This document shows, piece by piece, positions 1 to 59,689 of a stretch of 59,689 bases of DNA. Both the position numbers and the translations under genes were made by a program. How positions within the stretch are numbered: position 1 is the stretch's first letter; every line of letters begins with the position of its first letter. This stretch comes from a bacterium (GTDB lineage Bacteria > Actinomycetota > Coriobacteriia > Coriobacteriales > CADBOM01): NCBI GenBank assembly GCA_024698685.1, contig JAILQZ010000094.1:1-59689 (forward strand), written 5' to 3'. Below the pieces are notes generated by a model. The model was given only the letters and a program-made list of their open reading frames with translations. It was not told the DNA's origin and searched no databases.

Positions 1-356
1 CGAGAGCGCGGAAACTCCTCGGTCAGCGATTTGTCGCCAGCCGCCACGTACTGCGCGCCGAGGATGCGCATTCCCCTGGGCAGCACGCCTTCGAAGGATG
101 CGAGCACCTTCGGCACCGGCACGTAATCGGTCAACAGCACATCGAGGTACTCGTCGATGCTGGCGATGCCCACGCCAAGCGCCCAACCGAAGGCGGTGCG
201 CATGTGCGGCGAGAAGCCCTGGCTCACTGCAAAGGGCAGACCGGCACGCCTGATGCAGCGCTCCATGCAGCGCACGACCTCGAGATGCGAGAGGTAGCGC
301 AAACGCTCCTCCTTGGTGTAGTTGATCCTCAGTCGGAAGGTCGTCGCGTCACTCAC
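1..356 (-). CDS. DUF2344 / TIGR03936 family protein (5' part, cut by window edge)
   Basis: About 118 codons are visible. Translation from the GTG at 356 gives an N-terminus with RINYTKEERLRYLSHLEV and a later QGFSPHMRTAFGWALGVG stretch. I recognise this as the DUF2344 family, usually encoded beside a B12-binding radical SAM protein. The start overlaps the stop of the radical SAM gene by 8 bp, so the two are translationally coupled. The C-terminus lies outside the window. The molecular function is not established; the family occurs near RNase E/G and ribosomal protein L21 genes in many genomes. Confidence 0.85.
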   Translation of the reverse strand, partial: MSDATTFRLRINYTKEERLRYLSHLEVVRCMERCIRRAGLPFAVSQGFSPHMRTAFGWALGVGIASIDEYLDVLLTDYVPVPKVLASFEGVLPRGMRILGAQYVAAGDKSLTEEFPRS

Positions 357-2280
357 GGGTGCCTCCCAACGCTATGTCAACACCGAGATTGGGGCAGACG
401 CCGCAGCCGGTGCAGCTGGTGAACGTGCAGTCGGGCGTGGTGATCCCCTCGCTCGCACGCTCATACTCGAGCTTGAGGAAGCGCTCCTCGACTCCGCAGG
501 AGATGTGCGACCACGGGAGCGGACCACCGATCTCGAGGTTGCGCGAAGCGAGCTCCTGCATGTCGATGCCCACAGCCTCTGCGGCTTCCAGCCACCTGTC
601 TAACGAGAAGATCTCGGTCCACGCATCGAAGATGCAACCTCTGCGCCATGCCTCGACGACGAGCTTGGAGAGGTTGCGCCCTCCGCGCGCGAATGCGCCC
701 TCCACCAGCGAAGATGATGGGTCGTGCCAGTTGAAGTCGATGCCCTTGTGAAGGTGGCTATGGCGTATGAGATCGACCCGGCGCTGGGCCTCTGCGGCAT
801 CGATCTGCCCGCACCATTGGAAGGGCGTATCAGGCTTAGGAATGAAGATCGCAACCGAGATCGTCATGCGAACGTTGCCGCGCTGGTTGTCGGGCACGCA
901 GTCCTTCGCGTAGGCGTATGCCTTGTTGGCGAGCTGCGCAATCCCGCGCACATCGTCATCGGTCTCGAACGGCAAGCCGATCATGAAGTAGAGCTTCAAG
1001 CGCCTCCAACCCGCATCGAACGCGGCGGAGATGGCCTGAAAGAGGTTCTCCTCGGTGACGTTCTTGTTGATGATGTCGCGCAGGCGCTGGGTGCCCGCCT
1101 CGGGCGCGAACGTCAGGCCGCCCTTCTTGGCCCCAGCTACTAGATGCGCCATCCTCACGCCGAATCCGTCAAGGCGCTGGGAAGGGATCGAGACCTGGAT
1201 GCCCTGCCCGTCGACGGCGCTGTTGAGCCTGCGCAGGATCTCCTCGATCTGGGAGTGGTCCGTCGAAGAGAGCGACGTGAGCGAGACCTCGTCGTAGCCG
1301 GTGCATGCCAACCCTGTCAGCGTTGCCGAGACCACCGAGTCTGCGCTGCGCTCGCGCACCGGACGGTATATCATGCCAGCTTGACAGAACCTGCAGCCGC
1401 GAGAGCAGCCGCGCAGGATCTCCACCGCGAGGCGATCGTGAACCAGCTCGCCGAAGGGAACGACGGGCTGCGCTTGCAGGGACATCGCGTCGAAGTCGGT
1501 CAGCACGCGCTTCATGACGAGCTCGGGAGCCCCGGAGCCGTCAATCGGGCGCACCCCGAGGTCGGGGTCGTCACCGACCGGCTCATAGAGGCTCGGCACG
1601 TAGATGCCGTCTATATGGGCGAACTCGCGCAGCGTTTCCGCGCGGGACTTGCCCTCCGCTATCGCGCGCCTATGCGTTTGGACTAGATCGACCATCGCCT
1701 GCTCGCCCTCCCCGATCACGATGCAATCGAAGAGGTCGGCTATTGGTTCGCAGTTGTAGGCGCAGGGCCCGCCACCCACGACGATCGGCTCGTCATCCCC
1801 GCGCTGAGCTGCGAATATCTCGATTCCCGCTAGGTCGAGCGCCTCGACTACATTGGTGAAGCTGAGCTCGTGCGGCAGCGTGATGCCGAACATCTGGCTG
1901 CATTTGACAGGCTCGCAGCTCTCGAGCGAATAGAGCGGGATGTTGCGCTCGCGCATCAGCTTGGACATGTCGGGCCATGGCACGTACGCGCGCTGAGCTT
2001 CGACGCCGTCTATGCCGTTGAGAACCGTGTAGAGGATCGCCAGCCCCTGGTTGGGCAGGCCGGTCTCATAGGTGTCGGGATAGAGAAGCGTGCATCTGTA
2101 ACTGCACCCTTCCTTGTGGATCGCGCCAAACTCGGAGTCGATGTAGCGAACGGGCTTCTCGCACTGCAGGAGCAACGGCTCGACCTGCGCCCATACGGAG
2201 CGCGTCGACCCGCTCATAGCGCCGATATTTCGCTGCTGGATAGCCTCGGGCGGTGCACCCGCGGACTGCAATGCGCTCAC
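349..2280 (-). CDS. B12-binding domain radical SAM protein (TIGR03960 family)
   Basis: This 643-residue protein has an N-terminal cobalamin-binding-like region (about 60-220). The radical SAM cluster motif GCSRGCRFC (C292, C296, C299) starts the SAM barrel, and a C-terminal cysteine cluster (CTFTSCTGCGVC, about 620-635) may bind a further Fe-S cluster. Family members are putative radical SAM enzymes of unknown substrate, consistently paired with DUF2344 as seen here. The annotated GTG at 2280 overlaps the upstream gene's stop by 4 bp (GTGA). An internal ATG at residue 22 is possible but has no better ribosome binding site. Family assignment is strong; the reaction is unknown. Confidence 0.88.
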   Translation of the reverse strand: MSALQSAGAPPEAIQQRNIGAMSGSTRSVWAQVEPLLLQCEKPVRYIDSEFGAIHKEGCSYRCTLLYPDTYETGLPNQGLAILYTVLNGIDGVEAQRAYVPWPDMSKLMRERNIPLYSLESCEPVKCSQMFGITLPHELSFTNVVEALDLAGIEIFAAQRGDDEPIVVGGGPCAYNCEPIADLFDCIVIGEGEQAMVDLVQTHRRAIAEGKSRAETLREFAHIDGIYVPSLYEPVGDDPDLGVRPIDGSGAPELVMKRVLTDFDAMSLQAQPVVPFGELVHDRLAVEILRGCSRGCRFCQAGMIYRPVRERSADSVVSATLTGLACTGYDEVSLTSLSSTDHSQIEEILRRLNSAVDGQGIQVSIPSQRLDGFGVRMAHLVAGAKKGGLTFAPEAGTQRLRDIINKNVTEENLFQAISAAFDAGWRRLKLYFMIGLPFETDDDVRGIAQLANKAYAYAKDCVPDNQRGNVRMTISVAIFIPKPDTPFQWCGQIDAAEAQRRVDLIRHSHLHKGIDFNWHDPSSSLVEGAFARGGRNLSKLVVEAWRRGCIFDAWTEIFSLDRWLEAAEAVGIDMQELASRNLEIGGPLPWSHISCGVEERFLKLEYERASEGITTPDCTFTSCTGCGVCPNLGVDIALGGTRE

Positions 2281-3698
2281 TGCGCCGCCGGCGCTTCCTG
2301 ATCGCCCGCCATGTCGATGAAGATCTCCTCGAGAGCCTCGAGCCCATCGACGCTGCCGTCTCTATGGAAGACGATGCGCGCGGGTTTGGCGAACTTGGCT
2401 GTCTTGGAGGGAAGAGCCTCCGAACCCTTGTCCTTGAGCATCCCCGCAAGCCTCTTGACAGAGGCGGGAGCGCCCTTGATGACGAAGTCCTTCGCCGCGC
2501 CGGCGATCCTTGCACCCTTGTCGCCGATATCGGATATCTGGATTGCGGTGCGAACGTTCTTGAGAAGATCCACCCCGCCCTCGCCTATGCCGCGCGCCTT
2601 GGAACCGATGGCGTTGACGATCGAGGAGAGCTGCGGGCTGGCGAGCAGCTCGGCAGCCTCCGGGTCGTTGGGATCGACCTCGACGAGGACCTGCTTTCCG
2701 CCCTCGTTGTACATGTTGACGTAGTGGCCCATCAGCGACGTTCCGAAGAAGGCGATCAGTATGTCAGCTGGAACCTTGAAGGCCGGTAGGGCCTTGGACA
2801 CGACCTTGGATGCGGTCTTGCAGGCCATCGCGCCCGCAGCGAGCGCGCCAGCCTCGTAGAGCGTGCCCTTCGAGAGGCCGCTGCCATGCGCGCGGTCGAT
2901 CTGAAGCAGCATCTTGATCTGGTTGAGCGTCATCACCGGGAAGTCCGCCTTCGACCTGAAGAAGAGCGCTGCGATGCCGGCATTCTCGATCGCGGTGCGG
3001 CGCGTCAGGAACTTTGAGAACGACGGGCGAACGAACTCGAAGCAGTTGGACATCGCGCCCGCCAGCTCCTGGCAATTGGCGCAGATCCAGTCGCCAAGCT
3101 TCACGAACACTGCAGCATAGCGCGAGGTAGGAGACGGATTCTGCGGCTTGCGCAGCGCAACCGAGCTGCTGACGAGGGGCTTGGCTCCGAATACCTTGGG
3201 AATGCGCTGGCCGAATACCTGCAGCGCACATTGGCCCACATCACGTCCCACGCGCGTGAGCCTGTCGACCGCAACCTCTGCGATCGAGATGCCGTTATCC
3301 TTCTCCTTGAGGCCGATGATGTCGCTGGGGTCGATCGGATTTGCCGCACCCTGCTCTTTGGCGAGAAGCGTCGCGAGCTTGTCGGCGATGATGACGGTAG
3401 GGATGCCCTTGGCCTTCGAGGCGTTGTAGGTGGCGTTTACGCATGGGGAATCGCCGGCGAGGATGACGGTGAAGTCGGCTGCGCCGTGAACGTCGAGCGG
3501 CTCGGAATAGAACGCCTCGACGTGCATGAGCGCGTTGGGACTGACCGGTCGAAACGCGATCTTGGTGGCCTGTGCCATCTGCGGGCTGATGCTCTCGTCG
3601 AGAAAGATCGCCAACCGCACGGTGGATTCAGGGTCGCCGGAGCCGGTCTCCAGACTCAGGACCTTGTCAATCACGTTGTTCAGTGAGAGAGCGCACAT
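2277..3698 (-). CDS. DUF697-like protein, unknown function
   Basis: The ORF track extends to 3761, but the ATG at 3698 is preceded by GAAAGGAA at good spacing, giving a 473-residue product. Residues around 250-340 (FPVMTLNQIKMLLQIDRAHG followed by two hydrophobic stretches) resemble the DUF697/YcjF membrane-associated domain found C-terminal to small GTPases. I see no Walker A motif, so the GTPase part is absent. The N-terminal 200 residues look like an alpha/beta fold (VRLAIFLDESISPQMAQA). It is the first gene of a three-gene minus-strand unit overlapping the radical SAM gene by 4 bp. Function is unknown; a role in membrane or envelope stress is only a guess. Confidence 0.7.
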   Translation of the reverse strand: MCALSLNNVIDKVLSLETGSGDPESTVRLAIFLDESISPQMAQATKIAFRPVSPNALMHVEAFYSEPLDVHGAADFTVILAGDSPCVNATYNASKAKGIPTVIIADKLATLLAKEQGAANPIDPSDIIGLKEKDNGISIAEVAVDRLTRVGRDVGQCALQVFGQRIPKVFGAKPLVSSSVALRKPQNPSPTSRYAAVFVKLGDWICANCQELAGAMSNCFEFVRPSFSKFLTRRTAIENAGIAALFFRSKADFPVMTLNQIKMLLQIDRAHGSGLSKGTLYEAGALAAGAMACKTASKVVSKALPAFKVPADILIAFFGTSLMGHYVNMYNEGGKQVLVEVDPNDPEAAELLASPQLSSIVNAIGSKARGIGEGGVDLLKNVRTAIQISDIGDKGARIAGAAKDFVIKGAPASVKRLAGMLKDKGSEALPSKTAKFAKPARIVFHRDGSVDGLEALEEIFIDMAGDQEAPAAQ

Positions 3699-4050
3699 CG
3701 CTGTTCCTTTCAATGCCAATCGAAGGGACATGCCAAGCGCATGATCCAGCTTAGAGCCCATAGCGAGCCCCTAAAGCTTCGATGCGAGCTTTCCGCATGC
3801 CACCCTAGATTGTAACCCTTAACGAAGCATCCCAACCTGCAAGACCTGCAAGATACGCCCCCGCAGTTCCATAAATTGTCTTTTTTTGCGATATGGCAGA
3901 CAGCTTCGCAAGCATGCGCCGAATGTCCAGCGCAAGCTCTCCGCTCTCGCACGAGCGAACTGCGCACATGGGTTTTAATGTTACATTTATAAGGTAGCGC
4001 GTTCTTTGACAACACGCGCAATCCTTGACACCGAACGCAAAAGGAAGAAG
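3699..4050. other. Divergent intergenic region between the DUF697-like gene and the hydrogenase unit
   Basis: This non-coding stretch holds the start signals of two divergent operons. I see a TACAAT hexamer on the minus strand near 3812-3817. Upstream of the hydrogenase there is TTTATAAGG near 3985 and two direct TTGACA hexamers at 4006 and 4025. None forms a complete, convincing promoter pair. No ORF or RNA structure is supported. Confidence 0.5.
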
Positions 4051-5883
4051 ATGGCAAGACTGGAAATCACGCGCCCGTCCGAGGCGCATGCCACAATCAG
4101 CGAGCTTACCCAGGATCTGGGTGCGTTGCTGACCACTGGAAGCATGGCAGGCTGCCCTGTGGAGTTCGCAGGCGCCATGGTCCATGCTTCCGCAAGCCAA
4201 AGCTGCGGAAAGTGCGTCCCGTGCCGCATTGGCCTCTGGCAACTGGACAACCTGATCACGCAGGTGCTCGACGGAAACGGCACGCTCAAGACCGTCGAGA
4301 TGATCGAGACGCTGGCGGAGAGCATCTACCACAGCGCCGACTGCGCGGTGGGCTATGGTGCCGCCCAGAGCGTCCTTGCCGCTGTCATCGCGTTCCAGGA
4401 TGATTTCAGGCACCACGTCAGGCGCAACAGCTGCCTTACCAAGATCGAGGGCACGAGCATCCCGTGCATCTCGGGATGCCCGGCAAACGTCGACATCCCA
4501 GGCTACATCGCGCTCGTTGGCGCCGGCCGCTACACCGACGCGGTGAGGCTGATCCGCAAGGACAACCCGTTCGTCCTCGCATGCGGCCTGATCTGCGAGC
4601 ATCCCTGCGAGCTCAGCTGCCGCAGGGCGCTCATCGACGACCCGATCAACATCCGCGGCCTCAAGCGCTATGCCATCGAGCACGCCTCTGACACCTACAC
4701 GCCTTTCCACTACGAGAAGACCGACAGGAAGATCGCGATCATCGGTGGCGGACCATCCGGCCTCACGGCGGCCTACTATCTGGCGCTCATGGGCCACGAA
4801 CCGACCATCTTCGAGCAGCGCGAGCATCTCGGCGGAATGATGCGCTACGGCATCCCCGCATATCGCCTGCCGCGTGAACGCCTCGACGCCGAAATCGACT
4901 TCATGGTCTCCCAGGGCATCGAGGTGCGCCTCAACACGCGCATCCCCGATGACATCTCGTTCGAGGATCTCAAGGCCAACTACGATGCGATCTACGTTGC
5001 GATCGGCGCTCACAACGACAACAAGCTCGGCATCGAGGGCGAGGACGCAGAGGGCGTCATGAGCGCCGTCGAGATGCTGCGCGAGATCGGCGATGGCAAC
5101 TATCCGGACTTCTCGGGAGAGCGCGTCGCTATCATCGGCGGTGGCAACGTGGCGATGGACGTCGCGCGCAGCAGCGTCAGGCTCGGCGCGGAGTCGGTCA
5201 CCATCGTCTACCGCCGCAGGGTCGAGGACATGACTGCGCAGCGGGAGGAAATCGAAGGCGCCATAGCGGAGGGTTGCGAGATCCTCGAGCTCCACGCCCC
5301 ACAGGCCATCGCAACCGAAGATGGCAAGGTCGTAGGGCTGACGGTCCAGCGCCAGATCCCCGGAGCGATCTCAGGTGGTCGCCCGAGGCCCGTTGCAGCC
5401 GATTGCCCGCCCGAGACCATCCCGTTCGACCGCGTTCTGGTCGCCATCGGCCAGGTGATCGATTCCGAAGAGTTCGCCAAGGCGGGAGTCGCGACCTCGC
5501 GCGGCAGGATACTCGGCGATGAGTACGGCGAAGTCTTCGACATCGACGGCGTCTTCGTCGGTGGAGACTGCGAGACCGGACCGGCAACCGTCATCCGCGC
5601 GGTTGCGGCCGGCAAAGTCGTAGCCAGGAACATCGACGATTACCTCGGATACCACCATCCGATCAAGCTCGACGTCGAGGTGCCGCCCGCTGTGGCGCGC
5701 GACCGCGCCGCCTGCGGGAGGTCGAACATGGTCGAGCGAAAGGTCGCCGAGCGCAAGGACGACTTCGAGCTGATGGAGAAGGCCTATTCGGAGCAGGAGG
5801 CCATGCAGGAGGCCCACCGTTGCCTGCGCTGCGACCACTTCGGCATGGGTGCATTCCTCGGGGGAAGGAGCTTCGAATGGTAA
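4051..5883 (+). CDS. NuoF-like Fe-S domain fused to GltD-like NAD(P)H flavoprotein (hydrogenase partner)
   Basis: The 610-residue product starts at the ATG after AAAAGGAAGAAG; the track start is an upstream TTG with no ribosome binding site. Residues 45-100 carry CGKCVPC (C52, C55, C58) plus C98, the [4Fe-4S] site of the NuoF C-terminal domain. The rest resembles the glutamate synthase small subunit (GltD): cysteines at 139, 143, 178, 182, 186 and 190, an FAD-binding AIIGGGPSGLTAAYY (about 229-243), an NAD(P)-binding AIIGGGNVAMDVARSS (about 366-382) and a C-terminal CLRC. The NuoF FMN/NADH domain and NuoE are absent. It overlaps the hydrogenase gene by 7 bp, so it probably passes electrons between NAD(P)(H) and HydA. 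Cytoplasmic. Confidence 0.85.
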   Translation: MARLEITRPSEAHATISELTQDLGALLTTGSMAGCPVEFAGAMVHASASQSCGKCVPCRIGLWQLDNLITQVLDGNGTLKTVEMIETLAESIYHSADCAVGYGAAQSVLAAVIAFQDDFRHHVRRNSCLTKIEGTSIPCISGCPANVDIPGYIALVGAGRYTDAVRLIRKDNPFVLACGLICEHPCELSCRRALIDDPINIRGLKRYAIEHASDTYTPFHYEKTDRKIAIIGGGPSGLTAAYYLALMGHEPTIFEQREHLGGMMRYGIPAYRLPRERLDAEIDFMVSQGIEVRLNTRIPDDISFEDLKANYDAIYVAIGAHNDNKLGIEGEDAEGVMSAVEMLREIGDGNYPDFSGERVAIIGGGNVAMDVARSSVRLGAESVTIVYRRRVEDMTAQREEIEGAIAEGCEILELHAPQAIATEDGKVVGLTVQRQIPGAISGGRPRPVAADCPPETIPFDRVLVAIGQVIDSEEFAKAGVATSRGRILGDEYGEVFDIDGVFVGGDCETGPATVIRAVAAGKVVARNIDDYLGYHHPIKLDVEVPPAVARDRAACGRSNMVERKVAERKDDFELMEKAYSEQEAMQEAHRCLRCDHFGMGAFLGGRSFEW

Positions 5884-7625
5884 AGGTCAAGATCAACAAC
5901 ACCAAGGTCGAGGTCTCCGCCGACACCACGATCCTCGATGCCGCCGCCCAGGCAGGCATCTCCATCCCCACGCTGTGCTACTTCAGGAATCTCAACGACA
6001 TCGCAGCATGCAGGGTCTGCGTCGTCGAGGTCGAGGGCATGGAGCGTCTCGTTGCCGCCTGCAACACCAAGGTCGAAGCCGGGGCGCACTACATCACCAA
6101 CAGCCCTAAGGTCAGGGCTGCCCGCACAACCAACGTCGAGCTCATCCTCACCCAGCACAAGACCGCCTGCACCACCTGCGTGCGCAGCGGAAACTGCAGC
6201 TTGCAGGATGTGGCCGCCGACCTCAACATCCTAGACGTCCCGTTCGAAGTCGATTCGAGAGGCGACAAGTGGAATTCAAGATATCCCCTCATCAGGGAGA
6301 ACAAGAAGTGCATCAAGTGCATGCGCTGCATACAGGTCTGCAACAACATCCAGGGAATGCACATCTGGGACCTGCGCAACCACGGGACGCGTACGAGAAT
6401 CGGCCTAAGCGGGGACGCAACGATCGCAGAAACCAAGTGCGTCCTTTGCGGTCAGTGCATCACCCACTGTCCGGTTGGCGCTCTGCGCGAGCGCGATGAC
6501 ACCGACCGCGTTCTCGCCGCACTCGCAGACCCCGACATCACCACAGTCATCCAAATCGCTCCCGCGGTCCGCACCGCTTGGGGCGACGCCCTCGGGCTCA
6601 CTCGCGATGAGGCGACCCCTGGCAAGATGGTCAACGCACTGCGTAAGCTCGGCTTCGACTACATCTTCGACACCGACTTCGCCGCCGACCTCACCATCAT
6701 GGAGGAGGGCACGGAGCTTCTGGGGCGCCTCGCCAACAGGGACGAATACGAGTGGCCGATGTTCACCTCGTGCTGCCCCGGCTGGGTCAGGTACATGAAG
6801 GGCAACCGCTCCGAGCAGATCCCGCAGCTGTCCACGGCCAAGAGCCCGCAGCAGATGTTCGGTGCCGCTATGAAGACCTACTTCATGCAGGAGAAGGGCC
6901 TCGAGCCGAGCAAGGTCTGCTGCATCTCCGTCATGCCATGCGTCGCCAAGAAGTACGAGGTTGGCGTCGAGGAGATGTGGTCGGTTGAGAAGGGCACGCC
7001 CGACGTCGACATCTCTCTCACCACGCGCGAGATGGTCCGCATGCTCAAGTCCGACTTCGTCTCGATCGACGACCTCGTCGAGGACGAGTTCGACCACCCG
7101 CTCGGCGTCGCAACCGGCGCAGGCCACATCTTCGGCGCTACCGGCGGCGTAATGGAGGCAGCACTGCGCACCGCCTACTTCGCGGTCACTGGGGAGAATC
7201 CCGACCCCGATGCATTCGCGGACGTCCGCGGCATGGATGGCTGGAAGGAAGCCACCTTCGACCTCGCGGGAACGCCGCTGCGCGTTGCCGTCGCCAGCGG
7301 CCTCGCCAACACGCAGAGGCTTCTCGAGGCTCTCGATGAGGGCACCGTGGAGTACGACTTCGTCGAGATCATGGCCTGCCCTGGCGGATGCGCCGGCGGA
7401 GGCGGTCAGCCGATCAAGGATAACTGCGAGCAGGCCGAGGCCCGCGGGCAGGTGCTGTACAAGCTCGACAGGAGAGCCGACCTGCGCTTCAGCCACGAGA
7501 ACCCCAGCGTCCAGGAGGCCTACGAGAAGATCTTCGGCGAGCCCAACAGCCACGAGGCGCATAGGCTGCTGCACACCAACCAATACGCGTGGAGCTTCGT
7601 GCCCAGGGAGTGCCTGGAGCGCTAG
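5877..7625 (+). CDS. hydA: [FeFe] hydrogenase, group A catalytic subunit
   Basis: This 582-residue cytoplasmic enzyme interconverts H2 with protons and electrons. In order: an N-terminal [2Fe-2S] domain (C34, C45, C48, C62), a His-Cys3 cluster (H94, C98, C101, C107), two [4Fe-4S] clusters (C145/148/151/155 and C188/191/194/198), and the H-cluster domain. All three H-cluster signatures are intact: TSCCPGW (297-303), MPCVAKKYE (from 353) and EIMACPGGCAGGGGQP (C501, C505), followed by the small-subunit-like tail. The start at 5877 follows GGAAGGAG and overlaps the upstream stop by 7 bp. The maturases HydE, HydF and HydG are not in this window. Confidence 0.95.
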   Translation: MVKVKINNTKVEVSADTTILDAAAQAGISIPTLCYFRNLNDIAACRVCVVEVEGMERLVAACNTKVEAGAHYITNSPKVRAARTTNVELILTQHKTACTTCVRSGNCSLQDVAADLNILDVPFEVDSRGDKWNSRYPLIRENKKCIKCMRCIQVCNNIQGMHIWDLRNHGTRTRIGLSGDATIAETKCVLCGQCITHCPVGALRERDDTDRVLAALADPDITTVIQIAPAVRTAWGDALGLTRDEATPGKMVNALRKLGFDYIFDTDFAADLTIMEEGTELLGRLANRDEYEWPMFTSCCPGWVRYMKGNRSEQIPQLSTAKSPQQMFGAAMKTYFMQEKGLEPSKVCCISVMPCVAKKYEVGVEEMWSVEKGTPDVDISLTTREMVRMLKSDFVSIDDLVEDEFDHPLGVATGAGHIFGATGGVMEAALRTAYFAVTGENPDPDAFADVRGMDGWKEATFDLAGTPLRVAVASGLANTQRLLEALDEGTVEYDFVEIMACPGGCAGGGGQPIKDNCEQAEARGQVLYKLDRRADLRFSHENPSVQEAYEKIFGEPNSHEAHRLLHTNQYAWSFVPRECLER

Positions 7626-7660
7626 CTTCGAAGCGCGCCGCGCACGCAGACGCAAAGCAG

Positions 7661-7690
7661 GGGAGGCGTTGGAATCATCCAGCGCCTCCC
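7661..7690. terminator. Hairpin between convergent hydA and metQ
   Basis: GGGAGGCGTTGG and CCAGCGCCTCCC form a 12-bp stem with one wobble and a six-base loop, 35 bp after the hydA stop. The trailing sequence is only weakly T-rich (TCTCATT). It may serve both convergent units. Confidence 0.65.
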
Positions 7691-7726
7691 TCTCATTGGG
7701 CCAAGTTGCCCTATGTGGGCTTGCTT

Positions 7727-8566
7727 TTAGAACATCGGGATGACGGCACCGGCATAGGTGTCGTTGATGAAGCCCTTGACCTTCTGGCTCTGAACGGCCT
7801 TCACGAGAGCCTGGATCTTCGCGCTATCCTCATCGCCAGCGCGGACTGCGATGATGTTCGCAAAGGTCTGCGCTGCCTCGGACTCGCTATCCTCGCTCGC
7901 GAGCGCGGTGCTGGTGTCGATGCCAGCGGAGATCGCGAAGTTGCCGTTGATGACGGCCATGTCGACGTCCTCGAGGGTGCGCGGCAGGTTGGCGGCCTCG
8001 ACCTCGACGATATCGATGTTCTTCGGGTTGTCGACGATGTCGTTCTTGGTAGCGTTCAGACCTGCGCCGTCAGCGAGCTTGATCAGACCCTGGGCCTGCA
8101 GGAGCTGCAGTGCGCGAGCTTCGTTGGTGGTGTCGGAGGGAACTGCGATCTTAGCACCATCGGCAAGCGCGTCGAGGGACTTGGTCTTGCCAGGATAGAT
8201 GCACAGCGGCTCGAAGTGGACTGCCGCGGCGCTCACGAGATCGGTGCCGTTCTCGGCGTTGTAGTCCTCAAGGTATGGAAGATGCTGGAAGTAGTTCGCA
8301 TCGAGCTCGCCATCGTTGAGCGCGACGTTGGGCTGGATGTAGTCCGAATACTCGACGATCTCGAGGTTGTAGCCCTGCTCTGCCAGCTCGTCCTGAATCT
8401 GCGCGAGGATCTCGGCATGGGGAGCCGGAGATGCGCCGACCTTGATGTTGGGATCCTCGGGATCCGCATTGTTGCTTCCGCAACCTGCAATGGCCAACGC
8501 AGCCATGCATGCGATGGCGGCGACTGCCAGCAGCTTCAGGAAGCCCTTGCCCTTTGCTCTGTTCAT
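7727..8566 (-). CDS. metQ: Methionine ABC transporter substrate-binding lipoprotein
   Basis: The protein belongs to the NlpA/MetQ family and captures D/L-methionine outside the membrane for the MetNI importer. The ATG at 8566 follows CGAAAGGAACG; the track ORF starts earlier without support. The product is 279 residues with a lipoprotein signal (MNRAKGKGFLKLL, hydrophobic core, lipobox LAIAGC with C29). The mature part has family features such as VGASPAPHAEIL and NYFQHLPYL. It is the last gene of metN-metI-metQ, about 100 bp after metI. Methionine is the likely substrate, although NlpA paralogs can bind other amino acids. Confidence 0.92.
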   Translation of the reverse strand: MNRAKGKGFLKLLAVAAIACMAALAIAGCGSNNADPEDPNIKVGASPAPHAEILAQIQDELAEQGYNLEIVEYSDYIQPNVALNDGELDANYFQHLPYLEDYNAENGTDLVSAAAVHFEPLCIYPGKTKSLDALADGAKIAVPSDTTNEARALQLLQAQGLIKLADGAGLNATKNDIVDNPKNIDIVEVEAANLPRTLEDVDMAVINGNFAISAGIDTSTALASEDSESEAAQTFANIIAVRAGDEDSAKIQALVKAVQSQKVKGFINDTYAGAVIPMF

Positions 8567-8667
8567 AATCGTTCCTTTCGTAAATGCTCTGCGTTTCTCT
8601 TTCAAATCCAACTCCCCTGACGGGAGCAAAGATTCCACGTCTGCGCCGCTCAACGCGGCATTTCGCT

Positions 8668-9342
8668 CTACTGGCGCTTGTCGATCCTACGCGCAAGCCT
8701 GTCGCCGATCGTCTGGATCACCTGCACCAAGATGATGCAGAGGATGACCGACACGACCATCACGTCGGTCTGGTAGCGCTGGTATCCATAGCGTATCGCT
8801 ATATCGCCCAGTCCGCCAGCTCCAACCGTTCCCGCCATTGCCGAGTATCCGAAGAGCGTGATGAAGGTGATCGATGCGCCGCGGATCAACGAGGGCAGGC
8901 TCTCCTTGAGGAAGACCTTGTAGATGATCTGCCAAGTGCTCGCACCGAAGCTCTGCGCCGCCTCGATGAGCCCGGGATCGACCTCGGCGAGGCTCTGCTC
9001 CACCATGCGCGCGACGAAGGGCGCGGCGCTGACGACCAGAGGGACCACCGCTCCGCGGACGCCGAGCGAGGTGCCCACGATCCAGCGCGTGAACGGAATC
9101 AGCGCGACGAGCAGGATGATGAACGGAATAGAACGGCCGATGTTGACGATCCAGCCGAGGACCATGTAGGTGATGCGTCGAGGCTTGAGGCCGTTGGGCG
9201 CGGTGATCGTCACGAGGACGCCGATTGGAATGCCGATGATGTAGGCGAAGAGCGTCGAGAGCACGACCATGACGATCGTGTCCCAGGTGCCCTGAGCGAG
9301 AAGTCCGCCGTACTGCCCAAAGAACGAGGTGAGCCATTCCAT
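8668..9342 (-). CDS. metI: Methionine ABC transporter permease
   Basis: This 224-residue integral membrane permease has about five hydrophobic segments. The cytoplasmic EAA loop (AAQSFGASTWQIIYKVFLKESLPS, around 145-168) docks the MetN ATPase. Starting at the ATG encoding MEWLTSFFGQYGG leaves one base after the metN stop, so translation is coupled. The first ten residues of the track ORF lie inside metN and are not needed. Length and motifs match MetI (about 217-225 residues). Confidence 0.93.
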   Translation of the reverse strand: MEWLTSFFGQYGGLLAQGTWDTIVMVVLSTLFAYIIGIPIGVLVTITAPNGLKPRRITYMVLGWIVNIGRSIPFIILLVALIPFTRWIVGTSLGVRGAVVPLVVSAAPFVARMVEQSLAEVDPGLIEAAQSFGASTWQIIYKVFLKESLPSLIRGASITFITLFGYSAMAGTVGAGGLGDIAIRYGYQRYQTDVMVVSVILCIILVQVIQTIGDRLARRIDKRQ

Positions 9343-9343
9343 G

Positions 9344-10102
9344 CTACTCACCTGCCGTTTCGAGGTTGTCATAGGCGATCAGGCTCTTGGTGGCCTGGCT
9401 CTGCGGATTGTTGAAGACCTCGAGGGTCTCCCCCTCCTCGACGATCTTGCCATCGGAGAGCACCGCGATCCTGTTGCAGATCTTCTTCGCGACGGCAAGC
9501 GAGTGCGTGATGACCACCATCGTGACCCTCAGCTCGGAGTTGAGCCTCTTGAGCAGCTCGAGGATGGATGCCGTGGTGCGCGTGTCCAGCGCGCTCGTAG
9601 CCTCGTCGCAGAGCATGATCTTCGGCCCGTTGACGAGAGCGCGCGCGATTGCCACGCGCTGTTGCTGGCCGCCGGAGAGCTGGCTCGGATAGCGCTTGGC
9701 CTTGTCGGCGATGTCGACGAGTTCGAGGAGCTCCATCGCGCGCTTCTCGCGGGCCTCCCTGTTCATCTCGCGGCGCAGCTCGAGCGGGAAGGTGACGTTC
9801 TGCAGCACGGTGCGCTGCTGGAAGAGGCTGAAGTTCTGGAAGATCATGCCGATGCTGGCGCGCAGGTCCAGCAGCTGCTTGCCCTTGAATCCCGTGATAT
9901 CCTCACCGTCGATCAGGATGCGCCCAGAGGTGGGCTGCTCCAGCAGGTTGATGCACCTGACGAGCGTGGACTTGCCGGCACCCGACGAACCGATGATGCC
10001 AAAGATATCCCCATCCTCGATGGTCAGGCTTAGATCGCTGACCGCCTCATGGGCGTCCGCGGAATTGCCGTAGATCTTGTAAAGGTGTTGAATCTCAATC
10101 AT
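9344..10102 (-). CDS. metN: Methionine ABC transporter ATP-binding protein, short form without NIL domain
   Basis: The ATPase powers methionine import. The sequence has Walker A GSSGAGKST (about 38-46), signature LSGGQQQR, Walker B IMLCDEATSALD and the H-loop VITHS. It ends at 252 residues just after the nucleotide-binding domain. Typical MetN proteins (about 340 residues) carry a C-terminal ACT-like NIL domain that binds methionine and trans-inhibits transport; it is missing here with no sign of a frameshift, because metI follows after one base. It is first in the operon, behind a clear promoter at 10246-10273. Confidence 0.92.
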   Translation of the reverse strand: MIEIQHLYKIYGNSADAHEAVSDLSLTIEDGDIFGIIGSSGAGKSTLVRCINLLEQPTSGRILIDGEDITGFKGKQLLDLRASIGMIFQNFSLFQQRTVLQNVTFPLELRREMNREAREKRAMELLELVDIADKAKRYPSQLSGGQQQRVAIARALVNGPKIMLCDEATSALDTRTTASILELLKRLNSELRVTMVVITHSLAVAKKICNRIAVLSDGKIVEEGETLEVFNNPQSQATKSLIAYDNLETAGE

Positions 10103-10245
10103 TGGGGAAGGTGCCTTGCAAATTCGATTTCAGTGGGTGGGAAACGACGAGATGTGCGCCTGAGCCGACGTTGCGCCGCCAGACCCAGGCTAGAGCATTT
10201 CCATGCAAGACGTGTATGTCCGAGAAATACGATGCATAGTTGAAA

Positions 10246-10273
10246 ATAGTAGATTAACGTGCGAAAGTGTCAA
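10246..10273 (-). promoter_or_regulatory. Putative sigma-70-type promoter for metNIQ
   Basis: On the minus strand TTGACA (10268-10273) is followed by 16 bases and TACTAT (10246-10251). The leader to the metN start is about 140 nt. I looked for a SAM riboswitch or T-box in it and found no recognisable core. Confidence 0.65.
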
Positions 10274-10395
10274 GGACGCTACGGGGGATACGCCCCGTTG
10301 AGCGCGCAGAATGCACGGTTTGGTGCCGAGGCGTATACTGTTCGGGAACGCACGGCGAAAAGTGCATGCGGCAGCTATGCGGAAAGGCGTTGGCT

Positions 10396-10764
10396 ATGAG
10401 GCTCAAGGCGATAGATGTCGACCTCTCGATTTGCAAGCTCACAGGTGCGGCTCAGATAGACTTCAGCCGCGAATTCACCTTCCTCGCCCACACCGACGAG
10501 GAGCTCTCGCTCGTTTGCCCAACCGAAACCGCACCGACCGCGATGGCCGAGCGCGACGATGGCTGGCGAGCCTTCCGCATCGAGGCGCAGCTCGACTTCT
10601 CGCTTGTCGGAATTCTTGCCAAGATCGTCGCGATACTGGCTCAGGCCAACATCGCCATCTTCGCCATCTCGACCTACGACACCGACTACGTGCTCACGCG
10701 CAAGGAGCGCTTCGAGCAGGCGCTCGAGGCTTTGCAGGCTGCAGGGTACGAGATAGAGCGCTAG
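10396..10764 (+). CDS. ACT domain-containing protein
   Basis: The 122-residue product starts at MRLKAIDVDLSICKL, after GGAAAGG eight bases upstream. The C-terminal half (FRIEAQLDFSLVGILAKIVAILAQANIAIFAISTYDTDYVLTRKE) is a clear ACT-type fold of the short ACT_7 kind found in small stand-alone proteins. ACT domains usually bind amino acids and act as regulatory modules; the ligand here is unknown. It stands alone, divergent from the methionine importer and convergent with rodA. The proximity to metNIQ allows an amino-acid sensing role, which is inference. Confidence 0.8.
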   Translation: MRLKAIDVDLSICKLTGAAQIDFSREFTFLAHTDEELSLVCPTETAPTAMAERDDGWRAFRIEAQLDFSLVGILAKIVAILAQANIAIFAISTYDTDYVLTRKERFEQALEALQAAGYEIER

Positions 10765-10799
10765 ATCTCCCAGCGCAGGCGATTCTCCCTCAAGAGCCG

Positions 10800-11996
10800 C
10801 TAATCGATGCTGATCTTCGCAGCGGCATCGGCTCTTTGCCTGCTCCAAACCGAGCAGATGATGCCGATGCAGAGGAAGTTCGAGATCATGAACGACGATC
10901 CGAAGCTGATGAAGGGAAGCGGAATGCCCGTGATGGGCATGAGACCGCAGCACATGCCGATGTTCTCGAAGATAGAGAAGAGCCACATCCCGACGACGCC
11001 GAGGATAATCAGCTTGCCAAAGAGGTCGTCGGTGCGCATCGCCATCGAGATCGCGATTCCGAGGAGAAGGCCGAAGAGGGCGATCAGCACGAAGACCCCA
11101 ACGAAGCCCATCTGCTCGGCGATGGTGCAGAAGACGAAGTCGGTAGGCGCCTCTGGCAGGAAGCCGAGCGCAGACTGAGTGGCGTTGCCGAGGCCCTTGC
11201 CGAGCAGGCCTCCCGAACCGATGGCGATCTTCGCCTGCTTGAGGTTGTAACCAGCACCAGTGGGGTCGGCATCCTCGTTGAGGAAGACGAGGATGCGATT
11301 GAGCTGGTAGTCCTTGAGGAAGACATCCTTGCCGGCGATGTTGTCGAGGATCGGGTCGGCGATGAAGACGAAGGCGATGAACGCCACCATCAGGCCTATC
11401 GTAATTAGCAGCAGCTTCTTGTTCGCCCCTCCCACGAAGATGATTGTCGCGCCGATGATGATGAGCACGAGGCCGGTGCCGAGGTCGGGCTGGGTCATGA
11501 TGCAGATGAATGGCACGCAGAGGAACCCGATGCACTTGAGGTATTCCTTCGGCGAATCGATGCGCCCCTGGTAGCGCGCGACCACGGCCGCCATCAGCAG
11601 GATCGTGACAAGCTTGGCAAGCTCGGCGGGCTGGAATCGGATGCCAATCTTGACCCACGAGGTCGCACCGCCGGCGGAGTAGCCGATTATGGGCAGGTGC
11701 GGCGAGAGGATGAGCACGACATCGATGATCAGCAGCGGGATGATCATGTGCTCGAAGATGCGGTAGTCGATCTTCCAGCAGACCGCCATGCCAACGATGC
11801 CGAGGCCGATGCCCATAGCCTGACGCATCAGCGAGTACTCCGTGCTGCCCGCGAGGACGTAGGAGAGGTTGAGGATGCCGAATATCAGCAGCGCCGCGAT
11901 AACGCCGAAGAAGGGCAGGTTGACCTTGCCGAGAATCGCAGAGATCCTGCTGGCGGAGGCGGTTTGCGCCTTCTCGATCTTCGGGGTCACAGCCAT
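10800..11996 (-). CDS. rodA: Rod shape-determining SEDS glycosyltransferase
   Basis: RodA polymerises lipid II into glycan strands during cell elongation, paired with the PBP2 transpeptidase. The 398-residue protein has about ten membrane segments and SEDS-family motifs including GGATSWVKIG, QPAELAKL, QPDLGTGLV and, near the C-terminus, MPITGIPLPFISFGSSFM. The ATG at 11996 follows GGGAGGCG. It lies 15 bp after mrdA, ending the mreB-mreC-mreD-mrdA-rodA cluster. The context favours RodA over FtsW. Confidence 0.93.
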   Translation of the reverse strand: MAVTPKIEKAQTASASRISAILGKVNLPFFGVIAALLIFGILNLSYVLAGSTEYSLMRQAMGIGLGIVGMAVCWKIDYRIFEHMIIPLLIIDVVLILSPHLPIIGYSAGGATSWVKIGIRFQPAELAKLVTILLMAAVVARYQGRIDSPKEYLKCIGFLCVPFICIMTQPDLGTGLVLIIIGATIIFVGGANKKLLLITIGLMVAFIAFVFIADPILDNIAGKDVFLKDYQLNRILVFLNEDADPTGAGYNLKQAKIAIGSGGLLGKGLGNATQSALGFLPEAPTDFVFCTIAEQMGFVGVFVLIALFGLLLGIAISMAMRTDDLFGKLIILGVVGMWLFSIFENIGMCCGLMPITGIPLPFISFGSSFMISNFLCIGIICSVWSRQRADAAAKISID

Positions 11997-12011
11997 GGGT
12001 TCGCCTCCCTC

Positions 12012-14072
12012 CTACCTCTCATCGCTCTCTTCGACGTAGACGGTCTTGTCACCGTCGAGGCCGAGCAGCTGGGCGAGCACCTTGCGCGCAATGGGTCCTG
12101 CGCTCGAAGTTCCGCCACCACCCTGCTCGATGACGCAGGTGACGCAGTACTTCGGGTTGTCGTAGGGTCCGTACGCGGCGATCCAAGCGTAATCGTCGCG
12201 CTTTTCGGAACCGGTCTCGCCAGTTCCCGATTTAGCCGCGATTTTCGCGCCGAAGCCCTGGAATGCCTTTGCGACTCCACCGGTCGTTACAGCGGCTCTC
12301 AGGCCCTCTCGGATGGTTTGTATGTCCTCTTCCGAAAAGACCGGGGAGAGGTCGCTTGTCTCGAACGTCTCGGGAAGCACTACCTGCCCATCCTTGTTGA
12401 GGACGTCGCCGCGGATATGCGGCTTGGGGATCTTTCCCGTGGCGATTCCGCTGTAGGCGCAGGCGAGCTGGAGCGGCGTGATGAGAACGTCGCCCTGACC
12501 GATGATCAGGTTGGTGAGGTCTCCTCCGAGCCAGATCGAGCTCTCGGGATTGTCCTTGAAGTACTCTTCCTTCCACTCCTTGGTGGGGATGCGGCCCTCC
12601 GACTCGCCGGCAAGCTCGATGCCGGTCTTGGCGCCGAAGCCCCACGACCTCAGATAGTCCTGAAGGGCAGTGGGCTGGTCGTCCTCGATCTCGTAGAAGC
12701 ACTTGGCTATCTCGTAGAAGTAGACGTCGCAGGAATTCGAGATCGCGTCGACGATGGCGAGGTCGCCGTGGCCAGTGAGCAGCCAGCATTTCTTCGGATA
12801 CTTGCGGCCCATTCCGACCCACGTTCCCTTGCACTCGAACTCGGTCTTCTTGTCGACCATCTTGTGCGTAAGGCCTGCAAGGCCGGTGAAGGCCTTGAAT
12901 GTCGAAGCCGCCGGATAGACACCGGAGATGGCGCGGTTGTTCATCGGGTAGTTGGACTTCGCGCTGTTGAGCTTCTCCCAATCCTCGCTCGAGATTCCGC
13001 CGATGAAGTTGTTCGGGTTGAATGTCGGAGCGCTCGCCATCGCCAGGATAGCGCCGGTGTGGACGTCCATCGCAACCACGGCGCCGCAGTACGCGTTCTT
13101 GAATCTGCGCTTGCGGCAATCCTCGAGCCCCTCCGCGAGCGCCTTCTCCGCCGCCTTCTGGGTCTTGTAGTTGATCGTGAGCTTGACGTCGTTGCCCGGG
13201 TCGGAGGGAATCTCGTCGAGCGTCGCGATGGTCTTGCCGTCGGAGTCGACCTTGTAGGTCCTCGTTCCCTTGTTGCCCTGCAGCAGGCGCTCGAAGGCCT
13301 GCTCTGCGCCCGACTTGCCAACCACGTCGCCCGAAGCGTAGTTCATTCCATCGACCTTGGACTTGAGCTCCTCCTCGGAGATCGTTCCGGAGTACCCGAG
13401 GACGTGCGCCGCAAGCGAGCCGTTCGGGTAGATCCTGTTGAACCTCGACTCGATAGAGATTCCCGGGAATACCGCGGGATTCTCGGAGATGAAGGAGATG
13501 GCGCGCATCGAGACGTCGGATGCTATCGCCTTCGACGATTGAACGCCGCCGGTCTCGTCCATCAGCCTCGCCCTGATGGCCTCCTTCGGGATGCCTAGGA
13601 CTAACGAGAGCCTATGAACCAGGTTGGGATTCTCGAGGACTGTGTCGTCAGCGACGACGGTGCGGCTGATCTGGTTCTTGACGAGCTCGACGCCGTTGCG
13701 ATCGAGGATCCTGCCCCTCGTGGCGGGAAGGTTGGCCGTTGCGGTCATGTTCTCCTTCGAAAGGGCGGAGTACTCGGATCCGGAAAGGATCTGCAGCGCC
13801 CAGGACTTCCCCATCAGCACCGCGAGCGCTGCAAGTGAGATTCCGCCGAAGATGAGCGTCCTGTTGCGTGAGATCGAGTTGTGGGTATCCTCTGCGCCGA
13901 AGGCCTGCTTGGGTTCCTTGCCCGTCTTCTTTATCTCGTCCTTCCTGCGCAGGCTCTGCTTGACGACGAGGTCGCCGCCTGTAGAGCGCGTGCGCACGAA
14001 GAAGATGACTCCGACGAGAACGAGCGCGAAGACGACTACGAAGATGATGATTGCGAGAATCAGCGGGGACAT
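12012..14072 (-). CDS. mrdA: Penicillin-binding protein 2, elongasome transpeptidase
   Basis: This 686-residue class B PBP crosslinks peptidoglycan during elongation. It has an N-terminal membrane segment (LILAIIIFVVVFALVLVGVIFFV), a second hydrophobic segment after a roughly 65-residue basic insertion (LIFGGISLAALAVLMGKSW), the dimerisation domain (RGRILDRNG) and the transpeptidase domain with STFK (serine near residue 390), SNS and KSGTGE (near 612). The extra N-terminal segment and basic linker are longer than in E. coli PBP2. The ribosome binding site TAGGAG overlaps the mreD stop region. Confidence 0.93.
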   Translation of the reverse strand: MSPLILAIIIFVVVFALVLVGVIFFVRTRSTGGDLVVKQSLRRKDEIKKTGKEPKQAFGAEDTHNSISRNRTLIFGGISLAALAVLMGKSWALQILSGSEYSALSKENMTATANLPATRGRILDRNGVELVKNQISRTVVADDTVLENPNLVHRLSLVLGIPKEAIRARLMDETGGVQSSKAIASDVSMRAISFISENPAVFPGISIESRFNRIYPNGSLAAHVLGYSGTISEEELKSKVDGMNYASGDVVGKSGAEQAFERLLQGNKGTRTYKVDSDGKTIATLDEIPSDPGNDVKLTINYKTQKAAEKALAEGLEDCRKRRFKNAYCGAVVAMDVHTGAILAMASAPTFNPNNFIGGISSEDWEKLNSAKSNYPMNNRAISGVYPAASTFKAFTGLAGLTHKMVDKKTEFECKGTWVGMGRKYPKKCWLLTGHGDLAIVDAISNSCDVYFYEIAKCFYEIEDDQPTALQDYLRSWGFGAKTGIELAGESEGRIPTKEWKEEYFKDNPESSIWLGGDLTNLIIGQGDVLITPLQLACAYSGIATGKIPKPHIRGDVLNKDGQVVLPETFETSDLSPVFSEEDIQTIREGLRAAVTTGGVAKAFQGFGAKIAAKSGTGETGSEKRDDYAWIAAYGPYDNPKYCVTCVIEQGGGGTSSAGPIARKVLAQLLGLDGDKTVYVEESDER

Positions 14073-14080
14073 CTTCGCTC

Positions 14081-14656
14081 CTACATCTTCATGCGCTTGC
14101 TCTTCTTGGTGCGCGGGACCTTGGCCTTACGGCTGCGATTGGAGACGAGAAGCCATCCGAACGCGCAGGCTACGGCATCGTATACGGTAGATGGCAGGGT
14201 CTTGTAGAGGAGCGCCGAGAAGAACGAGCCGCCAGCGCCAGCGAATGCCATGATGATCGCATAGATGAGGTTGACTGCGAGAGCGCTGATCGCGACGAAT
14301 GCGATCCATGCGCCGATGCCCTCGACCTGCAGCGAGCTTGTGATCTTCGGGAATGCGTAGCCGATCAGGGACATGATGAGCGTCATCGAGCCAACCGGTC
14401 CGCTGCTGAGCAGATCGAAGACGAGCCCGAGGATGAATCCGATGATAACGCCGGAACGCGGCGAGGTGATGTATGCCCCTACGATGGCCGCAGCGAGCAG
14501 GAAGTTGGGCGCCACTCCCGCGATGGTGATGTTAGGTGCGACGATGGTCTGCAGCAAAAAGGCGCCGAGCGAGATCAGCGCGACCTTTCCAATCGGCTGC
14601 TTGTCCTTTGCTTGGACATTGGAGCTTCCTCCAACTCTGATCGTATGCTCTGTCAT
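14081..14656 (-). CDS. mreD: Rod shape-determining protein MreD
   Basis: MreD is a small polytopic membrane protein of the elongasome linking MreC to the synthases. The 191-residue ORF has about five hydrophobic segments (for example KVALISLGAFLLQTIVAPN and GVIIGFILGLVFDLLSSGPVGSM, the latter typical of MreD) and a basic C-terminal tail. Its start is one base after the mreC stop. Identification rests on the hydropathy pattern, the FDLLSSGPVG-like motif and its position. Confidence 0.9.
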   Translation of the reverse strand: MTEHTIRVGGSSNVQAKDKQPIGKVALISLGAFLLQTIVAPNITIAGVAPNFLLAAAIVGAYITSPRSGVIIGFILGLVFDLLSSGPVGSMTLIMSLIGYAFPKITSSLQVEGIGAWIAFVAISALAVNLIYAIIMAFAGAGGSFFSALLYKTLPSTVYDAVACAFGWLLVSNRSRKAKVPRTKKSKRMKM

Positions 14657-14657
14657 G

Positions 14658-15542
14658 CTACTGGTCCTCCTTGTCGACGATGTCGACTCCAGAGGTCGCC
14701 TCGGTTTCTCCGCCGATGAAGATCAGGACCTCCTCGGTGACGAGGGAGGACTCGGAGAGAGGCTGGACGATGAGCGTCTGGTAGACGTCGGAGGGGTTGC
14801 TGGTGATCCTCGAGACGATTCCGACAACGAGGCCCTTGGGGTAGGTGCCGCCGAGACCGGATGTGATCACAGGATCGCCGAGTTGGACGTTAACCGAGAC
14901 CGGGACGTACTTGAGGTATAGGAGTCCGTCGACCGAGCCGGTGACGACGCCCTCGGTGCGCGTCGACTGGAGCATGACGGCGACGCCGCTCTGCTCGTCG
15001 GTGATCAGGCGCACGATGCATGTGCTGGGAGTGCAGCTCTCAACCTGCCCTAGCAGGCCCTTGCCGCCCATGACGGGCATTCCGGGCTCTATGCCGTCGC
15101 TAGAGCCCTTGTTGAGAGTGATCGTCTGATTCCACGAGTCGGCGCTGTGCGCGATTACTCGCGCGCCAACGCTCTTGAGGCTGTAGGTGGAGGTCATCTT
15201 GAGCAGCTCGGAGAGCCTGTCGTTTTCGAGCTTGTACTCCTCGTACTCGATGACCTGCGCCTTGAGCGCCTCGTTCTCCTCCTTGAGAGCGAGCAGCTCC
15301 TCATCGTCGGCGGCGGCGTTCGTGATGCCATTGCCGACGGCCTTGAACGGCGTCGCGAGGAAAGCACCTGCCTTCTGCAAAGGTGCGACTACGGTGTTGG
15401 TGACCGTGCGCATGGTATGGAGCGGCCCTCTCGTGCCCTCGACTGACCAGATCGTCATAAGCCCGATGGAAAGGACGATGGCTATGATGAGGACAACGGT
15501 TGCCGTGACCTCCCTGCGTTTCTTAGTCGCGATAGGAGTCAT
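14658..15542 (-). CDS. mreC: Rod shape-determining protein MreC
   Basis: MreC is an extracytoplasmic scaffold linking MreB filaments with the wall synthases. The 294-residue protein has one N-terminal membrane anchor (VTATVVLIIAIVLSIGLMTIW), a coiled coil (about 80-115, EELLALKEENEALKAQVIEYEEYK) and a beta-rich domain with family motifs such as GSSDGIEPGMPVMGGKGLLGQV. The mreB stop is 13 bp upstream of its start. The acidic C-terminal tail after ETEATSG is lineage specific. Confidence 0.93.
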   Translation of the reverse strand: MTPIATKKRREVTATVVLIIAIVLSIGLMTIWSVEGTRGPLHTMRTVTNTVVAPLQKAGAFLATPFKAVGNGITNAAADDEELLALKEENEALKAQVIEYEEYKLENDRLSELLKMTSTYSLKSVGARVIAHSADSWNQTITLNKGSSDGIEPGMPVMGGKGLLGQVESCTPSTCIVRLITDEQSGVAVMLQSTRTEGVVTGSVDGLLYLKYVPVSVNVQLGDPVITSGLGGTYPKGLVVGIVSRITSNPSDVYQTLIVQPLSESSLVTEEVLIFIGGETEATSGVDIVDKEDQ

Positions 15543-15555
15543 AGGCTTTTCAATC

Positions 15556-16596
15556 CTACTTCTGCGTGTATGACCTTCTGAGCGCCTCAGGATTCTCGAG
15601 TGCGCGAGCGCAGCCCTCGACGACGTTGGAGAAGGCCGTCTCCGACACGTAGACCGGAACCTCGAGCTCCCTGGTGAGCAGGACGTCGAGCATCTTGAGG
15701 AGCCCGCCGCCGCCAGTGAGCAGGATTCCGTTGCGGATGATGTCTGCAGCGAGGTCCGGGTCGGTCTCGAGGAACGCCTCCTTGATGGCGACCACGATCT
15801 GGCTCAATGGGTTGCGGATGCCCTCGCGGATATCCTCGGACTGGACGATGTCGACGCGCGGGAGGCTCGTCGTGAGGTCGCGTCCGGAGATCTCCATGTC
15901 GAGCTCACCGGTTGGTATCGGCAGCGCGGAACCGATTGCGATCTTGATATCCTCTGCGGTTCTGGAGCCGATGCTCAGGTTGTATACATCGCGAACGTGA
16001 CGGGCAACTGCCTCGTCGAGCTCGTTTCCTGCGATTCTGAGAGAGCGGTAGGTGACGATTCCGCCGAGGGAGATGACTGCGATCTCGGTGGTGCCGCCTC
16101 CGATGTCGACGACCATCGAACCAGTGGGCTCATCGACGGGAAGGCCCGCTCCGATTGCCGCCGCCATGGGCTCCTCGATGAGGAAGACCTGGCGTGCGCC
16201 CGCCTCGAGCGTCGCCTCGAAGACGGCGCGCTTCTCGACCGAGGTGACGCCGCACGGAATGCAGATAGCGATGCGCGGCTTGGGCTGGTAGAAGCGCCTG
16301 CGCGGCGCGGCCTTGTTGATGAAGTAGCTCAGCATTGCCATAGTGACGTCGTAGTCTGCGATGACGCCATCGGCCAGCGGCCTCTGGACCGTGATGCTGC
16401 CCGGGTTGCGCCCGATCATCTCGCGCGCCTCGTAGCCGACGGCGAGAACCCTGTTCGTGTTGTTGTCCATAGCCACTACGGACGGCTCGTTGAGGACGAT
16501 GCCCTCGCCCGGAATCGCGACGAGCGTGTTCGCCGTTCCCAGGTCGATGGCCATGTCGCTTCCCCACTGGCCGAACAGATTATCGAAAAAAGACAC
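15556..16596 (-). CDS. mreB: Rod shape-determining actin-like protein MreB
   Basis: MreB forms membrane-associated filaments that orient elongation-phase wall synthesis. The 346-residue product has actin-fold motifs: DLGTANTLV (phosphate 1), VVDIGGGTTEIAVI (phosphate 2) and LTGGGGLLKMLD (adenosine). The start is a GTG at 16596 (MSFFDNLFGQWGSD), with only a moderate purine-rich region upstream. It is first in the Mre/Rod cluster. A 67-bp gap separates it from the TPR gene upstream, and I see no strong promoter there. Confidence 0.95.
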   Translation of the reverse strand: MSFFDNLFGQWGSDMAIDLGTANTLVAIPGEGIVLNEPSVVAMDNNTNRVLAVGYEAREMIGRNPGSITVQRPLADGVIADYDVTMAMLSYFINKAAPRRRFYQPKPRIAICIPCGVTSVEKRAVFEATLEAGARQVFLIEEPMAAAIGAGLPVDEPTGSMVVDIGGGTTEIAVISLGGIVTYRSLRIAGNELDEAVARHVRDVYNLSIGSRTAEDIKIAIGSALPIPTGELDMEISGRDLTTSLPRVDIVQSEDIREGIRNPLSQIVVAIKEAFLETDPDLAADIIRNGILLTGGGGLLKMLDVLLTRELEVPVYVSETAFSNVVEGCARALENPEALRRSYTQK

Positions 16597-16663
16597 TTGA
16601 GTCCCGCTTTCTTCCTATCGGAGGTCTCCCGTCAAATTCGATGGCAGCCTCGATCTACCTCTC

Positions 16664-18211
16664 TCACTGCTGGCTGTTGCTGTCGCCAGCTGCTGCATCT
16701 CCGCCCTCTGCGGCTGCATCGCCCTCAGCGGGCGCCTCGGTCTTGCCGTTGACATCGCTGTCGTTGGTCTCCGCCGTGGAATCGTCCGTCATTCCGTCAG
16801 ACGAGGTCATCGTCGAGGTCGACATCGAATTCTGGGTGGATGGGAAGGCGTACTCGATGCCGTTGATCTTCCATCCCACGGACCCTAGGATCGTGGAGAA
16901 GTCACGCTGCATCGAGATCTCGTAGCGCATCGTTCCGCCTCCATCGAGAGTTGCCGTGACGATGACCGTGGACTCGAGCATGCTCTTCTCGACGTAGTCG
17001 ATCGAGACGTCATCGGTCTCGGCGACGGAGTTCATGATCTTGGCGATCACCTGCTCCTCTTCCTCATTGGTCGCAGGGACCCAATATTGCGAGACGTCCT
17101 CGCCGGCCGCATGCGCAGTGAAGAGATCCTGGACGACCTGGCTCTGCGTCGGATAGCCGAAGCCGCGCCAGAAGAGGACTCCCGCTGCGATGACTATGAG
17201 CAGGAGGATGACGAAGATGATCAGGATGGCCCTGAGGCCGCGATGCTTCTTGGGCTTCCCGACCTCCATGTCGAAGCCCTGCTCGCTGCCTTCCTGCGCC
17301 TCGAAGAAGCCAGTTGCATCGGCATCGGGGATGCCGGCGCCGTAGGTAGCGGTGGGATCGATCTCCATCGGAGCGACGGGCTCGATGGCCTGGAAGGGCT
17401 GTACCTGGTCGATCTGCTCGGGCAAGGGCACCTGGACCATTCCGTAGTCCTCGACGAGCGTGTCGGACGACATGAAGAGGCCGGAATCGTCGAAGTCGGG
17501 CTTCCAGGAGCGCGCCTTCTCGAAGTCGGCCTTGGCCGAATCGGAGAGGACGAACGTCGGATCCTCGAGCGCCTTCTCGAACGCCTCGACCGCCTCGGGC
17601 ATCTGCTCTGCGGCCACGTAGGCCTGGCCGATGTTCGAGTAGGTCTTGTTCAACGTCGCCTGATCGGGATTGAAGTCGAAGATCGCGTTGTAGGTGTTGA
17701 TCGCGTCCTGCGGCCTCCCGAGCCCCATGAAGCAGACGCCGAGGTTCTGCAGGGCCTTGACGGGCGCAGGGTTGCGCTCATCGACAGCCGCATTCCTGTA
17801 TGCGGTTCCAGCAGCGGCGAAATCGCCGAGCTTCATGTAGGCGTTGCCTAGGCCGTTATAGGCCTTGAACGGCGTCTCGTAGGTGGGATCCTTGAGAACG
17901 GCCTCGAACTGCTCGATCGCCTCGCGATACTGCTCCTGATGCATGAGCGCAAGACCGTAGTTCGAATGAACAGCCGTGATGTTCTCGTAATCGGTATCGA
18001 GAAGGGCCTTCTGGTATGCCTTGGCGGCATCGTCGAAGCTCTTCATCTTCACGAGGCAGTTGCCGAGCATGTGATAGATGAGGCCGGCCTCTCCCGGCTC
18101 GAATGGACCATCTTGCTCCTTGAGGCAGATGTAATAGCTGCGCAGCGCGCCTGCATAGTCACGAGCGTCGTATGCCGCCTTTGCCTCTGCGAATAGTTGA
18201 CGATTCAGCAA
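16664..18211 (-). CDS. TPR-repeat single-pass membrane protein
   Basis: The N-terminal 270 residues contain at least six TPR-like helical repeats (for example AVHSNYGLALMHQEQYREAIEQFEAVL and KTYSNIGQAYVAAEQMPEAVEAFEKAL). An acidic linker, one membrane segment (LRAILIIFVILLLIVIAAGVLFW, about 345-367) and an external domain follow, ending in a low-complexity Asp/Glu/Ala-rich tail. The track start at 18211 is a TTG; AGGAG lies about 14 bases upstream, which is long, so the start is uncertain. It sits just upstream of mreB and may be part of the cell-wall cluster. Function is unknown. Confidence 0.75.
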   Translation of the reverse strand: MLNRQLFAEAKAAYDARDYAGALRSYYICLKEQDGPFEPGEAGLIYHMLGNCLVKMKSFDDAAKAYQKALLDTDYENITAVHSNYGLALMHQEQYREAIEQFEAVLKDPTYETPFKAYNGLGNAYMKLGDFAAAGTAYRNAAVDERNPAPVKALQNLGVCFMGLGRPQDAINTYNAIFDFNPDQATLNKTYSNIGQAYVAAEQMPEAVEAFEKALEDPTFVLSDSAKADFEKARSWKPDFDDSGLFMSSDTLVEDYGMVQVPLPEQIDQVQPFQAIEPVAPMEIDPTATYGAGIPDADATGFFEAQEGSEQGFDMEVGKPKKHRGLRAILIIFVILLLIVIAAGVLFWRGFGYPTQSQVVQDLFTAHAAGEDVSQYWVPATNEEEEQVIAKIMNSVAETDDVSIDYVEKSMLESTVIVTATLDGGGTMRYEISMQRDFSTILGSVGWKINGIEYAFPSTQNSMSTSTMTSSDGMTDDSTAETNDSDVNGKTEAPAEGDAAAEGGDAAAGDSNSQQ

Positions 18212-18261
18212 AACGTGTATCCAATCTCCTAGGCGATAAGGTCAATGGGAAAACCCGTGGG

Positions 18262-18813
18262 CTATTCTGCGAGATTCTCGATCGCGATCGACTCGATGAC
18301 GTCGCCAACGCGCAGCGACCAGATGACATCGAGGCCGTCGATGGTCTGACCGAAGACGGTGTAGCCGGAATCGAGGAAGGGCTGCGGGCCGAGGCAGAAG
18401 TAGAACTGCGAGCCTGCGGAATCCGGCATGGAGCTGCGCGCCATCGCGAGCGTACCGTCTAGATGGAGGTTGTTCGGATTGGTGGTGAACTCCTGCTTGA
18501 TGCTGTAGCCGGGGCCGCCGGTTCCAGGCTGCGGACCTTGGAACCTGCCGGATACGAGCTGCTCGGGAGTGAGGTCGCGCGTGTTGGGGCATCCGCCCTG
18601 GATGACGAAATCCTCGACATAGCGGTGGAACTTCAGGCCATCGTAGAAGCCGGAAGTTGCGAGCTCGATGAAGTTCCCGACGTGAATCGGCGCATCCTCG
18701 CCAGCCAGCTGGACCCTGATCGTTCCCTTGCTCGTCTTCACGACCGCGATCTCCCTGCCGGTCGGCTTGTACCTGGGAGTGTAGAGTGCCACTTGATCGA
18801 ACCTCCAATTCAT
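18262..18813 (-). CDS. Cyclophilin-type peptidyl-prolyl cis-trans isomerase
   Basis: It catalyses cis-trans isomerisation of X-Pro bonds during protein folding. The 183-residue cytoplasmic protein has no signal peptide. Family motifs are visible: TSKGTIRVQLAGEDAPIHVGNFIELA, YDGLKFHRYVEDFVIQGGCPN, GTLAMARSSMPDSAGSQFYF and LDSGYTVFGQTIDGLDVI. The catalytic arginine lies in KFHR and the QFYF motif is canonical. The ribosome binding site is weak (GGGGCAG). It is 50 bp upstream of the TPR gene and may share its transcript. Confidence 0.92.
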   Translation of the reverse strand: MNWRFDQVALYTPRYKPTGREIAVVKTSKGTIRVQLAGEDAPIHVGNFIELATSGFYDGLKFHRYVEDFVIQGGCPNTRDLTPEQLVSGRFQGPQPGTGGPGYSIKQEFTTNPNNLHLDGTLAMARSSMPDSAGSQFYFCLGPQPFLDSGYTVFGQTIDGLDVIWSLRVGDVIESIAIENLAE

Positions 18814-18993
18814 ATGTCTGCCCCGAAAAAGGGCGTAGTAATGCTTATATACTTAACTTGAATATGATAATGCATTTCCCCTGTTTGTTCGGGGATTCAC
18901 ACGAAATGGACACTTCACCGCGCGATTCGCGGCTGTTTGGGGATGTTCAACGGGGTTTGCGGCGCTAAAAGGCCTATTTACGCGAAAGAAAAA

Positions 18994-19069
18994 TGGCGCC
19001 CTCTAAAGGATTCGAACCTTCGACTTTCTGCTCCGGAGGCAGACGCTCTATCCCCTGAGCTAAGAGGGC
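18994..19069 (-). tRNA. tRNA-Arg (anticodon CCG), CCA encoded
   Basis: The minus strand folds as a full cloverleaf: acceptor GCCCTCT/AGAGGGC, D-stem GCTC/GAGC, anticodon stem TCTGC/GCAGA with loop CTCCGGA, T-loop TTCGAAT and an encoded CCA. The anticodon CCG reads CGG. A short T-run directly follows the CCA. Confidence 0.95.
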
Positions 19070-19123
19070 GCTTGGATGATGGATGTCGAGTCGAAAGGCC
19101 GCTCGACGACGGGATAATCTTCC

Positions 19124-19170
19124 CGAAAAAGCAAAAGAGCCGACCGCACGCGAACCGCGCACGGCCGGCT
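19124..19170 (-). terminator. Intrinsic terminator of the ferredoxin gene
   Basis: On the minus strand a GC-rich stem (AGCCGGCCGTGCGC paired with GCGTGCGGTCGGCT, with wobbles) is followed by CTTTTGCTTTTT, about 14 bp after the ferredoxin stop. Confidence 0.85.
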
Positions 19171-19183
19171 CATCGGCTAATCC

Positions 19184-19351
19184 CTAGAGGGAGATCGCCT
19201 GAACCGGGCATGCTCCGGTGCAAGCTCCGCACTCGACGCAGGTGTCGTTGGCCTCGGCCTTGCCGTCCGCATTGATCGAAAGTGCGCCGACGGGGCAAAC
19301 GGTGGTGCAGGATCCGCAACCCACGCATGCATCGCTGATAGTCACTGCCAT
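19184..19351 (-). CDS. 2[4Fe-4S] ferredoxin (55 aa, absent from ORF track)
   Basis: This small cytoplasmic electron carrier was found by translating the minus strand. The 55-residue product begins MAVTISDACVGCGSC and has two intact cluster motifs, CVGCGSCTTVC-P and CVECGACTGAC-P, in the clostridial 8Fe arrangement. A near-perfect ribosome binding site (CAGGAGGT) precedes the ATG, and a strong terminator follows the TAG. It is monocistronic. It is a plausible partner for the [FeFe] hydrogenase or pyruvate:ferredoxin oxidoreductase, which is inference from family knowledge. Confidence 0.95.
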   Translation of the reverse strand: MAVTISDACVGCGSCTTVCPVGALSINADGKAEANDTCVECGACTGACPVQAISL

Positions 19352-19405
19352 TTCTTACCTCCTGTAAAATGTTTCTCTTTCTTCCTCAGGTTCACGGAAA
19401 AAACG

Positions 19406-19420
19406 CATAAAATGTTTATG
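19406..19420. promoter_or_regulatory. Palindrome upstream of ferredoxin, possible operator
   Basis: CATAAA and TTTATG flank the three bases ATG, a perfect 6-bp inverted repeat 55 bp upstream of the ferredoxin start, in an AT-rich stretch likely to hold the promoter. No known regulator consensus is matched. Confidence 0.35.
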
Positions 19421-19608
19421 GCAATTGCAGAGCCGTGCCCTCCAACATGGCTTCTGGTTGTGAACCCGAACTCGATTATATTGCCGAACGGCCCATACGA
19501 CAAGAAAGCATATCGGGAACGCGAAATTGAACACGACGCTCGACCTGCAAGGCATCGCTCGTCTCACGCGCAACGCGCGTCTATACCCATCTCGAAAAGA
19601 GCACGCGT

Positions 19609-21129
19609 ATGATTGAGGAAGTCGTCGTCGAGCGTCTGGCCTATGGAGGAGATGGGGTTGCCAAGCTCCCGTCCGGCAAGGTCGTCTTCGTTCCCAACGC
19701 ATGTCCAGGCGATAAGCTCCAGATCGAGATAGTCTCCGAAACCCAGCGCTACGACAGGGCCCAGATCAAATACGTCCTCGAGCCCTCGCAATACAGGAAT
19801 CCCACGAGATACTGCAAGCACTGCGATGCGTGCGGAGGATGCCCTTGGCAGTTCCTCGACTACGAGGCCCAGCTCGCATGGAAGCGCACCTTCGTCGTCG
19901 ACGCACTGCAGCGAATCGCCAAGATCGAGGGCGCCGAGGAACTCGTCAGCGATTGCATCCCCTCCCCCAAGCAGCTCGGATACCGCAACAAGATCGAGCT
20001 CGTGCCGACGATGGAGGGCGGCAAGCTCCAGCTCGGATACCACGTCGCCAACGGCGAGACCATCGTGCCGATCGAGTCGTGTCCGCTCTTCGCTTCCGGC
20101 TACGAGCGCGTGCCCAAGTCGCTCGCAGGGGCGCTCGGCTACCTCAAGGCGATGGACTACGGCCTCTATCGCGTGGGCATCAGGGCCTCTACCATCACCA
20201 ACAGCCAGCAAATCGCACTGTGGACCACCACGGGGCATTTCCCGCGCAAGGCGGCCGTCGACATCATCACGAGCGCCGTGAGCTGCACATCTATCACGCG
20301 CGTCATGCAGAAGGAGAGCAACAAGGGCACCCGCCCCGATTCCTCCGAGATACTCTTCGGAGCGGACGTCTGGCGCGAGAGGCTCAACGGGATCACGATG
20401 CGGGTCTCCGCCCCCTCGTTCTTCCAGGTGAACACCTTGGCGGCCGAGCGACTCGTCGATGTCGTGATCAACCAGCTCGACATCCAGCCCACCGACATCT
20501 GCTGCGACCTCTACTGCGGCACCGGGACGTTCACGCTCCCGATGGCGCAGCGCAGCTCGCTCGTCTATGCGATCGAATCCACATCCAGCTCGATCCGAGA
20601 TCTGCGCCGAAACCTCGAGGAGAACGACCTCGACGCAATCGTGGTCGGCGGAGATGCCGGCAGGGAGTCGCGTGACTTCGGACGCGTCGACGTGCTGCTG
20701 ATGGACCCGCCCTACAGCGGCATCGCTTCGCACGTCTACGAGAGCGTCGTATCGATGTCGCCCGAGAGGATCGCGCTGGTCTCCTGCAATCCCACCACTC
20801 TCGCACGTGACACGATCGCGCTGTGCGAGCTCGGCTACGAGGTGCGCAGCGTCACCCCAGTCGACCTCTTCCCGCAGACCTACCACGTTGAAACCGTGAC
20901 GATCCTCGACAAGGGGCTGGACTACAAGGCCAAGGTGCACGCCTACATCACGCGCAAGGCAGAGCAGGCCAAGGCGCACGCGGAGCGCCAAACTGCGGCC
21001 CATGGCGGCCATGGGAAGTCGCAGAACCGCGGGAACCAAGGGGGCCGCGACAATCGCAACGCGTATCACGCCAACCTTCGCAGGCGGCGTTCGAACAAGT
21101 ACTCCGGAAAGTACGGCCGCGACGTCTAG
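19609..21129 (+). CDS. rlmD: 23S rRNA (uracil-5-)-methyltransferase, RlmD/RumA-type
   Basis: A SAM-dependent enzyme forming m5U in RNA. The 506-residue protein has an N-terminal TRAM domain (VERLAYGGDGVAKLPSGKVVFVPNACPGD), a [4Fe-4S] site (C69, C72, C75, C78 in CKHCDACGGC), the SAM-binding region (CCDLYCGTGTFTL), the DPPYSG motif and the catalytic LVSCNPTTLARD (cysteine near 393). The C-terminus carries a 50-residue basic, Gly/Asn/Arg-rich tail, unusual for the family and probably RNA binding. In Gram-positives such enzymes can be RlmCD or TrmA-like, so the exact target uridine is uncertain. Confidence 0.85.
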   Translation: MIEEVVVERLAYGGDGVAKLPSGKVVFVPNACPGDKLQIEIVSETQRYDRAQIKYVLEPSQYRNPTRYCKHCDACGGCPWQFLDYEAQLAWKRTFVVDALQRIAKIEGAEELVSDCIPSPKQLGYRNKIELVPTMEGGKLQLGYHVANGETIVPIESCPLFASGYERVPKSLAGALGYLKAMDYGLYRVGIRASTITNSQQIALWTTTGHFPRKAAVDIITSAVSCTSITRVMQKESNKGTRPDSSEILFGADVWRERLNGITMRVSAPSFFQVNTLAAERLVDVVINQLDIQPTDICCDLYCGTGTFTLPMAQRSSLVYAIESTSSSIRDLRRNLEENDLDAIVVGGDAGRESRDFGRVDVLLMDPPYSGIASHVYESVVSMSPERIALVSCNPTTLARDTIALCELGYEVRSVTPVDLFPQTYHVETVTILDKGLDYKAKVHAYITRKAEQAKAHAERQTAAHGGHGKSQNRGNQGGRDNRNAYHANLRRRRSNKYSGKYGRDV

Positions 21130-21170
21130 TCTGCCCTGGAGCTCGGAATCGGCGCCCGCCCAAGCCCGTC

Positions 21171-22211
21171 CTAATTGAACTTGAAGAGCTTCTGCGCTAC
21201 GTGGTAGAGGAATAGCTCGACATGCCCCCAGGCCTTGCTCGAGCTGTTCGACATCAAGACAAGCGGATTGCCCCTGATAAAGCGGTAGGTGTTGGGGTTT
21301 CGCTCCTTGAGGTAATTCCAAATCCCCGCACGAAGCTCATACTTGTCCTCGCGTTCGGAGAGCAGCGAGAATACCGAGCATATGGCGAGCATCATCGCGA
21401 GGTAGTTGCCCATATACGCGGCGAGCTTGGGCTCGGCGACGTCGCTGCTGAGATCGTAGGAATCGATGAGCTCGCGCGTGACGCGGAGCTGCTGCTCGAT
21501 GCGCGAGGCCATGACCTTCTCGTTGATCGACTGGTCCTCCCTGCCGATGAACCAGCGGTAGAGGTCGAGGTCGAGGTACATCATGCGCTTGGCGTAAGGC
21601 AGCGGAACGTAGACGAAGATGTTGTCGACGTAGAAGGTGTGCTCGGGCAGTCGCAGCCCGCAGTCGCGCAGGACGCTCGTGCGGAAGATCACCGAGTGCA
21701 TTAGGATGTATCGGGAGATGCCGAACTTGCGGATCTCTGACCATCCGAAGGGCCTGCCGACGGGTAGGGATTTCTTGTAGTCCATGACCTCCTGGCCACG
21801 CTCGACATGCTCGTAGACGTAGTTCGCCAGGAATAGGTCGATCGGCTCCTCGCTGCTCTGCTCGAACGCCTCGATCAGGTCGAGCATCGCATCTAGCGAC
21901 TCCTCGTCCAGCCAGTCGTCGGAGTCGACCACCTTGAAGAACTCGCCGCGTGCATTCGCAAGGCCCTTGTTCACAGCGCCTCCGTGGCCGGCGTTCTCCT
22001 GATGGATCGCGCGGATGACGCCAGGATAGCGAGCTTCCCAGCTGTCGGCCTTCGCGGGCGTGTCGTCCTTCATCGAGCCGTCGTCGACGATGATGACCTC
22101 GATATCTTCGAGGCGCTTCGCAGATCCGTCGATGATCGTCTGTATGCAGTGATCCATGTACTCGGCGGAGTTGTAGCACGGAATGGTGAACGTGATCAGC
22201 TTCTCAGCCAT
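21171..22211 (-). CDS. Family 2 glycosyltransferase
   Basis: The 346-residue protein from the ATG at 22211 (MAEKLITFTIPCYNSAEY) is a GT-A enzyme that transfers a sugar from a nucleotide donor. Motifs: VIIVDDGS (about 36-43), ENAGHGGAVNKGLANARG and the metal-binding VVDSDDWLDE (about 88-97). There is no membrane segment, unlike the bigger polysaccharide synthases. It begins 25 bp downstream of glf, so a galactofuranosyl or related surface-glycan transferase is likely; the acceptor is unknown. The longer track ORF overlaps glf and is not supported. Confidence 0.85.
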   Translation of the reverse strand: MAEKLITFTIPCYNSAEYMDHCIQTIIDGSAKRLEDIEVIIVDDGSMKDDTPAKADSWEARYPGVIRAIHQENAGHGGAVNKGLANARGEFFKVVDSDDWLDEESLDAMLDLIEAFEQSSEEPIDLFLANYVYEHVERGQEVMDYKKSLPVGRPFGWSEIRKFGISRYILMHSVIFRTSVLRDCGLRLPEHTFYVDNIFVYVPLPYAKRMMYLDLDLYRWFIGREDQSINEKVMASRIEQQLRVTRELIDSYDLSSDVAEPKLAAYMGNYLAMMLAICSVFSLLSEREDKYELRAGIWNYLKERNPNTYRFIRGNPLVLMSNSSSKAWGHVELFLYHVAQKLFKFN

Positions 22212-22236
22212 CCTGAAGAACCTTCTTTCCAGCAAG

Positions 22237-23442
22237 CTAGGCTTGCTCGCATAGCTCATCGGCGAGCTCGAGGGCCCGCGCAACGACTGCATCCATGTTG
22301 TAGTAGCGATACTCGGCCAGCCTCCCGAGAAGGTGGAATCGCGAGATCGACGCGGCCAGCTCGGCATATTGGCCGTATCTGCGCGCATTCTCCTCTCCGG
22401 GAACCACATAGCAGGGAATCTGGCCCGGCTTGCCCTCGTAAGCGCAAGGATACTCCCTCATTATCGTCGTCACCTCGAGCTCTTGGCCGGTGAGGTGGGA
22501 AAACTCCGTGATCCTCGTGAAATCCTCGCTCACCGTGTAGTTGACCGTGGCGCAGGGCTGGAAGCGCTTCATCGGCAGCGTCTCGAATTCGAAGTCGAGC
22601 GAGCGATACGGGAGCCTGCCGAACCTGAATCCGAAGAGCTCGTCGACCGAGCCGGTGAAGACGATGATGCCGCCATATGGCTCGCCGTTGACGGTGGCCT
22701 GCCGCAGGCGCTCGCCATCGCCAGCGAATCCGAGGAAGCTGCGCGCATCGAGCCCGAGGAAGAGGTCGAGGCCCTCGCAATCGAGCAGCGACTCGAAGAG
22801 GCGCGTGTAGCCCTGGGCGGGCATCCCCTGGAAGGGGTCCTGGAAGTAGCGGTCATCGCGGGAGATGAAGACGGGCACGCGGCTGGTGATCGAAGTGTCG
22901 AGCGTGGCGGGATCGGTGCCCCACTGCTTGGCAGAGTAGTGGCGGAAGACGTTATCGTAGACGAAGTCGGCGAGCTCGGCGATGTCGGGGTCGTCCGTCT
23001 GGCGCAGCTGAGCTATCGGGACCTTGCGCTCATCGCCATAGGCTTCGATGAGCTTGCCTATGAGCTCGGCTCCCCTCTCCTTGCCAAAGGAAATCTCTAT
23101 CGATGTCTTGTTGAACGGGACGGGGATGAAGGTGCCCTCGTCCAGTCGCGCGAGAACCCGATGCTCGTAGGCGCGCCACTCGGTGAACCTCGAAAGGTAG
23201 CCGAAGACGCGCTCGTTGGCCGTGTGGAAGATATGCGGCCCATACATGTGGACCAGCACGCCATGCTCGTCGAGGGCGTCGTAGGAGTTGCCGCCGATAT
23301 GGTCGCGCGACTCGACCAACGCGACGCGCATCCTGGCGCGCTCCGCCAGCTCACGCGCGATCACCGAACCTGCGAAGCCGGTGCCGATGACGATGGCATC
23401 GTAGCCGCGAAGCTCGGATTCGCTCTCAGTGGAGATATGCAA
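22237..23442 (-). CDS. glf: UDP-galactopyranose mutase
   Basis: The flavoenzyme interconverts UDP-galactopyranose and UDP-galactofuranose, supplying galactofuranose for surface glycans. It has an N-terminal FAD-binding IVIGTGFAGSVIAREL and the HIGGNSYD-x-HMYGPHIFHT motif, plus PIAQLRQ and the C-terminal GRLAEYRYYNMD characteristic of bacterial Glf. I chose the TTG at 23442, which has AGAGGA six bases upstream (401 aa). The alternative ATG at 23475 adds 11 basic residues with no ribosome binding site, and the track start at 23577 is improbable. The glycosyltransferase follows 25 bp later. Confidence 0.9.
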   Translation of the reverse strand: MHISTESESELRGYDAIVIGTGFAGSVIARELAERARMRVALVESRDHIGGNSYDALDEHGVLVHMYGPHIFHTANERVFGYLSRFTEWRAYEHRVLARLDEGTFIPVPFNKTSIEISFGKERGAELIGKLIEAYGDERKVPIAQLRQTDDPDIAELADFVYDNVFRHYSAKQWGTDPATLDTSITSRVPVFISRDDRYFQDPFQGMPAQGYTRLFESLLDCEGLDLFLGLDARSFLGFAGDGERLRQATVNGEPYGGIIVFTGSVDELFGFRFGRLPYRSLDFEFETLPMKRFQPCATVNYTVSEDFTRITEFSHLTGQELEVTTIMREYPCAYEGKPGQIPCYVVPGEENARRYGQYAELAASISRFHLLGRLAEYRYYNMDAVVARALELADELCEQA

Positions 23443-23659
23443 TCGAATTCCTCTTCCCAATCTGCGCGCGAACATGCGTTTGCCAGACGAGAAACAATTG
23501 TACTCCAAACCTCGACGGCACCTCTCCGCAGTTTGATTGAGCATCGTTTGGAGGGTATCATCGTTACGTGAAGCCATTCTTCACGCGCAACTACGAGTAG
23601 GATGGCGCAAGGTTTCCGCCGCATGGCCGCTGGGCAGCGCGGGCATAGAAAGGATTCCC

Positions 23660-24652
23660 ATGAGCGAGTTTCTCGACAGCGTAATCGCAAAGGCAGCTTC
23701 GGACAAGAAGACCATCGTGCTCCCCGAGGGCAACGACAGGCGCACGTTGAGGGCCGCGCGAGCAGCAACCGACCAAGGCATCGCCAACATCATCGTGCTT
23801 GGCGACCCCGACGACCTCGCCGACGAAGGCGTCGATCTCACCGGCATCCAAATCGTCGACCCCAGGCGCTCGCCCGACCACGACAGGTTCGCGCAGAAGT
23901 ACTTCGAAATGCGCGAGAAGAAGGGCATCACACGCGAGGCCGCTTGGGAGAAGATGCTCGATGAGCTCTACTTCGGCGCGATGATGGTCTACTTCGGCAT
24001 CGCCGACGGAATGGTCTCAGGCGCCATCCACGCTACCTCCGACGTGCTGCGCGCGGCGCTGCAGATCCTCAAGACCGCGCCGAACACCAAGCTCGTCTCG
24101 ACATTCTTCGTCATGGTGGTGCCCGATTGCGATCTGGGCGAGGACGGCATCTTCGTCTTTGCGGACTGCGCTCTCAACCAGCATCCCACGGCTGAGGAGC
24201 TGGCGCATATCGCCTCGGCTTCGGCAGACTCGTTCACGCAGCTCGTCGGCTCGACTCCGACGGTCGCGATGCTCTCCCACTCCACCTACGGCAGCGCGAA
24301 GAGCCCTGCGGTCGACAAGGTGCGCGAGGCAACGGCGCTGGCGAAGGAGCTGCGTCCCGACCTGATGATCGACGGCGAGCTGCAGTTCGATGCCGCGATC
24401 ATCGAGTCCGTTGGCAAATCGAAGGCGCCGGGCAGCGAGGTTGCAGGAAAGGCCAACGTGCTGATCTTCCCCGACATCGATGCCGGGAACATCGCCTACA
24501 AGGCGGTTCAGCGCCTCGCGAAGGCGGAGGCATACGGCCCGATGACGCAGGGAATCGCGAAGCCCATCAACGACCTTTCGCGCGGATGCACCGCCGAGGA
24601 CATCGTCGGCGTCATCGCGATCACGGCGGTCCAGGCGCAGGCCCTCTGCTAG
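23660..24652 (+). CDS. pta: Phosphate acetyltransferase
   Basis: Pta converts acetyl-CoA and phosphate to acetyl phosphate, the first step of acetate formation. The 330-residue protein is the short Pta type, with VLPEGNDRRTLRAA at the N-terminus and motifs such as GMVSGAIHATSDVLRAALQ, STFFVMV, AMLSHSTYGSAKSP, ELQFDAAI and VLIFPDIDAGNIAYKAVQR. The ATG follows AGAAAGGA. It is divergent from glf and convergent with ackA, so the two enzymes of the pathway are not one operon. Cytoplasmic. Confidence 0.95.
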   Translation: MSEFLDSVIAKAASDKKTIVLPEGNDRRTLRAARAATDQGIANIIVLGDPDDLADEGVDLTGIQIVDPRRSPDHDRFAQKYFEMREKKGITREAAWEKMLDELYFGAMMVYFGIADGMVSGAIHATSDVLRAALQILKTAPNTKLVSTFFVMVVPDCDLGEDGIFVFADCALNQHPTAEELAHIASASADSFTQLVGSTPTVAMLSHSTYGSAKSPAVDKVREATALAKELRPDLMIDGELQFDAAIIESVGKSKAPGSEVAGKANVLIFPDIDAGNIAYKAVQRLAKAEAYGPMTQGIAKPINDLSRGCTAEDIVGVIAITAVQAQALC

Positions 24653-24671
24653 CCGCGCGGCAGCAACCGAC

Positions 24672-24708
24672 GAAAAAGAGAGAAGGCATCGCAAGCGCGG
24701 TGCCTTCT
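24672..24708. terminator. Bidirectional terminator between pta and ackA
   Basis: AGAAGGCATCGC pairs with GCGGTGCCTTCT around an AAGC loop. On the minus strand it is followed by CTCTTTTTC, so it terminates ackA well. On the plus strand only TTC follows, so pta termination is weaker. Confidence 0.8.
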
Positions 24709-24736
24709 TCGTAGTTGCGCTTGAGCGCTCGGGGGG

Positions 24737-26020
24737 CTACTCCTCGATGAACGGAATGCCCTTCGAGGTGTCGAAGTCCTTCGCGGGCTCCTTGAGGGGA
24801 TCCTTATCGAAGGCGATTTCCTCGGGCTTTGCGCAGAGCCTCTCGCAATCCTTTGCGATGATGTACTCCTCGTTGGTGTGGATGACGTAGACCTGGATCG
24901 GCGAGCCCTCGGTGCTGATGGCGCAGTCCTTGGCTCCGACGTTGGCGTTGGCCTCCCAGTCGCAGACGATGCCGAATCCCTCCATATGCTCGAGGATCAT
25001 CCTGCGCATCATAGCGCTGTTCTGGCCGATTCCAGCGGTAATCGTCAGCGCATCGCAACCGCCCATCTCGAAAGCGAACGCGCCGATGTACCTGCGCACC
25101 GATTCCGCATACATCTTCAGCGCCAAGTCGGCCCTGTAGTTGCCGGAGTACCTCGCCTCGTCGATCTCGCGGATGTCGTTGCTGATTCCCGAGACGCCCA
25201 GCAGGCCGGACTCCCTATTCAGGATCGCATCCATCTCCTGCGGCGTGAGATCCTTCTCCTCCATGATGAAGGGGATGATCGCCGGGTCGATGGAGCCGCA
25301 ACGCGTGCCCATCATGATGCCATCGAGCGGAGTGAATCCCATAGAGGTGTCGAAGGACTTGCCCTTCTTGATGGCGCAGATGCTTCCACCGTTGCCGAGG
25401 TGGCAGGAGACGATCCGCATCGACTCGCGCCTGCGGCCCATGAGCGCAGCGACCCTGCGCGAGACGTAGTCGTGCGAGATGCCGTGGAAGCCGTACTTGC
25501 GCACGTCGTAGTCGGTGTAGTACTCGTACGGGAGCGCGTAGGTGTGATGCTCTGGCGGGATGGTCATGTGGAACGCGGTGTCGAAGGAGACCACCTGCGG
25601 TATGCCCTGCATCTGGTGCATGCAGGCCTCGATGCCCTTGGCCGCAGCGTCGTTGTGCAGCGGCGCGAGCTTGATGAGCTTCTTGATCTTGTCGAGCACG
25701 TCGTCGTCGACGATTGCCGGGCCGTCGAAGTACTTGCCGCCATGAACGATGCGATGGCCCACCGCGCCGATCTCGTCGAGACTCTTGATGACGCCGATGT
25801 CAGGGTCGAGGAGCCCGCTGAGGACCATGCGGATGCCGGCCTCGTGATCGGGCAGCGCGACGTTGATGTGCTTCATCCTGGTCTTCGACTTCGATCGGAT
25901 GTAGGAGCCCGGGAAGCCAATCTGCGCGGCCTCGCCAGACTGCAGCACATCGAAGCTAGTCACATCGATGAGCTGGTATTTGATAGATGAACTGCCGGAA
26001 TTGACTATGAGAGTCTTCAT
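24737..26020 (-). CDS. ackA: Acetate kinase
   Basis: AckA converts acetyl phosphate and ADP to acetate and ATP. The 427-residue protein has LIVNSGSSSIKYQLID at the N-terminus, AVGHRIVHGGKYF, SFDTAFHMTIP, RKYGFHGISHDYVSRR, SCHLGNGGSICAIKKGKSFDTSMGFTPLDGIMMGTRCGSIDP and ITAGIGQNS, all intact family motifs. It exceeds the usual 400 residues because of a roughly 25-residue charged tail. It is 17 bp downstream of a HIT-family gene, and its stop faces pta across a shared terminator. Confidence 0.96.
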   Translation of the reverse strand: MKTLIVNSGSSSIKYQLIDVTSFDVLQSGEAAQIGFPGSYIRSKSKTRMKHINVALPDHEAGIRMVLSGLLDPDIGVIKSLDEIGAVGHRIVHGGKYFDGPAIVDDDVLDKIKKLIKLAPLHNDAAAKGIEACMHQMQGIPQVVSFDTAFHMTIPPEHHTYALPYEYYTDYDVRKYGFHGISHDYVSRRVAALMGRRRESMRIVSCHLGNGGSICAIKKGKSFDTSMGFTPLDGIMMGTRCGSIDPAIIPFIMEEKDLTPQEMDAILNRESGLLGVSGISNDIREIDEARYSGNYRADLALKMYAESVRRYIGAFAFEMGGCDALTITAGIGQNSAMMRRMILEHMEGFGIVCDWEANANVGAKDCAISTEGSPIQVYVIHTNEEYIIAKDCERLCAKPEEIAFDKDPLKEPAKDFDTSKGIPFIEE

Positions 26021-26037
26021 TTGCCCACCTGCGCGAT

Positions 26038-26370
26038 CTACTGCATCTGCGCGCCGCCGATGACATGCACGTGGACATGCTTGACGGTCTGGTTGGCATC
26101 GTCGCCGGTGTTGATCACGACGCGATAGCCGGATTCGTAGATGCCGGTAGCCTTGGCAACCTCGGGAACGGCCTTCATGAGCGCTCCGAGGAGCTCGGCG
26201 GGAATGTCATCGGAAAGGCTCGCGTAATGGTCCTTGGGGACGACGAGGACATGGATCGGCATCTTGGGGTTGGCGTCGTTGAACGCCGCCACCTTGTCCG
26301 TCTCATAGACAAGGGTGGTGGGAATCTCGCCGTTCGCCAGCTTGCAGAAGATGCAATCCTCTTTTTGCAT
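26038..26370 (-). CDS. HIT (histidine triad) family hydrolase
   Basis: Small nucleotide hydrolase or transferase of the Hint branch, generally acting on adenosine 5'-phosphoramidates. The 110-residue product starts MQKEDCIFCKLANGEIP after GAGGAGAGC. It has the Zn-type CIFC motif and the active-site HVHVHVIGG near the C-terminus. It is co-transcribed with ackA (17 bp gap). The physiological substrate is unknown. Confidence 0.92.
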   Translation of the reverse strand: MQKEDCIFCKLANGEIPTTLVYETDKVAAFNDANPKMPIHVLVVPKDHYASLSDDIPAELLGALMKAVPEVAKATGIYESGYRVVINTGDDANQTVKHVHVHVIGGAQMQ

Positions 26371-26577
26371 TTCGTGCTCTCCTCGTTGTATACGCAACAT
26401 ATTCGGGAGTCAGGCACTCTCCCATTGGATAATGTTAGCAGAGAAGGATTGGAAAACACCGCCGCTCGCCTATCGTTGCGCCAGTCGCTGCGCTGTTTGA
26501 GCGCAAGCGGCATGGGGTACACAGTATCTCCACAAAGAAAGCGATGCGAGCGGCTTGCAGAATGGGGTGGTCGGCAG

Positions 26578-26856
26578 CTAGCTCAGCTGGTCGTCGACCT
26601 CTTCGATCGAGGCGGGATCGAACTCGCCGAGCAGCACGGTGATCCTCTGCTGCGCGTCATCGAGCTTGCCCTGGAGGCTGCGAAGCAGCTCCACTCCCCT
26701 AGCGTACTTGCCAAGGCTCTCCTCCAGCTCGAGCTGGTTGCCCTCTAGTGCGCGGATGATTCCCTCGAGCTCGTCTAGCCCCTGCTTGAAGGTCATGTTG
26801 TCTGCGGGCGCCGCCTGCTCTTCGCCGAACAGCGAGCCCATCGTCTCCTCGTCCAT
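26578..26856 (-). CDS. xseB: Exodeoxyribonuclease VII small subunit
   Basis: XseB assembles on XseA to form the ExoVII nuclease, which degrades single-stranded DNA. The 92-residue product from the ATG at 26856 contains the family core TFKQGLDELEGIIRALEGNQLELEESLGKYARGVELLRSLQGKLDDAQQRI, a helical hairpin. The ATG lies one base after the xseA stop, with AGAGGAAG upstream, so translation is coupled. The acidic tail ends DDQLS. Confidence 0.93.
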   Translation of the reverse strand: MDEETMGSLFGEEQAAPADNMTFKQGLDELEGIIRALEGNQLELEESLGKYARGVELLRSLQGKLDDAQQRITVLLGEFDPASIEEVDDQLS

Positions 26857-26857
26857 C

Positions 26858-28177
26858 CTATGCTTCCTCTCTGCCGATTCCCTCCACAGTGCAGTCGATG
26901 GTTCCATCTGAGACCCGCACCTGGATGCTGTCCGATACATTTACGCCTTCGACGCTCTTGAGGATGTGACCTCCGTCGTCGTAGGCGATCGAATAGCCGC
27001 GCCCCAAGATCGTCAGGGGCGATAGGTCGTTGAGACGCGCTGCGGAAAGCGCGATGACGTTGCGCTGCCTATCGAATAGCCTGGGGGCCAGCGATGCCAG
27101 CTTGCCCTTCGCGTTGGCGAGGCTGCGCTCATCGGATGCCATCGCATTGAGAATCGCGCGATGCAGGCGCTCGGCATCCGAATCGATGCGCATGGCGAGA
27201 TTGCCCGTCAGCGCCTGCGGATCGGTGAAGATCGGGCGCGCCTTCAGCGCCGTGAGCTGCATCTGCGCGCGATCGGCCTTCGCCTGCAGGGCCATTCCCA
27301 TCCGGTTGCCCGCAGAGGATATTCGACTCTGCAGATCGGCGATCGATGGCGCAACGGCTTCGGCGGCGGCCGTCGGGGTCGAACAGCGCACGTCACCGAC
27401 CATATCGGCGATCGAGTTGTCGGGCTCGTGCCCGATGCCGGTGACAACTGGCTTGGCGCACGCCGCGACCGTCCGCGCCACCTGCTCGTCATTGAAGGGC
27501 ATGAGGCTCTCGTAGGAGCCTCCTCCGCGCACCAGCAGTATCACGTCGCAATCGGACGCATCGGCCACGCGCAGGCCCTCGCAGATCCAATCGGGAGCAT
27601 CCTTCCCCTCGACGGGAACGCCGACCACGGAGACCTCGACATACGGGCTCCTGCGCCTGAGAGTGCGCAAGACGTCCTGAATGGCCTTCCCACGCGGAGA
27701 TGTGACGACGGCGACGCGCTCGACGCTCGGCGGGATAGGCCTCTTGCGCTCGGGGCGCATCAGCCCCTCAGCCTCGAGTTGCTTGGCGAGGCGCTCTACC
27801 TTGAGCCTGAGGTCTCCCGCGCCCGCATACTCGATGACCCGCGCCATGAAGTTCATCCTGCCCGCCTTGGCGTAGAGGGTGAAGTAGCCGGTGACCTCGA
27901 CGAGGTCGCCGATCTTGACGTCGATGCCGAGCTTGCGATATTCGCCCTGCCAGATCATGCAGCCAAGCGAGCTGGAGTCATCCTTGATGGTGAAGTAGAC
28001 GGCCTTGTAGCCTGGCTTGTTCGCGAACTCGGAAACCTCGCCGATCACCTTGACGCGAATTCCCTCGAGCGATCGCTTGGCGAGGTTGAGCGCGGTTGTA
28101 ACCGAGATGGCGGCGCTGCCAGCCGTTTCCTCCGAAGCTTTCCGACCGCTGGCCATCATATTCGAAAGCGTAGCCAT
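26858..28177 (-). CDS. xseA: Exodeoxyribonuclease VII large subunit
   Basis: Catalytic subunit of ExoVII. The 439-residue protein has an N-terminal OB-fold (VIGEVSEFANKPGYKAVYFTIKDDSSSLGCMIW, about 40-75) and a catalytic core with VAVVTSPRGKAIQDVLRTLRRRSP, LLVRGGGSYESLMPFNDE, PVVTGIGHEPDNSIADMVGDVRCSTPTAAAEA and the C-terminal LGRGYSIA. All family motifs are present. It lies 9 bp after the zinc peptidase gene and is followed directly by xseB. Confidence 0.95.
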   Translation of the reverse strand: MATLSNMMASGRKASEETAGSAAISVTTALNLAKRSLEGIRVKVIGEVSEFANKPGYKAVYFTIKDDSSSLGCMIWQGEYRKLGIDVKIGDLVEVTGYFTLYAKAGRMNFMARVIEYAGAGDLRLKVERLAKQLEAEGLMRPERKRPIPPSVERVAVVTSPRGKAIQDVLRTLRRRSPYVEVSVVGVPVEGKDAPDWICEGLRVADASDCDVILLVRGGGSYESLMPFNDEQVARTVAACAKPVVTGIGHEPDNSIADMVGDVRCSTPTAAAEAVAPSIADLQSRISSAGNRMGMALQAKADRAQMQLTALKARPIFTDPQALTGNLAMRIDSDAERLHRAILNAMASDERSLANAKGKLASLAPRLFDRQRNVIALSAARLNDLSPLTILGRGYSIAYDDGGHILKSVEGVNVSDSIQVRVSDGTIDCTVEGIGREEA

Positions 28178-28186
28178 CGAAAGCCC

Positions 28187-28849
28187 TTAGTTCTCGGCGC
28201 GCGCTACTAGGTAGAGGAGCTGCAGCAACGATGCAAGCGCTGCGGCGACGTAGGTGAGCGCAGCCGCGGTCAACACGCTGCGTGCGCCCTTTTCCTGGTC
28301 GACCGACATAGCGAGGCTATCGCTGATGTAAGTCATAGCGCGGTTTGAGGCGTTGAGCTCGACGGGCAGCGTGACCAGCTGGAACAGCACGACGAGCGCG
28401 TAGAGCCCCACGGCGACCCAAACCATGTCCATCAGGTTCATCGCGATGCCGATCAGCAGCACGACGATCCATGCGTTGGAAGCGAAGTTGACCACCGGGA
28501 AGATGGCGGTGCGGACCTTGATCGGAGTGTATCCGAGATTGTGCTGCACCGCATGGCCTGCCTCATGGCACGCAATCGCGATCGAGGCCACGGAGTATGA
28601 GCCATAGACGCTCTGCGAAAGGTTGAGGCAGTTCCTGCGCGGGTCGAAATTGTCGCTGAGCTTGCCCGTGGTGATCGAGATCGGCACATCGTAGAGCCCA
28701 TGGGAATCGAGCATCCGGCGTGCTGCCTCGGCCCCGGTAAGGCCAGCGTGCGAGTAGACCTTGTCCCATTTCCTGTATTGCGCATTGATCAGCGCTTGCG
28801 TGCCCAGGCCAAGGCCCAGCGTCACGACGATGAGAAGCAGATAGAGCAT
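28187..28849 (-). CDS. Zinc-dependent membrane metallopeptidase (YugP/Zn_peptidase_2 family)
   Basis: The 220-residue protein has an N-terminal membrane anchor (MLYLLLIVVTLGLGLGTQALI), then CHEAGHAVQH with the HExxH-type zinc site, and about three further hydrophobic segments. TGAEAARRMLD and DPRRNCLNLS match the YugP-like family. The substrate is unknown. It sits between the RNase D gene and xseA, all on the minus strand with gaps under 10 bp, so it is probably part of one transcript. Confidence 0.85.
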   Translation of the reverse strand: MLYLLLIVVTLGLGLGTQALINAQYRKWDKVYSHAGLTGAEAARRMLDSHGLYDVPISITTGKLSDNFDPRRNCLNLSQSVYGSYSVASIAIACHEAGHAVQHNLGYTPIKVRTAIFPVVNFASNAWIVVLLIGIAMNLMDMVWVAVGLYALVVLFQLVTLPVELNASNRAMTYISDSLAMSVDQEKGARSVLTAAALTYVAAALASLLQLLYLVARAEN

Positions 28850-28857
28850 GTTTCCCC

Positions 28858-30027
28858 CTAGATGCAGCCGTCCGCCCTGCTGATGCTGACGTTTCCGCCC
28901 TCGATGCGCAGGGAAATGCGCCCCTCGAGTATCTCCAGCAAGTCGCGGCCGGCGATTTCATATCTCCAGCCCTTAAGTATATCAAGACCTGCGCGCTGGC
29001 CGGAAACGAACGCGATGAGGTCATCATGGGTTGCGAGCACCTGATGCGTGAGCATGTTCTCCTTGGCGCGCGTGCGCAGGAAGGCGGTGAGCAGGTCGAC
29101 CATCGCGTCGGCGTTGGCGGCCGTGGGCCTCCTGGTGGCGTGCTTCGGCCAAGTATCCGGGCTGGAAGCCAACGCGGCTTCGATGACCTTGACGATCTCG
29201 CGGGCGCGCCCGGTGTTGAGCTTTTCCTTGGCGCCGCGGATCTCGTACACCTCGTCGACGTTCTTCGGCTGCCTGCGCGATAGCTCGACGATCAGCTCGT
29301 CCTGCAGGATCCAGCGCCTTGGGATGTTCGAACGCTTGGCGCAGTTCTCCCTCCACACCGCGATAGCCTGAGCGCATGCGAGCTGCGCGCGAGAGAGCGA
29401 GTTGGTCTTCTTGACCTTGGACCAGAGCTCGGACTCTGGCGTGCCGAACTCGGTGTCCTCTCCCAGAGCCGCGAACTCGGAGTCGAGCCAGTGCCTGCGT
29501 CCCAGATCGTCGAGCCTCTTGCACATCTCGCGGTAGAGCGGCACGAGGTAGCGCACATCGTCGAGCGAGTACTCGACTTGGCTCTTGGAAAGCGGGCGCT
29601 TCGACCAATCGGAGAGCGAGTCGCGCTTGGAGAGCCTCACGCCGAGGATCTCTTCGACGAGCGACTTGAGGCCGATCTGCTGCTGGAACCCCAGAAGCGG
29701 AGCCGCGAGCTGCGTATCGAATATCGGATTGGGCACGACGCCGCAGACGTTGAAGAGCATCTCGCGATCCTGCCTGCTGGCATGGAGCACCTTGACCGTC
29801 TTGGGGCTTGTGAGCACTGGAGCGAGCGGCGTGAGGTCCTTCACGGCCAGGGGGTCGATGATGAACGAGGTGCTCTCCGTGGCGATCTGGACCAGGCAAA
29901 GCAGCGGATAGTAGGTTTTCTCACGCATGAACTCGGTGTCGATGGCAAGTATCTCGGCATCTGCGATGGATTCGATGGCCGATTGCAATTCGCTCTCTGT
30001 CTTTACCTGCATGCTTTGTTCTTCCAT
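28858..30027 (-). CDS. rnd: Ribonuclease D-like 3'-5' exoribonuclease with HRDC domain
   Basis: The 389-residue product from the ATG at 30027 follows AGGAAGG; the track's extra 33 residues are unsupported. The N-terminal DEDD nuclease domain has LAIDTEFMREKTYYPLLCLVQIAT (Exo I), VLHASRQDREMLFNVCG (Exo II) and the Exo III tyrosine region VEYSLDDVRYLVPLY. An HRDC domain (about 215-290, ALACAQAIAVWRENCAKRSN-like) follows. RNase D trims tRNA and other stable RNA 3' ends. The C-terminal region ends with a conserved-looking GWRYEIAGRDLLEILEGR segment. Confidence 0.9.
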   Translation of the reverse strand: MEEQSMQVKTESELQSAIESIADAEILAIDTEFMREKTYYPLLCLVQIATESTSFIIDPLAVKDLTPLAPVLTSPKTVKVLHASRQDREMLFNVCGVVPNPIFDTQLAAPLLGFQQQIGLKSLVEEILGVRLSKRDSLSDWSKRPLSKSQVEYSLDDVRYLVPLYREMCKRLDDLGRRHWLDSEFAALGEDTEFGTPESELWSKVKKTNSLSRAQLACAQAIAVWRENCAKRSNIPRRWILQDELIVELSRRQPKNVDEVYEIRGAKEKLNTGRAREIVKVIEAALASSPDTWPKHATRRPTAANADAMVDLLTAFLRTRAKENMLTHQVLATHDDLIAFVSGQRAGLDILKGWRYEIAGRDLLEILEGRISLRIEGGNVSISRADGCI

Positions 30028-30073
30028 TAGCCTTCCTGATGTTAATATCTTAACCAATATGGAGGCATAGGCT

Positions 30074-31006
30074 ATGAAGCTACTCGTTATCAACAACAAA
30101 TGTTCGGGGCTCGGCGATTCGGACATCTACGATTTCATCAGGATAGCCACCCAAGAGGGCGACGACGTGGTGATCCGCAACCTCTCGCCCGAGCGTTCGA
30201 TAGCGGAGATGCTCGTCGACGCGCGCGAATTCGACCGCGTCGTGGCAGCTGGCGGCGACGGAACGGTGGCTTCTGTCTGCTACGAGCTGCGCTACACCGA
30301 TGTGCCGATCCTTATCTTCCCGGCGGGCACGGCGAACCTCCTCGCGATGAACCTCGCCGGCTCGAACAACCCGCGTGAGCTCGCGCGGCTGGTGCGCGAG
30401 GGGCAGACCGCGCGCTTCGACATCTGCGAGATCGAGTACGTCGACGCCGGTGGCGTGCAGCGCAAGCATGGATTCGGCGTTATCGCTGGTGCTGGATACG
30501 ATTCGAAGATCATGGAGTCGGCCAATCGCCTGAAGAAGAGCATCGGATCGTTGGCCTACTACCTCTCGTTCCTCACGAATTCGCCCGAAAAGCTCGACAT
30601 CGAGCTCGTCATAGATGGTGTCGAGCATCGCACCGAGGGCATGGCGGCGCTGCTCGTCAACTTCGCGCGCGTTGCACCGGACATCTCGATCATCCATGAG
30701 AACGACGCCCAGGACGGCCTCTTCGACATCGTGATACTCAAGCCCGACAAGGTCTGGAAGCTGGCGCCGACGGCAATAGCGGCGCTTCTGGACACGGGGG
30801 GCCAATTCCCGGAGCGCGGCGAGGCGATCGACATCTTCAGCGGTCGCGAGGTCTGCGTGCGCACCGATCCGCCGATGCGCATCCAGTTCGATGGAGAGGT
30901 GCTGGAGGCCACGACGCCCTTCGTGGCGCGCGTGCTGCCGCGCTCGTTCAGGGCCATCATCAGCGATGAGGAGGCAGAGCACCTCAGGGGCATCGGCAGG
31001 CTCTAG
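30074..31006 (+). CDS. Diacylglycerol kinase-like (DAGK catalytic domain) protein
   Basis: The 310-residue protein has the lipid/diacylglycerol kinase catalytic fold: VVAAGGDGTVASVCYEL (nucleotide-binding GGDGT, about 57-72), IFPAGTANLLAMNL, GVIAGAGYDSKIMESA and the C-terminal MRIQFDGEVLEATTPF. It phosphorylates a lipid, probably diacylglycerol or a similar alcohol. GGAGGC precedes the ATG. It is divergent from rnd and its stop overlaps that of the convergent ybaK-type gene. Confidence 0.88.
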   Translation: MKLLVINNKCSGLGDSDIYDFIRIATQEGDDVVIRNLSPERSIAEMLVDAREFDRVVAAGGDGTVASVCYELRYTDVPILIFPAGTANLLAMNLAGSNNPRELARLVREGQTARFDICEIEYVDAGGVQRKHGFGVIAGAGYDSKIMESANRLKKSIGSLAYYLSFLTNSPEKLDIELVIDGVEHRTEGMAALLVNFARVAPDISIIHENDAQDGLFDIVILKPDKVWKLAPTAIAALLDTGGQFPERGEAIDIFSGREVCVRTDPPMRIQFDGEVLEATTPFVARVLPRSFRAIISDEEAEHLRGIGRL

Positions 31007-31482
31007 CAGGTAAGATCGGCGAGCTTGCAGCCCAGCATCTCCACGAGCGCATCGAGGCTCAGCTCGATCTGCTTGCCTATCCTGCCGGCGGAAACCACTA
31101 TCGCGTCGTAGAGGATCGCGGTCTCATCGACCGTCGTGACGAACTGCTTCCTCATCCCGATCGGCGAGCAGCCTCCGTGGATGTAGCCGGTCAGAGGCAG
31201 CAGCTCCTTCGACTTGATCATCTCGATCGACTTCTCCCCCACTGCCGAGGCGGCCTTCTTGAGGTCGAGCGTCGAGCAGCCGGGGATGACGAAGACGTAG
31301 TGCTCGCCCGATTTCCCCACGGTGACGAGCGTCTTGAAGAGGCGCTCCGGCTCGACTCCGAGGATCTCCGCGACCTCGGTGGCGGGAAGCGCCTCCTCGG
31401 TCTCGTACGCATGGAAGACGTAGTCGAGCCCTGCGGCATCGAGCAGCCTCATCGCGTTCGTCTTGTCCTCTTGCCTCGCCAT
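31003..31482 (-). CDS. ybaK: YbaK/EbsC-type aminoacyl-tRNA deacylase
   Basis: The family hydrolyses mischarged tRNA, typically Cys-tRNA(Pro). The 159-residue product starts MARQEDKTNAMRLLDAAGLDYVFHAYE after GGGGGAAC. The family core is intact: FKTLVTVGKSGEHYVFVIPG with the catalytic lysine in LFKTL, LPLTGYIHGGCSPIGMRK and IVVSAGRIGKQIELSLDAL. The longer track ORF runs through the tRNA-Gly gene and is spurious. Its stop overlaps the convergent lipid kinase gene at CTAG. Confidence 0.9.
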   Translation of the reverse strand: MARQEDKTNAMRLLDAAGLDYVFHAYETEEALPATEVAEILGVEPERLFKTLVTVGKSGEHYVFVIPGCSTLDLKKAASAVGEKSIEMIKSKELLPLTGYIHGGCSPIGMRKQFVTTVDETAILYDAIVVSAGRIGKQIELSLDALVEMLGCKLADLTC

Positions 31483-31503
31483 GTTCCCCCGCGAAGTCCA
31501 GCC

Positions 31504-31538
31504 AAAAAGAGAACGGCGCTTCTTCAGGAGGCGCCGTT
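31504..31538 (-). terminator. Terminator of tRNA-Gly
   Basis: On the minus strand AACGGCGC and GCGCCGTT form an 8-bp stem followed by CTCTTTTT, 10 bases after the tRNA 3' end. It lies within the leader of the ybaK-type gene. Confidence 0.85.
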
Positions 31539-31546
31539 GAATTCGA

Positions 31547-31622
31547 TGGAGCGGACAACGGGACTCGAACCCGCGACCCCAACCTTGGCAAGGTTGTGCT
31601 CTACCAACTGAGCCATGTCCGC
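31547..31622 (-). tRNA. tRNA-Gly (anticodon GCC), CCA encoded
   Basis: The cloverleaf is complete: acceptor GCGGACA/TGTCCGC, D-stem GCTC/GAGC, anticodon arm CAACC-TTGCCAA-GGTTG, T-loop TTCGAGT and encoded CCA. The anticodon GCC reads GGC. Confidence 0.96.
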
Positions 31623-31636
31623 TTAATGCAAATAGC

Positions 31637-31665
31637 ATTCTAAGAGTAAATCGGAGGTCTTGCAA
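31637..31665 (-). promoter_or_regulatory. Promoter of tRNA-Gly
   Basis: On the minus strand TTGCAA (31660-31665), 17 bases, then TAGAAT (31637-31642), about 15 bases before the mature 5' end. Confidence 0.65.
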
Positions 31666-31782
31666 GTCAAAAACCGCTTATGGCTCGTGGAGTGCATTCG
31701 GGACGGTCGACGGCGTATCGAGAAGCGCCTGCTCCCCGCCATCTCATAGGAAACGCCGTTTATGGTTTTCAGAGAAACTCTT

Positions 31783-31810
31783 TTGACTTTTGCTTGCAGT
31801 CCTGTAAACT
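31783..31810 (+). promoter_or_regulatory. Promoter of tRNA-Val
   Basis: TTGACT (31783-31788), a 16-base spacer and TAAACT (31805-31810), about 35 bases upstream of the tRNA. Confidence 0.65.
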
Positions 31811-31845
31811 AGTTCCTTGCGCGATGGTTTGCCAAGGCGCTACGT

Positions 31846-31920
<75 letters not shown>

Positions 31921-31930
31921 CGAATTCGAG

Positions 31931-31962
31931 AGGTCGCTGGATATGCTTCCAGCGACCTTTTT
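31931..31962 (+). terminator. Terminator of tRNA-Val
   Basis: AGGTCGCTGG and CCAGCGACCT form a perfect 10-bp stem followed by TTTTTC. Confidence 0.92.
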
Positions 31963-32059
31963 CAATTGACGCGCACATGCGCAAGCGCCGATGCCTCCCA
32001 TTGAATGCGAAGGAGCCGCCCAAGGGCGACTCCCATTCGCGTCGATATGCGATTTCGGT

Positions 32060-32470
32060 TTAGAGGATCGAGTTTCCAGCCTCAGGACCGGGGGCCACGT
32101 TGTAGATCTCCTCGACATCGATGAAGCAGGCGCCCTTCGACTTGAGCGGTGCGCCCATCTGGGCCGCGATCTGGTCGACCATCTTGGCGACCTCCTCGAA
32201 ACGCTCGCCCTCGTTCTCATAGACTGCGGTTCCCTTGATCTGGTAGCCCTCGTTCCCACTCCAAACGGTAACCGTAGCCTTCGGGTTGGCCATCAGGTTC
32301 GCCAGCGTCTTCTTGAAGAACTGGTCGGAGATGACGATGACATCGTCGCCTGCAACCGCCTTCATTCCTACCGGCACCGCATTCGGCATGCCGTCGGCAT
32401 CGCAGGTAGCGAGGATAGCGGTGGGCACGCTGTTGATGAGATCGATGACATTCTGCGGCATCTTAGCCAT
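32060..32470 (-). CDS. Pyridoxamine 5'-phosphate oxidase-family FMN-binding protein
   Basis: The 136-residue protein from the ATG at 32470 (GGAGG upstream) has the split-barrel fold typical of PNPOx-like proteins: PTAILATCDADGMPNAVPVGMKAV followed by IVISDQFFKKTLANLMANPKATVTVW and YQIKGTA. Family members bind FMN or F420 and act as small reductases or flavin stores; the substrate is unknown. It is monocistronic between tRNA-Val and the LicD-like genes. Assignment rests on the N-terminal strand pattern. Confidence 0.82.
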   Translation of the reverse strand: MAKMPQNVIDLINSVPTAILATCDADGMPNAVPVGMKAVAGDDVIVISDQFFKKTLANLMANPKATVTVWSGNEGYQIKGTAVYENEGERFEEVAKMVDQIAAQMGAPLKSKGACFIDVEEIYNVAPGPEAGNSIL

Positions 32471-32536
32471 GTTGTTCCTCCATTCGTCGGAAAAGCGTTC
32501 TACAGATGATAGCACTGCATTTGCAGGTTTTTCGCA

Positions 32537-33577
32537 TCAAAGCAGCGGGTGTTCCACACCTGCCTCGCGAAGGATCTGGGCCATTCCGACCCTATACTCC
32601 GGGCAGATGCTGGCCTCGTACTCCGCATAGCCTTTCTGTCCCAAAGCCTCGACGACCAGCGGCTTGGCAACGCGCTCGAGCACCGGATCGACATAGAAGC
32701 CGTAGTCGAACTTGCGGAACCTCTTGACCAGCTCAACGTAGTCGCTGAGCTTCTCGCGCAGAAACTCCTCGTCGCCGCGCTCGGATGCAGCAACCAGCTC
32801 ATCCTCGATCGGATAGAGCTGCTGCCAGATCTGAACGCGTCTGGCCGTGAGGGTGCGCGCCTCGAATGCGCGATTCTTCTCAACCTCGAGCTTCTTGTTC
32901 TCATCGACGATCCGATAGTATTCCTTGCGGCCGACGAACTTCATCTCCGAGGCAAGCTCATGCGCACCCTTGAGCGCCATGTAGTTCGCATAGGGCACCT
33001 CGAGGTCGCAGATCACCTCGAACCTCTCGGTTTCGAATGTGCCCGGATATCGTCTGAACAGGATGCTCGGCTGCTTGAAGAGCTTGCCGAACAGCTTGAG
33101 CATATCGGGCGGGAAGCAGAGCTTGGCGTCGTTGAAGCTCGCGCGCCTCGCAGGGAAGAAGAGCGACTTCGAGAGGCTCCTGCTCGTCTTTCCATACGCA
33201 TAGACCACCTTGCGGCCCGCAGGCTCGAGGATCTTGATCGTAACCGCGATGCCCGGCTTCTCGAATCTGAACGGACTGAGCATGTTGATGTAGGTGCTGT
33301 GCGAATTCACGAAGCGAGCAATCGGGAAGCCATCGATCTCGGTTTCCTCGATCTCGCGGTTCTCGAGCGCCTCCAGCGCCGGCTTGGCGCGCTCGTAATC
33401 TGCACGCAGCATCGCAACCGTAGCCTCGCCCTCTGCGCCTTTGAAGCCCTTGAAGCCCTTCTTCTCGCGCCATGCGAGCCTATCGACGATGCAGTACTGC
33501 ACGCCCACCTCGCTGCAGACGCGATCGAGCTCGATCAGGAGATTCAGCAGTGCGGTCTGGTAGTTCTTAAGCGCCAT
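32537..33577 (-). CDS. LicD-related protein with degenerate active site
   Basis: The 346-residue product begins MALKNYQTALLNLLIELDRVCSEVGVQYCIVD, which resembles the start of LicD-family nucleotidyltransferase-fold proteins. The expected glycine-rich G-AVRH-GFIPWDDDID motif is absent, replaced by a lysine-rich KKGFKGFKGAEGE. The middle contains two basic segments and FEVICDLEVPYANYMALKGAHE; the C-terminal 130 residues are helical. It overlaps the upstream LicD gene by 11 bp, with GGAGGTG before its ATG, so the two are translated together. It may be an inactive partner or use different residues. Function is inferred only from the pairing. Confidence 0.6.
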   Translation of the reverse strand: MALKNYQTALLNLLIELDRVCSEVGVQYCIVDRLAWREKKGFKGFKGAEGEATVAMLRADYERAKPALEALENREIEETEIDGFPIARFVNSHSTYINMLSPFRFEKPGIAVTIKILEPAGRKVVYAYGKTSRSLSKSLFFPARRASFNDAKLCFPPDMLKLFGKLFKQPSILFRRYPGTFETERFEVICDLEVPYANYMALKGAHELASEMKFVGRKEYYRIVDENKKLEVEKNRAFEARTLTARRVQIWQQLYPIEDELVAASERGDEEFLREKLSDYVELVKRFRKFDYGFYVDPVLERVAKPLVVEALGQKGYAEYEASICPEYRVGMAQILREAGVEHPLL

Positions 33578-35234
33578 GCTGCACCTCCATCTTGTCCTGG
33601 ACATTGAGCAAGACCATGCAGTTGGTGGTCTTCGTCAGCGCCTCCTCGCGCATCGCGCGCGCCTCGTCGGAGCGCCCGAACTTCTCGAGAAGATCCGCAT
33701 AGTATGCGAGATATTCGCCGTTTTCCCTGCAATACTCGAGGTCAGCGGAGAAATCGTCGAGCGCTGACTCGCCCTCCTCGTTAGCAGCGAGCCAGATTCG
33801 CCCGATACGAGCCTCGTAGGCTGAGGGGCAGATCTCCGCCACGCGATCGAAGTGCCCGCGCGCTGCGGCCACGTTTCCCTTATCCATCTCCAGATGCATC
33901 TCGCTGATCTCGCTCAGCAGCTCCTCGAGCTTCGTGTAGCGGGGATCCGCAGCAAGGCTTTCCGCGTCCTTCGAGTAATCGTTGGTCATCCTGACGATCT
34001 GCGCGGCTTCCCAGTAATCCTTGCGCACCAGCAACTGCGCCCAGAGCGCTGCAAGCAGCCACTCGTTCTCAATCGGAATGGCCACGCGCCAATACCTGTA
34101 GCGCTCGCTGCGCTGCGTGCTCCTGAACTTCGCGAAGATGTCGAAGACCTTCTCGGCAATCTCCAGATCGCCTTCGAGCAGCCTATCCACCACGGTGTCG
34201 AGGTCGACACCGGCGGTCTGCGCGTCATCTCTTACGCTTGCAAGGCTGAAAAGCCCCTTCATCGCATATACATCCGGAGAATACTTGTAGCGGATGAATG
34301 CGTCCTCCATCTGAGCGTCCTTGTATGCCTTCAGGCTCTCGAGCGCTTTCTCCTGCGGATAGGCGATCCACGTCTGATCGACGAAGACTTTTGCAGGCAG
34401 ATGCAGAGCTGCGCTGTAGGGGACGAATTTGGCATCCTCGGTGGGCTTGTAGCGCCAGCTGTCCCCATAGTCGCCACGAAGAATCTCCAGATAGCCCGTG
34501 AATACCGGCAGCATGTGTCCGTTGACGGGCATCCTCACCGTAGACTCGACCCACTCGCGCCTGCGGATCTCGTAGCAGAGGTATGTACCGGCAGAGGCGA
34601 TGAAATACCAGTCGGCATCGTCGATGTTGTGCGCGTCGGCTCTCGCCTTCGCCCACGCCACCGCCTCCTTGTGGCCGAGCAGCCGCTCCTGCTCCTTGAA
34701 CTCCCGATAGCGCTCTATGAACAGCTCCGGACGATGGCCATGCCTGCGGCCGAGCTCGCAGATTCCCTCGTCGTAGACGTCGTAGTCGACAATTGCCTCT
34801 AGCTGCTCGCCGGGATCGTTGGGCAGCGGTCTCAGTAGGAAGATATCGATGAAGACGCCGATGACCTCATCCTCCCAGCCGAGATGGGCGAACATGGTCG
34901 CCTGCTTGGTATCGAGGATCCTTCCGAAACCGGTCTGATAGTTCTCGAGGGTCTCGTAGCTTGCGAGCACCAGTCCATCTGGAAGCATGCCGGCTTTAGA
35001 CAGTTCGACGAGCTTGGCGTACTGGTCAAGATGCATCGTGATATCGACATCGTTGTCCCAGGGGATGTATCCGCGATGCCTCACCGCACCGATCATCGAG
35101 CCGAAATCAAGCGAGTACTCGATTCCATTCTCGGTGAGAAACTCGTCCAAGCGCAGAAGTAGCTCGAACTGCGCCTCCTGCCAGTCATCCTTGTTGAAGG
35201 AATCCAAGCACCTAACCATACAATCGACCGCCAT
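33567..35234 (-). CDS. licD: LicD-family phosphotransferase with C-terminal helical extension
   Basis: LicD enzymes transfer phosphocholine or similar phosphodiesters to surface glycans. The N-terminal domain has ENGIEYSLDFGSMIGAVRHRGYIPWDNDVDITM, the full nucleotidyltransferase signature with its metal-binding D-D motif, and later FIDIFLLRPLP. The following 250 residues form TPR-like helical segments that most LicD proteins lack. The start is uncertain: ATG codons at 35234 or 35219 are plausible, while the track start at 35498 runs into the divergent acyltransferase gene. I chose 35234 (555 aa). No licA/B/C choline genes are in the window. Confidence 0.8.
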   Translation of the reverse strand: MAVDCMVRCLDSFNKDDWQEAQFELLLRLDEFLTENGIEYSLDFGSMIGAVRHRGYIPWDNDVDITMHLDQYAKLVELSKAGMLPDGLVLASYETLENYQTGFGRILDTKQATMFAHLGWEDEVIGVFIDIFLLRPLPNDPGEQLEAIVDYDVYDEGICELGRRHGHRPELFIERYREFKEQERLLGHKEAVAWAKARADAHNIDDADWYFIASAGTYLCYEIRRREWVESTVRMPVNGHMLPVFTGYLEILRGDYGDSWRYKPTEDAKFVPYSAALHLPAKVFVDQTWIAYPQEKALESLKAYKDAQMEDAFIRYKYSPDVYAMKGLFSLASVRDDAQTAGVDLDTVVDRLLEGDLEIAEKVFDIFAKFRSTQRSERYRYWRVAIPIENEWLLAALWAQLLVRKDYWEAAQIVRMTNDYSKDAESLAADPRYTKLEELLSEISEMHLEMDKGNVAAARGHFDRVAEICPSAYEARIGRIWLAANEEGESALDDFSADLEYCRENGEYLAYYADLLEKFGRSDEARAMREEALTKTTNCMVLLNVQDKMEVQHGA

Positions 35235-35352
35235 CTCAAATGCGCTCTGCAGGATACGAACTGCTATCATACCGAAAGCAGGGCCTGCATGCGGCGCCAC
35301 CGCCATGCGCACGGCCGAGAATCGATGCGGGTGCGCTATGGAAGCAGATGCC

Positions 35353-36531
35353 ATGAACAACACCATCGGCGCGGACAGGGCAGCAGAGTCCGGAGGCTCT
35401 CGAACGGCCGAAATCGCCGCATCCGATACGGATATTCTAAGCAATCCTTTCAGCTTGATGAAGGATTCCTCAAGCAAAAGGGTCGCCTTCTTCGACAACG
35501 CGAAGGGCCTGCTAATCCTGCTCGTAGTAATGGGGCATTTGCTTACCTATATGCCCAGTAACTCTTCTATGCTGATGAGCACCGCGGCAATCTGGATCTA
35601 CACCTTCCACATGCCGCTGTTCCTGTTCATCGGGGGCATCTTCGCGTCGAAATCCTATAGCGAGGAGAACGAGTACCGCGGGGAGAACTTCCTCTTCTAC
35701 ATGGCGCTATGCCTGATCTTCGCCCTCCTCTCGCTGGCCGCCAAGGTGGCGATGGGTGGCGAGCTGGAATTCAACTTCTTCAACCAGGCCAATTCGCCTT
35801 GGTACCTTTGGGTCATGGCGGTCTACGTGCTGATGGTTCCGCTCTTCGCGCGCATCAAGCCCGGCGTTATTCTGCCTATCCTGGTGGCGCTCGCGCTCTG
35901 CAGCGGCTTTTGGCTCGACTCCGGCAACCGCACGCTCTTCGCATGCGCCAAGCTGATCGTCTACTGCCCGATCTTCGCAGCCGGGTGCTACATCGGCTTG
36001 CCGCGAGCCTTGCGCATCCAGGAGCGCATCCTCTCCTCCAACAAGGTTTGGATCGTTCGGATCGTGGCCCTCGCGGTGCTCGTCGCGTGGTTCGCTTTCC
36101 TCTACGAGCTCGGACCGGATAGGGCGATCGTCTTCAAGCAGATGTCCACTGGCTGGAACGAATTCGACATCATGGCCGAGAGGTTGGGCGGCTCGGCCTG
36201 GCTCTTCATCGCGATGCGGCTTGGATTCTACGCCTGGTCTGCGTTGATCGGCATCGCCTTCATGCTTATGGCCCCGAAGCGCAAGTGCTTCCTCACCCGC
36301 TGGGGAGAGCACAGCCTGCAGATCTACATCCTGCACATCATCGTCATCAACGTCATGAGCCACTTCGGGTTCTTCGAGTACCTGCTGGGACTTTCGCATT
36401 GGATGATCTTCTATCCATTCGTGCTGGCGGTGATCCTCACCGCGCTGATCGGAGCGCCGAGGTTCTTGCAGACGTGGGCCAACGCGCTCAAGCGCCTCTG
36501 CAAGAAGGCCGTACGCCCGTCAGCCCCATAG
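35353..36531 (+). CDS. Acyltransferase 3-family membrane protein
   Basis: About 392 residues from the ATG at 35353, which follows GGAAGC. After a hydrophilic 45-residue N-terminus comes the family signature FFDNAKGLLILLVVMGHLLTY (catalytic histidine in VMGH) and FHMPLFLFIGGIFASKS, then about ten membrane segments and a short basic tail. Such enzymes O-acetylate or otherwise acylate sugars of surface polymers. It is divergent from licD, and both probably decorate the same envelope glycan; that link is inference. An upstream in-frame ATG at 35338 is also possible. Confidence 0.85.
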   Translation: MNNTIGADRAAESGGSRTAEIAASDTDILSNPFSLMKDSSSKRVAFFDNAKGLLILLVVMGHLLTYMPSNSSMLMSTAAIWIYTFHMPLFLFIGGIFASKSYSEENEYRGENFLFYMALCLIFALLSLAAKVAMGGELEFNFFNQANSPWYLWVMAVYVLMVPLFARIKPGVILPILVALALCSGFWLDSGNRTLFACAKLIVYCPIFAAGCYIGLPRALRIQERILSSNKVWIVRIVALAVLVAWFAFLYELGPDRAIVFKQMSTGWNEFDIMAERLGGSAWLFIAMRLGFYAWSALIGIAFMLMAPKRKCFLTRWGEHSLQIYILHIIVINVMSHFGFFEYLLGLSHWMIFYPFVLAVILTALIGAPRFLQTWANALKRLCKKAVRPSAP

Positions 36532-36621
36532 TTGCAGGGCAGATGCCATTTGCCCCGTCGGCAAGCACACGCTGAAATCTATGGCGCAATGCGCGCTTTA
36601 TCTGTTACAATGTGTTTTCGC

Positions 36622-36695
36622 GGCGACGTGGCCAAGAGGTAAGGCAGAGGCCTGCAAAGCCTTTACCCCCGGTTCGAATCCGGGCGTCGCCTCCA
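36622..36695 (+). tRNA. tRNA-Cys (anticodon GCA), CCA encoded
   Basis: Acceptor GGCGACG/CGTCGCC, anticodon loop CTGCAAA with anticodon GCA, T-loop TTCGAAT and encoded CCA. A TACAAT hexamer at 36606 is a plausible -10 element, without a good -35. Confidence 0.95.
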
Positions 36696-36705
36696 TAGAC
36701 TTCCC

Positions 36706-36731
36706 AACGGCTGGAATCCCCAGCCGTTTTT
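36706..36731 (+). terminator. Terminator of tRNA-Cys
   Basis: AACGGCTGG and CCAGCCGTT form a 9-bp stem followed directly by TTTTC. Confidence 0.9.
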
Positions 36732-36810
36732 CATTGGTCCGAAGGGCGATGGGAGCGAGGCGGCGCGTCGATCGCTTTCCCACCCTGAGCTGGGCAAGCA
36801 TCTCTGGGGA

Positions 36811-36840
36811 AACGAAAACGGCGGTCGCTCGGACCGCCGT
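36811..36840 (-). terminator. Terminator after tRNA-Leu
   Basis: On the minus strand ACGGCGGTC pairs with GACCGCCGT and is followed by TTTCGTTT, about 10 bases past the tRNA. It probably ends the secG-tRNA-Leu transcript. Confidence 0.85.
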
Positions 36841-36850
36841 GATTCTCAAG

Positions 36851-36936
36851 TGGTGTCGGTGGAGGGATTTGAACCCTCACGTCCGTTCGGACACTAGCCC
36901 CTCAAGCTAGCGCGTCTGCCGTTCCGCCACACCGAC
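36851..36936 (-). tRNA. tRNA-Leu (anticodon GAG), CCA encoded
   Basis: Class II tRNA with acceptor GTCGGTG/CACCGAC, anticodon arm GCTAG-C-TTGAGGG-GCTAG, a long variable arm (TGTCCGAACGGACG), T-loop TTCAAAT and encoded CCA. It lies 14 bp downstream of secG on the same strand and shows no promoter of its own. Confidence 0.95.
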
Positions 36937-36950
36937 ATATGTTCCCGCAA

Positions 36951-37187
36951 CTAGTGCGGGTAGATGATCATCATCACCAGAATGGTGACGATGAATATTA
37001 TAGCCAGAATAACCGTGATTCGATCGAGATTTTTCTCGACGATCGCGGTGCCCATAGTCTGATTGATGGTGCTGGCGAGCATCTCGCTGACGCCGGTGCC
37101 CTTGCCGGAATGGAGCATGACCATGATCACGAGACCGATTCCGGAGATCAACCATAGAGCGATGACTATCCAAAGCAAAACTGCCAA
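36951..37187 (-). CDS. secG: Preprotein translocase subunit SecG
   Basis: SecG is the small non-essential subunit of the SecYEG translocon. The 78-residue protein has two membrane segments (LLWIVIALWLISGIGLVIMVMLHSG and ITVILAIIFIVTILVMMIIY) with the conserved cytoplasmic loop of the family between them (KGTGVSEMLASTINQTMGT). The start is a TTG with AGGAG six to seven bases upstream. It is last in the glycolytic gene order, as in many actinobacteria, but has a strong promoter of its own at 37239-37267. Confidence 0.9.
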   Translation of the reverse strand: MAVLLWIVIALWLISGIGLVIMVMLHSGKGTGVSEMLASTINQTMGTAIVEKNLDRITVILAIIFIVTILVMMIIYPH

Positions 37188-37238
37188 AGCAAACTCCTAA
37201 ATTGCATCCTTACGACGTTTCATCGTCGCGGAAATCCG

Positions 37239-37267
37239 ATTATAGTGTCTTGCCCCAACCGCTTCAA
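37239..37267 (-). promoter_or_regulatory. Promoter of secG
   Basis: On the minus strand TTGAAG (37262-37267), a 17-base spacer and a consensus TATAAT (37239-37244), about 50 bases before the secG start. Confidence 0.75.
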
Positions 37268-37356
37268 GCATTTGATTCCCTTTGTGGGATGAAAACCCGT
37301 AATCGGCAAAAAGCGGACGAGGGCGCGGCTCGACCGGCGTGGCAAGTCGACGGCTC

Positions 37357-38922
37357 CTAGCGGGCCAGCAGGCTCCTTCCCGTCCACAGCTCGGGAATCT
37401 CGACGCCTGCGAGATCGAAGAAGGTTGGCGCGATGTCCGCCAAGCGGCCATCTCCATCGACGAAGGCGAGCTTGCCACTGTTCTCGCCGCTCTCATCGAT
37501 TGCGATCAGCGGCACCGGCGAGAGCGAATGCGCGGTCATCGGAGAGCCTTCCTCGGTCAGCATGACGTCGGCATTGCCGTGGTCGGCGGTTATCAGGCAG
37601 ACGCCCTTCTTGTCCTTGATCGTCTTGACGAGCCTGGCGACGCACGCATCTACCGCCTCGACGGCGGTCTTGGCCGCGGGAATCGAGCCGGTGTGCCCTA
37701 CCATGTCGCAGTTGGCGAAGTTGACGATGTAGAACTGCGCGCGCTCGCCGAGGATGGCGTCGACCAGCGCATCGCAAACCTCATAGGCGCTCATCTCAGG
37801 CTGAAGGTCGTAGGTCGCGACCTTAGGACTCGGAATGAGGATGCGTTCCTCCCCCTCCTTCGGCGCCTCGACGCCGCCGTTGAGGAAGAATGTGACATGC
37901 GCGTACTTCTCGGTCTCGGCGATGTGCAACTGCTTGAGGCCCATCGCGGAGATCGCGTCTGCCATCACCATCTCGGGGAACTCCTTCGGGAAGGCGATCG
38001 GCAGCCCGAACGAAGCGTCGTACTCGGTCATGCAGACATAGTCGACCTCGGGCGAGAGCACCTTATCGAAGCCGTCGAATCCAGGCTGCGTGAATGCGCG
38101 AGTGAGCTCGCGCGCTCTGTCGGGGCGGAAGTTGAAGAAGATGATGCCGTCGCCGTCGCGCACGCCCGCGTCGCAAAACGCCACGGGAACGATGAACTCG
38201 TCGGTCACGCCCTCGGCATAGCTCGCCTCGACGGCGGCCTTCGGCGAAAGCTCGGTGATGTAGCCCTTTGAGGCCTCGTCGGGGATGACGATGGTATCCC
38301 AGTGGCGCTTGACCCTCTCCCAGCGATTGTCGCGGTCCATGCCGTAGTAGCGACCGCCTAACGAGGCGATGATCGCATCGGCACCGAACTCCTCGCGAAT
38401 GCCGGCGAGATGCTCCTCGAGCTCCTCGACGTAGCCAGCACCACTCGTGGGCGAGACGTCGCGGCCGTCCATGAAGGCGTGGACATGCACGCTGGAGACT
38501 CCGCGACCGCAGGCCATGTCGACGAGCGCCTCAAGATGCTCGAGCTCGCTGTGGACTCCTCCGTCGGAGAGCAAGCCCATGAAATGCAGCGTCTTTCCGC
38601 GCTCCTTCACCGCATCCATGATCTTGACCAGCACCTCGTTGGAGAGGATCGAACCGTCGGCTATTGCGTTGTTGATGCGGGAGAGGTCCTGGTAGATGAT
38701 GCGCCCCGAGCCGATGTTGAGATGCCCTACCTCGGAGTTGCCCATCTGGCCCGCAGGCAGGCCGACGTTCTCGCCGCACGCCTCGATGAGGCGCACCGGG
38801 TAGTCCTTGCCCGAGAGCAGATAGTCCAGATGCGGCTTGTCAGCCAGGCTGATCGCGTTGCCCGGGCCGCTCTCCGCGATTCCGAATCCGTCCATGATCA
38901 CCAAAAGTGCCGGTGTCTTCAA
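37357..38922 (-). CDS. gpmI: 2,3-bisphosphoglycerate-independent phosphoglycerate mutase
   Basis: GpmI interconverts 3- and 2-phosphoglycerate in glycolysis. The start is a TTG at 38922 preceded by AAGGAGG at eight-base spacing; the track ORF continues backwards through tpiA and is false. The 521-residue protein contains LLVIMDGFGIAESGPGNAIS with the metal-binding aspartate, the phosphoserine motif GLPAGQMGNSEVGHLNIGSGR, HAFMDGRDVSPTS and C-terminal ITADHGNAD and MTAHSLSPVPL. All motifs for the two-metal enzyme are visible. A hairpin lies between tpiA and this gene. Confidence 0.95.
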   Translation of the reverse strand: MKTPALLVIMDGFGIAESGPGNAISLADKPHLDYLLSGKDYPVRLIEACGENVGLPAGQMGNSEVGHLNIGSGRIIYQDLSRINNAIADGSILSNEVLVKIMDAVKERGKTLHFMGLLSDGGVHSELEHLEALVDMACGRGVSSVHVHAFMDGRDVSPTSGAGYVEELEEHLAGIREEFGADAIIASLGGRYYGMDRDNRWERVKRHWDTIVIPDEASKGYITELSPKAAVEASYAEGVTDEFIVPVAFCDAGVRDGDGIIFFNFRPDRARELTRAFTQPGFDGFDKVLSPEVDYVCMTEYDASFGLPIAFPKEFPEMVMADAISAMGLKQLHIAETEKYAHVTFFLNGGVEAPKEGEERILIPSPKVATYDLQPEMSAYEVCDALVDAILGERAQFYIVNFANCDMVGHTGSIPAAKTAVEAVDACVARLVKTIKDKKGVCLITADHGNADVMLTEEGSPMTAHSLSPVPLIAIDESGENSGKLAFVDGDGRLADIAPTFFDLAGVEIPELWTGRSLLAR

Positions 38923-38958
38923 TGTTGGTGCCTCCTTGAAAACTTTCAAAACCAATGC

Positions 38959-38990
38959 ATCGGGGGCGCTTCTTGGTGCACGCCCCCGAT
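38959..38990 (-). promoter_or_regulatory. Hairpin between tpiA and gpmI
   Basis: ATCGGGGGCG and CGCCCCCGAT form a perfect 10-bp stem around a 12-base loop, four bases after the tpiA stop. No immediate T-tract follows, so processing or partial attenuation is more likely than full termination. Confidence 0.55.
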
Positions 38991-38993
38991 TGT

Positions 38994-39785
38994 CTACCTC
39001 TTCATGAGCTCCTTTGCCGACTTGACTATGTCGTGGAAGTCCTCTGCGTCGAGCGAGGCCCCTCCGATGAGCCCCCCGTCGACGTTTTCCAACGGCAGGA
39101 TCTGATGTGCGTTGGCCGGCTTGAGCGAGCCGCCATAGAGAATCCTTACAGCCTCCGCGACTTCGCTGCCGAACATCTCGCGCACGAGGCCCCTGATGGC
39201 CGCGCAGATCGCGTCGATCTTCTCCGGGATGGGCACCTCGCCGGTGCCGATCGCCCAGATCGGCTCGTAGGCGATGATCGACTTCGCGACGTCGGTGGCG
39301 GAAAGGCCCTCGAGCGCAGTGCGAATCTGCCCCGAGACGAACTCGACGGTTCCGCCGGCCTTGTTGACCTCGAGGCTCTCGCCGCAGCAGATGATCGGGA
39401 TGATGCCGTGTTCCAGCAGCAGCTTGACCTTGCGCGCGACCAGCTCGTCGCTCTCGCCGTTGTGCTGGCGGCACTCGGAGTGGCCTACGATGCAGTAGCT
39501 GCACTCGAGATCCTTGAGCATCTCGACGCTGACTTGCCCTGTAGCGGCGGCGATGCCCTCGGGCATCTCCTCGTAGACGTTCTGCGCGCCGAGCTGGATG
39601 TCGGAGCGGTCGAAGCTGAAGACGTTGGCCACGCCTTTGATGTAGGTGAACGGCGGGCAGAGGATGATGTCGATGTCAGGATATTTCTTGTCGCAGCAAT
39701 CGGAGATGCGCTGGGCGAGCCGCACGGAGCTGGCCCATGTGCAGTTCATCTTCCAATTGCCCGCTATGACGGCTTTGCGGCCCAT
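38994..39785 (-). CDS. tpiA: Triosephosphate isomerase
   Basis: TpiA interconverts dihydroxyacetone phosphate and glyceraldehyde 3-phosphate. The 263-residue protein has AGNWKMN with the catalytic lysine, CSYCIVGHSECRQHNGESDE with the catalytic histidine, AYEPIWAIGTGEVPIPE with the catalytic glutamate, YGGSLKPAN and GGLIGGASLDAEDFHDIV. The ATG follows a G-rich ribosome binding region. It is third in gap-pgk-tpiA-gpmI, 42 bp after pgk. Confidence 0.97.
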   Translation of the reverse strand: MGRKAVIAGNWKMNCTWASSVRLAQRISDCCDKKYPDIDIILCPPFTYIKGVANVFSFDRSDIQLGAQNVYEEMPEGIAAATGQVSVEMLKDLECSYCIVGHSECRQHNGESDELVARKVKLLLEHGIIPIICCGESLEVNKAGGTVEFVSGQIRTALEGLSATDVAKSIIAYEPIWAIGTGEVPIPEKIDAICAAIRGLVREMFGSEVAEAVRILYGGSLKPANAHQILPLENVDGGLIGGASLDAEDFHDIVKSAKELMKR

Positions 39786-39827
39786 TCCCTACCCCCTCGT
39801 GCTAGCCCGAGACCAGACTCCGGCCAA

Positions 39828-41006
39828 TCAGGCGTTGAGTGCGACGATTGCGGGAAGCTCGCACCCCTCGACCATCCTCATCGACGCACCGCCGCCGGTG
39901 GAGACGAAAGTGACCTCGTCGGCAAGGCCGAACTTCGCGATTGCAGCACCGCTGTCGCCACCTCCGACAACCGTGGTGGCGGCCTTGTTGGCAGCGAGCG
40001 CCTCGGCAACCTTGCGGGTGCCGTTCTCGAACGGCTTCATCTCGAAGACGCCCTGCGGGCCGTTCCAGAAGACCGTCTTGCCCTCCATGATGACGCTCTT
40101 GAAGAGCTCGCAGCTGGCCGGGCCGATGTCGAGGCCCATCATGTCGGATGGAATCTCGTCATAGCCCCTGATCGCCACGGTTGCGCTCTCGGAGAACTGG
40201 TCGGCGACGACGAAGTCGATGGGCAGCACGATATCGACGCCCTTCTCAGCCGCCTTTGCGAGCATGTTGCGCGCGTCCTCGAGGCAGTCCTCCTCGACGA
40301 TCGACTTGCCTACGTCGTAGCCCTGAGCCGCGAGGAACGTGAAGCACATGCCGCCGCCGACAAGCATCTTGTCGACGATGTTGATCAGGTTGTTGATGAT
40401 CTTGATCTTGTCGGAAACCTTAGAACCGCCGAGGATGGCGATGAAGGGGCGCTCGGGACTCTCGAGCATCGCACCGAGAACCTCGACCTCCTTGTCGAGG
40501 AGCAGGCCGCTATAGTGCGGAAGCATCCCAGCGAGAACGTCGATAGAGGCGTGGGCACGGTGCGCGGCGCCGAACGCGTCGTTGCAGTAGATGTCGCCGA
40601 ACTTGGCGAGCTCGGCAGCGAACTCCACGTCGTTCTTCTTTTCGCGCGGGTCGAATCGCAGGTTCTCGAGCATCAGCACCTGGCCATTCTCGAGCGCGTC
40701 CACCATCTGCTGCGAGGCCTCGCCCGTGACCTCGGGAGAGACGAGCACCTCGGCGCCCAAGAGCCTGCCGAGCACGCGCGCGGCGGGCGCGACGGAGAAG
40801 TCGGCCTCGAAGCCGATGCCGCTCGGACGGCCCAGGTGCGTGAGGATGATGACCTTGGCACCCTCGTCGGCGAGGTACTTGATGGTCGGCAGCGAACCCC
40901 TGATGCGTGCATCGTCGGTTACGGTGCCCTCCGAAAGCGGAACGTTGAAATCGACACGCAGCAGAACGCGCTTGCCCTTGACATCAGCTTCACGAATGCT
41001 CTTCAT
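39828..41006 (-). CDS. pgk: Phosphoglycerate kinase
   Basis: Pgk transfers phosphate from 1,3-bisphosphoglycerate to ADP, an ATP-forming step. The 392-residue product starts MKSIREADVKGKRVLLRVDFNVPLSEG after TTTAGGGGAG; the track extension is unsupported. Motifs: RVDFNVPL, ILTHLGRPSG, LMLENLRFDPREKKND, FIAILGGSKVSDKI, MLVGGGM, FWNGPQGVFEMKPFENGT and VVGGGDSGAAIAKFGL. It is separated from gap by 108 bp containing a long hairpin. Confidence 0.97.
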   Translation of the reverse strand: MKSIREADVKGKRVLLRVDFNVPLSEGTVTDDARIRGSLPTIKYLADEGAKVIILTHLGRPSGIGFEADFSVAPAARVLGRLLGAEVLVSPEVTGEASQQMVDALENGQVLMLENLRFDPREKKNDVEFAAELAKFGDIYCNDAFGAAHRAHASIDVLAGMLPHYSGLLLDKEVEVLGAMLESPERPFIAILGGSKVSDKIKIINNLINIVDKMLVGGGMCFTFLAAQGYDVGKSIVEEDCLEDARNMLAKAAEKGVDIVLPIDFVVADQFSESATVAIRGYDEIPSDMMGLDIGPASCELFKSVIMEGKTVFWNGPQGVFEMKPFENGTRKVAEALAANKAATTVVGGGDSGAAIAKFGLADEVTFVSTGGGASMRMVEGCELPAIVALNA

Positions 41007-41047
41007 TTGCTCCCCTAAAGATCCTAGTAACTTGCCTTTTTCGTCTA

Positions 41048-41086
41048 TGAAGCCACCCAATTCGTTCCCGAATATGGATGGCTTCA
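41048..41086 (-). promoter_or_regulatory. Long hairpin between gap and pgk
   Basis: On the minus strand TGAAGCCATCC pairs with GGGTGGCTTCA, continued by an inner ATTCG/CGAAT stem with a GGAA loop. GACGAAAAAGGC follows, with no T-tract, so it is probably a processing or stability element. Confidence 0.55.
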
Positions 41087-41114
41087 CTTAGTCGATTTCT
41101 ATGGTGTTGTTGTG

Positions 41115-42122
41115 CTAAGCCATTACATACTTGGCCAGGTCCTTGACCCTCTCGGAATACCCGGCCTCATTATCGTACCAAGCTATCACCTTGACCAGAT
41201 TAGACTCTCCACCAATGACCATCGTCAGCCCGCTATCGAATACCGCGGAGTAGAGGTTTCCGATCACGTCGCACGAGACGATCGGGTCGGTGCAGTAGTC
41301 GATGTAGCCCTTCATATAGCCCTCTGCGGCCTCCTGGAATGCCGCGTTGACGATCTCCTTGGTGACCGGCTTCTCGAGCTCGCAGACGAGGTCGACCATC
41401 GAGCCGTCGGGGGTGGGAACCCTGGTGGCCATGCCGTCGAGCTTGCCTGCAAGCTGCGGGAGAACGAGGCCGATGGCCTTTGCGGCACCGGTGGTGGTGG
41501 GAATCATCGAGACGGCGCCGGCACGTGCGCGGCGAAGGTCCTTGTGGGACTTGTCGAGCATTTGCTGGTCGTTGGTGTAGGCGTGGATGGTGTTGATGAA
41601 GCCGCGCTTGATTCCGAATGCGTCGTCGAGGACGCGCGCGACGGGCGCGAGGCAGTTGGTGGTGCACGACGCGTTGGAGATGATGTTCATCGTATCCTTG
41701 TCGTAGATCTGCTCGTTGACGCCCATGACGATGGTGGCATCGACGTTCTTGCCGGCAGCGGTGAGGATGACCTTCTTGACCTTGTCGGAGAGATGGTCCT
41801 TGGCCTTCAGGCCGTCGTTGTTCTTGCCCGACGACTCGATGACGATGTCGACATCGTGGTCATCCCAGGGAATCGCAGCGATGGACTCGCGCTCGTTGTA
41901 GACGGGAACGAAATGGCCGTCGACGATGATGCCGCCGTCGCCGGGAACGACGCTCTCGTAAACCCGCCTATGGACGGAATCGTATTTGAGAAGGTGCGCC
42001 GCCGTTGCAAGATCGCGCGTTCCGTTGATCGCCACGATCTCGAAATCCGGGTCGTTCTCCATTGCGCGGAAGACTAGACGGCCGATGCGCCCGAATCCAC
42101 TGATTCCAACCTTGATAGCCAC
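41115..42122 (-). CDS. gap: Glyceraldehyde-3-phosphate dehydrogenase, type I
   Basis: Gap oxidises glyceraldehyde 3-phosphate with NAD(+) and phosphate. The 335-residue protein has the Rossmann GISGFGRIGRLVFRA, catalytic SNASCTTNCLAPV with the active cysteine, TIHAYTNDQQMLD, and VCELEKPVTKE. The start is a GTG with GAAAGGA nine bases upstream. It is first in the gap-pgk-tpiA-gpmI-secG unit, behind a palindrome that overlaps a TATAAT element at 42243-42248. Confidence 0.97.
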   Translation of the reverse strand: MAIKVGISGFGRIGRLVFRAMENDPDFEIVAINGTRDLATAAHLLKYDSVHRRVYESVVPGDGGIIVDGHFVPVYNERESIAAIPWDDHDVDIVIESSGKNNDGLKAKDHLSDKVKKVILTAAGKNVDATIVMGVNEQIYDKDTMNIISNASCTTNCLAPVARVLDDAFGIKRGFINTIHAYTNDQQMLDKSHKDLRRARAGAVSMIPTTTGAAKAIGLVLPQLAGKLDGMATRVPTPDGSMVDLVCELEKPVTKEIVNAAFQEAAEGYMKGYIDYCTDPIVSCDVIGNLYSAVFDSGLTMVIGGESNLVKVIAWYDNEAGYSERVKDLAKYVMA

Positions 42123-42233
42123 TTAAGATCATCCTTTCAATTTGCAAAAAGAGCCTGTAAAACACATGCTGGAGATTCGATTTTCAAGGCGCGTCACGGA
42201 GTCTCCGCAAGCGCGCCCAGATATGCTCGCCAT

Positions 42234-42253
42234 GCACTTCTGATTATAAGTGC
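42234..42253 (-). promoter_or_regulatory. Palindromic operator over the -10 element upstream of gap
   Basis: GCACTT and AAGTGC flank eight bases as a perfect inverted repeat. A consensus TATAAT on the minus strand (42243-42248) lies inside it, about 120 bp upstream of gap. The -35 is poor, which suggests regulated transcription. The binding protein is unknown. Confidence 0.55.
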
Positions 42254-42292
42254 TAGACCCCCATGAGTGGCGATTCATCACAAGAAAAGCAC

Positions 42293-43207
42293 TCATTCGA
42301 GCTCCCTTGCCATCGCCTCAATTCGGCGAATCCTGTGATATACGGCGGATTTGGACAAAGGCGGATTTGCGAGCTCTCCCAACTCGCGCAAAGAGGCCTC
42401 CGGATTTGCCAGCCGAAGTAGAGCGAGCTCCTGAAGGGCCGGGGAGAGCGACTCGATTCCGTAGGTGTCGACGAGCTGCCTGATGGCACCAACCTGGTCC
42501 ATCGCGGCGTTGATCGTCTTCGCCTGGTTGGCAACCTCGGCGTTGAGCCTGCGGTTGACGTCGTTGCGAACCGACTTGGTGACGCGGATGCTCTCCATGT
42601 TGAGGACCGCATTGTGCGCGCCGGTGCGGCCGAGGAACTCTACGATGAGATCTGCGCCCTTGAGGTAGATGACGAAGGTGTTCCTGCGACGCGTCACCTT
42701 GGCGGGGATGCCGAGCTCGACCATGAGGTCGACGAGCGCCGTGGCCAGCTCCTCGTGCGGGGTGGTCATCTCGAGGTGCGAGTCGCCGTTGGGATCGGCG
42801 ATGAACCCGCCGCCTATGAAGGCGCCGCGCAGGTAGGCCACCTTGCAGCAATCCTTCTTGACGAGCTTGGGATCGATGCCGAGGTCGAGGCCGCGCTCGG
42901 TGATGATGCCGAGGTTGTCGAGCGCCTCCTTGAGGCCGATCTGCGCGGGAACCATTATCAGGTAGTTGTAGGACTTATGCAGCACCGACCTGCGCGTGGT
43001 GATCTCGGTTTTGAGGCCGTAGAGCTCATGGATGAGGCTGACGACGCGGCGGGCGACCGAGGCGGTCTCGGTGGCTATCTCGAGCCTATAGTTGGCGGAG
43101 AGGTTGCCGTCGATGCGAATGAGCGCGGAGAGCTCCGCGACCTTGCAGTCCTCGCATTCCCACGGAACCCTCGAAAGCTCTTCTCTGACAGTCGATGCGA
43201 ATGACAT
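42293..43207 (-). CDS. whiA: WhiA-type sporulation/cell-division regulator
   Basis: WhiA has a LAGLIDADG homing-endonuclease-like domain and a C-terminal helix-turn-helix. The 304-residue protein shows MSFASTVREELSRV, ECEDCKVAELSALIRIDG, CCKVAYLRGAFIGGGFIADPNGDSHLEM and the C-terminal LQELALLRLANPEASLRELGELANPPLSKSAVYHRIRRIEAMARELE. It regulates division and development in actinobacteria. It is last in the rapZ-yvcK-whiA module; the gap promoter follows. Confidence 0.95.
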   Translation of the reverse strand: MSFASTVREELSRVPWECEDCKVAELSALIRIDGNLSANYRLEIATETASVARRVVSLIHELYGLKTEITTRRSVLHKSYNYLIMVPAQIGLKEALDNLGIITERGLDLGIDPKLVKKDCCKVAYLRGAFIGGGFIADPNGDSHLEMTTPHEELATALVDLMVELGIPAKVTRRRNTFVIYLKGADLIVEFLGRTGAHNAVLNMESIRVTKSVRNDVNRRLNAEVANQAKTINAAMDQVGAIRQLVDTYGIESLSPALQELALLRLANPEASLRELGELANPPLSKSAVYHRIRRIEAMARELE

Positions 43208-43269
43208 CGCTAGCGCACCTCCAGAGCCTCAAACCTGCAGCGCATTTCGCCACGCCCCTATTATGCACC

Positions 43270-44349
43270 CTAAACGCGCCGTTGGAGCGCTTCGGCGAAA
43301 ATTGCCTCGAGGGCAGCGGGGCTGTGCCACGTTGGGAGCACGGTGTCGACGAGATTGGCCTCGACGAGCTGCGGGCCCATCGCTTGGATGCGGGCCCTGA
43401 TCTCATCGTTGAGCAGCGGACGGCGGATCGGCGCGGAGGCGGGCGCATCGGGGCTATCGGCTAGCTTCTCGTTGGCGGGGACGATCTCGCGATCGACCGA
43501 GAGGCCGTAGCGCTCATCGCAGGTCGAGCTGACGCAGACGATGTCGACCAGCCCCTCCATGCCGTGGTCGAGCAGCGCCTGAACATGCTCTGCGCAATCG
43601 AGTCCCCAAGTCTCGCCCTGCATGTCCGCCAAGCTGCAAAGGAAGATCGTCGTGGCGCCCGATTCCCTGATGGCATCGCATATGCCGGGAACGAGGATGT
43701 TCGGGATGATCGAGGTGAAGAGCGAGCCTGGCCCGAGGACCACGAGGTCGGCCTCGCGCAACGCGTCGAGCGCTGGCCCGTAGGGCGTGGGGTCGGACGA
43801 ATCGATCCAGACCTTCTCGATAGCTGTGGAGCTGTGCCCGATTGCCGCCTGGCCCACTATGGTGCGGCCGTCGAGCGTGCGCGCGTTGAGCACGATGGAG
43901 TCGAGCGTCGAGGGGTAGACGTTGCCCTGCGTGTCGAGTATGCGCTGGCAGATCTCGATGGCCTCGGGAAAGGATGAGATCTTGGCGAGCGCAGTGATCA
44001 TCAGGTTGCCGAGTGCATGGTCGTCAGCGTAGTTGAAGCGATACTCGAAGGCCTGCGTCATCGGGGCGTCGGAGTCAAGCGCCATCGCGGCGAGGCACTT
44101 GCGGATGTCGCCTGGCGGGATGGCATCGGCGTATTCGCGGATGAGGCCGGTGGATCCGCCGTCGTCGGCCATCGCGACCACCGCGGAGGTCTGCACGCCC
44201 ATACCGAGCAGCGTCTTGATCGAAACCGGAGCGCCGGTGCCGCCTCCGACAACGACGGCCTTGAACCTAGAAAGATCCCCGCTAGAGCGAGCAATCGAGT
44301 CCTTGAGATTCCAGCCCTTGTTGGTTGATGGGAGCGTAGGGGCGATCAT
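43270..44349 (-). CDS. yvcK: YvcK-family gluconeogenesis/morphology factor (CofD-like fold)
   Basis: The 359-residue product starts at the ATG at 44349, overlapping the rapZ stop by four bases (ATGA). The nucleotide-sugar-binding core is clear: AVVVGGGTGAPVSIKTLLGMGVQTSAVVAMADDGGSTGLIREY, LPPGDIRKCLAA-like PPGDIRKCLAAMA, DDHALGNLMITAL and LVVLGPGSLFTSIIPN. YvcK proteins bind UDP-GlcNAc and affect carbon flux and cell shape. The longer track ORF enters rapZ in another frame and is false. Confidence 0.94.
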   Translation of the reverse strand: MIAPTLPSTNKGWNLKDSIARSSGDLSRFKAVVVGGGTGAPVSIKTLLGMGVQTSAVVAMADDGGSTGLIREYADAIPPGDIRKCLAAMALDSDAPMTQAFEYRFNYADDHALGNLMITALAKISSFPEAIEICQRILDTQGNVYPSTLDSIVLNARTLDGRTIVGQAAIGHSSTAIEKVWIDSSDPTPYGPALDALREADLVVLGPGSLFTSIIPNILVPGICDAIRESGATTIFLCSLADMQGETWGLDCAEHVQALLDHGMEGLVDIVCVSSTCDERYGLSVDREIVPANEKLADSPDAPASAPIRRPLLNDEIRARIQAMGPQLVEANLVDTVLPTWHSPAALEAIFAEALQRRV

Positions 44350-45269
44350 TGCTTCCCCGCCTCCGCGTAGAGGATGTCGCGGTGATCGATGGACACCGCG
44401 TATCCGCAAGAGGCAAGGTAGTCGGAGGTCTCCCTGGCCAAGGCCACGCTGCGATGCTGCCCGCCCGTGCAGCCGAGGCCGATCGTGATGTAGTTCTTCC
44501 CCTCCGCGACGTAGCCGGGCATGACCACGTCGAGCAGCGCATGCCAGCGCTCCAGGAAGAGCTTGGTCTCGTCCTTCGAGAAGATGAAGTCGCGCACCTC
44601 GTCGTCGAAGCCCGTGAGGGAGCGCAGCTCGTCGATGTAGTAGGGGTTGGGCAGGAAGCGCACGTCTATGAGGATGTCCGCGTCGGCGGGCATCCCGTAT
44701 TTGAAGCCGAAGGAGAAGACGCGAACCTGCAGGCCGATCTCGGAGTCGTTGTACGCGTAGATGTCGCGGATCATGGAGCGTAGCTCCTGCGGCTTGAGGC
44801 TGGACGTGTCGATGACGTAGTCGGCAACGCGCTTGGCCTTGCGCAGCTGCGCGCGCTCCTTCTCGATGCCGTCCATGACCGTCATGCCCTTCTCGCACAG
44901 CGGGTGGCGGCGGCGCGAGGCCTTGAAGCGCTTGAGCAGCGAGGTGGTGTCGGAGTCGAGGAAGAGCATGTTGAAGTCGAGGCCCGACTCCTTGAGGCTC
45001 TCGATCTCCTGCATGAACTCGGTGAAGAACGCGCGGGCACGCAGGTCGCAGACCACGGCGAGCTTGCGCGCGATGCCGTCGGGAGTGCTGACGAGATTGG
45101 TGAGGTCGATGAGCAGCGAGGGCGGCAGGTTGTCGATGCAGAAGTAGCCGAGATCCTCGAATGTGTGCATCGCCTCGGTGCGACCGGCGCCGGACATGCC
45201 GGTGATGATGATCAGATCTGGAATCGAGTGCGGCGTGCGCTCGGTGCTTTCGACTTCCTGGCCTTCCAT
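44346..45269 (-). CDS. rapZ: RNase adapter / nucleotide-binding protein RapZ
   Basis: The P-loop protein of the YvcJ/RapZ family has 307 residues from the ATG at 45269 (GAGGTGATCC upstream). The N-terminal ATPase has IITGMSGAGRTEAMHTFEDLGYFCIDNLPPSLL (Walker A GMSGAGRT), CDLRARAF, and a C-terminal domain with FSFGFKYGMPADADILIDVRFLPNPYY and GLGCTGGQHRSVALARE. It hydrolyses ATP or GTP. In E. coli RapZ regulates glucosamine-6-phosphate synthase; that role in this lineage is unproven. Translationally coupled to yvcK. Confidence 0.94.
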   Translation of the reverse strand: MEGQEVESTERTPHSIPDLIIITGMSGAGRTEAMHTFEDLGYFCIDNLPPSLLIDLTNLVSTPDGIARKLAVVCDLRARAFFTEFMQEIESLKESGLDFNMLFLDSDTTSLLKRFKASRRRHPLCEKGMTVMDGIEKERAQLRKAKRVADYVIDTSSLKPQELRSMIRDIYAYNDSEIGLQVRVFSFGFKYGMPADADILIDVRFLPNPYYIDELRSLTGFDDEVRDFIFSKDETKLFLERWHALLDVVMPGYVAEGKNYITIGLGCTGGQHRSVALARETSDYLASCGYAVSIDHRDILYAEAGKQ

Positions 45270-45344
45270 TGGATCACCTCGAAACGCTGAGGGCGCGGGC
45301 GCGAAGCCCTGGCCCAATATTCCTAGCGGGCGCGAGCGGAGGCC

Positions 45345-45791
45345 CTAGCCCATCTTCTTGATCGCCTCGGAGAACTCCTCGATCGACTTGAAGTCCCTAT
45401 AGACCGAAGCGAACCTGATGTACGCGAGATCGTCGACGTCGCGCAGGCGCGCGAGAACCATGTCGCCAAGGGCGGTGGAGTCGATCTCGGTCTTGTTCTC
45501 CGCGCGGATGTCGTTCTCGATGCCGTCGATGAGATCCTCGAGCTTGCTCGGGGGAACGTCGCGCTTGGCCGTTGCGGTGAGCAGACCGCGCAGCAGCTTC
45601 TTCCTGTCGAATGGCTCGGCGCTGTTGTCTCGCTTTATGACGATGATCGGACGCTCGGCGAAGCGCTCGTAGGTGGTGAACCTGTAGCCGCATTTGGGGC
45701 ATTCGCGGCGTCTGCGCACCGTCTTACCCTCGTCGATGACCCTGGAATCTATAACCTTGGTGTCGGCGTTGTTGCAGCTTGGGCAGAACAT
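45345..45791 (-). CDS. nrdR: Transcriptional repressor NrdR
   Basis: NrdR represses ribonucleotide reductase genes in response to nucleotide binding. The 148-residue protein has the N-terminal zinc ribbon MFCPSCNNADTKVIDSRVIDEGKTVRRRRECPKCGYRFTTYER and an ATP-cone (IVIKRDNSAEPFDRKKLLRGLLTA) followed by YIRFASVYRDFKSIEEF. AGGAGATGG precedes the ATG. It is 75 bp upstream of rapZ and may share its transcript. Confidence 0.95.
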   Translation of the reverse strand: MFCPSCNNADTKVIDSRVIDEGKTVRRRRECPKCGYRFTTYERFAERPIIVIKRDNSAEPFDRKKLLRGLLTATAKRDVPPSKLEDLIDGIENDIRAENKTEIDSTALGDMVLARLRDVDDLAYIRFASVYRDFKSIEEFSEAIKKMG

Positions 45792-45842
45792 AGGCCATCT
45801 CCTGAATCGAGACTATCGAGCAATTCGATTATAGCAAACGTA

Positions 45843-45872
45843 AGAGGCAGACATCGCAAGATGCCTGCCTCT
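45843..45872 (-). terminator. Hairpin after the small SOS-type gene
   Basis: AGAGGCAG-CATC and GATG-CTGCCTCT form a long stem with one mismatch and a GCAA-type loop, between the 95-aa gene and nrdR. The T-run is short (CTCTTACG). Confidence 0.55.
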
Positions 45873-45915
45873 TTGAGCGGGGGATGACGCGTAGGCAAAG
45901 GTGCTCTAGGGAGGG

Positions 45916-46203
45916 CTAGAGAACGATGACCATCGTGATGATCGTAGAGATGGCGAAGGCCGCCAGGCTGCCTATGGAGGCTACCCTATCCTTCCAGGTG
46001 AAGCGCTCGAGGGTGATGCCGCGCGAGGTTCCCTCGCGCATGCTCCTGACCTCGGGAATCGAGTCGAAACGCTCCCTGGCCCTTGCGGGCACCTGGTTGA
46101 TGCCATTGCGGACCGAAGCCATGTCGATCGAGCGATGGGTGCCGCTGCTGCCCATCCGGCGAGAACGCCCGCCAATAACCGCGGCATTTGAATTCGAAGC
46201 CAT
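45916..46203 (-). CDS. Small tail-anchored membrane protein divergent from lexA (SOS candidate)
   Basis: The 95-residue ORF starts with MASNSNAAVIGGRSRRMGSS after a strong AGGAGG. The first 70 residues are hydrophilic and arginine-rich. The protein ends in one membrane segment (VASIGSLAAFAISTIITMVIVL), so its basic N-terminus should face the cytoplasm. There is no LysM domain. It shares its upstream region with lexA, which holds three LexA boxes, so it is probably DNA-damage inducible. In other Gram-positives this position encodes division inhibitors such as YneA or DivS, to which I see no sequence similarity. Function is inferred from position only. Confidence 0.75.
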   Translation of the reverse strand: MASNSNAAVIGGRSRRMGSSGTHRSIDMASVRNGINQVPARARERFDSIPEVRSMREGTSRGITLERFTWKDRVASIGSLAAFAISTIITMVIVL

Positions 46204-46277
46204 GCTGTCCTCCTTCTATCGCGCCCGTGTCATCTGCCGAGAACATCTAACATCAGGCACCGGACAAAAATGACATA

Positions 46278-46289
46278 GAACGTTTGTTC
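46278..46289. promoter_or_regulatory. LexA box 1 (perfect)
   Basis: GAACGTTTGTTC matches the Gram-positive SOS consensus GAAC-N4-GTTC exactly. It is the box nearest the 95-aa gene. Confidence 0.88.
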
Positions 46290-46305
46290 GATAACATCAT
46301 ATATC

Positions 46306-46317
46306 GAATATTTGTTC
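46306..46317. promoter_or_regulatory. LexA box 2 (one mismatch)
   Basis: GAATATTTGTTC within CGAATATTTGTTCG, one change from consensus, 28 bp from box 1. Confidence 0.8.
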
Positions 46318-46334
46318 GAATCAAGAGAAAATTC

Positions 46335-46346
46335 GAACATTTGTTT
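46335..46346. promoter_or_regulatory. LexA box 3 (one mismatch), at the lexA -35
   Basis: GAACATTTGTTT within CGAACATTTGTTTG, 29 bp from box 2. Its right end overlaps the lexA -35 hexamer, as expected for autorepression. Confidence 0.82.
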
Positions 46347-46373
46347 GATTTTTTTCGGGCGAATGCATATACT
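46345..46373 (+). promoter_or_regulatory. Promoter of lexA
   Basis: TTGATT (46345-46350), a 17-base spacer and TATACT (46368-46373), 31 bp upstream of the lexA GTG start. Confidence 0.8.
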
Positions 46374-46404
46374 AGAGCTACAAGACCTCAGGAGAGGAGC
46401 CATC

Positions 46405-47064
46405 GTGGCCGGAAAAGAGAAACTCACCCAGCGCCAACAGCAAGTGCTCGACTGCATCAAAGAGTCCATCAAGGAAAACGGCTATCCGCCCAGCGTCAGG
46501 GAGATCTGCGCCAAGGTGGGGCTCAAGTCGTCCTCGTCCGTCCAGTCGCACCTCGACGCGCTCGAGCGCAAGGGCTACCTCAAGCGCAACTCGTCGTCGG
46601 CCAGGGCGCTCACGGTCGAGAGCTCCAAGGACGCCGATCAGGGATTCTCCGCCGAGGATGCCCAGGTTCTTGAGGAGGTCAGCCGCAACACCGTTCCCCT
46701 CCCCCTCGTCGGCAAGGTCGCCGCGGGCAGCCCCATCCTCGCCGAGCAGAACATCGAGGAGGTCATCGGCCTGCCCAAGCAGCTCGTAGGCGATGCCAAC
46801 TCCTTCATGCTCACCGTCTCAGGCGAGTCGATGATCGAAGCGGGCATCTTCGATGGCGACATCGTCGTAGTCACCGAGCAGAAGAGCGCCAACAACGGCG
46901 AGATCGTCGTCGCCATGATCGACGGCGAGGCCACGGTCAAGGTCTTCTACAAGGAGGATGGCCGCATCCGCCTGCAGCCAGCCAACTCCACGATGGAGCC
47001 CATCTACGCCGATGACGTGCAGATCCTCGGCAAGGTCAAGGCGCTGATCCGCCAGTTCAGGTAG
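46405..47064 (+). CDS. lexA: LexA SOS repressor
   Basis: LexA represses the SOS regulon and self-cleaves on RecA activation. The 219-residue protein starts at a GTG (VAGKEKLTQRQQQVLDC) after CAGGAGAGGAG; the track start at 46312 lies upstream of the promoter. It has the winged helix-turn-helix (GYPPSVREICAKVGLKSSSSVQSHLDALERKGYL), the Ala-Gly cleavage site VAAGSP, the catalytic serine in SGESM and the lysine in GEATVKVF. Autoregulated by box 3. Confidence 0.97.
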   Translation: MAGKEKLTQRQQQVLDCIKESIKENGYPPSVREICAKVGLKSSSSVQSHLDALERKGYLKRNSSSARALTVESSKDADQGFSAEDAQVLEEVSRNTVPLPLVGKVAAGSPILAEQNIEEVIGLPKQLVGDANSFMLTVSGESMIEAGIFDGDIVVVTEQKSANNGEIVVAMIDGEATVKVFYKEDGRIRLQPANSTMEPIYADDVQILGKVKALIRQFR

Positions 47065-47093
47065 GCGAAGGCAAACCCCCAACTGGAACGAAG

Positions 47094-47121
47094 AAGGGCT
47101 TCCACAATGGAAGCCCTTTCT
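47094..47121. terminator. Bidirectional terminator between lexA and cysE
   Basis: AAGGGCTTCCA and TGGAAGCCCTT form a perfect 11-bp stem with a CAA loop, followed by TTCT on the plus strand and CTTCG on the minus strand. Confidence 0.8.
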
Positions 47122-47142
47122 CGTTGGCTGTTTCTGGCTACC

Positions 47143-47946
47143 CTACCCGATGGCGTTCATCTCGGGGAGCTTGGTCGAAACGCGCGAGTTCGGCGGAATC
47201 GACTCGGTGATGAAGACGCCGCCACCGATGGTCGAACCCTCGCCTATCACAGTCTCGCCGCCGAGGATGACCGCGCCCGCGTAGATCGTCACGTTGCTCT
47301 CGATCGTGGGGTGGCGAACCACGCCGGAGAGCTGCTGGCCCTTGCGCGTGGAGAGCGCGCCGAGCGTGACGCCCTGGTAGAGCTTGACGTGATCGCCGAT
47401 GCGGGTGGTCTCGCCGATGACGACGCCGGTGCCGTGGTCGATGAAGAAGTACTCGCCGATGGTGGCACCCGGGTTGATGTCGATGCCGGAAACGGAGTGC
47501 GCGTACTCCGACATGATACGCGGGATGACCGGCACCTTCAGCTCGTAGAGCACGTGCGCGACGCGGTACGTCATGATCGCGAAGAAGCCGGGATACGCGA
47601 GGATGATCGCCTCCTTGCTCTCGGCCGCGGGGTCGCCGTCGAAGAGCGCCTGGATGTCGGTGTCGAGCAGGTCGAGGATCTTCGGCAACTGGTCCATGAA
47701 GGCGTCGACCTCCACGTCGCAGACCTTGGAGAGCAGCTCCTCGAGCTCGTAGCGGATCTTCTCGAGCAGCATGACCGCCTTGCGCTCCTCGCGCTCATAC
47801 GACTCGTGGCGGATGTAACACGCCGTGATCAGGGTCTTGATGTCCTGGAGCACGCTGACGACCTCGTCGTGGCTCAGCGCCTCGCCGAAAACGCCCTCGA
47901 GCTTCCTGTTGCCCAGCAGATCCTTGGCCATCTGGTTCGCGTTCAT
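47143..47946 (-). CDS. cysE: Serine O-acetyltransferase
   Basis: It makes O-acetylserine for cysteine synthesis. The 267-residue protein starts at the ATG at 47946 after GGGGCGGAG. It has an N-terminal helical SATase domain and a left-handed beta-helix with hexapeptide repeats: SGIDINPGATIGEYFFIDHGTGVVIGETTRIGDHVKLYQGVTLGALS, with the catalytic histidine in DHGTG, and HPTIESNVTIYAGAVILGGETVIGEGSTIGGG. The N-terminus is longer than in E. coli CysE, resembling the EpsC-like form. It stands alone, convergent with lexA. Confidence 0.93.
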   Translation of the reverse strand: MNANQMAKDLLGNRKLEGVFGEALSHDEVVSVLQDIKTLITACYIRHESYEREERKAVMLLEKIRYELEELLSKVCDVEVDAFMDQLPKILDLLDTDIQALFDGDPAAESKEAIILAYPGFFAIMTYRVAHVLYELKVPVIPRIMSEYAHSVSGIDINPGATIGEYFFIDHGTGVVIGETTRIGDHVKLYQGVTLGALSTRKGQQLSGVVRHPTIESNVTIYAGAVILGGETVIGEGSTIGGGVFITESIPPNSRVSTKLPEMNAIG

Positions 47947-48136
47947 CTCCGCCCCTTCTCTTATCGACGCGTTTGCATAATTGTAGCCAATTATCGGGGA
48001 ATTGGGGATGGCAACCGCATGAGGGCGGGCAGTTGACAGCGCGGGCGCAGAAGTGTCAACATCAGGCGTGATGATCCGCTTGTGTTGATGGGCGCGCCAC
48101 GGGAAGACCGCATGGCTGCACATGCGAGGGGAAGAG

Positions 48137-49516
48137 ATGGCGAAGAAGAATTCAGCGTTGGTGACGAAGCTCTATCGCGCGCTCAGCGTCGTTCAGAGCT
48201 ATGCCATGGCGACCAAGATCAGCGCAATCGAGACAGCCAGCGCAATCGCAGGCGTGCTCGTCGGCGGCATCGAGATCTTCGCCAACCTCGGCGGCGACGC
48301 CTCCGAGTACTCCGGGCTGATCCTCATCGCATGCGGCATCGCGATCCTCGTCCCGTTCATCCGCGCCTTCGCGTCGATCAGGACGAGCCGCTTCGGCCAC
48401 ACCATCCAGAGCAGCAAGATGTACCACGACGACGTGCAGAGCCGCCTGAAGCTCAGCCCCAACTACATCGCCAACGGCTACGAGATCCGCGACTTCGTCG
48501 ACGGCGGCGTGACCGAGCGCTACGTCGCGAGCGACCTGGTCGACCGCAGCCTTATCCGCGGATCCTTCCACCCCGAGCAGGCCAACCCGCTGTACCTCGA
48601 CAAGGGCGGCTACAGCATCCCCGACGAGGTGCGCCCGCTGGCCATCGGCATCATCTCCACCATCCTGCGCAAGGGCAAATCGAAGCGCCTGACCAACGGC
48701 AAGCTCACGCGCCAGAGCACCGACCTGCTGCCCGAGGACCCGAGCTTCAAGACCTGCGTGGTGAACAAGGTGCGCTACTTCGACGGCCAGTGCACACACG
48801 AGATCGTCTACAAGCAGGCGCCGAGCAAGCGATCGATCGACGAGTGCTTCAAGGGCGAGGCGCTGCTGATGGACGAGAGCGGCGAGCTCATAGAGCTGTG
48901 GCGCAGCAGGTGCGCGAACTTCATGGGCGCCTCGACCATCGCGATCACTCGCGACCTCAAGCTCATCCTCAACGTGCAGGGCAAGCAGAGCATGGCCAAC
49001 GCGGGGCGCTGCGCCCCGTCGGGCTCGGGCTCGGTAGAGTTCTCCGACTGCACGCTGGTCTTGGGGCGGAGCGCCAACGCCATGCTGCCGGCGCTTATAA
49101 CCCAGGCGGCCGAGCGCGAGCTGCACGAGGAGTGCGCGCTGAAGCTCGGCAGCAGCAAGATGAGGAGCTACCTCATCGGCTACGCACGCCTGCTCGAGCG
49201 CGGCGGCAAGCCCGACTTCTTCTGCGTGACGTTCCTCGACATGAGCTCCCAGCAGCTCGTCAGCGAGTACCTCGGCAACATCTCCGCGGGCGAGATGGAC
49301 CTCGGCACCGTTCCTGATCCGGTCGACATCGCGGATCCCCTGCATCCCTCGCAGGCGCTTGCCAGGGCGCTCGCCAAACGCGCCGCGGACAACCCTGGCC
49401 AGCACTCCATCTCGATCCAGCTCCACATCCTCGTGCACAACCTCGAGCTCTTCGAGGCCACAGAGGAAGGCCGTGCGGCGCTGGCTCAGTGGGCCGAGAG
49501 CGGCCAGCTCGGCTAG
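48137..49516 (+). CDS. Two-TM membrane protein with C-terminal NUDIX-like domain (Cap16-like architecture)
   Basis: The 459-residue protein starts at the ATG after GAGGGGAAGAG. Two membrane segments lie near residues 32-50 and 58-78, then a 240-residue soluble region, then a NUDIX-like domain. Its helix AAERELHEECALKLG (about 324-338) keeps the RE-x-x-x-EE catalytic core, but the first glutamate and the final glycine of the NUDIX box are replaced by alanine. Two TM segments plus NUDIX is the layout of the CBASS effector class called Cap16/2TM-NUDIX. No CD-NTase gene is in the window, so the defence role is a hypothesis. Convergent with the SRPBCC gene. Confidence 0.65.
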   Translation: MAKKNSALVTKLYRALSVVQSYAMATKISAIETASAIAGVLVGGIEIFANLGGDASEYSGLILIACGIAILVPFIRAFASIRTSRFGHTIQSSKMYHDDVQSRLKLSPNYIANGYEIRDFVDGGVTERYVASDLVDRSLIRGSFHPEQANPLYLDKGGYSIPDEVRPLAIGIISTILRKGKSKRLTNGKLTRQSTDLLPEDPSFKTCVVNKVRYFDGQCTHEIVYKQAPSKRSIDECFKGEALLMDESGELIELWRSRCANFMGASTIAITRDLKLILNVQGKQSMANAGRCAPSGSGSVEFSDCTLVLGRSANAMLPALITQAAERELHEECALKLGSSKMRSYLIGYARLLERGGKPDFFCVTFLDMSSQQLVSEYLGNISAGEMDLGTVPDPVDIADPLHPSQALARALAKRAADNPGQHSISIQLHILVHNLELFEATEEGRAALAQWAESGQLG

Positions 49517-49551
49517 CACGCGGCTGTTTCCCCGCATCGCCCAATTTCTGG

Positions 49552-49579
49552 TGCAATTATTTGCGATTGTGCACGATTT
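49552..49579 (+). repeat. 28-bp repeat, copy 1 (direct)
   Basis: TGCAATTATTTGCGATTGTG followed by CACGATTT. It is identical to copy 2, whose start is 50 bp further on. Confidence 0.9.
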
Positions 49580-49601
49580 CGGCCATTTTCCGTCGACGCG
49601 A

Positions 49602-49629
49602 TGCAATTATTTGCGATTGTGCACGATTT
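49602..49629 (+). repeat. 28-bp repeat, copy 2 (direct)
   Basis: Exact copy of the unit at 49552-49579, offset by 50 bp. Confidence 0.9.
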
Positions 49630-49721
49630 TTCGACGAGGTTTGGATTTCGCAAAAACAGACAACCCCTCTGACCTGCGGTTTTGCTGAAACAGATGCCGC
49701 TCTTTCGGATCGGCTCGCAAA

Positions 49722-49734
49722 AAATCGTGCACAA
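49722..49734 (-). repeat. Core repeat, copy 3 (inverted, short)
   Basis: AAATCGTGCACAA is the reverse complement of the TTGTGCACGATTT core of copies 1 and 2. Similarity ends soon after. Confidence 0.85.
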
Positions 49735-49771
49735 CTTGATATTTTTGCACTCGACCTGACGCAGAGTGCGA

Positions 49772-49792
49772 AAATCGTGCACAATCGCAAAT
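49772..49792 (-). repeat. Core repeat, copy 4 (inverted)
   Basis: AAATCGTGCACAATCGCAAA plus one more base, the reverse complement of 21 bases of copies 1 and 2. It starts exactly 50 bp after copy 3. Confidence 0.88.
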
Positions 49793-49908
49793 TTTGGCAA
49801 CGGTTTCGTTACAACTCGGCTCTCGGAGACATCGGCGACATAAGATTCGAGCGCCGGCCTGCGCCAACGCCCGAATCGAATCGCTATTTTGCAATAATCT
49901 GCAGCCCC

Positions 49909-50970
49909 CTACCCCTTCTTCTTCCTGTTATAGGCCCACCTGCCCTCGGCGAGCCTCTGCATGACGTCCATGTAGCGGCGGCCCATGACGATCGAGGCGG
50001 TGCCGAGGATGAAGACGACGAAGTACTTGTTGAGGCGATGGTAGCGCTCGAAGGTGCAGTCGCAGCGCCAGATCAGACGGCATGCGTTGCCGTAGATTGG
50101 CACGATCTGCCAGTTCCAGGTCCAGCAGAAGCGGCGGAACCACAGCTTGAGCGCAGCCTCCTCATTCGGCCCGCGGTTCTTGTAGCCCAGGTCGGTTGCG
50201 GTGTCGGAGTGCGCAGCCCAGCCATATGGCGCCACGTCGGAAACCTCGGTCACCCATTCGCCAATCGTCAGCGGCGCCTGGTGGAACCACTGGAAATCGC
50301 CGACCTTGAGATTCTGCCACTCGGGATGGATGTCGTAGTGGTTATGGATCTTGAAGGTGAAGATGCGCTCGAGCCAATCGAAGCTGTACCAGCCGGCCTT
50401 GGTCTGACCAGACTGCTTGACGTACTTCCACACCTTGTCGGCAGGCGCGTCGATGGTGATGGCGGAGTCGTAGCGCAGGTGCTTCTCTCCGGGCTTGATC
50501 CAATCATCGCCGGGCATGACGCGCGCCTTCTCCTCGGGGGTCTGCTTGTAGCGCATGCCGTAGACCCACATGTCGCCGAGGATGATGAAGAGGATCGCGA
50601 CGACGAGGAAGAAGGTGCCCCAGCCGCTCGGCTGCGCGATGCCGATGATGGTGCCGGGCACCGCAAGCACAACGCCGTAGGAGCCGAGGAACACGCTCAG
50701 CCATCCGCAGACCACGAGCGAGAGGATGCTTGACGCCGGGCTGCACGCTCCCGTGCGGGTCAGGATGTACCAGAGAACCACGCCGGTCGCCCAGCCGATG
50801 ATTCCGAGGAAGATGCCCTCAGCCGAGCACTCCATCTGGCGTTTGCGATGCGCGATTCCCCAGCAGATGAACACGCCGATCCACCCGAGGCAGAATCCGA
50901 TGAGGATGAAGCCCAGCTCCTTCCAGCGCGAATAGCGATATCCGTCGCGCCTCTCTTCGTACAAGATCAT
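49909..50970 (-). CDS. Membrane protein with SRPBCC-like domain
   Basis: The 353-residue protein starts MILYEERRDGYRYSRWKELG after GGAGC. It has four membrane segments in the first 165 residues, including LGFILIGFCLGWIGVFICWG and FFLVVAILFIILGDMWVYGM. The C-terminal domain (about 190-330, DSAITIDAPADKVWKYVKQSGQTKAGWYSFDWLERIF) resembles the START/SRPBCC lipid-binding fold. A final hydrophobic stretch and a basic KKKG tail follow. The ligand and role are unknown. It is divergent from the FAD oxidoreductase gene. Confidence 0.75.
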   Translation of the reverse strand: MILYEERRDGYRYSRWKELGFILIGFCLGWIGVFICWGIAHRKRQMECSAEGIFLGIIGWATGVVLWYILTRTGACSPASSILSLVVCGWLSVFLGSYGVVLAVPGTIIGIAQPSGWGTFFLVVAILFIILGDMWVYGMRYKQTPEEKARVMPGDDWIKPGEKHLRYDSAITIDAPADKVWKYVKQSGQTKAGWYSFDWLERIFTFKIHNHYDIHPEWQNLKVGDFQWFHQAPLTIGEWVTEVSDVAPYGWAAHSDTATDLGYKNRGPNEEAALKLWFRRFCWTWNWQIVPIYGNACRLIWRCDCTFERYHRLNKYFVVFILGTASIVMGRRYMDVMQRLAEGRWAYNRKKKG

Positions 50971-51182
50971 GTCATTGCTCCGTTCAATTCCGTTGCAGCG
51001 TCCGCGCATTGCGAAACCCCGCGCACAGCTATCCATGCGGGCCTTCCATTATCGCACAGTTGTCCATCATTTTTCCAAAACGCGCCTTCATCATGCCGTG
51101 AAGAAAAAACCGCGCACGCGTGCCGATACAAGCGTAGAATCGAACTATCCGAATATGTGTGCTTTTCAGGAGGCGTTTCATC

Positions 51183-52718
51183 ATGTTTACCGAGAACATC
51201 TACAAGACGTATTACTGCGACGTCGCGGTGGTGGGCGGCGGAGTCGGCGGCTGCGCTGCGGCCATCGAGGCTGCCCGCAAAGGCATGCGCGTCACGCTCT
51301 TCGAAAAGGGCGTCTCGCTGGGAGGTCTGGCCACCAACGGATTCGTACCCTCAGTAGCGGGCAACATCGAGGGAATCGCCCTCGAGTTCGTGCGCAGACT
51401 CAAGGAGATCGGCCAAATCGACGACTCCTTCCGCGAGGACGGCTTCAGGAACGCCCTGTTCGAGCCCGAGTACGGAAAGATCGTCCTCGAGGATATGGTC
51501 TTTGAGGCCGGTTCGCGCATCGTCTACGACTCCACGCTGATCTATGCGGAGGTCGAGGGGCGCAATATCACCCGCGCCATCTTCTACACCAAGAGCGGAT
51601 ATATGGCCGTCAAGGCGAAGATCTTCATCGACGCCACGGGCGATGGCGACCTCGCTGCCCTAGCCGGGGTGCCATACGAGATTGGCGGGCAGGAGTTCGC
51701 AGGCCTCAACATCGCCTCCACGCTCGGCTCGCGCTGGGCAAACGTCAACCTGGTCAAGTACGCAGAAGCCAACTCCAAGTTCATGCAGGAGCAGAGGGAT
51801 AAGGGCATCGAGTATCCGCGCGAGCTAGCTGCGGCGCTGCAGGATGAAGCCATCGAGAAGGGCGAGCTCACCCGTCGCGTAGGCAGCAAGCGCATGTTCT
51901 TCAAACTGCCGCTTCCCAACACGCCGAAAGACAACGCGGACATCGTCACCTACGCCTTCCATAGCTACTACACCCACTGCACCGACCCGATCGACATCAC
52001 GCGCCAGGTGCTCGAGCAGCACCAGCTCATGAAGCAGTTCCATGCGTTCTTGAAGAAGTACGTACCCGGATACGAGAACGTGCGCCTCGTCGGCCTGGGC
52101 AACATCCCCGGCGCAAGAGAGTCGCGCCATGTGTTCGGCGAATACATGCTCAAGGGCTACGACATCGCCTGCGGCTCCAAGTTCGAGGACGGCATCGCGC
52201 GCTTCCCGGAGATGTTCGACGTGCACCATCCCACCAACGAGGACTGGTTCTTCATCAGGCACATCCACATCCCCGAGCCGGCAGGCTCCGCAGTGTGCGA
52301 GGAAGAGCATATCGGAGTCGACTGCGATGCCAAGATCCATCCCTTCGGAATCCCGGCGGGCGTTCCCGCGCGCTCGAACCCCCGCGACTACTGCGACATC
52401 CCCTATCGCTGCCTGCTCCCGCAGGAGATCGACAACATGCTCTGCGCGGGAAGGTGCTGCTCGGCCGACTTCCACGCCACCGGCGCCATGAGAATCATCG
52501 CGCCCGCGATGGGCACCGGCATGGCAGCGGGCCTCGCGGCTAGCATCGCGGTGAACGAGGACGTGCGCCCGCGCGACATCGATGGCGTCAGAATCCGCGA
52601 CCTGATGATAGCCGACGGCGTGCCGCTGGACGAGCCGCCAGCCGGCTATTGGAAGATCCTGCGCGAGAAGGACGGCGAGCTTCGCATCAATATGGGAGAT
52701 GCCATCTCGATCGTTTAG
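51183..52718 (+). CDS. FAD-dependent oxidoreductase, copy A (FAD_oxidored family)
   Basis: The 511-residue soluble flavoprotein has no Tat signal or heme motif. The N-terminal Rossmann motif is VAVVGGGVGGCAAAIEAARKG, followed by LFEKGVSLGGLATNGFVPSVAGN. FIDATGDGDLAALAGVP is in the middle, and a C-terminal cysteine group NMLCAGRCCS precedes AMRIIAPAMGTGMAAGLAASIAV. AGGAGG precedes the ATG. Roughly four of five residues match the second copy at 53233. The substrate is unknown. Divergent from the SRPBCC gene, it probably forms a transcript with the next two genes. Confidence 0.85.
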   Translation: MFTENIYKTYYCDVAVVGGGVGGCAAAIEAARKGMRVTLFEKGVSLGGLATNGFVPSVAGNIEGIALEFVRRLKEIGQIDDSFREDGFRNALFEPEYGKIVLEDMVFEAGSRIVYDSTLIYAEVEGRNITRAIFYTKSGYMAVKAKIFIDATGDGDLAALAGVPYEIGGQEFAGLNIASTLGSRWANVNLVKYAEANSKFMQEQRDKGIEYPRELAAALQDEAIEKGELTRRVGSKRMFFKLPLPNTPKDNADIVTYAFHSYYTHCTDPIDITRQVLEQHQLMKQFHAFLKKYVPGYENVRLVGLGNIPGARESRHVFGEYMLKGYDIACGSKFEDGIARFPEMFDVHHPTNEDWFFIRHIHIPEPAGSAVCEEEHIGVDCDAKIHPFGIPAGVPARSNPRDYCDIPYRCLLPQEIDNMLCAGRCCSADFHATGAMRIIAPAMGTGMAAGLAASIAVNEDVRPRDIDGVRIRDLMIADGVPLDEPPAGYWKILREKDGELRINMGDAISIV

Positions 52719-52750
52719 GCGACAGGTCGGGCTTTGAATTGGAGAGCCGA

Positions 52751-53173
52751 ATGACAGAAGACAGCAAAGCAGGCGTTGCCCGCCGCGAGGACTGGAAAAC
52801 AGAGCCAATGCCTGAACAGCATGAGACCTTCGTGCTGAGCAGGTCGTTTAGCGATGAGGAAATGGCTGCGCTCCGTTGCGGCAATATCCCTCAAGCCATG
52901 GAGGACAAGTGGTTCTGGTACATGGAGGGATCTACTCTTTGGGCGCACCGCAGCTGGACTGGGAACTGCATCTACCAGGTCGACTTCAAAGATGACGGCA
53001 ATCATGTCGTGACGGTCAACCGCAATCCGGAGCAATACAAGTGCACCAGTGTCGAGGAGGACATCGAGTCCTTGAACAAGCTTTTGGACTGGTGGACCCA
53101 GGCCCCCTACGACCACTACAACGAGTGGATTTCTGAAACATACGATTCGCTGAAGAAGGCAGGCAAGATTTAG
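52751..53173 (+). CDS. Small unknown protein between the FAD oxidoreductases
   Basis: The 140-residue product from the ATG at 52751 (GGAGAGCCGA upstream) has LSRSFSDEEMAALRCGNIPQAMEDKWFWYMEGSTLWAHRSWTGNCIYQVDF. This W-F-Y plus HRSWTG-IY signature recurs in short hypothetical proteins and, as I recall, next to ADP-ribose-processing domains; I cannot confirm that link here. It lies 32 bp after copy A and 59 bp before copy B. There is no signal peptide or membrane segment. Function unknown. Confidence 0.65.
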   Translation: MTEDSKAGVARREDWKTEPMPEQHETFVLSRSFSDEEMAALRCGNIPQAMEDKWFWYMEGSTLWAHRSWTGNCIYQVDFKDDGNHVVTVNRNPEQYKCTSVEEDIESLNKLLDWWTQAPYDHYNEWISETYDSLKKAGKI

Positions 53174-53232
53174 CGCGCAAGGCATATCAGGATTTGCAGA
53201 TTAGCCACATCATCGAAAGGTATTGACACGAT

Positions 53233-54768
53233 ATGCTTTCTGAGAATGTATACAAGACCTACTACTGCGACGTCGCGGTTGTTGGAGGCGGAACGGGCGG
53301 TTGCGCGGCGGCCATCGAGGCTGCCCGCAAGGGCATGCACGTCACGCTCTTCGAGAAGGGCGTCGCCCTGGGCGGCTTGGCCACATGCGGCTTCGTTCCC
53401 CAGATCGCGGGCAACATCGAGGGCATCGCGCTCGAGTTCGCGCAAAGGCTCCAGGAGATGGGCCAGCTTCTGAGCGCCTACGGCGACAAGTACCTGCGCA
53501 ACCCGCTTTTCGAGCCGGAGTACGGCAAGATCGCGCTCGAGGACATGGTGTTCGAGGCTGGCGCGCGCATCGTCTACGACTCCACGCTGATATACGCGGA
53601 GACCGAGGGCCGCAACATCATGCGGGCGATCTTCTACACCAAGAGCGGCTACATGGCCGTCAAGGCCAAGGTCTTCATCGACGCCACGGGCGACGGCGAC
53701 CTATCGGCGCTTGCCGGCGTGCCCTATGAGATCGGCGGCCAGGACTTCGCCGGGCTAAACATCGCGTCGACGATAGGCTCGCGTTGGGCCAATGTCAACC
53801 TGGTCAAGTACGAAGAGGAGAACGCGAAGTTCCTCGCGGAGCAGAAGGCGCAGGGCGTAGAGAGGCCAAGGGACCTCGTCTCGGCCCTGCAAGACGTCGC
53901 GCTGGAGAATGGCGAGCTCACGCAGCGCGTGGGCAGCAAGTTCAAGTTCTTCAAGCTGCAGCTTCCCAACACGCCGGAGGACAACGCGGACATCGTCACC
54001 TTCGCGTTCCACAGCTACTACTGCCACGCCACCGACCCGATCGACATCACGCGCCAGGTGCTCGAGCAGCACCAGCAGATGAAGCGCTTCCACGCCTTCC
54101 TCAAGAAGTACGTGCCCGGCTACGAGAACGTGCGGCTCGTCGGTATCGGCAGCCTGCCAGGCGCCAGGGAGTCAAGGCGCGTCTACGGCGAGTACATGCT
54201 CAAGGCTTCCGACGTGGCCTGCGGCACGAAGTTCGAGGACGGCATCGCGCGCTTTCCCGAGATGTTCGACACGCACCACCCCACTAACGGAGAATGGTTC
54301 TTCACCAGGCACGTGCATATCCCCGAGCCGGCTGGCTCGGCCGTGTGCGAGGAGGAGCACATCGGCATGAACTGCGATGCCGGGATGCATCCCTTCGGCG
54401 TGCCCGCAGGCATCCCCGCGCGCTCCAATCCGCGCGACTACTGCGACATCCCCTATCGTTGCCTGCTGCCACAGGAGATCGACAACATGCTCTGCGCTGG
54501 AAGGTGCTGCTCCTCCGAGTTCCACGCCAACGGAGCCATGAGGATCATCGCGCCCGCGATGGGCACCGGCATGGCCGCAGGACTCGCCGCGAGCATCGCC
54601 GTCAAGGAGGGCGTGCGCCCGAGGGACATCCCCGGCACCAGGGTTCGCGAGCTGATGATCGCCGACGGCGTGCCGCTGGACAAGGAGCCAGACGGTTACT
54701 GGGCGGAGCTTCGCGAGAAGGAGGGCGAGATCCACGTCAATTCGGGAGACTTCCTCGTGATCGAATAG
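53233..54768 (+). CDS. FAD-dependent oxidoreductase, copy B (paralog of 51183)
   Basis: This copy has the same 511-residue length and architecture as copy A: VAVVGGGTGGCAAAIEAARKG, LFEKGVALGGLATCGFVPQIAGN, FIDATGDGDLSALAGVP and NMLCAGRCCSSEFHANGAMRIIAPAMG. A difference of note is a cysteine replacing asparagine in LGGLATCGF, which could be redox active. Its ribosome binding site is weak (AAAGG, far from the ATG), so it may depend on upstream translation. It is followed by a strong terminator. Confidence 0.85.
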   Translation: MLSENVYKTYYCDVAVVGGGTGGCAAAIEAARKGMHVTLFEKGVALGGLATCGFVPQIAGNIEGIALEFAQRLQEMGQLLSAYGDKYLRNPLFEPEYGKIALEDMVFEAGARIVYDSTLIYAETEGRNIMRAIFYTKSGYMAVKAKVFIDATGDGDLSALAGVPYEIGGQDFAGLNIASTIGSRWANVNLVKYEEENAKFLAEQKAQGVERPRDLVSALQDVALENGELTQRVGSKFKFFKLQLPNTPEDNADIVTFAFHSYYCHATDPIDITRQVLEQHQQMKRFHAFLKKYVPGYENVRLVGIGSLPGARESRRVYGEYMLKASDVACGTKFEDGIARFPEMFDTHHPTNGEWFFTRHVHIPEPAGSAVCEEEHIGMNCDAGMHPFGVPAGIPARSNPRDYCDIPYRCLLPQEIDNMLCAGRCCSSEFHANGAMRIIAPAMGTGMAAGLAASIAVKEGVRPRDIPGTRVRELMIADGVPLDKEPDGYWAELREKEGEIHVNSGDFLVIE

Positions 54769-54812
54769 CGACCACGGGGAATGGCTGCGCGAAACCCGCA
54801 AACCGCAAACGA

Positions 54813-54847
54813 AAGGCTCCCTCCAGAGCGATTCTGGAGGGAGCCTT
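54813..54847. terminator. Bidirectional terminator between copy B and the Mo-oxidoreductase operon
   Basis: AAGGCTCCCTCCAGA and TCTGGAGGGAGCCTT form a perfect 15-bp stem. CTT follows on the plus strand and TCGTTT on the minus strand. Confidence 0.85.
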
Positions 54848-54876
54848 CTTCAGCTTCGATGGCTGTTCGCCATCTG

Positions 54877-55335
54877 CTAGATGATCTTGCGATCGGGGCT
54901 CGCGTAGACGACGCCCTCCTTCGAATCCTCCCACGCAGGAAGCTGATAGATGCGAGCGCCGCGCTGGCGGGCCGCCTCGATCTTCTCAACAGCATCCGCG
55001 CCGTAAGCGAGCGCCTTGTTGGGGCACTGCGCCACACAATACGGAAGCTCTCCGGCCTCGGTGCGCGGCTTGCACTTGATGCAGAATTGCGAATAGGTCG
55101 GCATCCACGACATGCGCAGGTCAGGCCACACGCCGGCCGGGCGGTCGATTCCCTCGCCCGATCCAAGGGTGCGAACCTTGACGAAGAACTTGCCATCGGC
55201 AAGCTTGTTGCCGGTCATGCAGGCAAGCGAGCAGGTCCAGCAGCCCGTGCAGCGCAAGCGGTCGACGAAGATGACATCCTCTGGAAGCTCATCGGCAGCG
55301 GGCGAATGCGCCCATACGATCTTCTTATCAGTCAT
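54877..55335 (-). CDS. 4Fe-4S ferredoxin-type subunit of a molybdopterin oxidoreductase
   Basis: This 152-residue electron-transfer subunit of the DMSO-reductase beta type is shorter than usual. It has FVDRLRCTGCWTCSLAC (about 25-41) and CIKCKPRTEAGELPYCVAQCPNKAL (about 85-110), enough for about two [4Fe-4S] clusters instead of the usual four. It starts MTDKKIVWAHSP after AAGGGGATG and lies 15 bp after the catalytic subunit gene. There is no Tat signal. Confidence 0.85.
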   Translation of the reverse strand: MTDKKIVWAHSPAADELPEDVIFVDRLRCTGCWTCSLACMTGNKLADGKFFVKVRTLGSGEGIDRPAGVWPDLRMSWMPTYSQFCIKCKPRTEAGELPYCVAQCPNKALAYGADAVEKIEAARQRGARIYQLPAWEDSKEGVVYASPDRKII

Positions 55336-55350
55336 GATTGCATCCCCTTC

Positions 55351-57765
55351 CTATCCCTCGACCTTGCGGATATCGCATGCGCAGTCCCAGATGGTATCCC
55401 AGGCACCGGACATCGCCGAGTAGGTCGTGCCGCCAAGGATGTATCCGACGGCGTTGTCCTCCTCGGTGCACTGATACCAGAACAGCGCCCTCTCATCGAG
55501 CGTGTCGTTGTCGCCCAGCGGAACGAGCAGCTCGGAGTACATGCCGGAGCCTTCGCCCTCGACGGCGTCGAACGCACGCTTGCGCCAGCCGAACCACACC
55601 TGGATGGTTCCGGGCGGAATCGCCTCGTCAAGGCGCATCTCGATGATGACATGGCCGCGTCCGTTGTAGACCTCGCACTTCTGGCCATCGACGATGCCCT
55701 CCGCAGCCGCGTCGACCGGATTGATGCGGCCGGTGGGCTTGCCGCCTGAGAAGTCGGCCATGACCGGGTCGTCCGTGAACATCGACTGCATGAAGAAGCG
55801 CTGGCGTCCGCTGAAGAACTGGTACTTGCCTTTGGCCGTGCCGTTCGCGAGGCGCGTGGTGGTGGGCACCTCGTAGGGCTCGTGATAGGTGGCCATGGGC
55901 GCACCGACGGCGGTGAGGCGCTCGCAGTAGAACTCCATGTGGCCGGTTTGCGTGGGGAACTTCATCCCGAAGAACGGATCCCACGGAATGGGCGGAACGG
56001 CCGCGCGGACGAGCTTCTCCTCAGCCAGGCGCTCGTAGGTCAGCGGCGGGTCGATCTGGGTCAGGAACGGCTGCGGTGAGTTGAGGCGCATGCGGATCCA
56101 GTCGCTAGCCTCCATCGGAGTGCCGTCCTCCTTCTCGTAGTACTCGCCGAGGCCGATCGCCTTGGCGATGCCGTGATAGATGAACGACGGGTCCTTGCAC
56201 TCGCCCATCGGCTCGATGGCGGGCTGCTGCAGCACCACGTGATTGTAGTTGGCTGCCGCGATGAGCTCCTCGCGCTCGAAGGGCATGCAGGCGGGCAGCA
56301 CGTAGTCGGCATACTCGCCGGTGTCGGTCATCCAGACGTCGATCTCGACGACGAGTTCCATGTTTGGAATCGTGTCCTCGATCCAACGGCTGCGGTTCGG
56401 GCAGTTGTGAACCGGATTGCCCTGAACCTTGATGAAGCCCTTGTACTTGCCCTCCTTAGCCGCGTCGAAGAAGTCGCCGTTCTTCACGAACGTCGTCTTG
56501 TCGTTCTCTCGGCCGTTGGCGAAGATGACCGATCCGTTGTTGAAGCCGAGCGGCCAGCCGCAGGGCTGGATCTCGGAGGTCACGCCGCCATTGGGATGGC
56601 CGAGATTGCCCGTCAGCATTCCGAGCAGGTAGAACGCGCGATACGCGTCGCCCTGGTTCTGATAGCGCAGGCCTAGCGCGCCGACGATGAATGCCGGGCG
56701 ATGGCTGGAATATTCCTCGCCGAGCTTGATCGCGTCAGCCGCGGGAACGCCGGTGATGGTCTCCTGATACTCGGGAGTGTAGGTCGCGAGGTGCTCGCGC
56801 AGCATCTGGAACGCAGGCTTGTAGGTGATGCCGTTGACCTCGTAGGTGCCGCTGAACGCGGGCGTGCCCTCATACTCCTCGGCTCCCCTCGCCGTGGCCT
56901 TGATCTCGTTGGCATCCTCGTCCCAATAGAAGAACCAGCCCTCGTTGGTGGCGAACTTGCCCGTGGCCACGTCGACGAGCAGCGGAGCGACGGTGTACTT
57001 GGTCAGGAACGCGCGGTCATACTCCTCGCGCTCGACGATCTGGCGCGCCATGCACAGCGCCAGCGCGGTGTCGGAGCCGGGCTTGACCGGGATGAACCAG
57101 TCGGCATAGCCGGCAGTGCCGTCGAAGAGCAATCCGACGTCGACGATCTTGGCGCCGCGGCTCTTGGCCTCGACGATGTGCTTGGCCACGCGCTGCTGGT
57201 TCTCGACGGGATTGCCGCCCCAGACGATCAGGTAGGTGGTGGCATCGAACTTCACCGGGTCGATCATCATGTACTTGTAGAAGTCGCCCAGGTCGAAATA
57301 GGACGCGTAATACGGGCCGTTGTCCAAGCCGTACGCGTTCATCGGGTCGGTGCCGCCCCACAGGCCGCACAGACGGTTGCCGAGCAGGGTGTCGAGGCCC
57401 TGCGACGGCGGCAGCGATGCGGTGATGCACCAGAACGCGATGGAGTCATGACCGTACTTCTCGCCAATCTCGAGCATCTTCGCGCCGATCTCCTCGAACG
57501 CCTGATCCCAGCTGATCTGCTCCCACTTGCCCTCGCCGCGCTCGCCCGCGCGCTTGAGGGGGTGGAGCAGGCGGTCAGGCGAGTAGACCTGGCGCCACGA
57601 TGCGGTTCCCTTCTGACAGCAGTAGCCTTCGCCTGCTTCAGCGCCCGTGTATGGAACGCCCTCGGTACGCACGATCTTGCCGTCTTTGACGACCGTCTTG
57701 ATCGCGCAGAACTCGTGGTCACCCCATCCAGGGCAGGCTGTGCAGACCCATTTCTCCTCTGACAT
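55351..57765 (-). CDS. Molybdopterin-dependent oxidoreductase, catalytic subunit
   Basis: The 804-residue protein belongs to the DMSO reductase superfamily. The N-terminal motif CTACPGWGDHEFC plus a later cysteine near 49 (C-x2-C-x8-C-x28-C) fits the [4Fe-4S] cluster. Cofactor-binding regions are visible: LIVWGGNPVENQQRVAKHI, VDVGLLFDGTAGYADWFIPVKPGSDTALALCMA, KVQGNPVHNCPNR and TDTGEYADYVLPACMPFERE. There is no Tat signal and no membrane anchor gene nearby, so it is cytoplasmic. The substrate is unknown; catechol dehydroxylases and transhydroxylase-like enzymes of gut Coriobacteriia are the closest guess. Confidence 0.88.
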   Translation of the reverse strand: MSEEKWVCTACPGWGDHEFCAIKTVVKDGKIVRTEGVPYTGAEAGEGYCCQKGTASWRQVYSPDRLLHPLKRAGERGEGKWEQISWDQAFEEIGAKMLEIGEKYGHDSIAFWCITASLPPSQGLDTLLGNRLCGLWGGTDPMNAYGLDNGPYYASYFDLGDFYKYMMIDPVKFDATTYLIVWGGNPVENQQRVAKHIVEAKSRGAKIVDVGLLFDGTAGYADWFIPVKPGSDTALALCMARQIVEREEYDRAFLTKYTVAPLLVDVATGKFATNEGWFFYWDEDANEIKATARGAEEYEGTPAFSGTYEVNGITYKPAFQMLREHLATYTPEYQETITGVPAADAIKLGEEYSSHRPAFIVGALGLRYQNQGDAYRAFYLLGMLTGNLGHPNGGVTSEIQPCGWPLGFNNGSVIFANGRENDKTTFVKNGDFFDAAKEGKYKGFIKVQGNPVHNCPNRSRWIEDTIPNMELVVEIDVWMTDTGEYADYVLPACMPFEREELIAAANYNHVVLQQPAIEPMGECKDPSFIYHGIAKAIGLGEYYEKEDGTPMEASDWIRMRLNSPQPFLTQIDPPLTYERLAEEKLVRAAVPPIPWDPFFGMKFPTQTGHMEFYCERLTAVGAPMATYHEPYEVPTTTRLANGTAKGKYQFFSGRQRFFMQSMFTDDPVMADFSGGKPTGRINPVDAAAEGIVDGQKCEVYNGRGHVIIEMRLDEAIPPGTIQVWFGWRKRAFDAVEGEGSGMYSELLVPLGDNDTLDERALFWYQCTEEDNAVGYILGGTTYSAMSGAWDTIWDCACDIRKVEG

Positions 57766-57939
57766 GCAAACCCCTTCCCTTATTCGATTCTCTTCCCATC
57801 AAGCAATTTACCTTGCATCCTTGCCTGTGCCCGCATTATACCCCAAGCGTCTCATAGACAACGTGAATCTGAATAAAACAGAGTGGCTTCAAGTCGATTT
57901 TGCATAGTTTGGAATGCTGGATTGGGGTGAATAATGGAC

Positions 57940-57967
57940 TTGCGCTCACGCTCATTACAAGTATACT
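57940..57967 (+). promoter_or_regulatory. Promoter of the vapBC pair
   Basis: TTGCGC (57940-57945), a 16-base spacer and TATACT (57962-57967), about 25 bp upstream of the antitoxin start. It overlaps the palindrome below. Confidence 0.6.
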
Positions 57968-57981
57968 TGCACATATACTTG
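57958..57981. promoter_or_regulatory. Palindromic operator of the vapBC pair
   Basis: CAAGTATACTTG is a perfect 12-bp palindrome, and TATACTTG recurs 12 bp later. Such sites are typical autoregulatory targets of antitoxins. Confidence 0.6.
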
Positions 57982-57992
57982 AAAGGAGAAAC

Positions 57993-58235
57993 ATGCCTCA
58001 ACTATCGCTTTACATAGATGACGCCACGATGGGCTTGATGAAGCGCAACGCCTCAGCCGAGGGCGTATCGCTCTCCCGCTATGCCGCCAACGCGATTCGC
58101 GAATACATCGATGCGCCCAAACGGGTTGCCGATGACGACTATTGGGACAAGCTGTACGGTTGCCTGGCCGACGATGATTCGTTCGGATATCCCGAGCGCT
58201 ACGAGTCGGATCCGATACCCGCACTCGATCTATAG
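57993..58235 (+). CDS. VapB-type antitoxin (ribbon-helix-helix-like)
   Basis: The 80-residue protein starts MPQLSLYIDDATMGLMKRNASAEGVSLSRYAANAIREYI, a short beta strand followed by two helices as in ribbon-helix-helix antitoxins. The C-terminal half is acidic (DDDYWDKLYGCLADDDSFGYP) and would bind the toxin. GAAAGGAGAAAC precedes the ATG. It is 10 bp upstream of the PIN-domain toxin gene. Confidence 0.8.
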   Translation: MPQLSLYIDDATMGLMKRNASAEGVSLSRYAANAIREYIDAPKRVADDDYWDKLYGCLADDDSFGYPERYESDPIPALDL

Positions 58236-58245
58236 CAGGTGCGCC

Positions 58246-58653
58246 ATGTACGTTTTCGATACGAATGTCCTTGTCGATTTCCTGCGTGGCAGGCTGCCAC
58301 TCGGACTGGAGCTGCTGAAGAACACGGATAGCCGCCTGATTAAGATTCCCGCAGTTGTTGTAGCTGAGCTGCTTGCGGGAGCATACAAGAACAAGAATCC
58401 CGAAAAGCTTCGCGAGGCAATCGAAAGCCTGCTGGTCAATTTCGAAATACTCCCATTTGACGAACGCTGCGCCATTAAGTATGCGCAGATACGAGCAGAG
58501 CTGGAGCTTGCAGGGAACAGGATAGAATCGAACGATATGATGATCGCCGCAACGGCGATTGTGCATGATGCCATTCTCGCGACGAACGATTTGAATGACT
58601 TCGGGCGAATCCCTGGCTTGCGCATCATGTCGCTTGCCGAAGTGGAGTTATAG
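58246..58653 (+). CDS. VapC-type PIN-domain ribonuclease toxin
   Basis: The 135-residue protein has the PIN nuclease core MYVFDTNVLVDFLRG (first catalytic aspartate), IPAVVVAELLAG (glutamate) and the third acidic group around NRIESNDMMIAATAI with LATNDLNDF. VapC toxins cut RNA and are neutralised by VapB. AGGTG lies before the ATG. The target RNA is unknown. Confidence 0.9.
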   Translation: MYVFDTNVLVDFLRGRLPLGLELLKNTDSRLIKIPAVVVAELLAGAYKNKNPEKLREAIESLLVNFEILPFDERCAIKYAQIRAELELAGNRIESNDMMIAATAIVHDAILATNDLNDFGRIPGLRIMSLAEVEL

Positions 58654-58656
58654 CCG

Positions 58657-59421
58657 CTAACGGCAAGCGAGATCGGCTATCGCATCGGCAGCTTGGGCCT
58701 GCTGGTCCTCGCGAGAGATGCCCGCTTCGCCATCTTTCGACTGCGCACCGTAGTTGCCGAAGTTCGCGTGGTTGCCGCCATCGATTACGAGCTCTTGCGC
58801 ATGAGGAGGCATATTGGCTTCGGCTTCAGCGTACTTCTGCAGGTCGAGCACTCCGTCGTTGCTGCCAACGATCGAAAGCGCTTCCAAGCTCGTGCCCGAC
58901 AGATCGTCGTCTGGATAGGCGGCTAGGAAGACGATGCCTGCGAAGTCCTCAGCATGATCGGCCAGGTACATGCTCGCTGAGACACCGCCCAGGGAATGCC
59001 CGCCTATCAGCCACGCGTCGACCTCGGGGAACTGCGCCGCGATGCCATCGGCGGCATCGGTGTCGAAGATGGCCAGATTGAATGGCGGCTTGACGAGCAC
59101 GCAGAGGATGCCCTCGCGAGCGCACATGGTGAGCAGCGGCGCATACGCCTCGGGCTGCACCTTCCCACCGGGATAGAAGATGAGCCCGGCGATTGTGCGC
59201 TCTGGCACGAAGGCGATCTCGCCGTCTGGGAGCGTCTGCACGGTCACGCCATCGGCAGCGCCGTCCTCATCGGCAACGGCCGCGAGCGCCTCGTCGTCGG
59301 CGTGATAGTAGTCACTGACGTAGGCGAAGAACCCCACGGCAAGCACGACGATGAGCGCCCCGATCGCAATCAGAACGCGCTTCGACCGCTTTCTCTTGGG
59401 CTTTGTTCCCTCGGTTACCAC
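58657..59421 (-). CDS. Membrane-anchored alpha/beta hydrolase
   Basis: The 254-residue protein begins with a basic N-terminus and one membrane segment (VLIAIGALIVVLAVGFFAYV), so the catalytic domain lies outside the cytoplasm. The nucleophile motif GGHSLGG (about 142-148), GIVFLAAYP, SIVGSNDGV (acid) and DGGNHANFG (histidine) complete an intact alpha/beta hydrolase triad. The substrate is unknown. The GTG start at 59421 follows GGAAAGG. It is convergent with vapC. Confidence 0.8.
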   Translation of the reverse strand: MVTEGTKPKRKRSKRVLIAIGALIVVLAVGFFAYVSDYYHADDEALAAVADEDGAADGVTVQTLPDGEIAFVPERTIAGLIFYPGGKVQPEAYAPLLTMCAREGILCVLVKPPFNLAIFDTDAADGIAAQFPEVDAWLIGGHSLGGVSASMYLADHAEDFAGIVFLAAYPDDDLSGTSLEALSIVGSNDGVLDLQKYAEAEANMPPHAQELVIDGGNHANFGNYGAQSKDGEAGISREDQQAQAADAIADLACR

Positions 59422-59485
59422 CGCGTTCGCCTTTCCGCTGATATTCGTGCCCTGAAATCATCCCACAAGATACTCGAATATGAAA

Positions 59486-59511
59486 AGACCCCCGGCTTCG
59501 GGGGGTCTCGA
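59486..59511 (-). terminator. Terminator after the tRNA-like sequence
   Basis: On the minus strand GACCCCC and GGGGGTC form a GC-rich stem followed by TTTTC, about ten bases after the CCA-like end. Confidence 0.8.
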
Positions 59512-59519
59512 ATAATCAG

Positions 59520-59689
59520 TGGTGGAGATGATGGGGTTCGAGCGTTAGGCGCGGCAGCGCCGTGCGCAGCATCCCAGTGGGCTGCTGCGAGCGAGAACGG
59601 GCGGGCGGAAGCCCGCCCAAGGGGATTACGCGTCTGCATCGGTGACGACCCCCGCGTTGCTAACGCGCTGCTCTCCCAGCTGAGCTACA
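59520..59689 (-). pseudogene. tRNA-Ala-like sequence interrupted in the T-arm; 5' end beyond window
   Basis: Minus strand, 59642-59689: the end of the acceptor (TG), a canonical D-arm (GCTCAGCTGGGAGAGC), an anticodon arm with loop TTAGCAA (anticodon AGC) and the start of a variable loop. Then about 100 bp unlike tRNA follow, rich in hairpins such as GGGCGGGC/GCCCGCCC. At 59520-59542 the T-loop, 3' T-stem and acceptor (TCGAACCCCATCATCTCC) with ACCA resume. The 5' T-stem is missing. The AGC anticodon is rare in bacteria. The acceptor pair can only be checked outside the window. Confidence 0.6.

Follow-up and report, generated by a model that had tools for sequence, protein, structure and literature searches.

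A tail-anchored, LysM-less protein encoded beside lexA as a probable SOS-induced division inhibitor in Coriobacteriales

Introduction

The genes adjacent to lexA that have been characterized in Bacillus, Listeria, Mycobacterium, Corynebacterium and Staphylococcus code for division inhibitors (PMC6851548). In Bacillus subtilis the helix of YneA binds TM7 of FtsW, thereby reaching the divisome, and its LysM domain is needed for the block of septal wall synthesis: YneA without LysM still localizes but does not inhibit (PMC13396833). According to a review, LysM is not needed for the function of the mycobacterial ChiZ (PMC3989709). Here we describe a gene, designated X, from a coriobacterial draft genome (the window, that is, the whole stretch of DNA analyzed, comprises 59,689 nucleotides), whose product is probably an SOS-induced division inhibitor and a positional ortholog of the LysM proteins of the YneA/ChiZ kind, drawn from a clade in which the external LysM is absent.

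The X gene and its product

The X gene (45916-46203, minus strand) begins with an ATG and codes for a 95-aa tail-anchored membrane protein, a LysM-less member of the lexA-divergent family. The sequence 5' of its start, AGAAGGAGGACAGC-ATG, contains a ribosome-binding site, AGGAGG, that can be read directly at 46209-46214 (minus strand) with a spacing of 5 nt to the ATG. Judged by the codon usage of the neighboring genes, the frame of X alone fits (+0.28 bits/codon), while the five other frames score negative; a shadow ORF on the plus strand (45926-46273) was rejected on codon fit. The cytoplasmic part spans 76 residues and is basic, with 14 K+R versus 7 D+E, and is followed by a C-terminal membrane helix at residues 77-95 (IGSLAAFAISTIITMVIVL; 45919-45975, minus strand) recognized from hydropathy and AlphaFold2. 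The latter predicts one confident helix at 70-94 (pLDDT >90) reaching the C-terminus, whereas residues 1-18 have pLDDT <50; the membrane helix thus takes up the last 19-22 residues, with none beyond it. From the charge distribution we infer a single-helix topology with the N-terminus inside. Hence, the strong ribosome-binding site, basic N-terminus and C-terminal membrane anchor proposed by an earlier sequence-only reading of this DNA are all borne out.

Searches with X against Pfam, NCBIfam, PHROGs, PADLOC and PDB sequences revealed no homology to known families, and the NCBIfam YneA model NF010723 was likewise unmatched (0 families matched). An extracytoplasmic LysM is absent from X, as indicated by the Pfam search and by the lack of any residues outside the membrane. 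On the cytoplasmic side, close to the helix, X bears the motif MREGTSRG (residues 55-62; 46018-46041, minus strand), which follows a pattern common to the LysM-less forms, phi-R-x-G-[STD]-x-x-G; the core RxG[ST]xxG spans R56-G62.

LexA boxes and the SOS regulon

Three predicted LexA boxes lie between X and lexA with spacings of 28 and 29 bp. Both genes have promoter-like sites that the boxes overlap: box 1 (AGAACGTTTGTTCG, 46277-46290) closely follows the -10 of X, box 2 (CGAATATTTGTTCG, 46305-46318) sits between its -35 and -10, and box 3 (CGAACATTTGTTTG, 46334-46347) overlaps the -35 of lexA. The two promoter-like sites, TTGATT-17-TATGAT for X (46296-46324, minus strand) and TTGATT-17-TATACT for lexA (46345-46373, plus strand), were assigned by consensus match. 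No dinucleotide shuffle of the intergenic region contained three boxes (0/5000), and the previously noted control region shared with lexA, with its three boxes, is thereby confirmed. Moreover, the box in its perfect form, CGAACATTTGTTCG, precedes recA, dinB and ruvC-ruvA in the window genome; the boxes are therefore those of a working SOS regulon. X is very probably made upon DNA damage: LexA bound to the three boxes would repress lexA and X together, and its RecA-promoted cleavage would free both promoters.

Conservation of the lexA-X-nrdR locus

In the window, X is flanked by lexA (46405-47064, plus strand; 219 aa, with Pfam PF01726 (LexA_DNA_bind) and PF00717 (Peptidase_S24)) and by its conserved downstream neighbor nrdR (45345-45791, minus strand; 148 aa, with the Pfam Zn_ribbon_NrdR and ATP-cone domains). 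Between X and nrdR, a hairpin with 14-bp arms, one mismatch and a GCAA loop can be read directly at 45842-45873 and is a candidate terminator; a consensus terminator scan did not call it. With lexA and nrdR serving as anchors, the gene divergent from lexA was examined in about 100 Coriobacteriales genomes and in about 40 genomes from other classes of Actinomycetota. The arrangement lexA/boxes/X/nrdR recurs throughout the order. A candidate X was present at 87 loci of the order; at 55 of these, two or more boxes occur at a spacing of 26-31 bp, and at 43 there are three boxes. At loci with lexA on the minus strand, mscL, hflX and DUF1624-like genes are found downstream of lexA. The earlier suggestion that X occupies the position of SOS division inhibitors is thus backed by a locus conserved across the order, whereas its description as lineage-specific does not hold: X is one of a family of positional orthologs that spans the order.

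The recurrent nrdR neighborhood, along with a conserved cytoplasmic motif that has no known partner, could also be taken to mean that X serves some other damage-related task at the membrane, as a signaling anchor, a protease substrate or a regulator of dNTP supply together with nrdR, rather than in division. We regard this as quite unlikely, given that the characterized genes at the lexA-adjacent position are division inhibitors (PMC6851548), that nrdR is not universally adjacent, the Eggerthella lenta genome being an exception, and that in the window the hairpin separates the two genes.

Two further features lie on the other side of lexA. At 48122-49516, between a serine acetyltransferase-like gene and a repeat element, lies an ORF of 464 aa whose N-terminal part is hydrophobic and which has no match in Pfam or PADLOC. 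The repeat element itself (49552-49799) consists of four copies, two direct and two inverted, of a 22-28 nt unit around AAATCGTGCACAA; when folded, it forms a long hairpin (-106.8 kcal/mol, z -7.5). Its 13-mer occurs 25 times in the window genome. Clusters with this arrangement of two direct plus inverted copies are present on at least six contigs, and they have a common center, ACAACCCCTCTGACCTGCGGTTTTGCTGA, in either orientation. The element is thus a dispersed palindromic repeat of about 250 bp, perhaps MITE-like.

Two forms of X, with and without LysM

The survey uncovered two forms of the lexA-divergent protein. The first, with a YneA/ChiZ-like layout, combines a cytoplasmic part, one helix and an external LysM. 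It is seen in all 17 loci of Coriobacteriaceae (f10; including Collinsella, L066), in 22 of Atopobiaceae (f4; including Olsenella, L114), where two genomes of genus g38 are the exception, in both loci of family f3, and also in basal Coriobacteriia and most loci sampled from other Actinomycetota classes. The LysM domain of these proteins was confirmed by Pfam, and among NCBIfam models they match that of YneA, NF010723, best (6e-13 and 4e-12), under its curated cut-off. The second form stops at the helix and is found in the family of the window (f1), in Eggerthellaceae (f2, whose sample includes E. lenta, G059, and Cryptobacterium curtum, G003) and in families f5, f6, f8 and f9. In these LysM-less proteins, X of the window among them, at most 6 residues follow the C-terminal helix, a range set partly by choice since the survey filter let up to 12 residues follow it. 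The E. lenta protein (L219), for instance, begins with MKNFEMNCPVEGTSAL and ends in ASLFAGF. Family f5 has very short forms (44-58 aa), which are less certain, as X was called via a hydropathy filter. Besides the window genome, f1 comprises two genomes; one of these, which is 59% complete, gave no match.

Loci L059 and L229 stand apart: in family f7 the helix is followed by a short external tail of about 20 residues that lacks LysM, and in f3 genome G004 a LysM-like protein is accompanied by no box recognizable with the pattern used. X was not found beside lexA in about half of f5, nor in genus g5 of Atopobiaceae; at such loci (L200, L141, L145, L147 and L148) lexA and the boxes are kept while X is missing. 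Thus, the checkpoint gene has apparently been lost in some f5 genomes and in genus g5, and is therefore dispensable.

An SOS-induced membrane toxin of the TisB kind, which would depolarize the membrane and slow growth or promote persistence with no specific target in the divisome, would equally be LexA-controlled and be a small protein ending in a single short helix. However, X is much longer than TisB and has a conserved cytoplasmic segment, and its orthologs carry a wall-binding LysM, making such a role very unlikely.

Homology of the two forms and loss of LysM

A profile built from the N-termini of the LysM forms only matches 27 of 43 LysM-less forms (p<0.02 against their own shuffles; Fisher 2e-30, computed on related rows), and the shared N-terminal core G[TSN]xAL is present in 36 of 41 LysM forms and 28 of 44 LysM-less forms, against about one expected. 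The core is absent from both f1 proteins, X and its sister, neither of which is matched by the LysM-form N-terminal profile (p=0.61 and p=0.42, respectively). The two match each other directly (E=1.5e-4). Closer to the membrane, phi-R-x-G-[STD]-x-x-G is found in 23 of the 44 LysM-less forms (shuffled mean 0.22) and in none of the 41 LysM forms. As this motif was noticed in the same data and the rows are related, the figures to trust are those from a hold-out profile trained without f1, which scores the sister protein at 17.3 bits (1/5000 shuffles as good, p 0.0002) and X at a modest 9.8 bits (31/5000 shuffles as good, p ~0.006). X is hence tied to the family through the sister families, its position and its juxtamembrane part, and not through its own N-terminus. 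The earlier remark that X shows no similarity to division inhibitors stands for its sequence taken singly, which matches no protein of the YneA, ChiZ or DivS type; it fails once the intermediates are considered, with the LysM forms reaching the LysM-less ones through the N-terminus and these in turn reaching X through the juxtamembrane region.

Recognition of LysM-less forms by a LysM-form profile indicates that LysM was lost, and its presence outside Coriobacteriales makes loss the simplest reading. In a LexA tree, f1, f2, f5, f6, f8 and f9 fall on one side, with moderate support at the base of this LysM-less clade (91/68), and f10 and f4 on the other (98/91). Three changes of form suffice on this tree, in which f1 and f5 are sister families. 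Most simply, then, a single loss of LysM would have occurred at the base of the LysM-less group, with separate losses in g38 and f7. No LysM domain was found anywhere in the window genome (94% complete), and the notion of a LysM half encoded elsewhere in it was rejected. In the LysM-less families any LysM at all is present in only 3 of 37 sampled genomes, never beside lexA; in f4 and f10 it occurs in 18 of 21, and in most of these the SOS protein is the sole LysM protein. Among the genomes sampled, LysM is thus nearly extinct in Coriobacteriales, with the SOS protein as its last holder.

Alternatively, X could be a relic still under LexA control that, having shed LysM, has lost the ability to stop division and is now drifting. 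The inactivity of LysM-less YneA in B. subtilis (PMC13396833), the fast divergence of the family, the very short f5 forms and the absence of X from some genomes would all be in keeping with it. Against this, dN/dS values of 0.15-0.56 in 12 close pairs point to purifying selection, the N-terminal and juxtamembrane motifs are conserved across families, and the boxes, the helix and the exact ending at the membrane have been maintained in six LysM-less families. We therefore consider decay unlikely and favor X as a division inhibitor under selection.

Comparison with characterized inhibitors

Like X, B. subtilis YneA is a small bitopic protein encoded divergently from lexA behind LexA boxes, with a single helix and its N-terminus inside. 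However, the N-terminus of YneA is short and its external LysM is essential for inhibition (PMC13396833), whereas the cytoplasmic part of X is long and basic, the helix forms its end and LysM is absent; X has no sequence match to YneA. ChiZ/Rv2719c of Mycobacterium and similar Actinomycetota LysM proteins (L215, L216, L257) share with X the lexA-X-nrdR position, the basic cytoplasmic N-terminus and the one helix, but unlike X have a LysM after it; the reported dispensability of LysM in ChiZ (PMC3989709) would fit a LysM-less form. Corynebacterium glutamicum DivS is, by its description, SOS-induced, encoded beside lexA and endowed with one helix and no LysM (PMC6851548, PMC3989709), yet it is also described as having a predicted external C-terminal part (PMC6851548), of which X has none. 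Staphylococcus aureus SosA, likewise divergent from lexA and free of LysM, has the reverse layout: its helix lies near the N-terminus (residues 10-30), and toxicity depends on a conserved C-terminal part outside the membrane (PMC6851548, PMC13396833).

The LysM proteins from relatives of Collinsella and Olsenella agree with the LysM-less forms in locus and box spacing, and G[TSN]xAL is common to them and most LysM-less forms; they possess LysM and lack the juxtamembrane RxG[ST]xxG. The mycobacteria-like LysM proteins (L215, L216, L257) display a cytoplasmic segment before the helix, [LPQ]RYxGxGVxxS (also written LRYxGxGVxMS), which by eye resembles the LRYGTxxGR of LysM-less forms; the two could be an older shared motif. 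The alphaproteobacterium Caulobacter has the 29-aa SidA, which by description is, like X, LexA-regulated, small and little more than a helix, and which acts through FtsW; it has no cytoplasmic part comparable to that of X.

Proposed mode of action

Once made, X would insert its C-terminal helix into the membrane and keep its basic tail in the cytoplasm. Like the helix of YneA, that of X would engage the septal wall machinery, with FtsW the most likely contact, and division would pause. FtsW-family proteins are present in the window genome. X has no external part with which to hold nascent glycan, as YneA is thought to do; if X stops division, it must act from within the membrane or the cytoplasm. 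The need of B. subtilis YneA for its LysM further implies that the LysM-less family either acts differently or has lost activity. Any inhibition must then originate either in the helix or in RxG[ST]xxG, whose position beside the membrane on the cytoplasmic side makes it the obvious candidate. More tentatively, a tail-anchored protein with nothing outside the membrane may serve as the DNA-damage division checkpoint of the entire clade (Eggerthellaceae plus at least five related families), glycan-binding inhibition having been replaced by a mechanism based on the helix and RxG[ST]xxG. On our best reading, X would be a known kind of SOS division brake, and what is new is its form, reduced to a tail and a helix.

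Significance

An open-access literature search found no paper on a division checkpoint in Eggerthella or its relatives, and X would be the first candidate for one in these common gut bacteria. Work on YneA holds the wall-binding LysM half to be essential and the review of work on ChiZ holds that it is not; the LysM-less clade amounts to a natural deletion, in which the SOS locus has retained the boxes, the helix and the cytoplasmic part, while LysM has gone and a conserved membrane-side motif appears to have been gained. The LysM-less X proteins thus offer a direct test of how SOS checkpoints halt septal wall synthesis.
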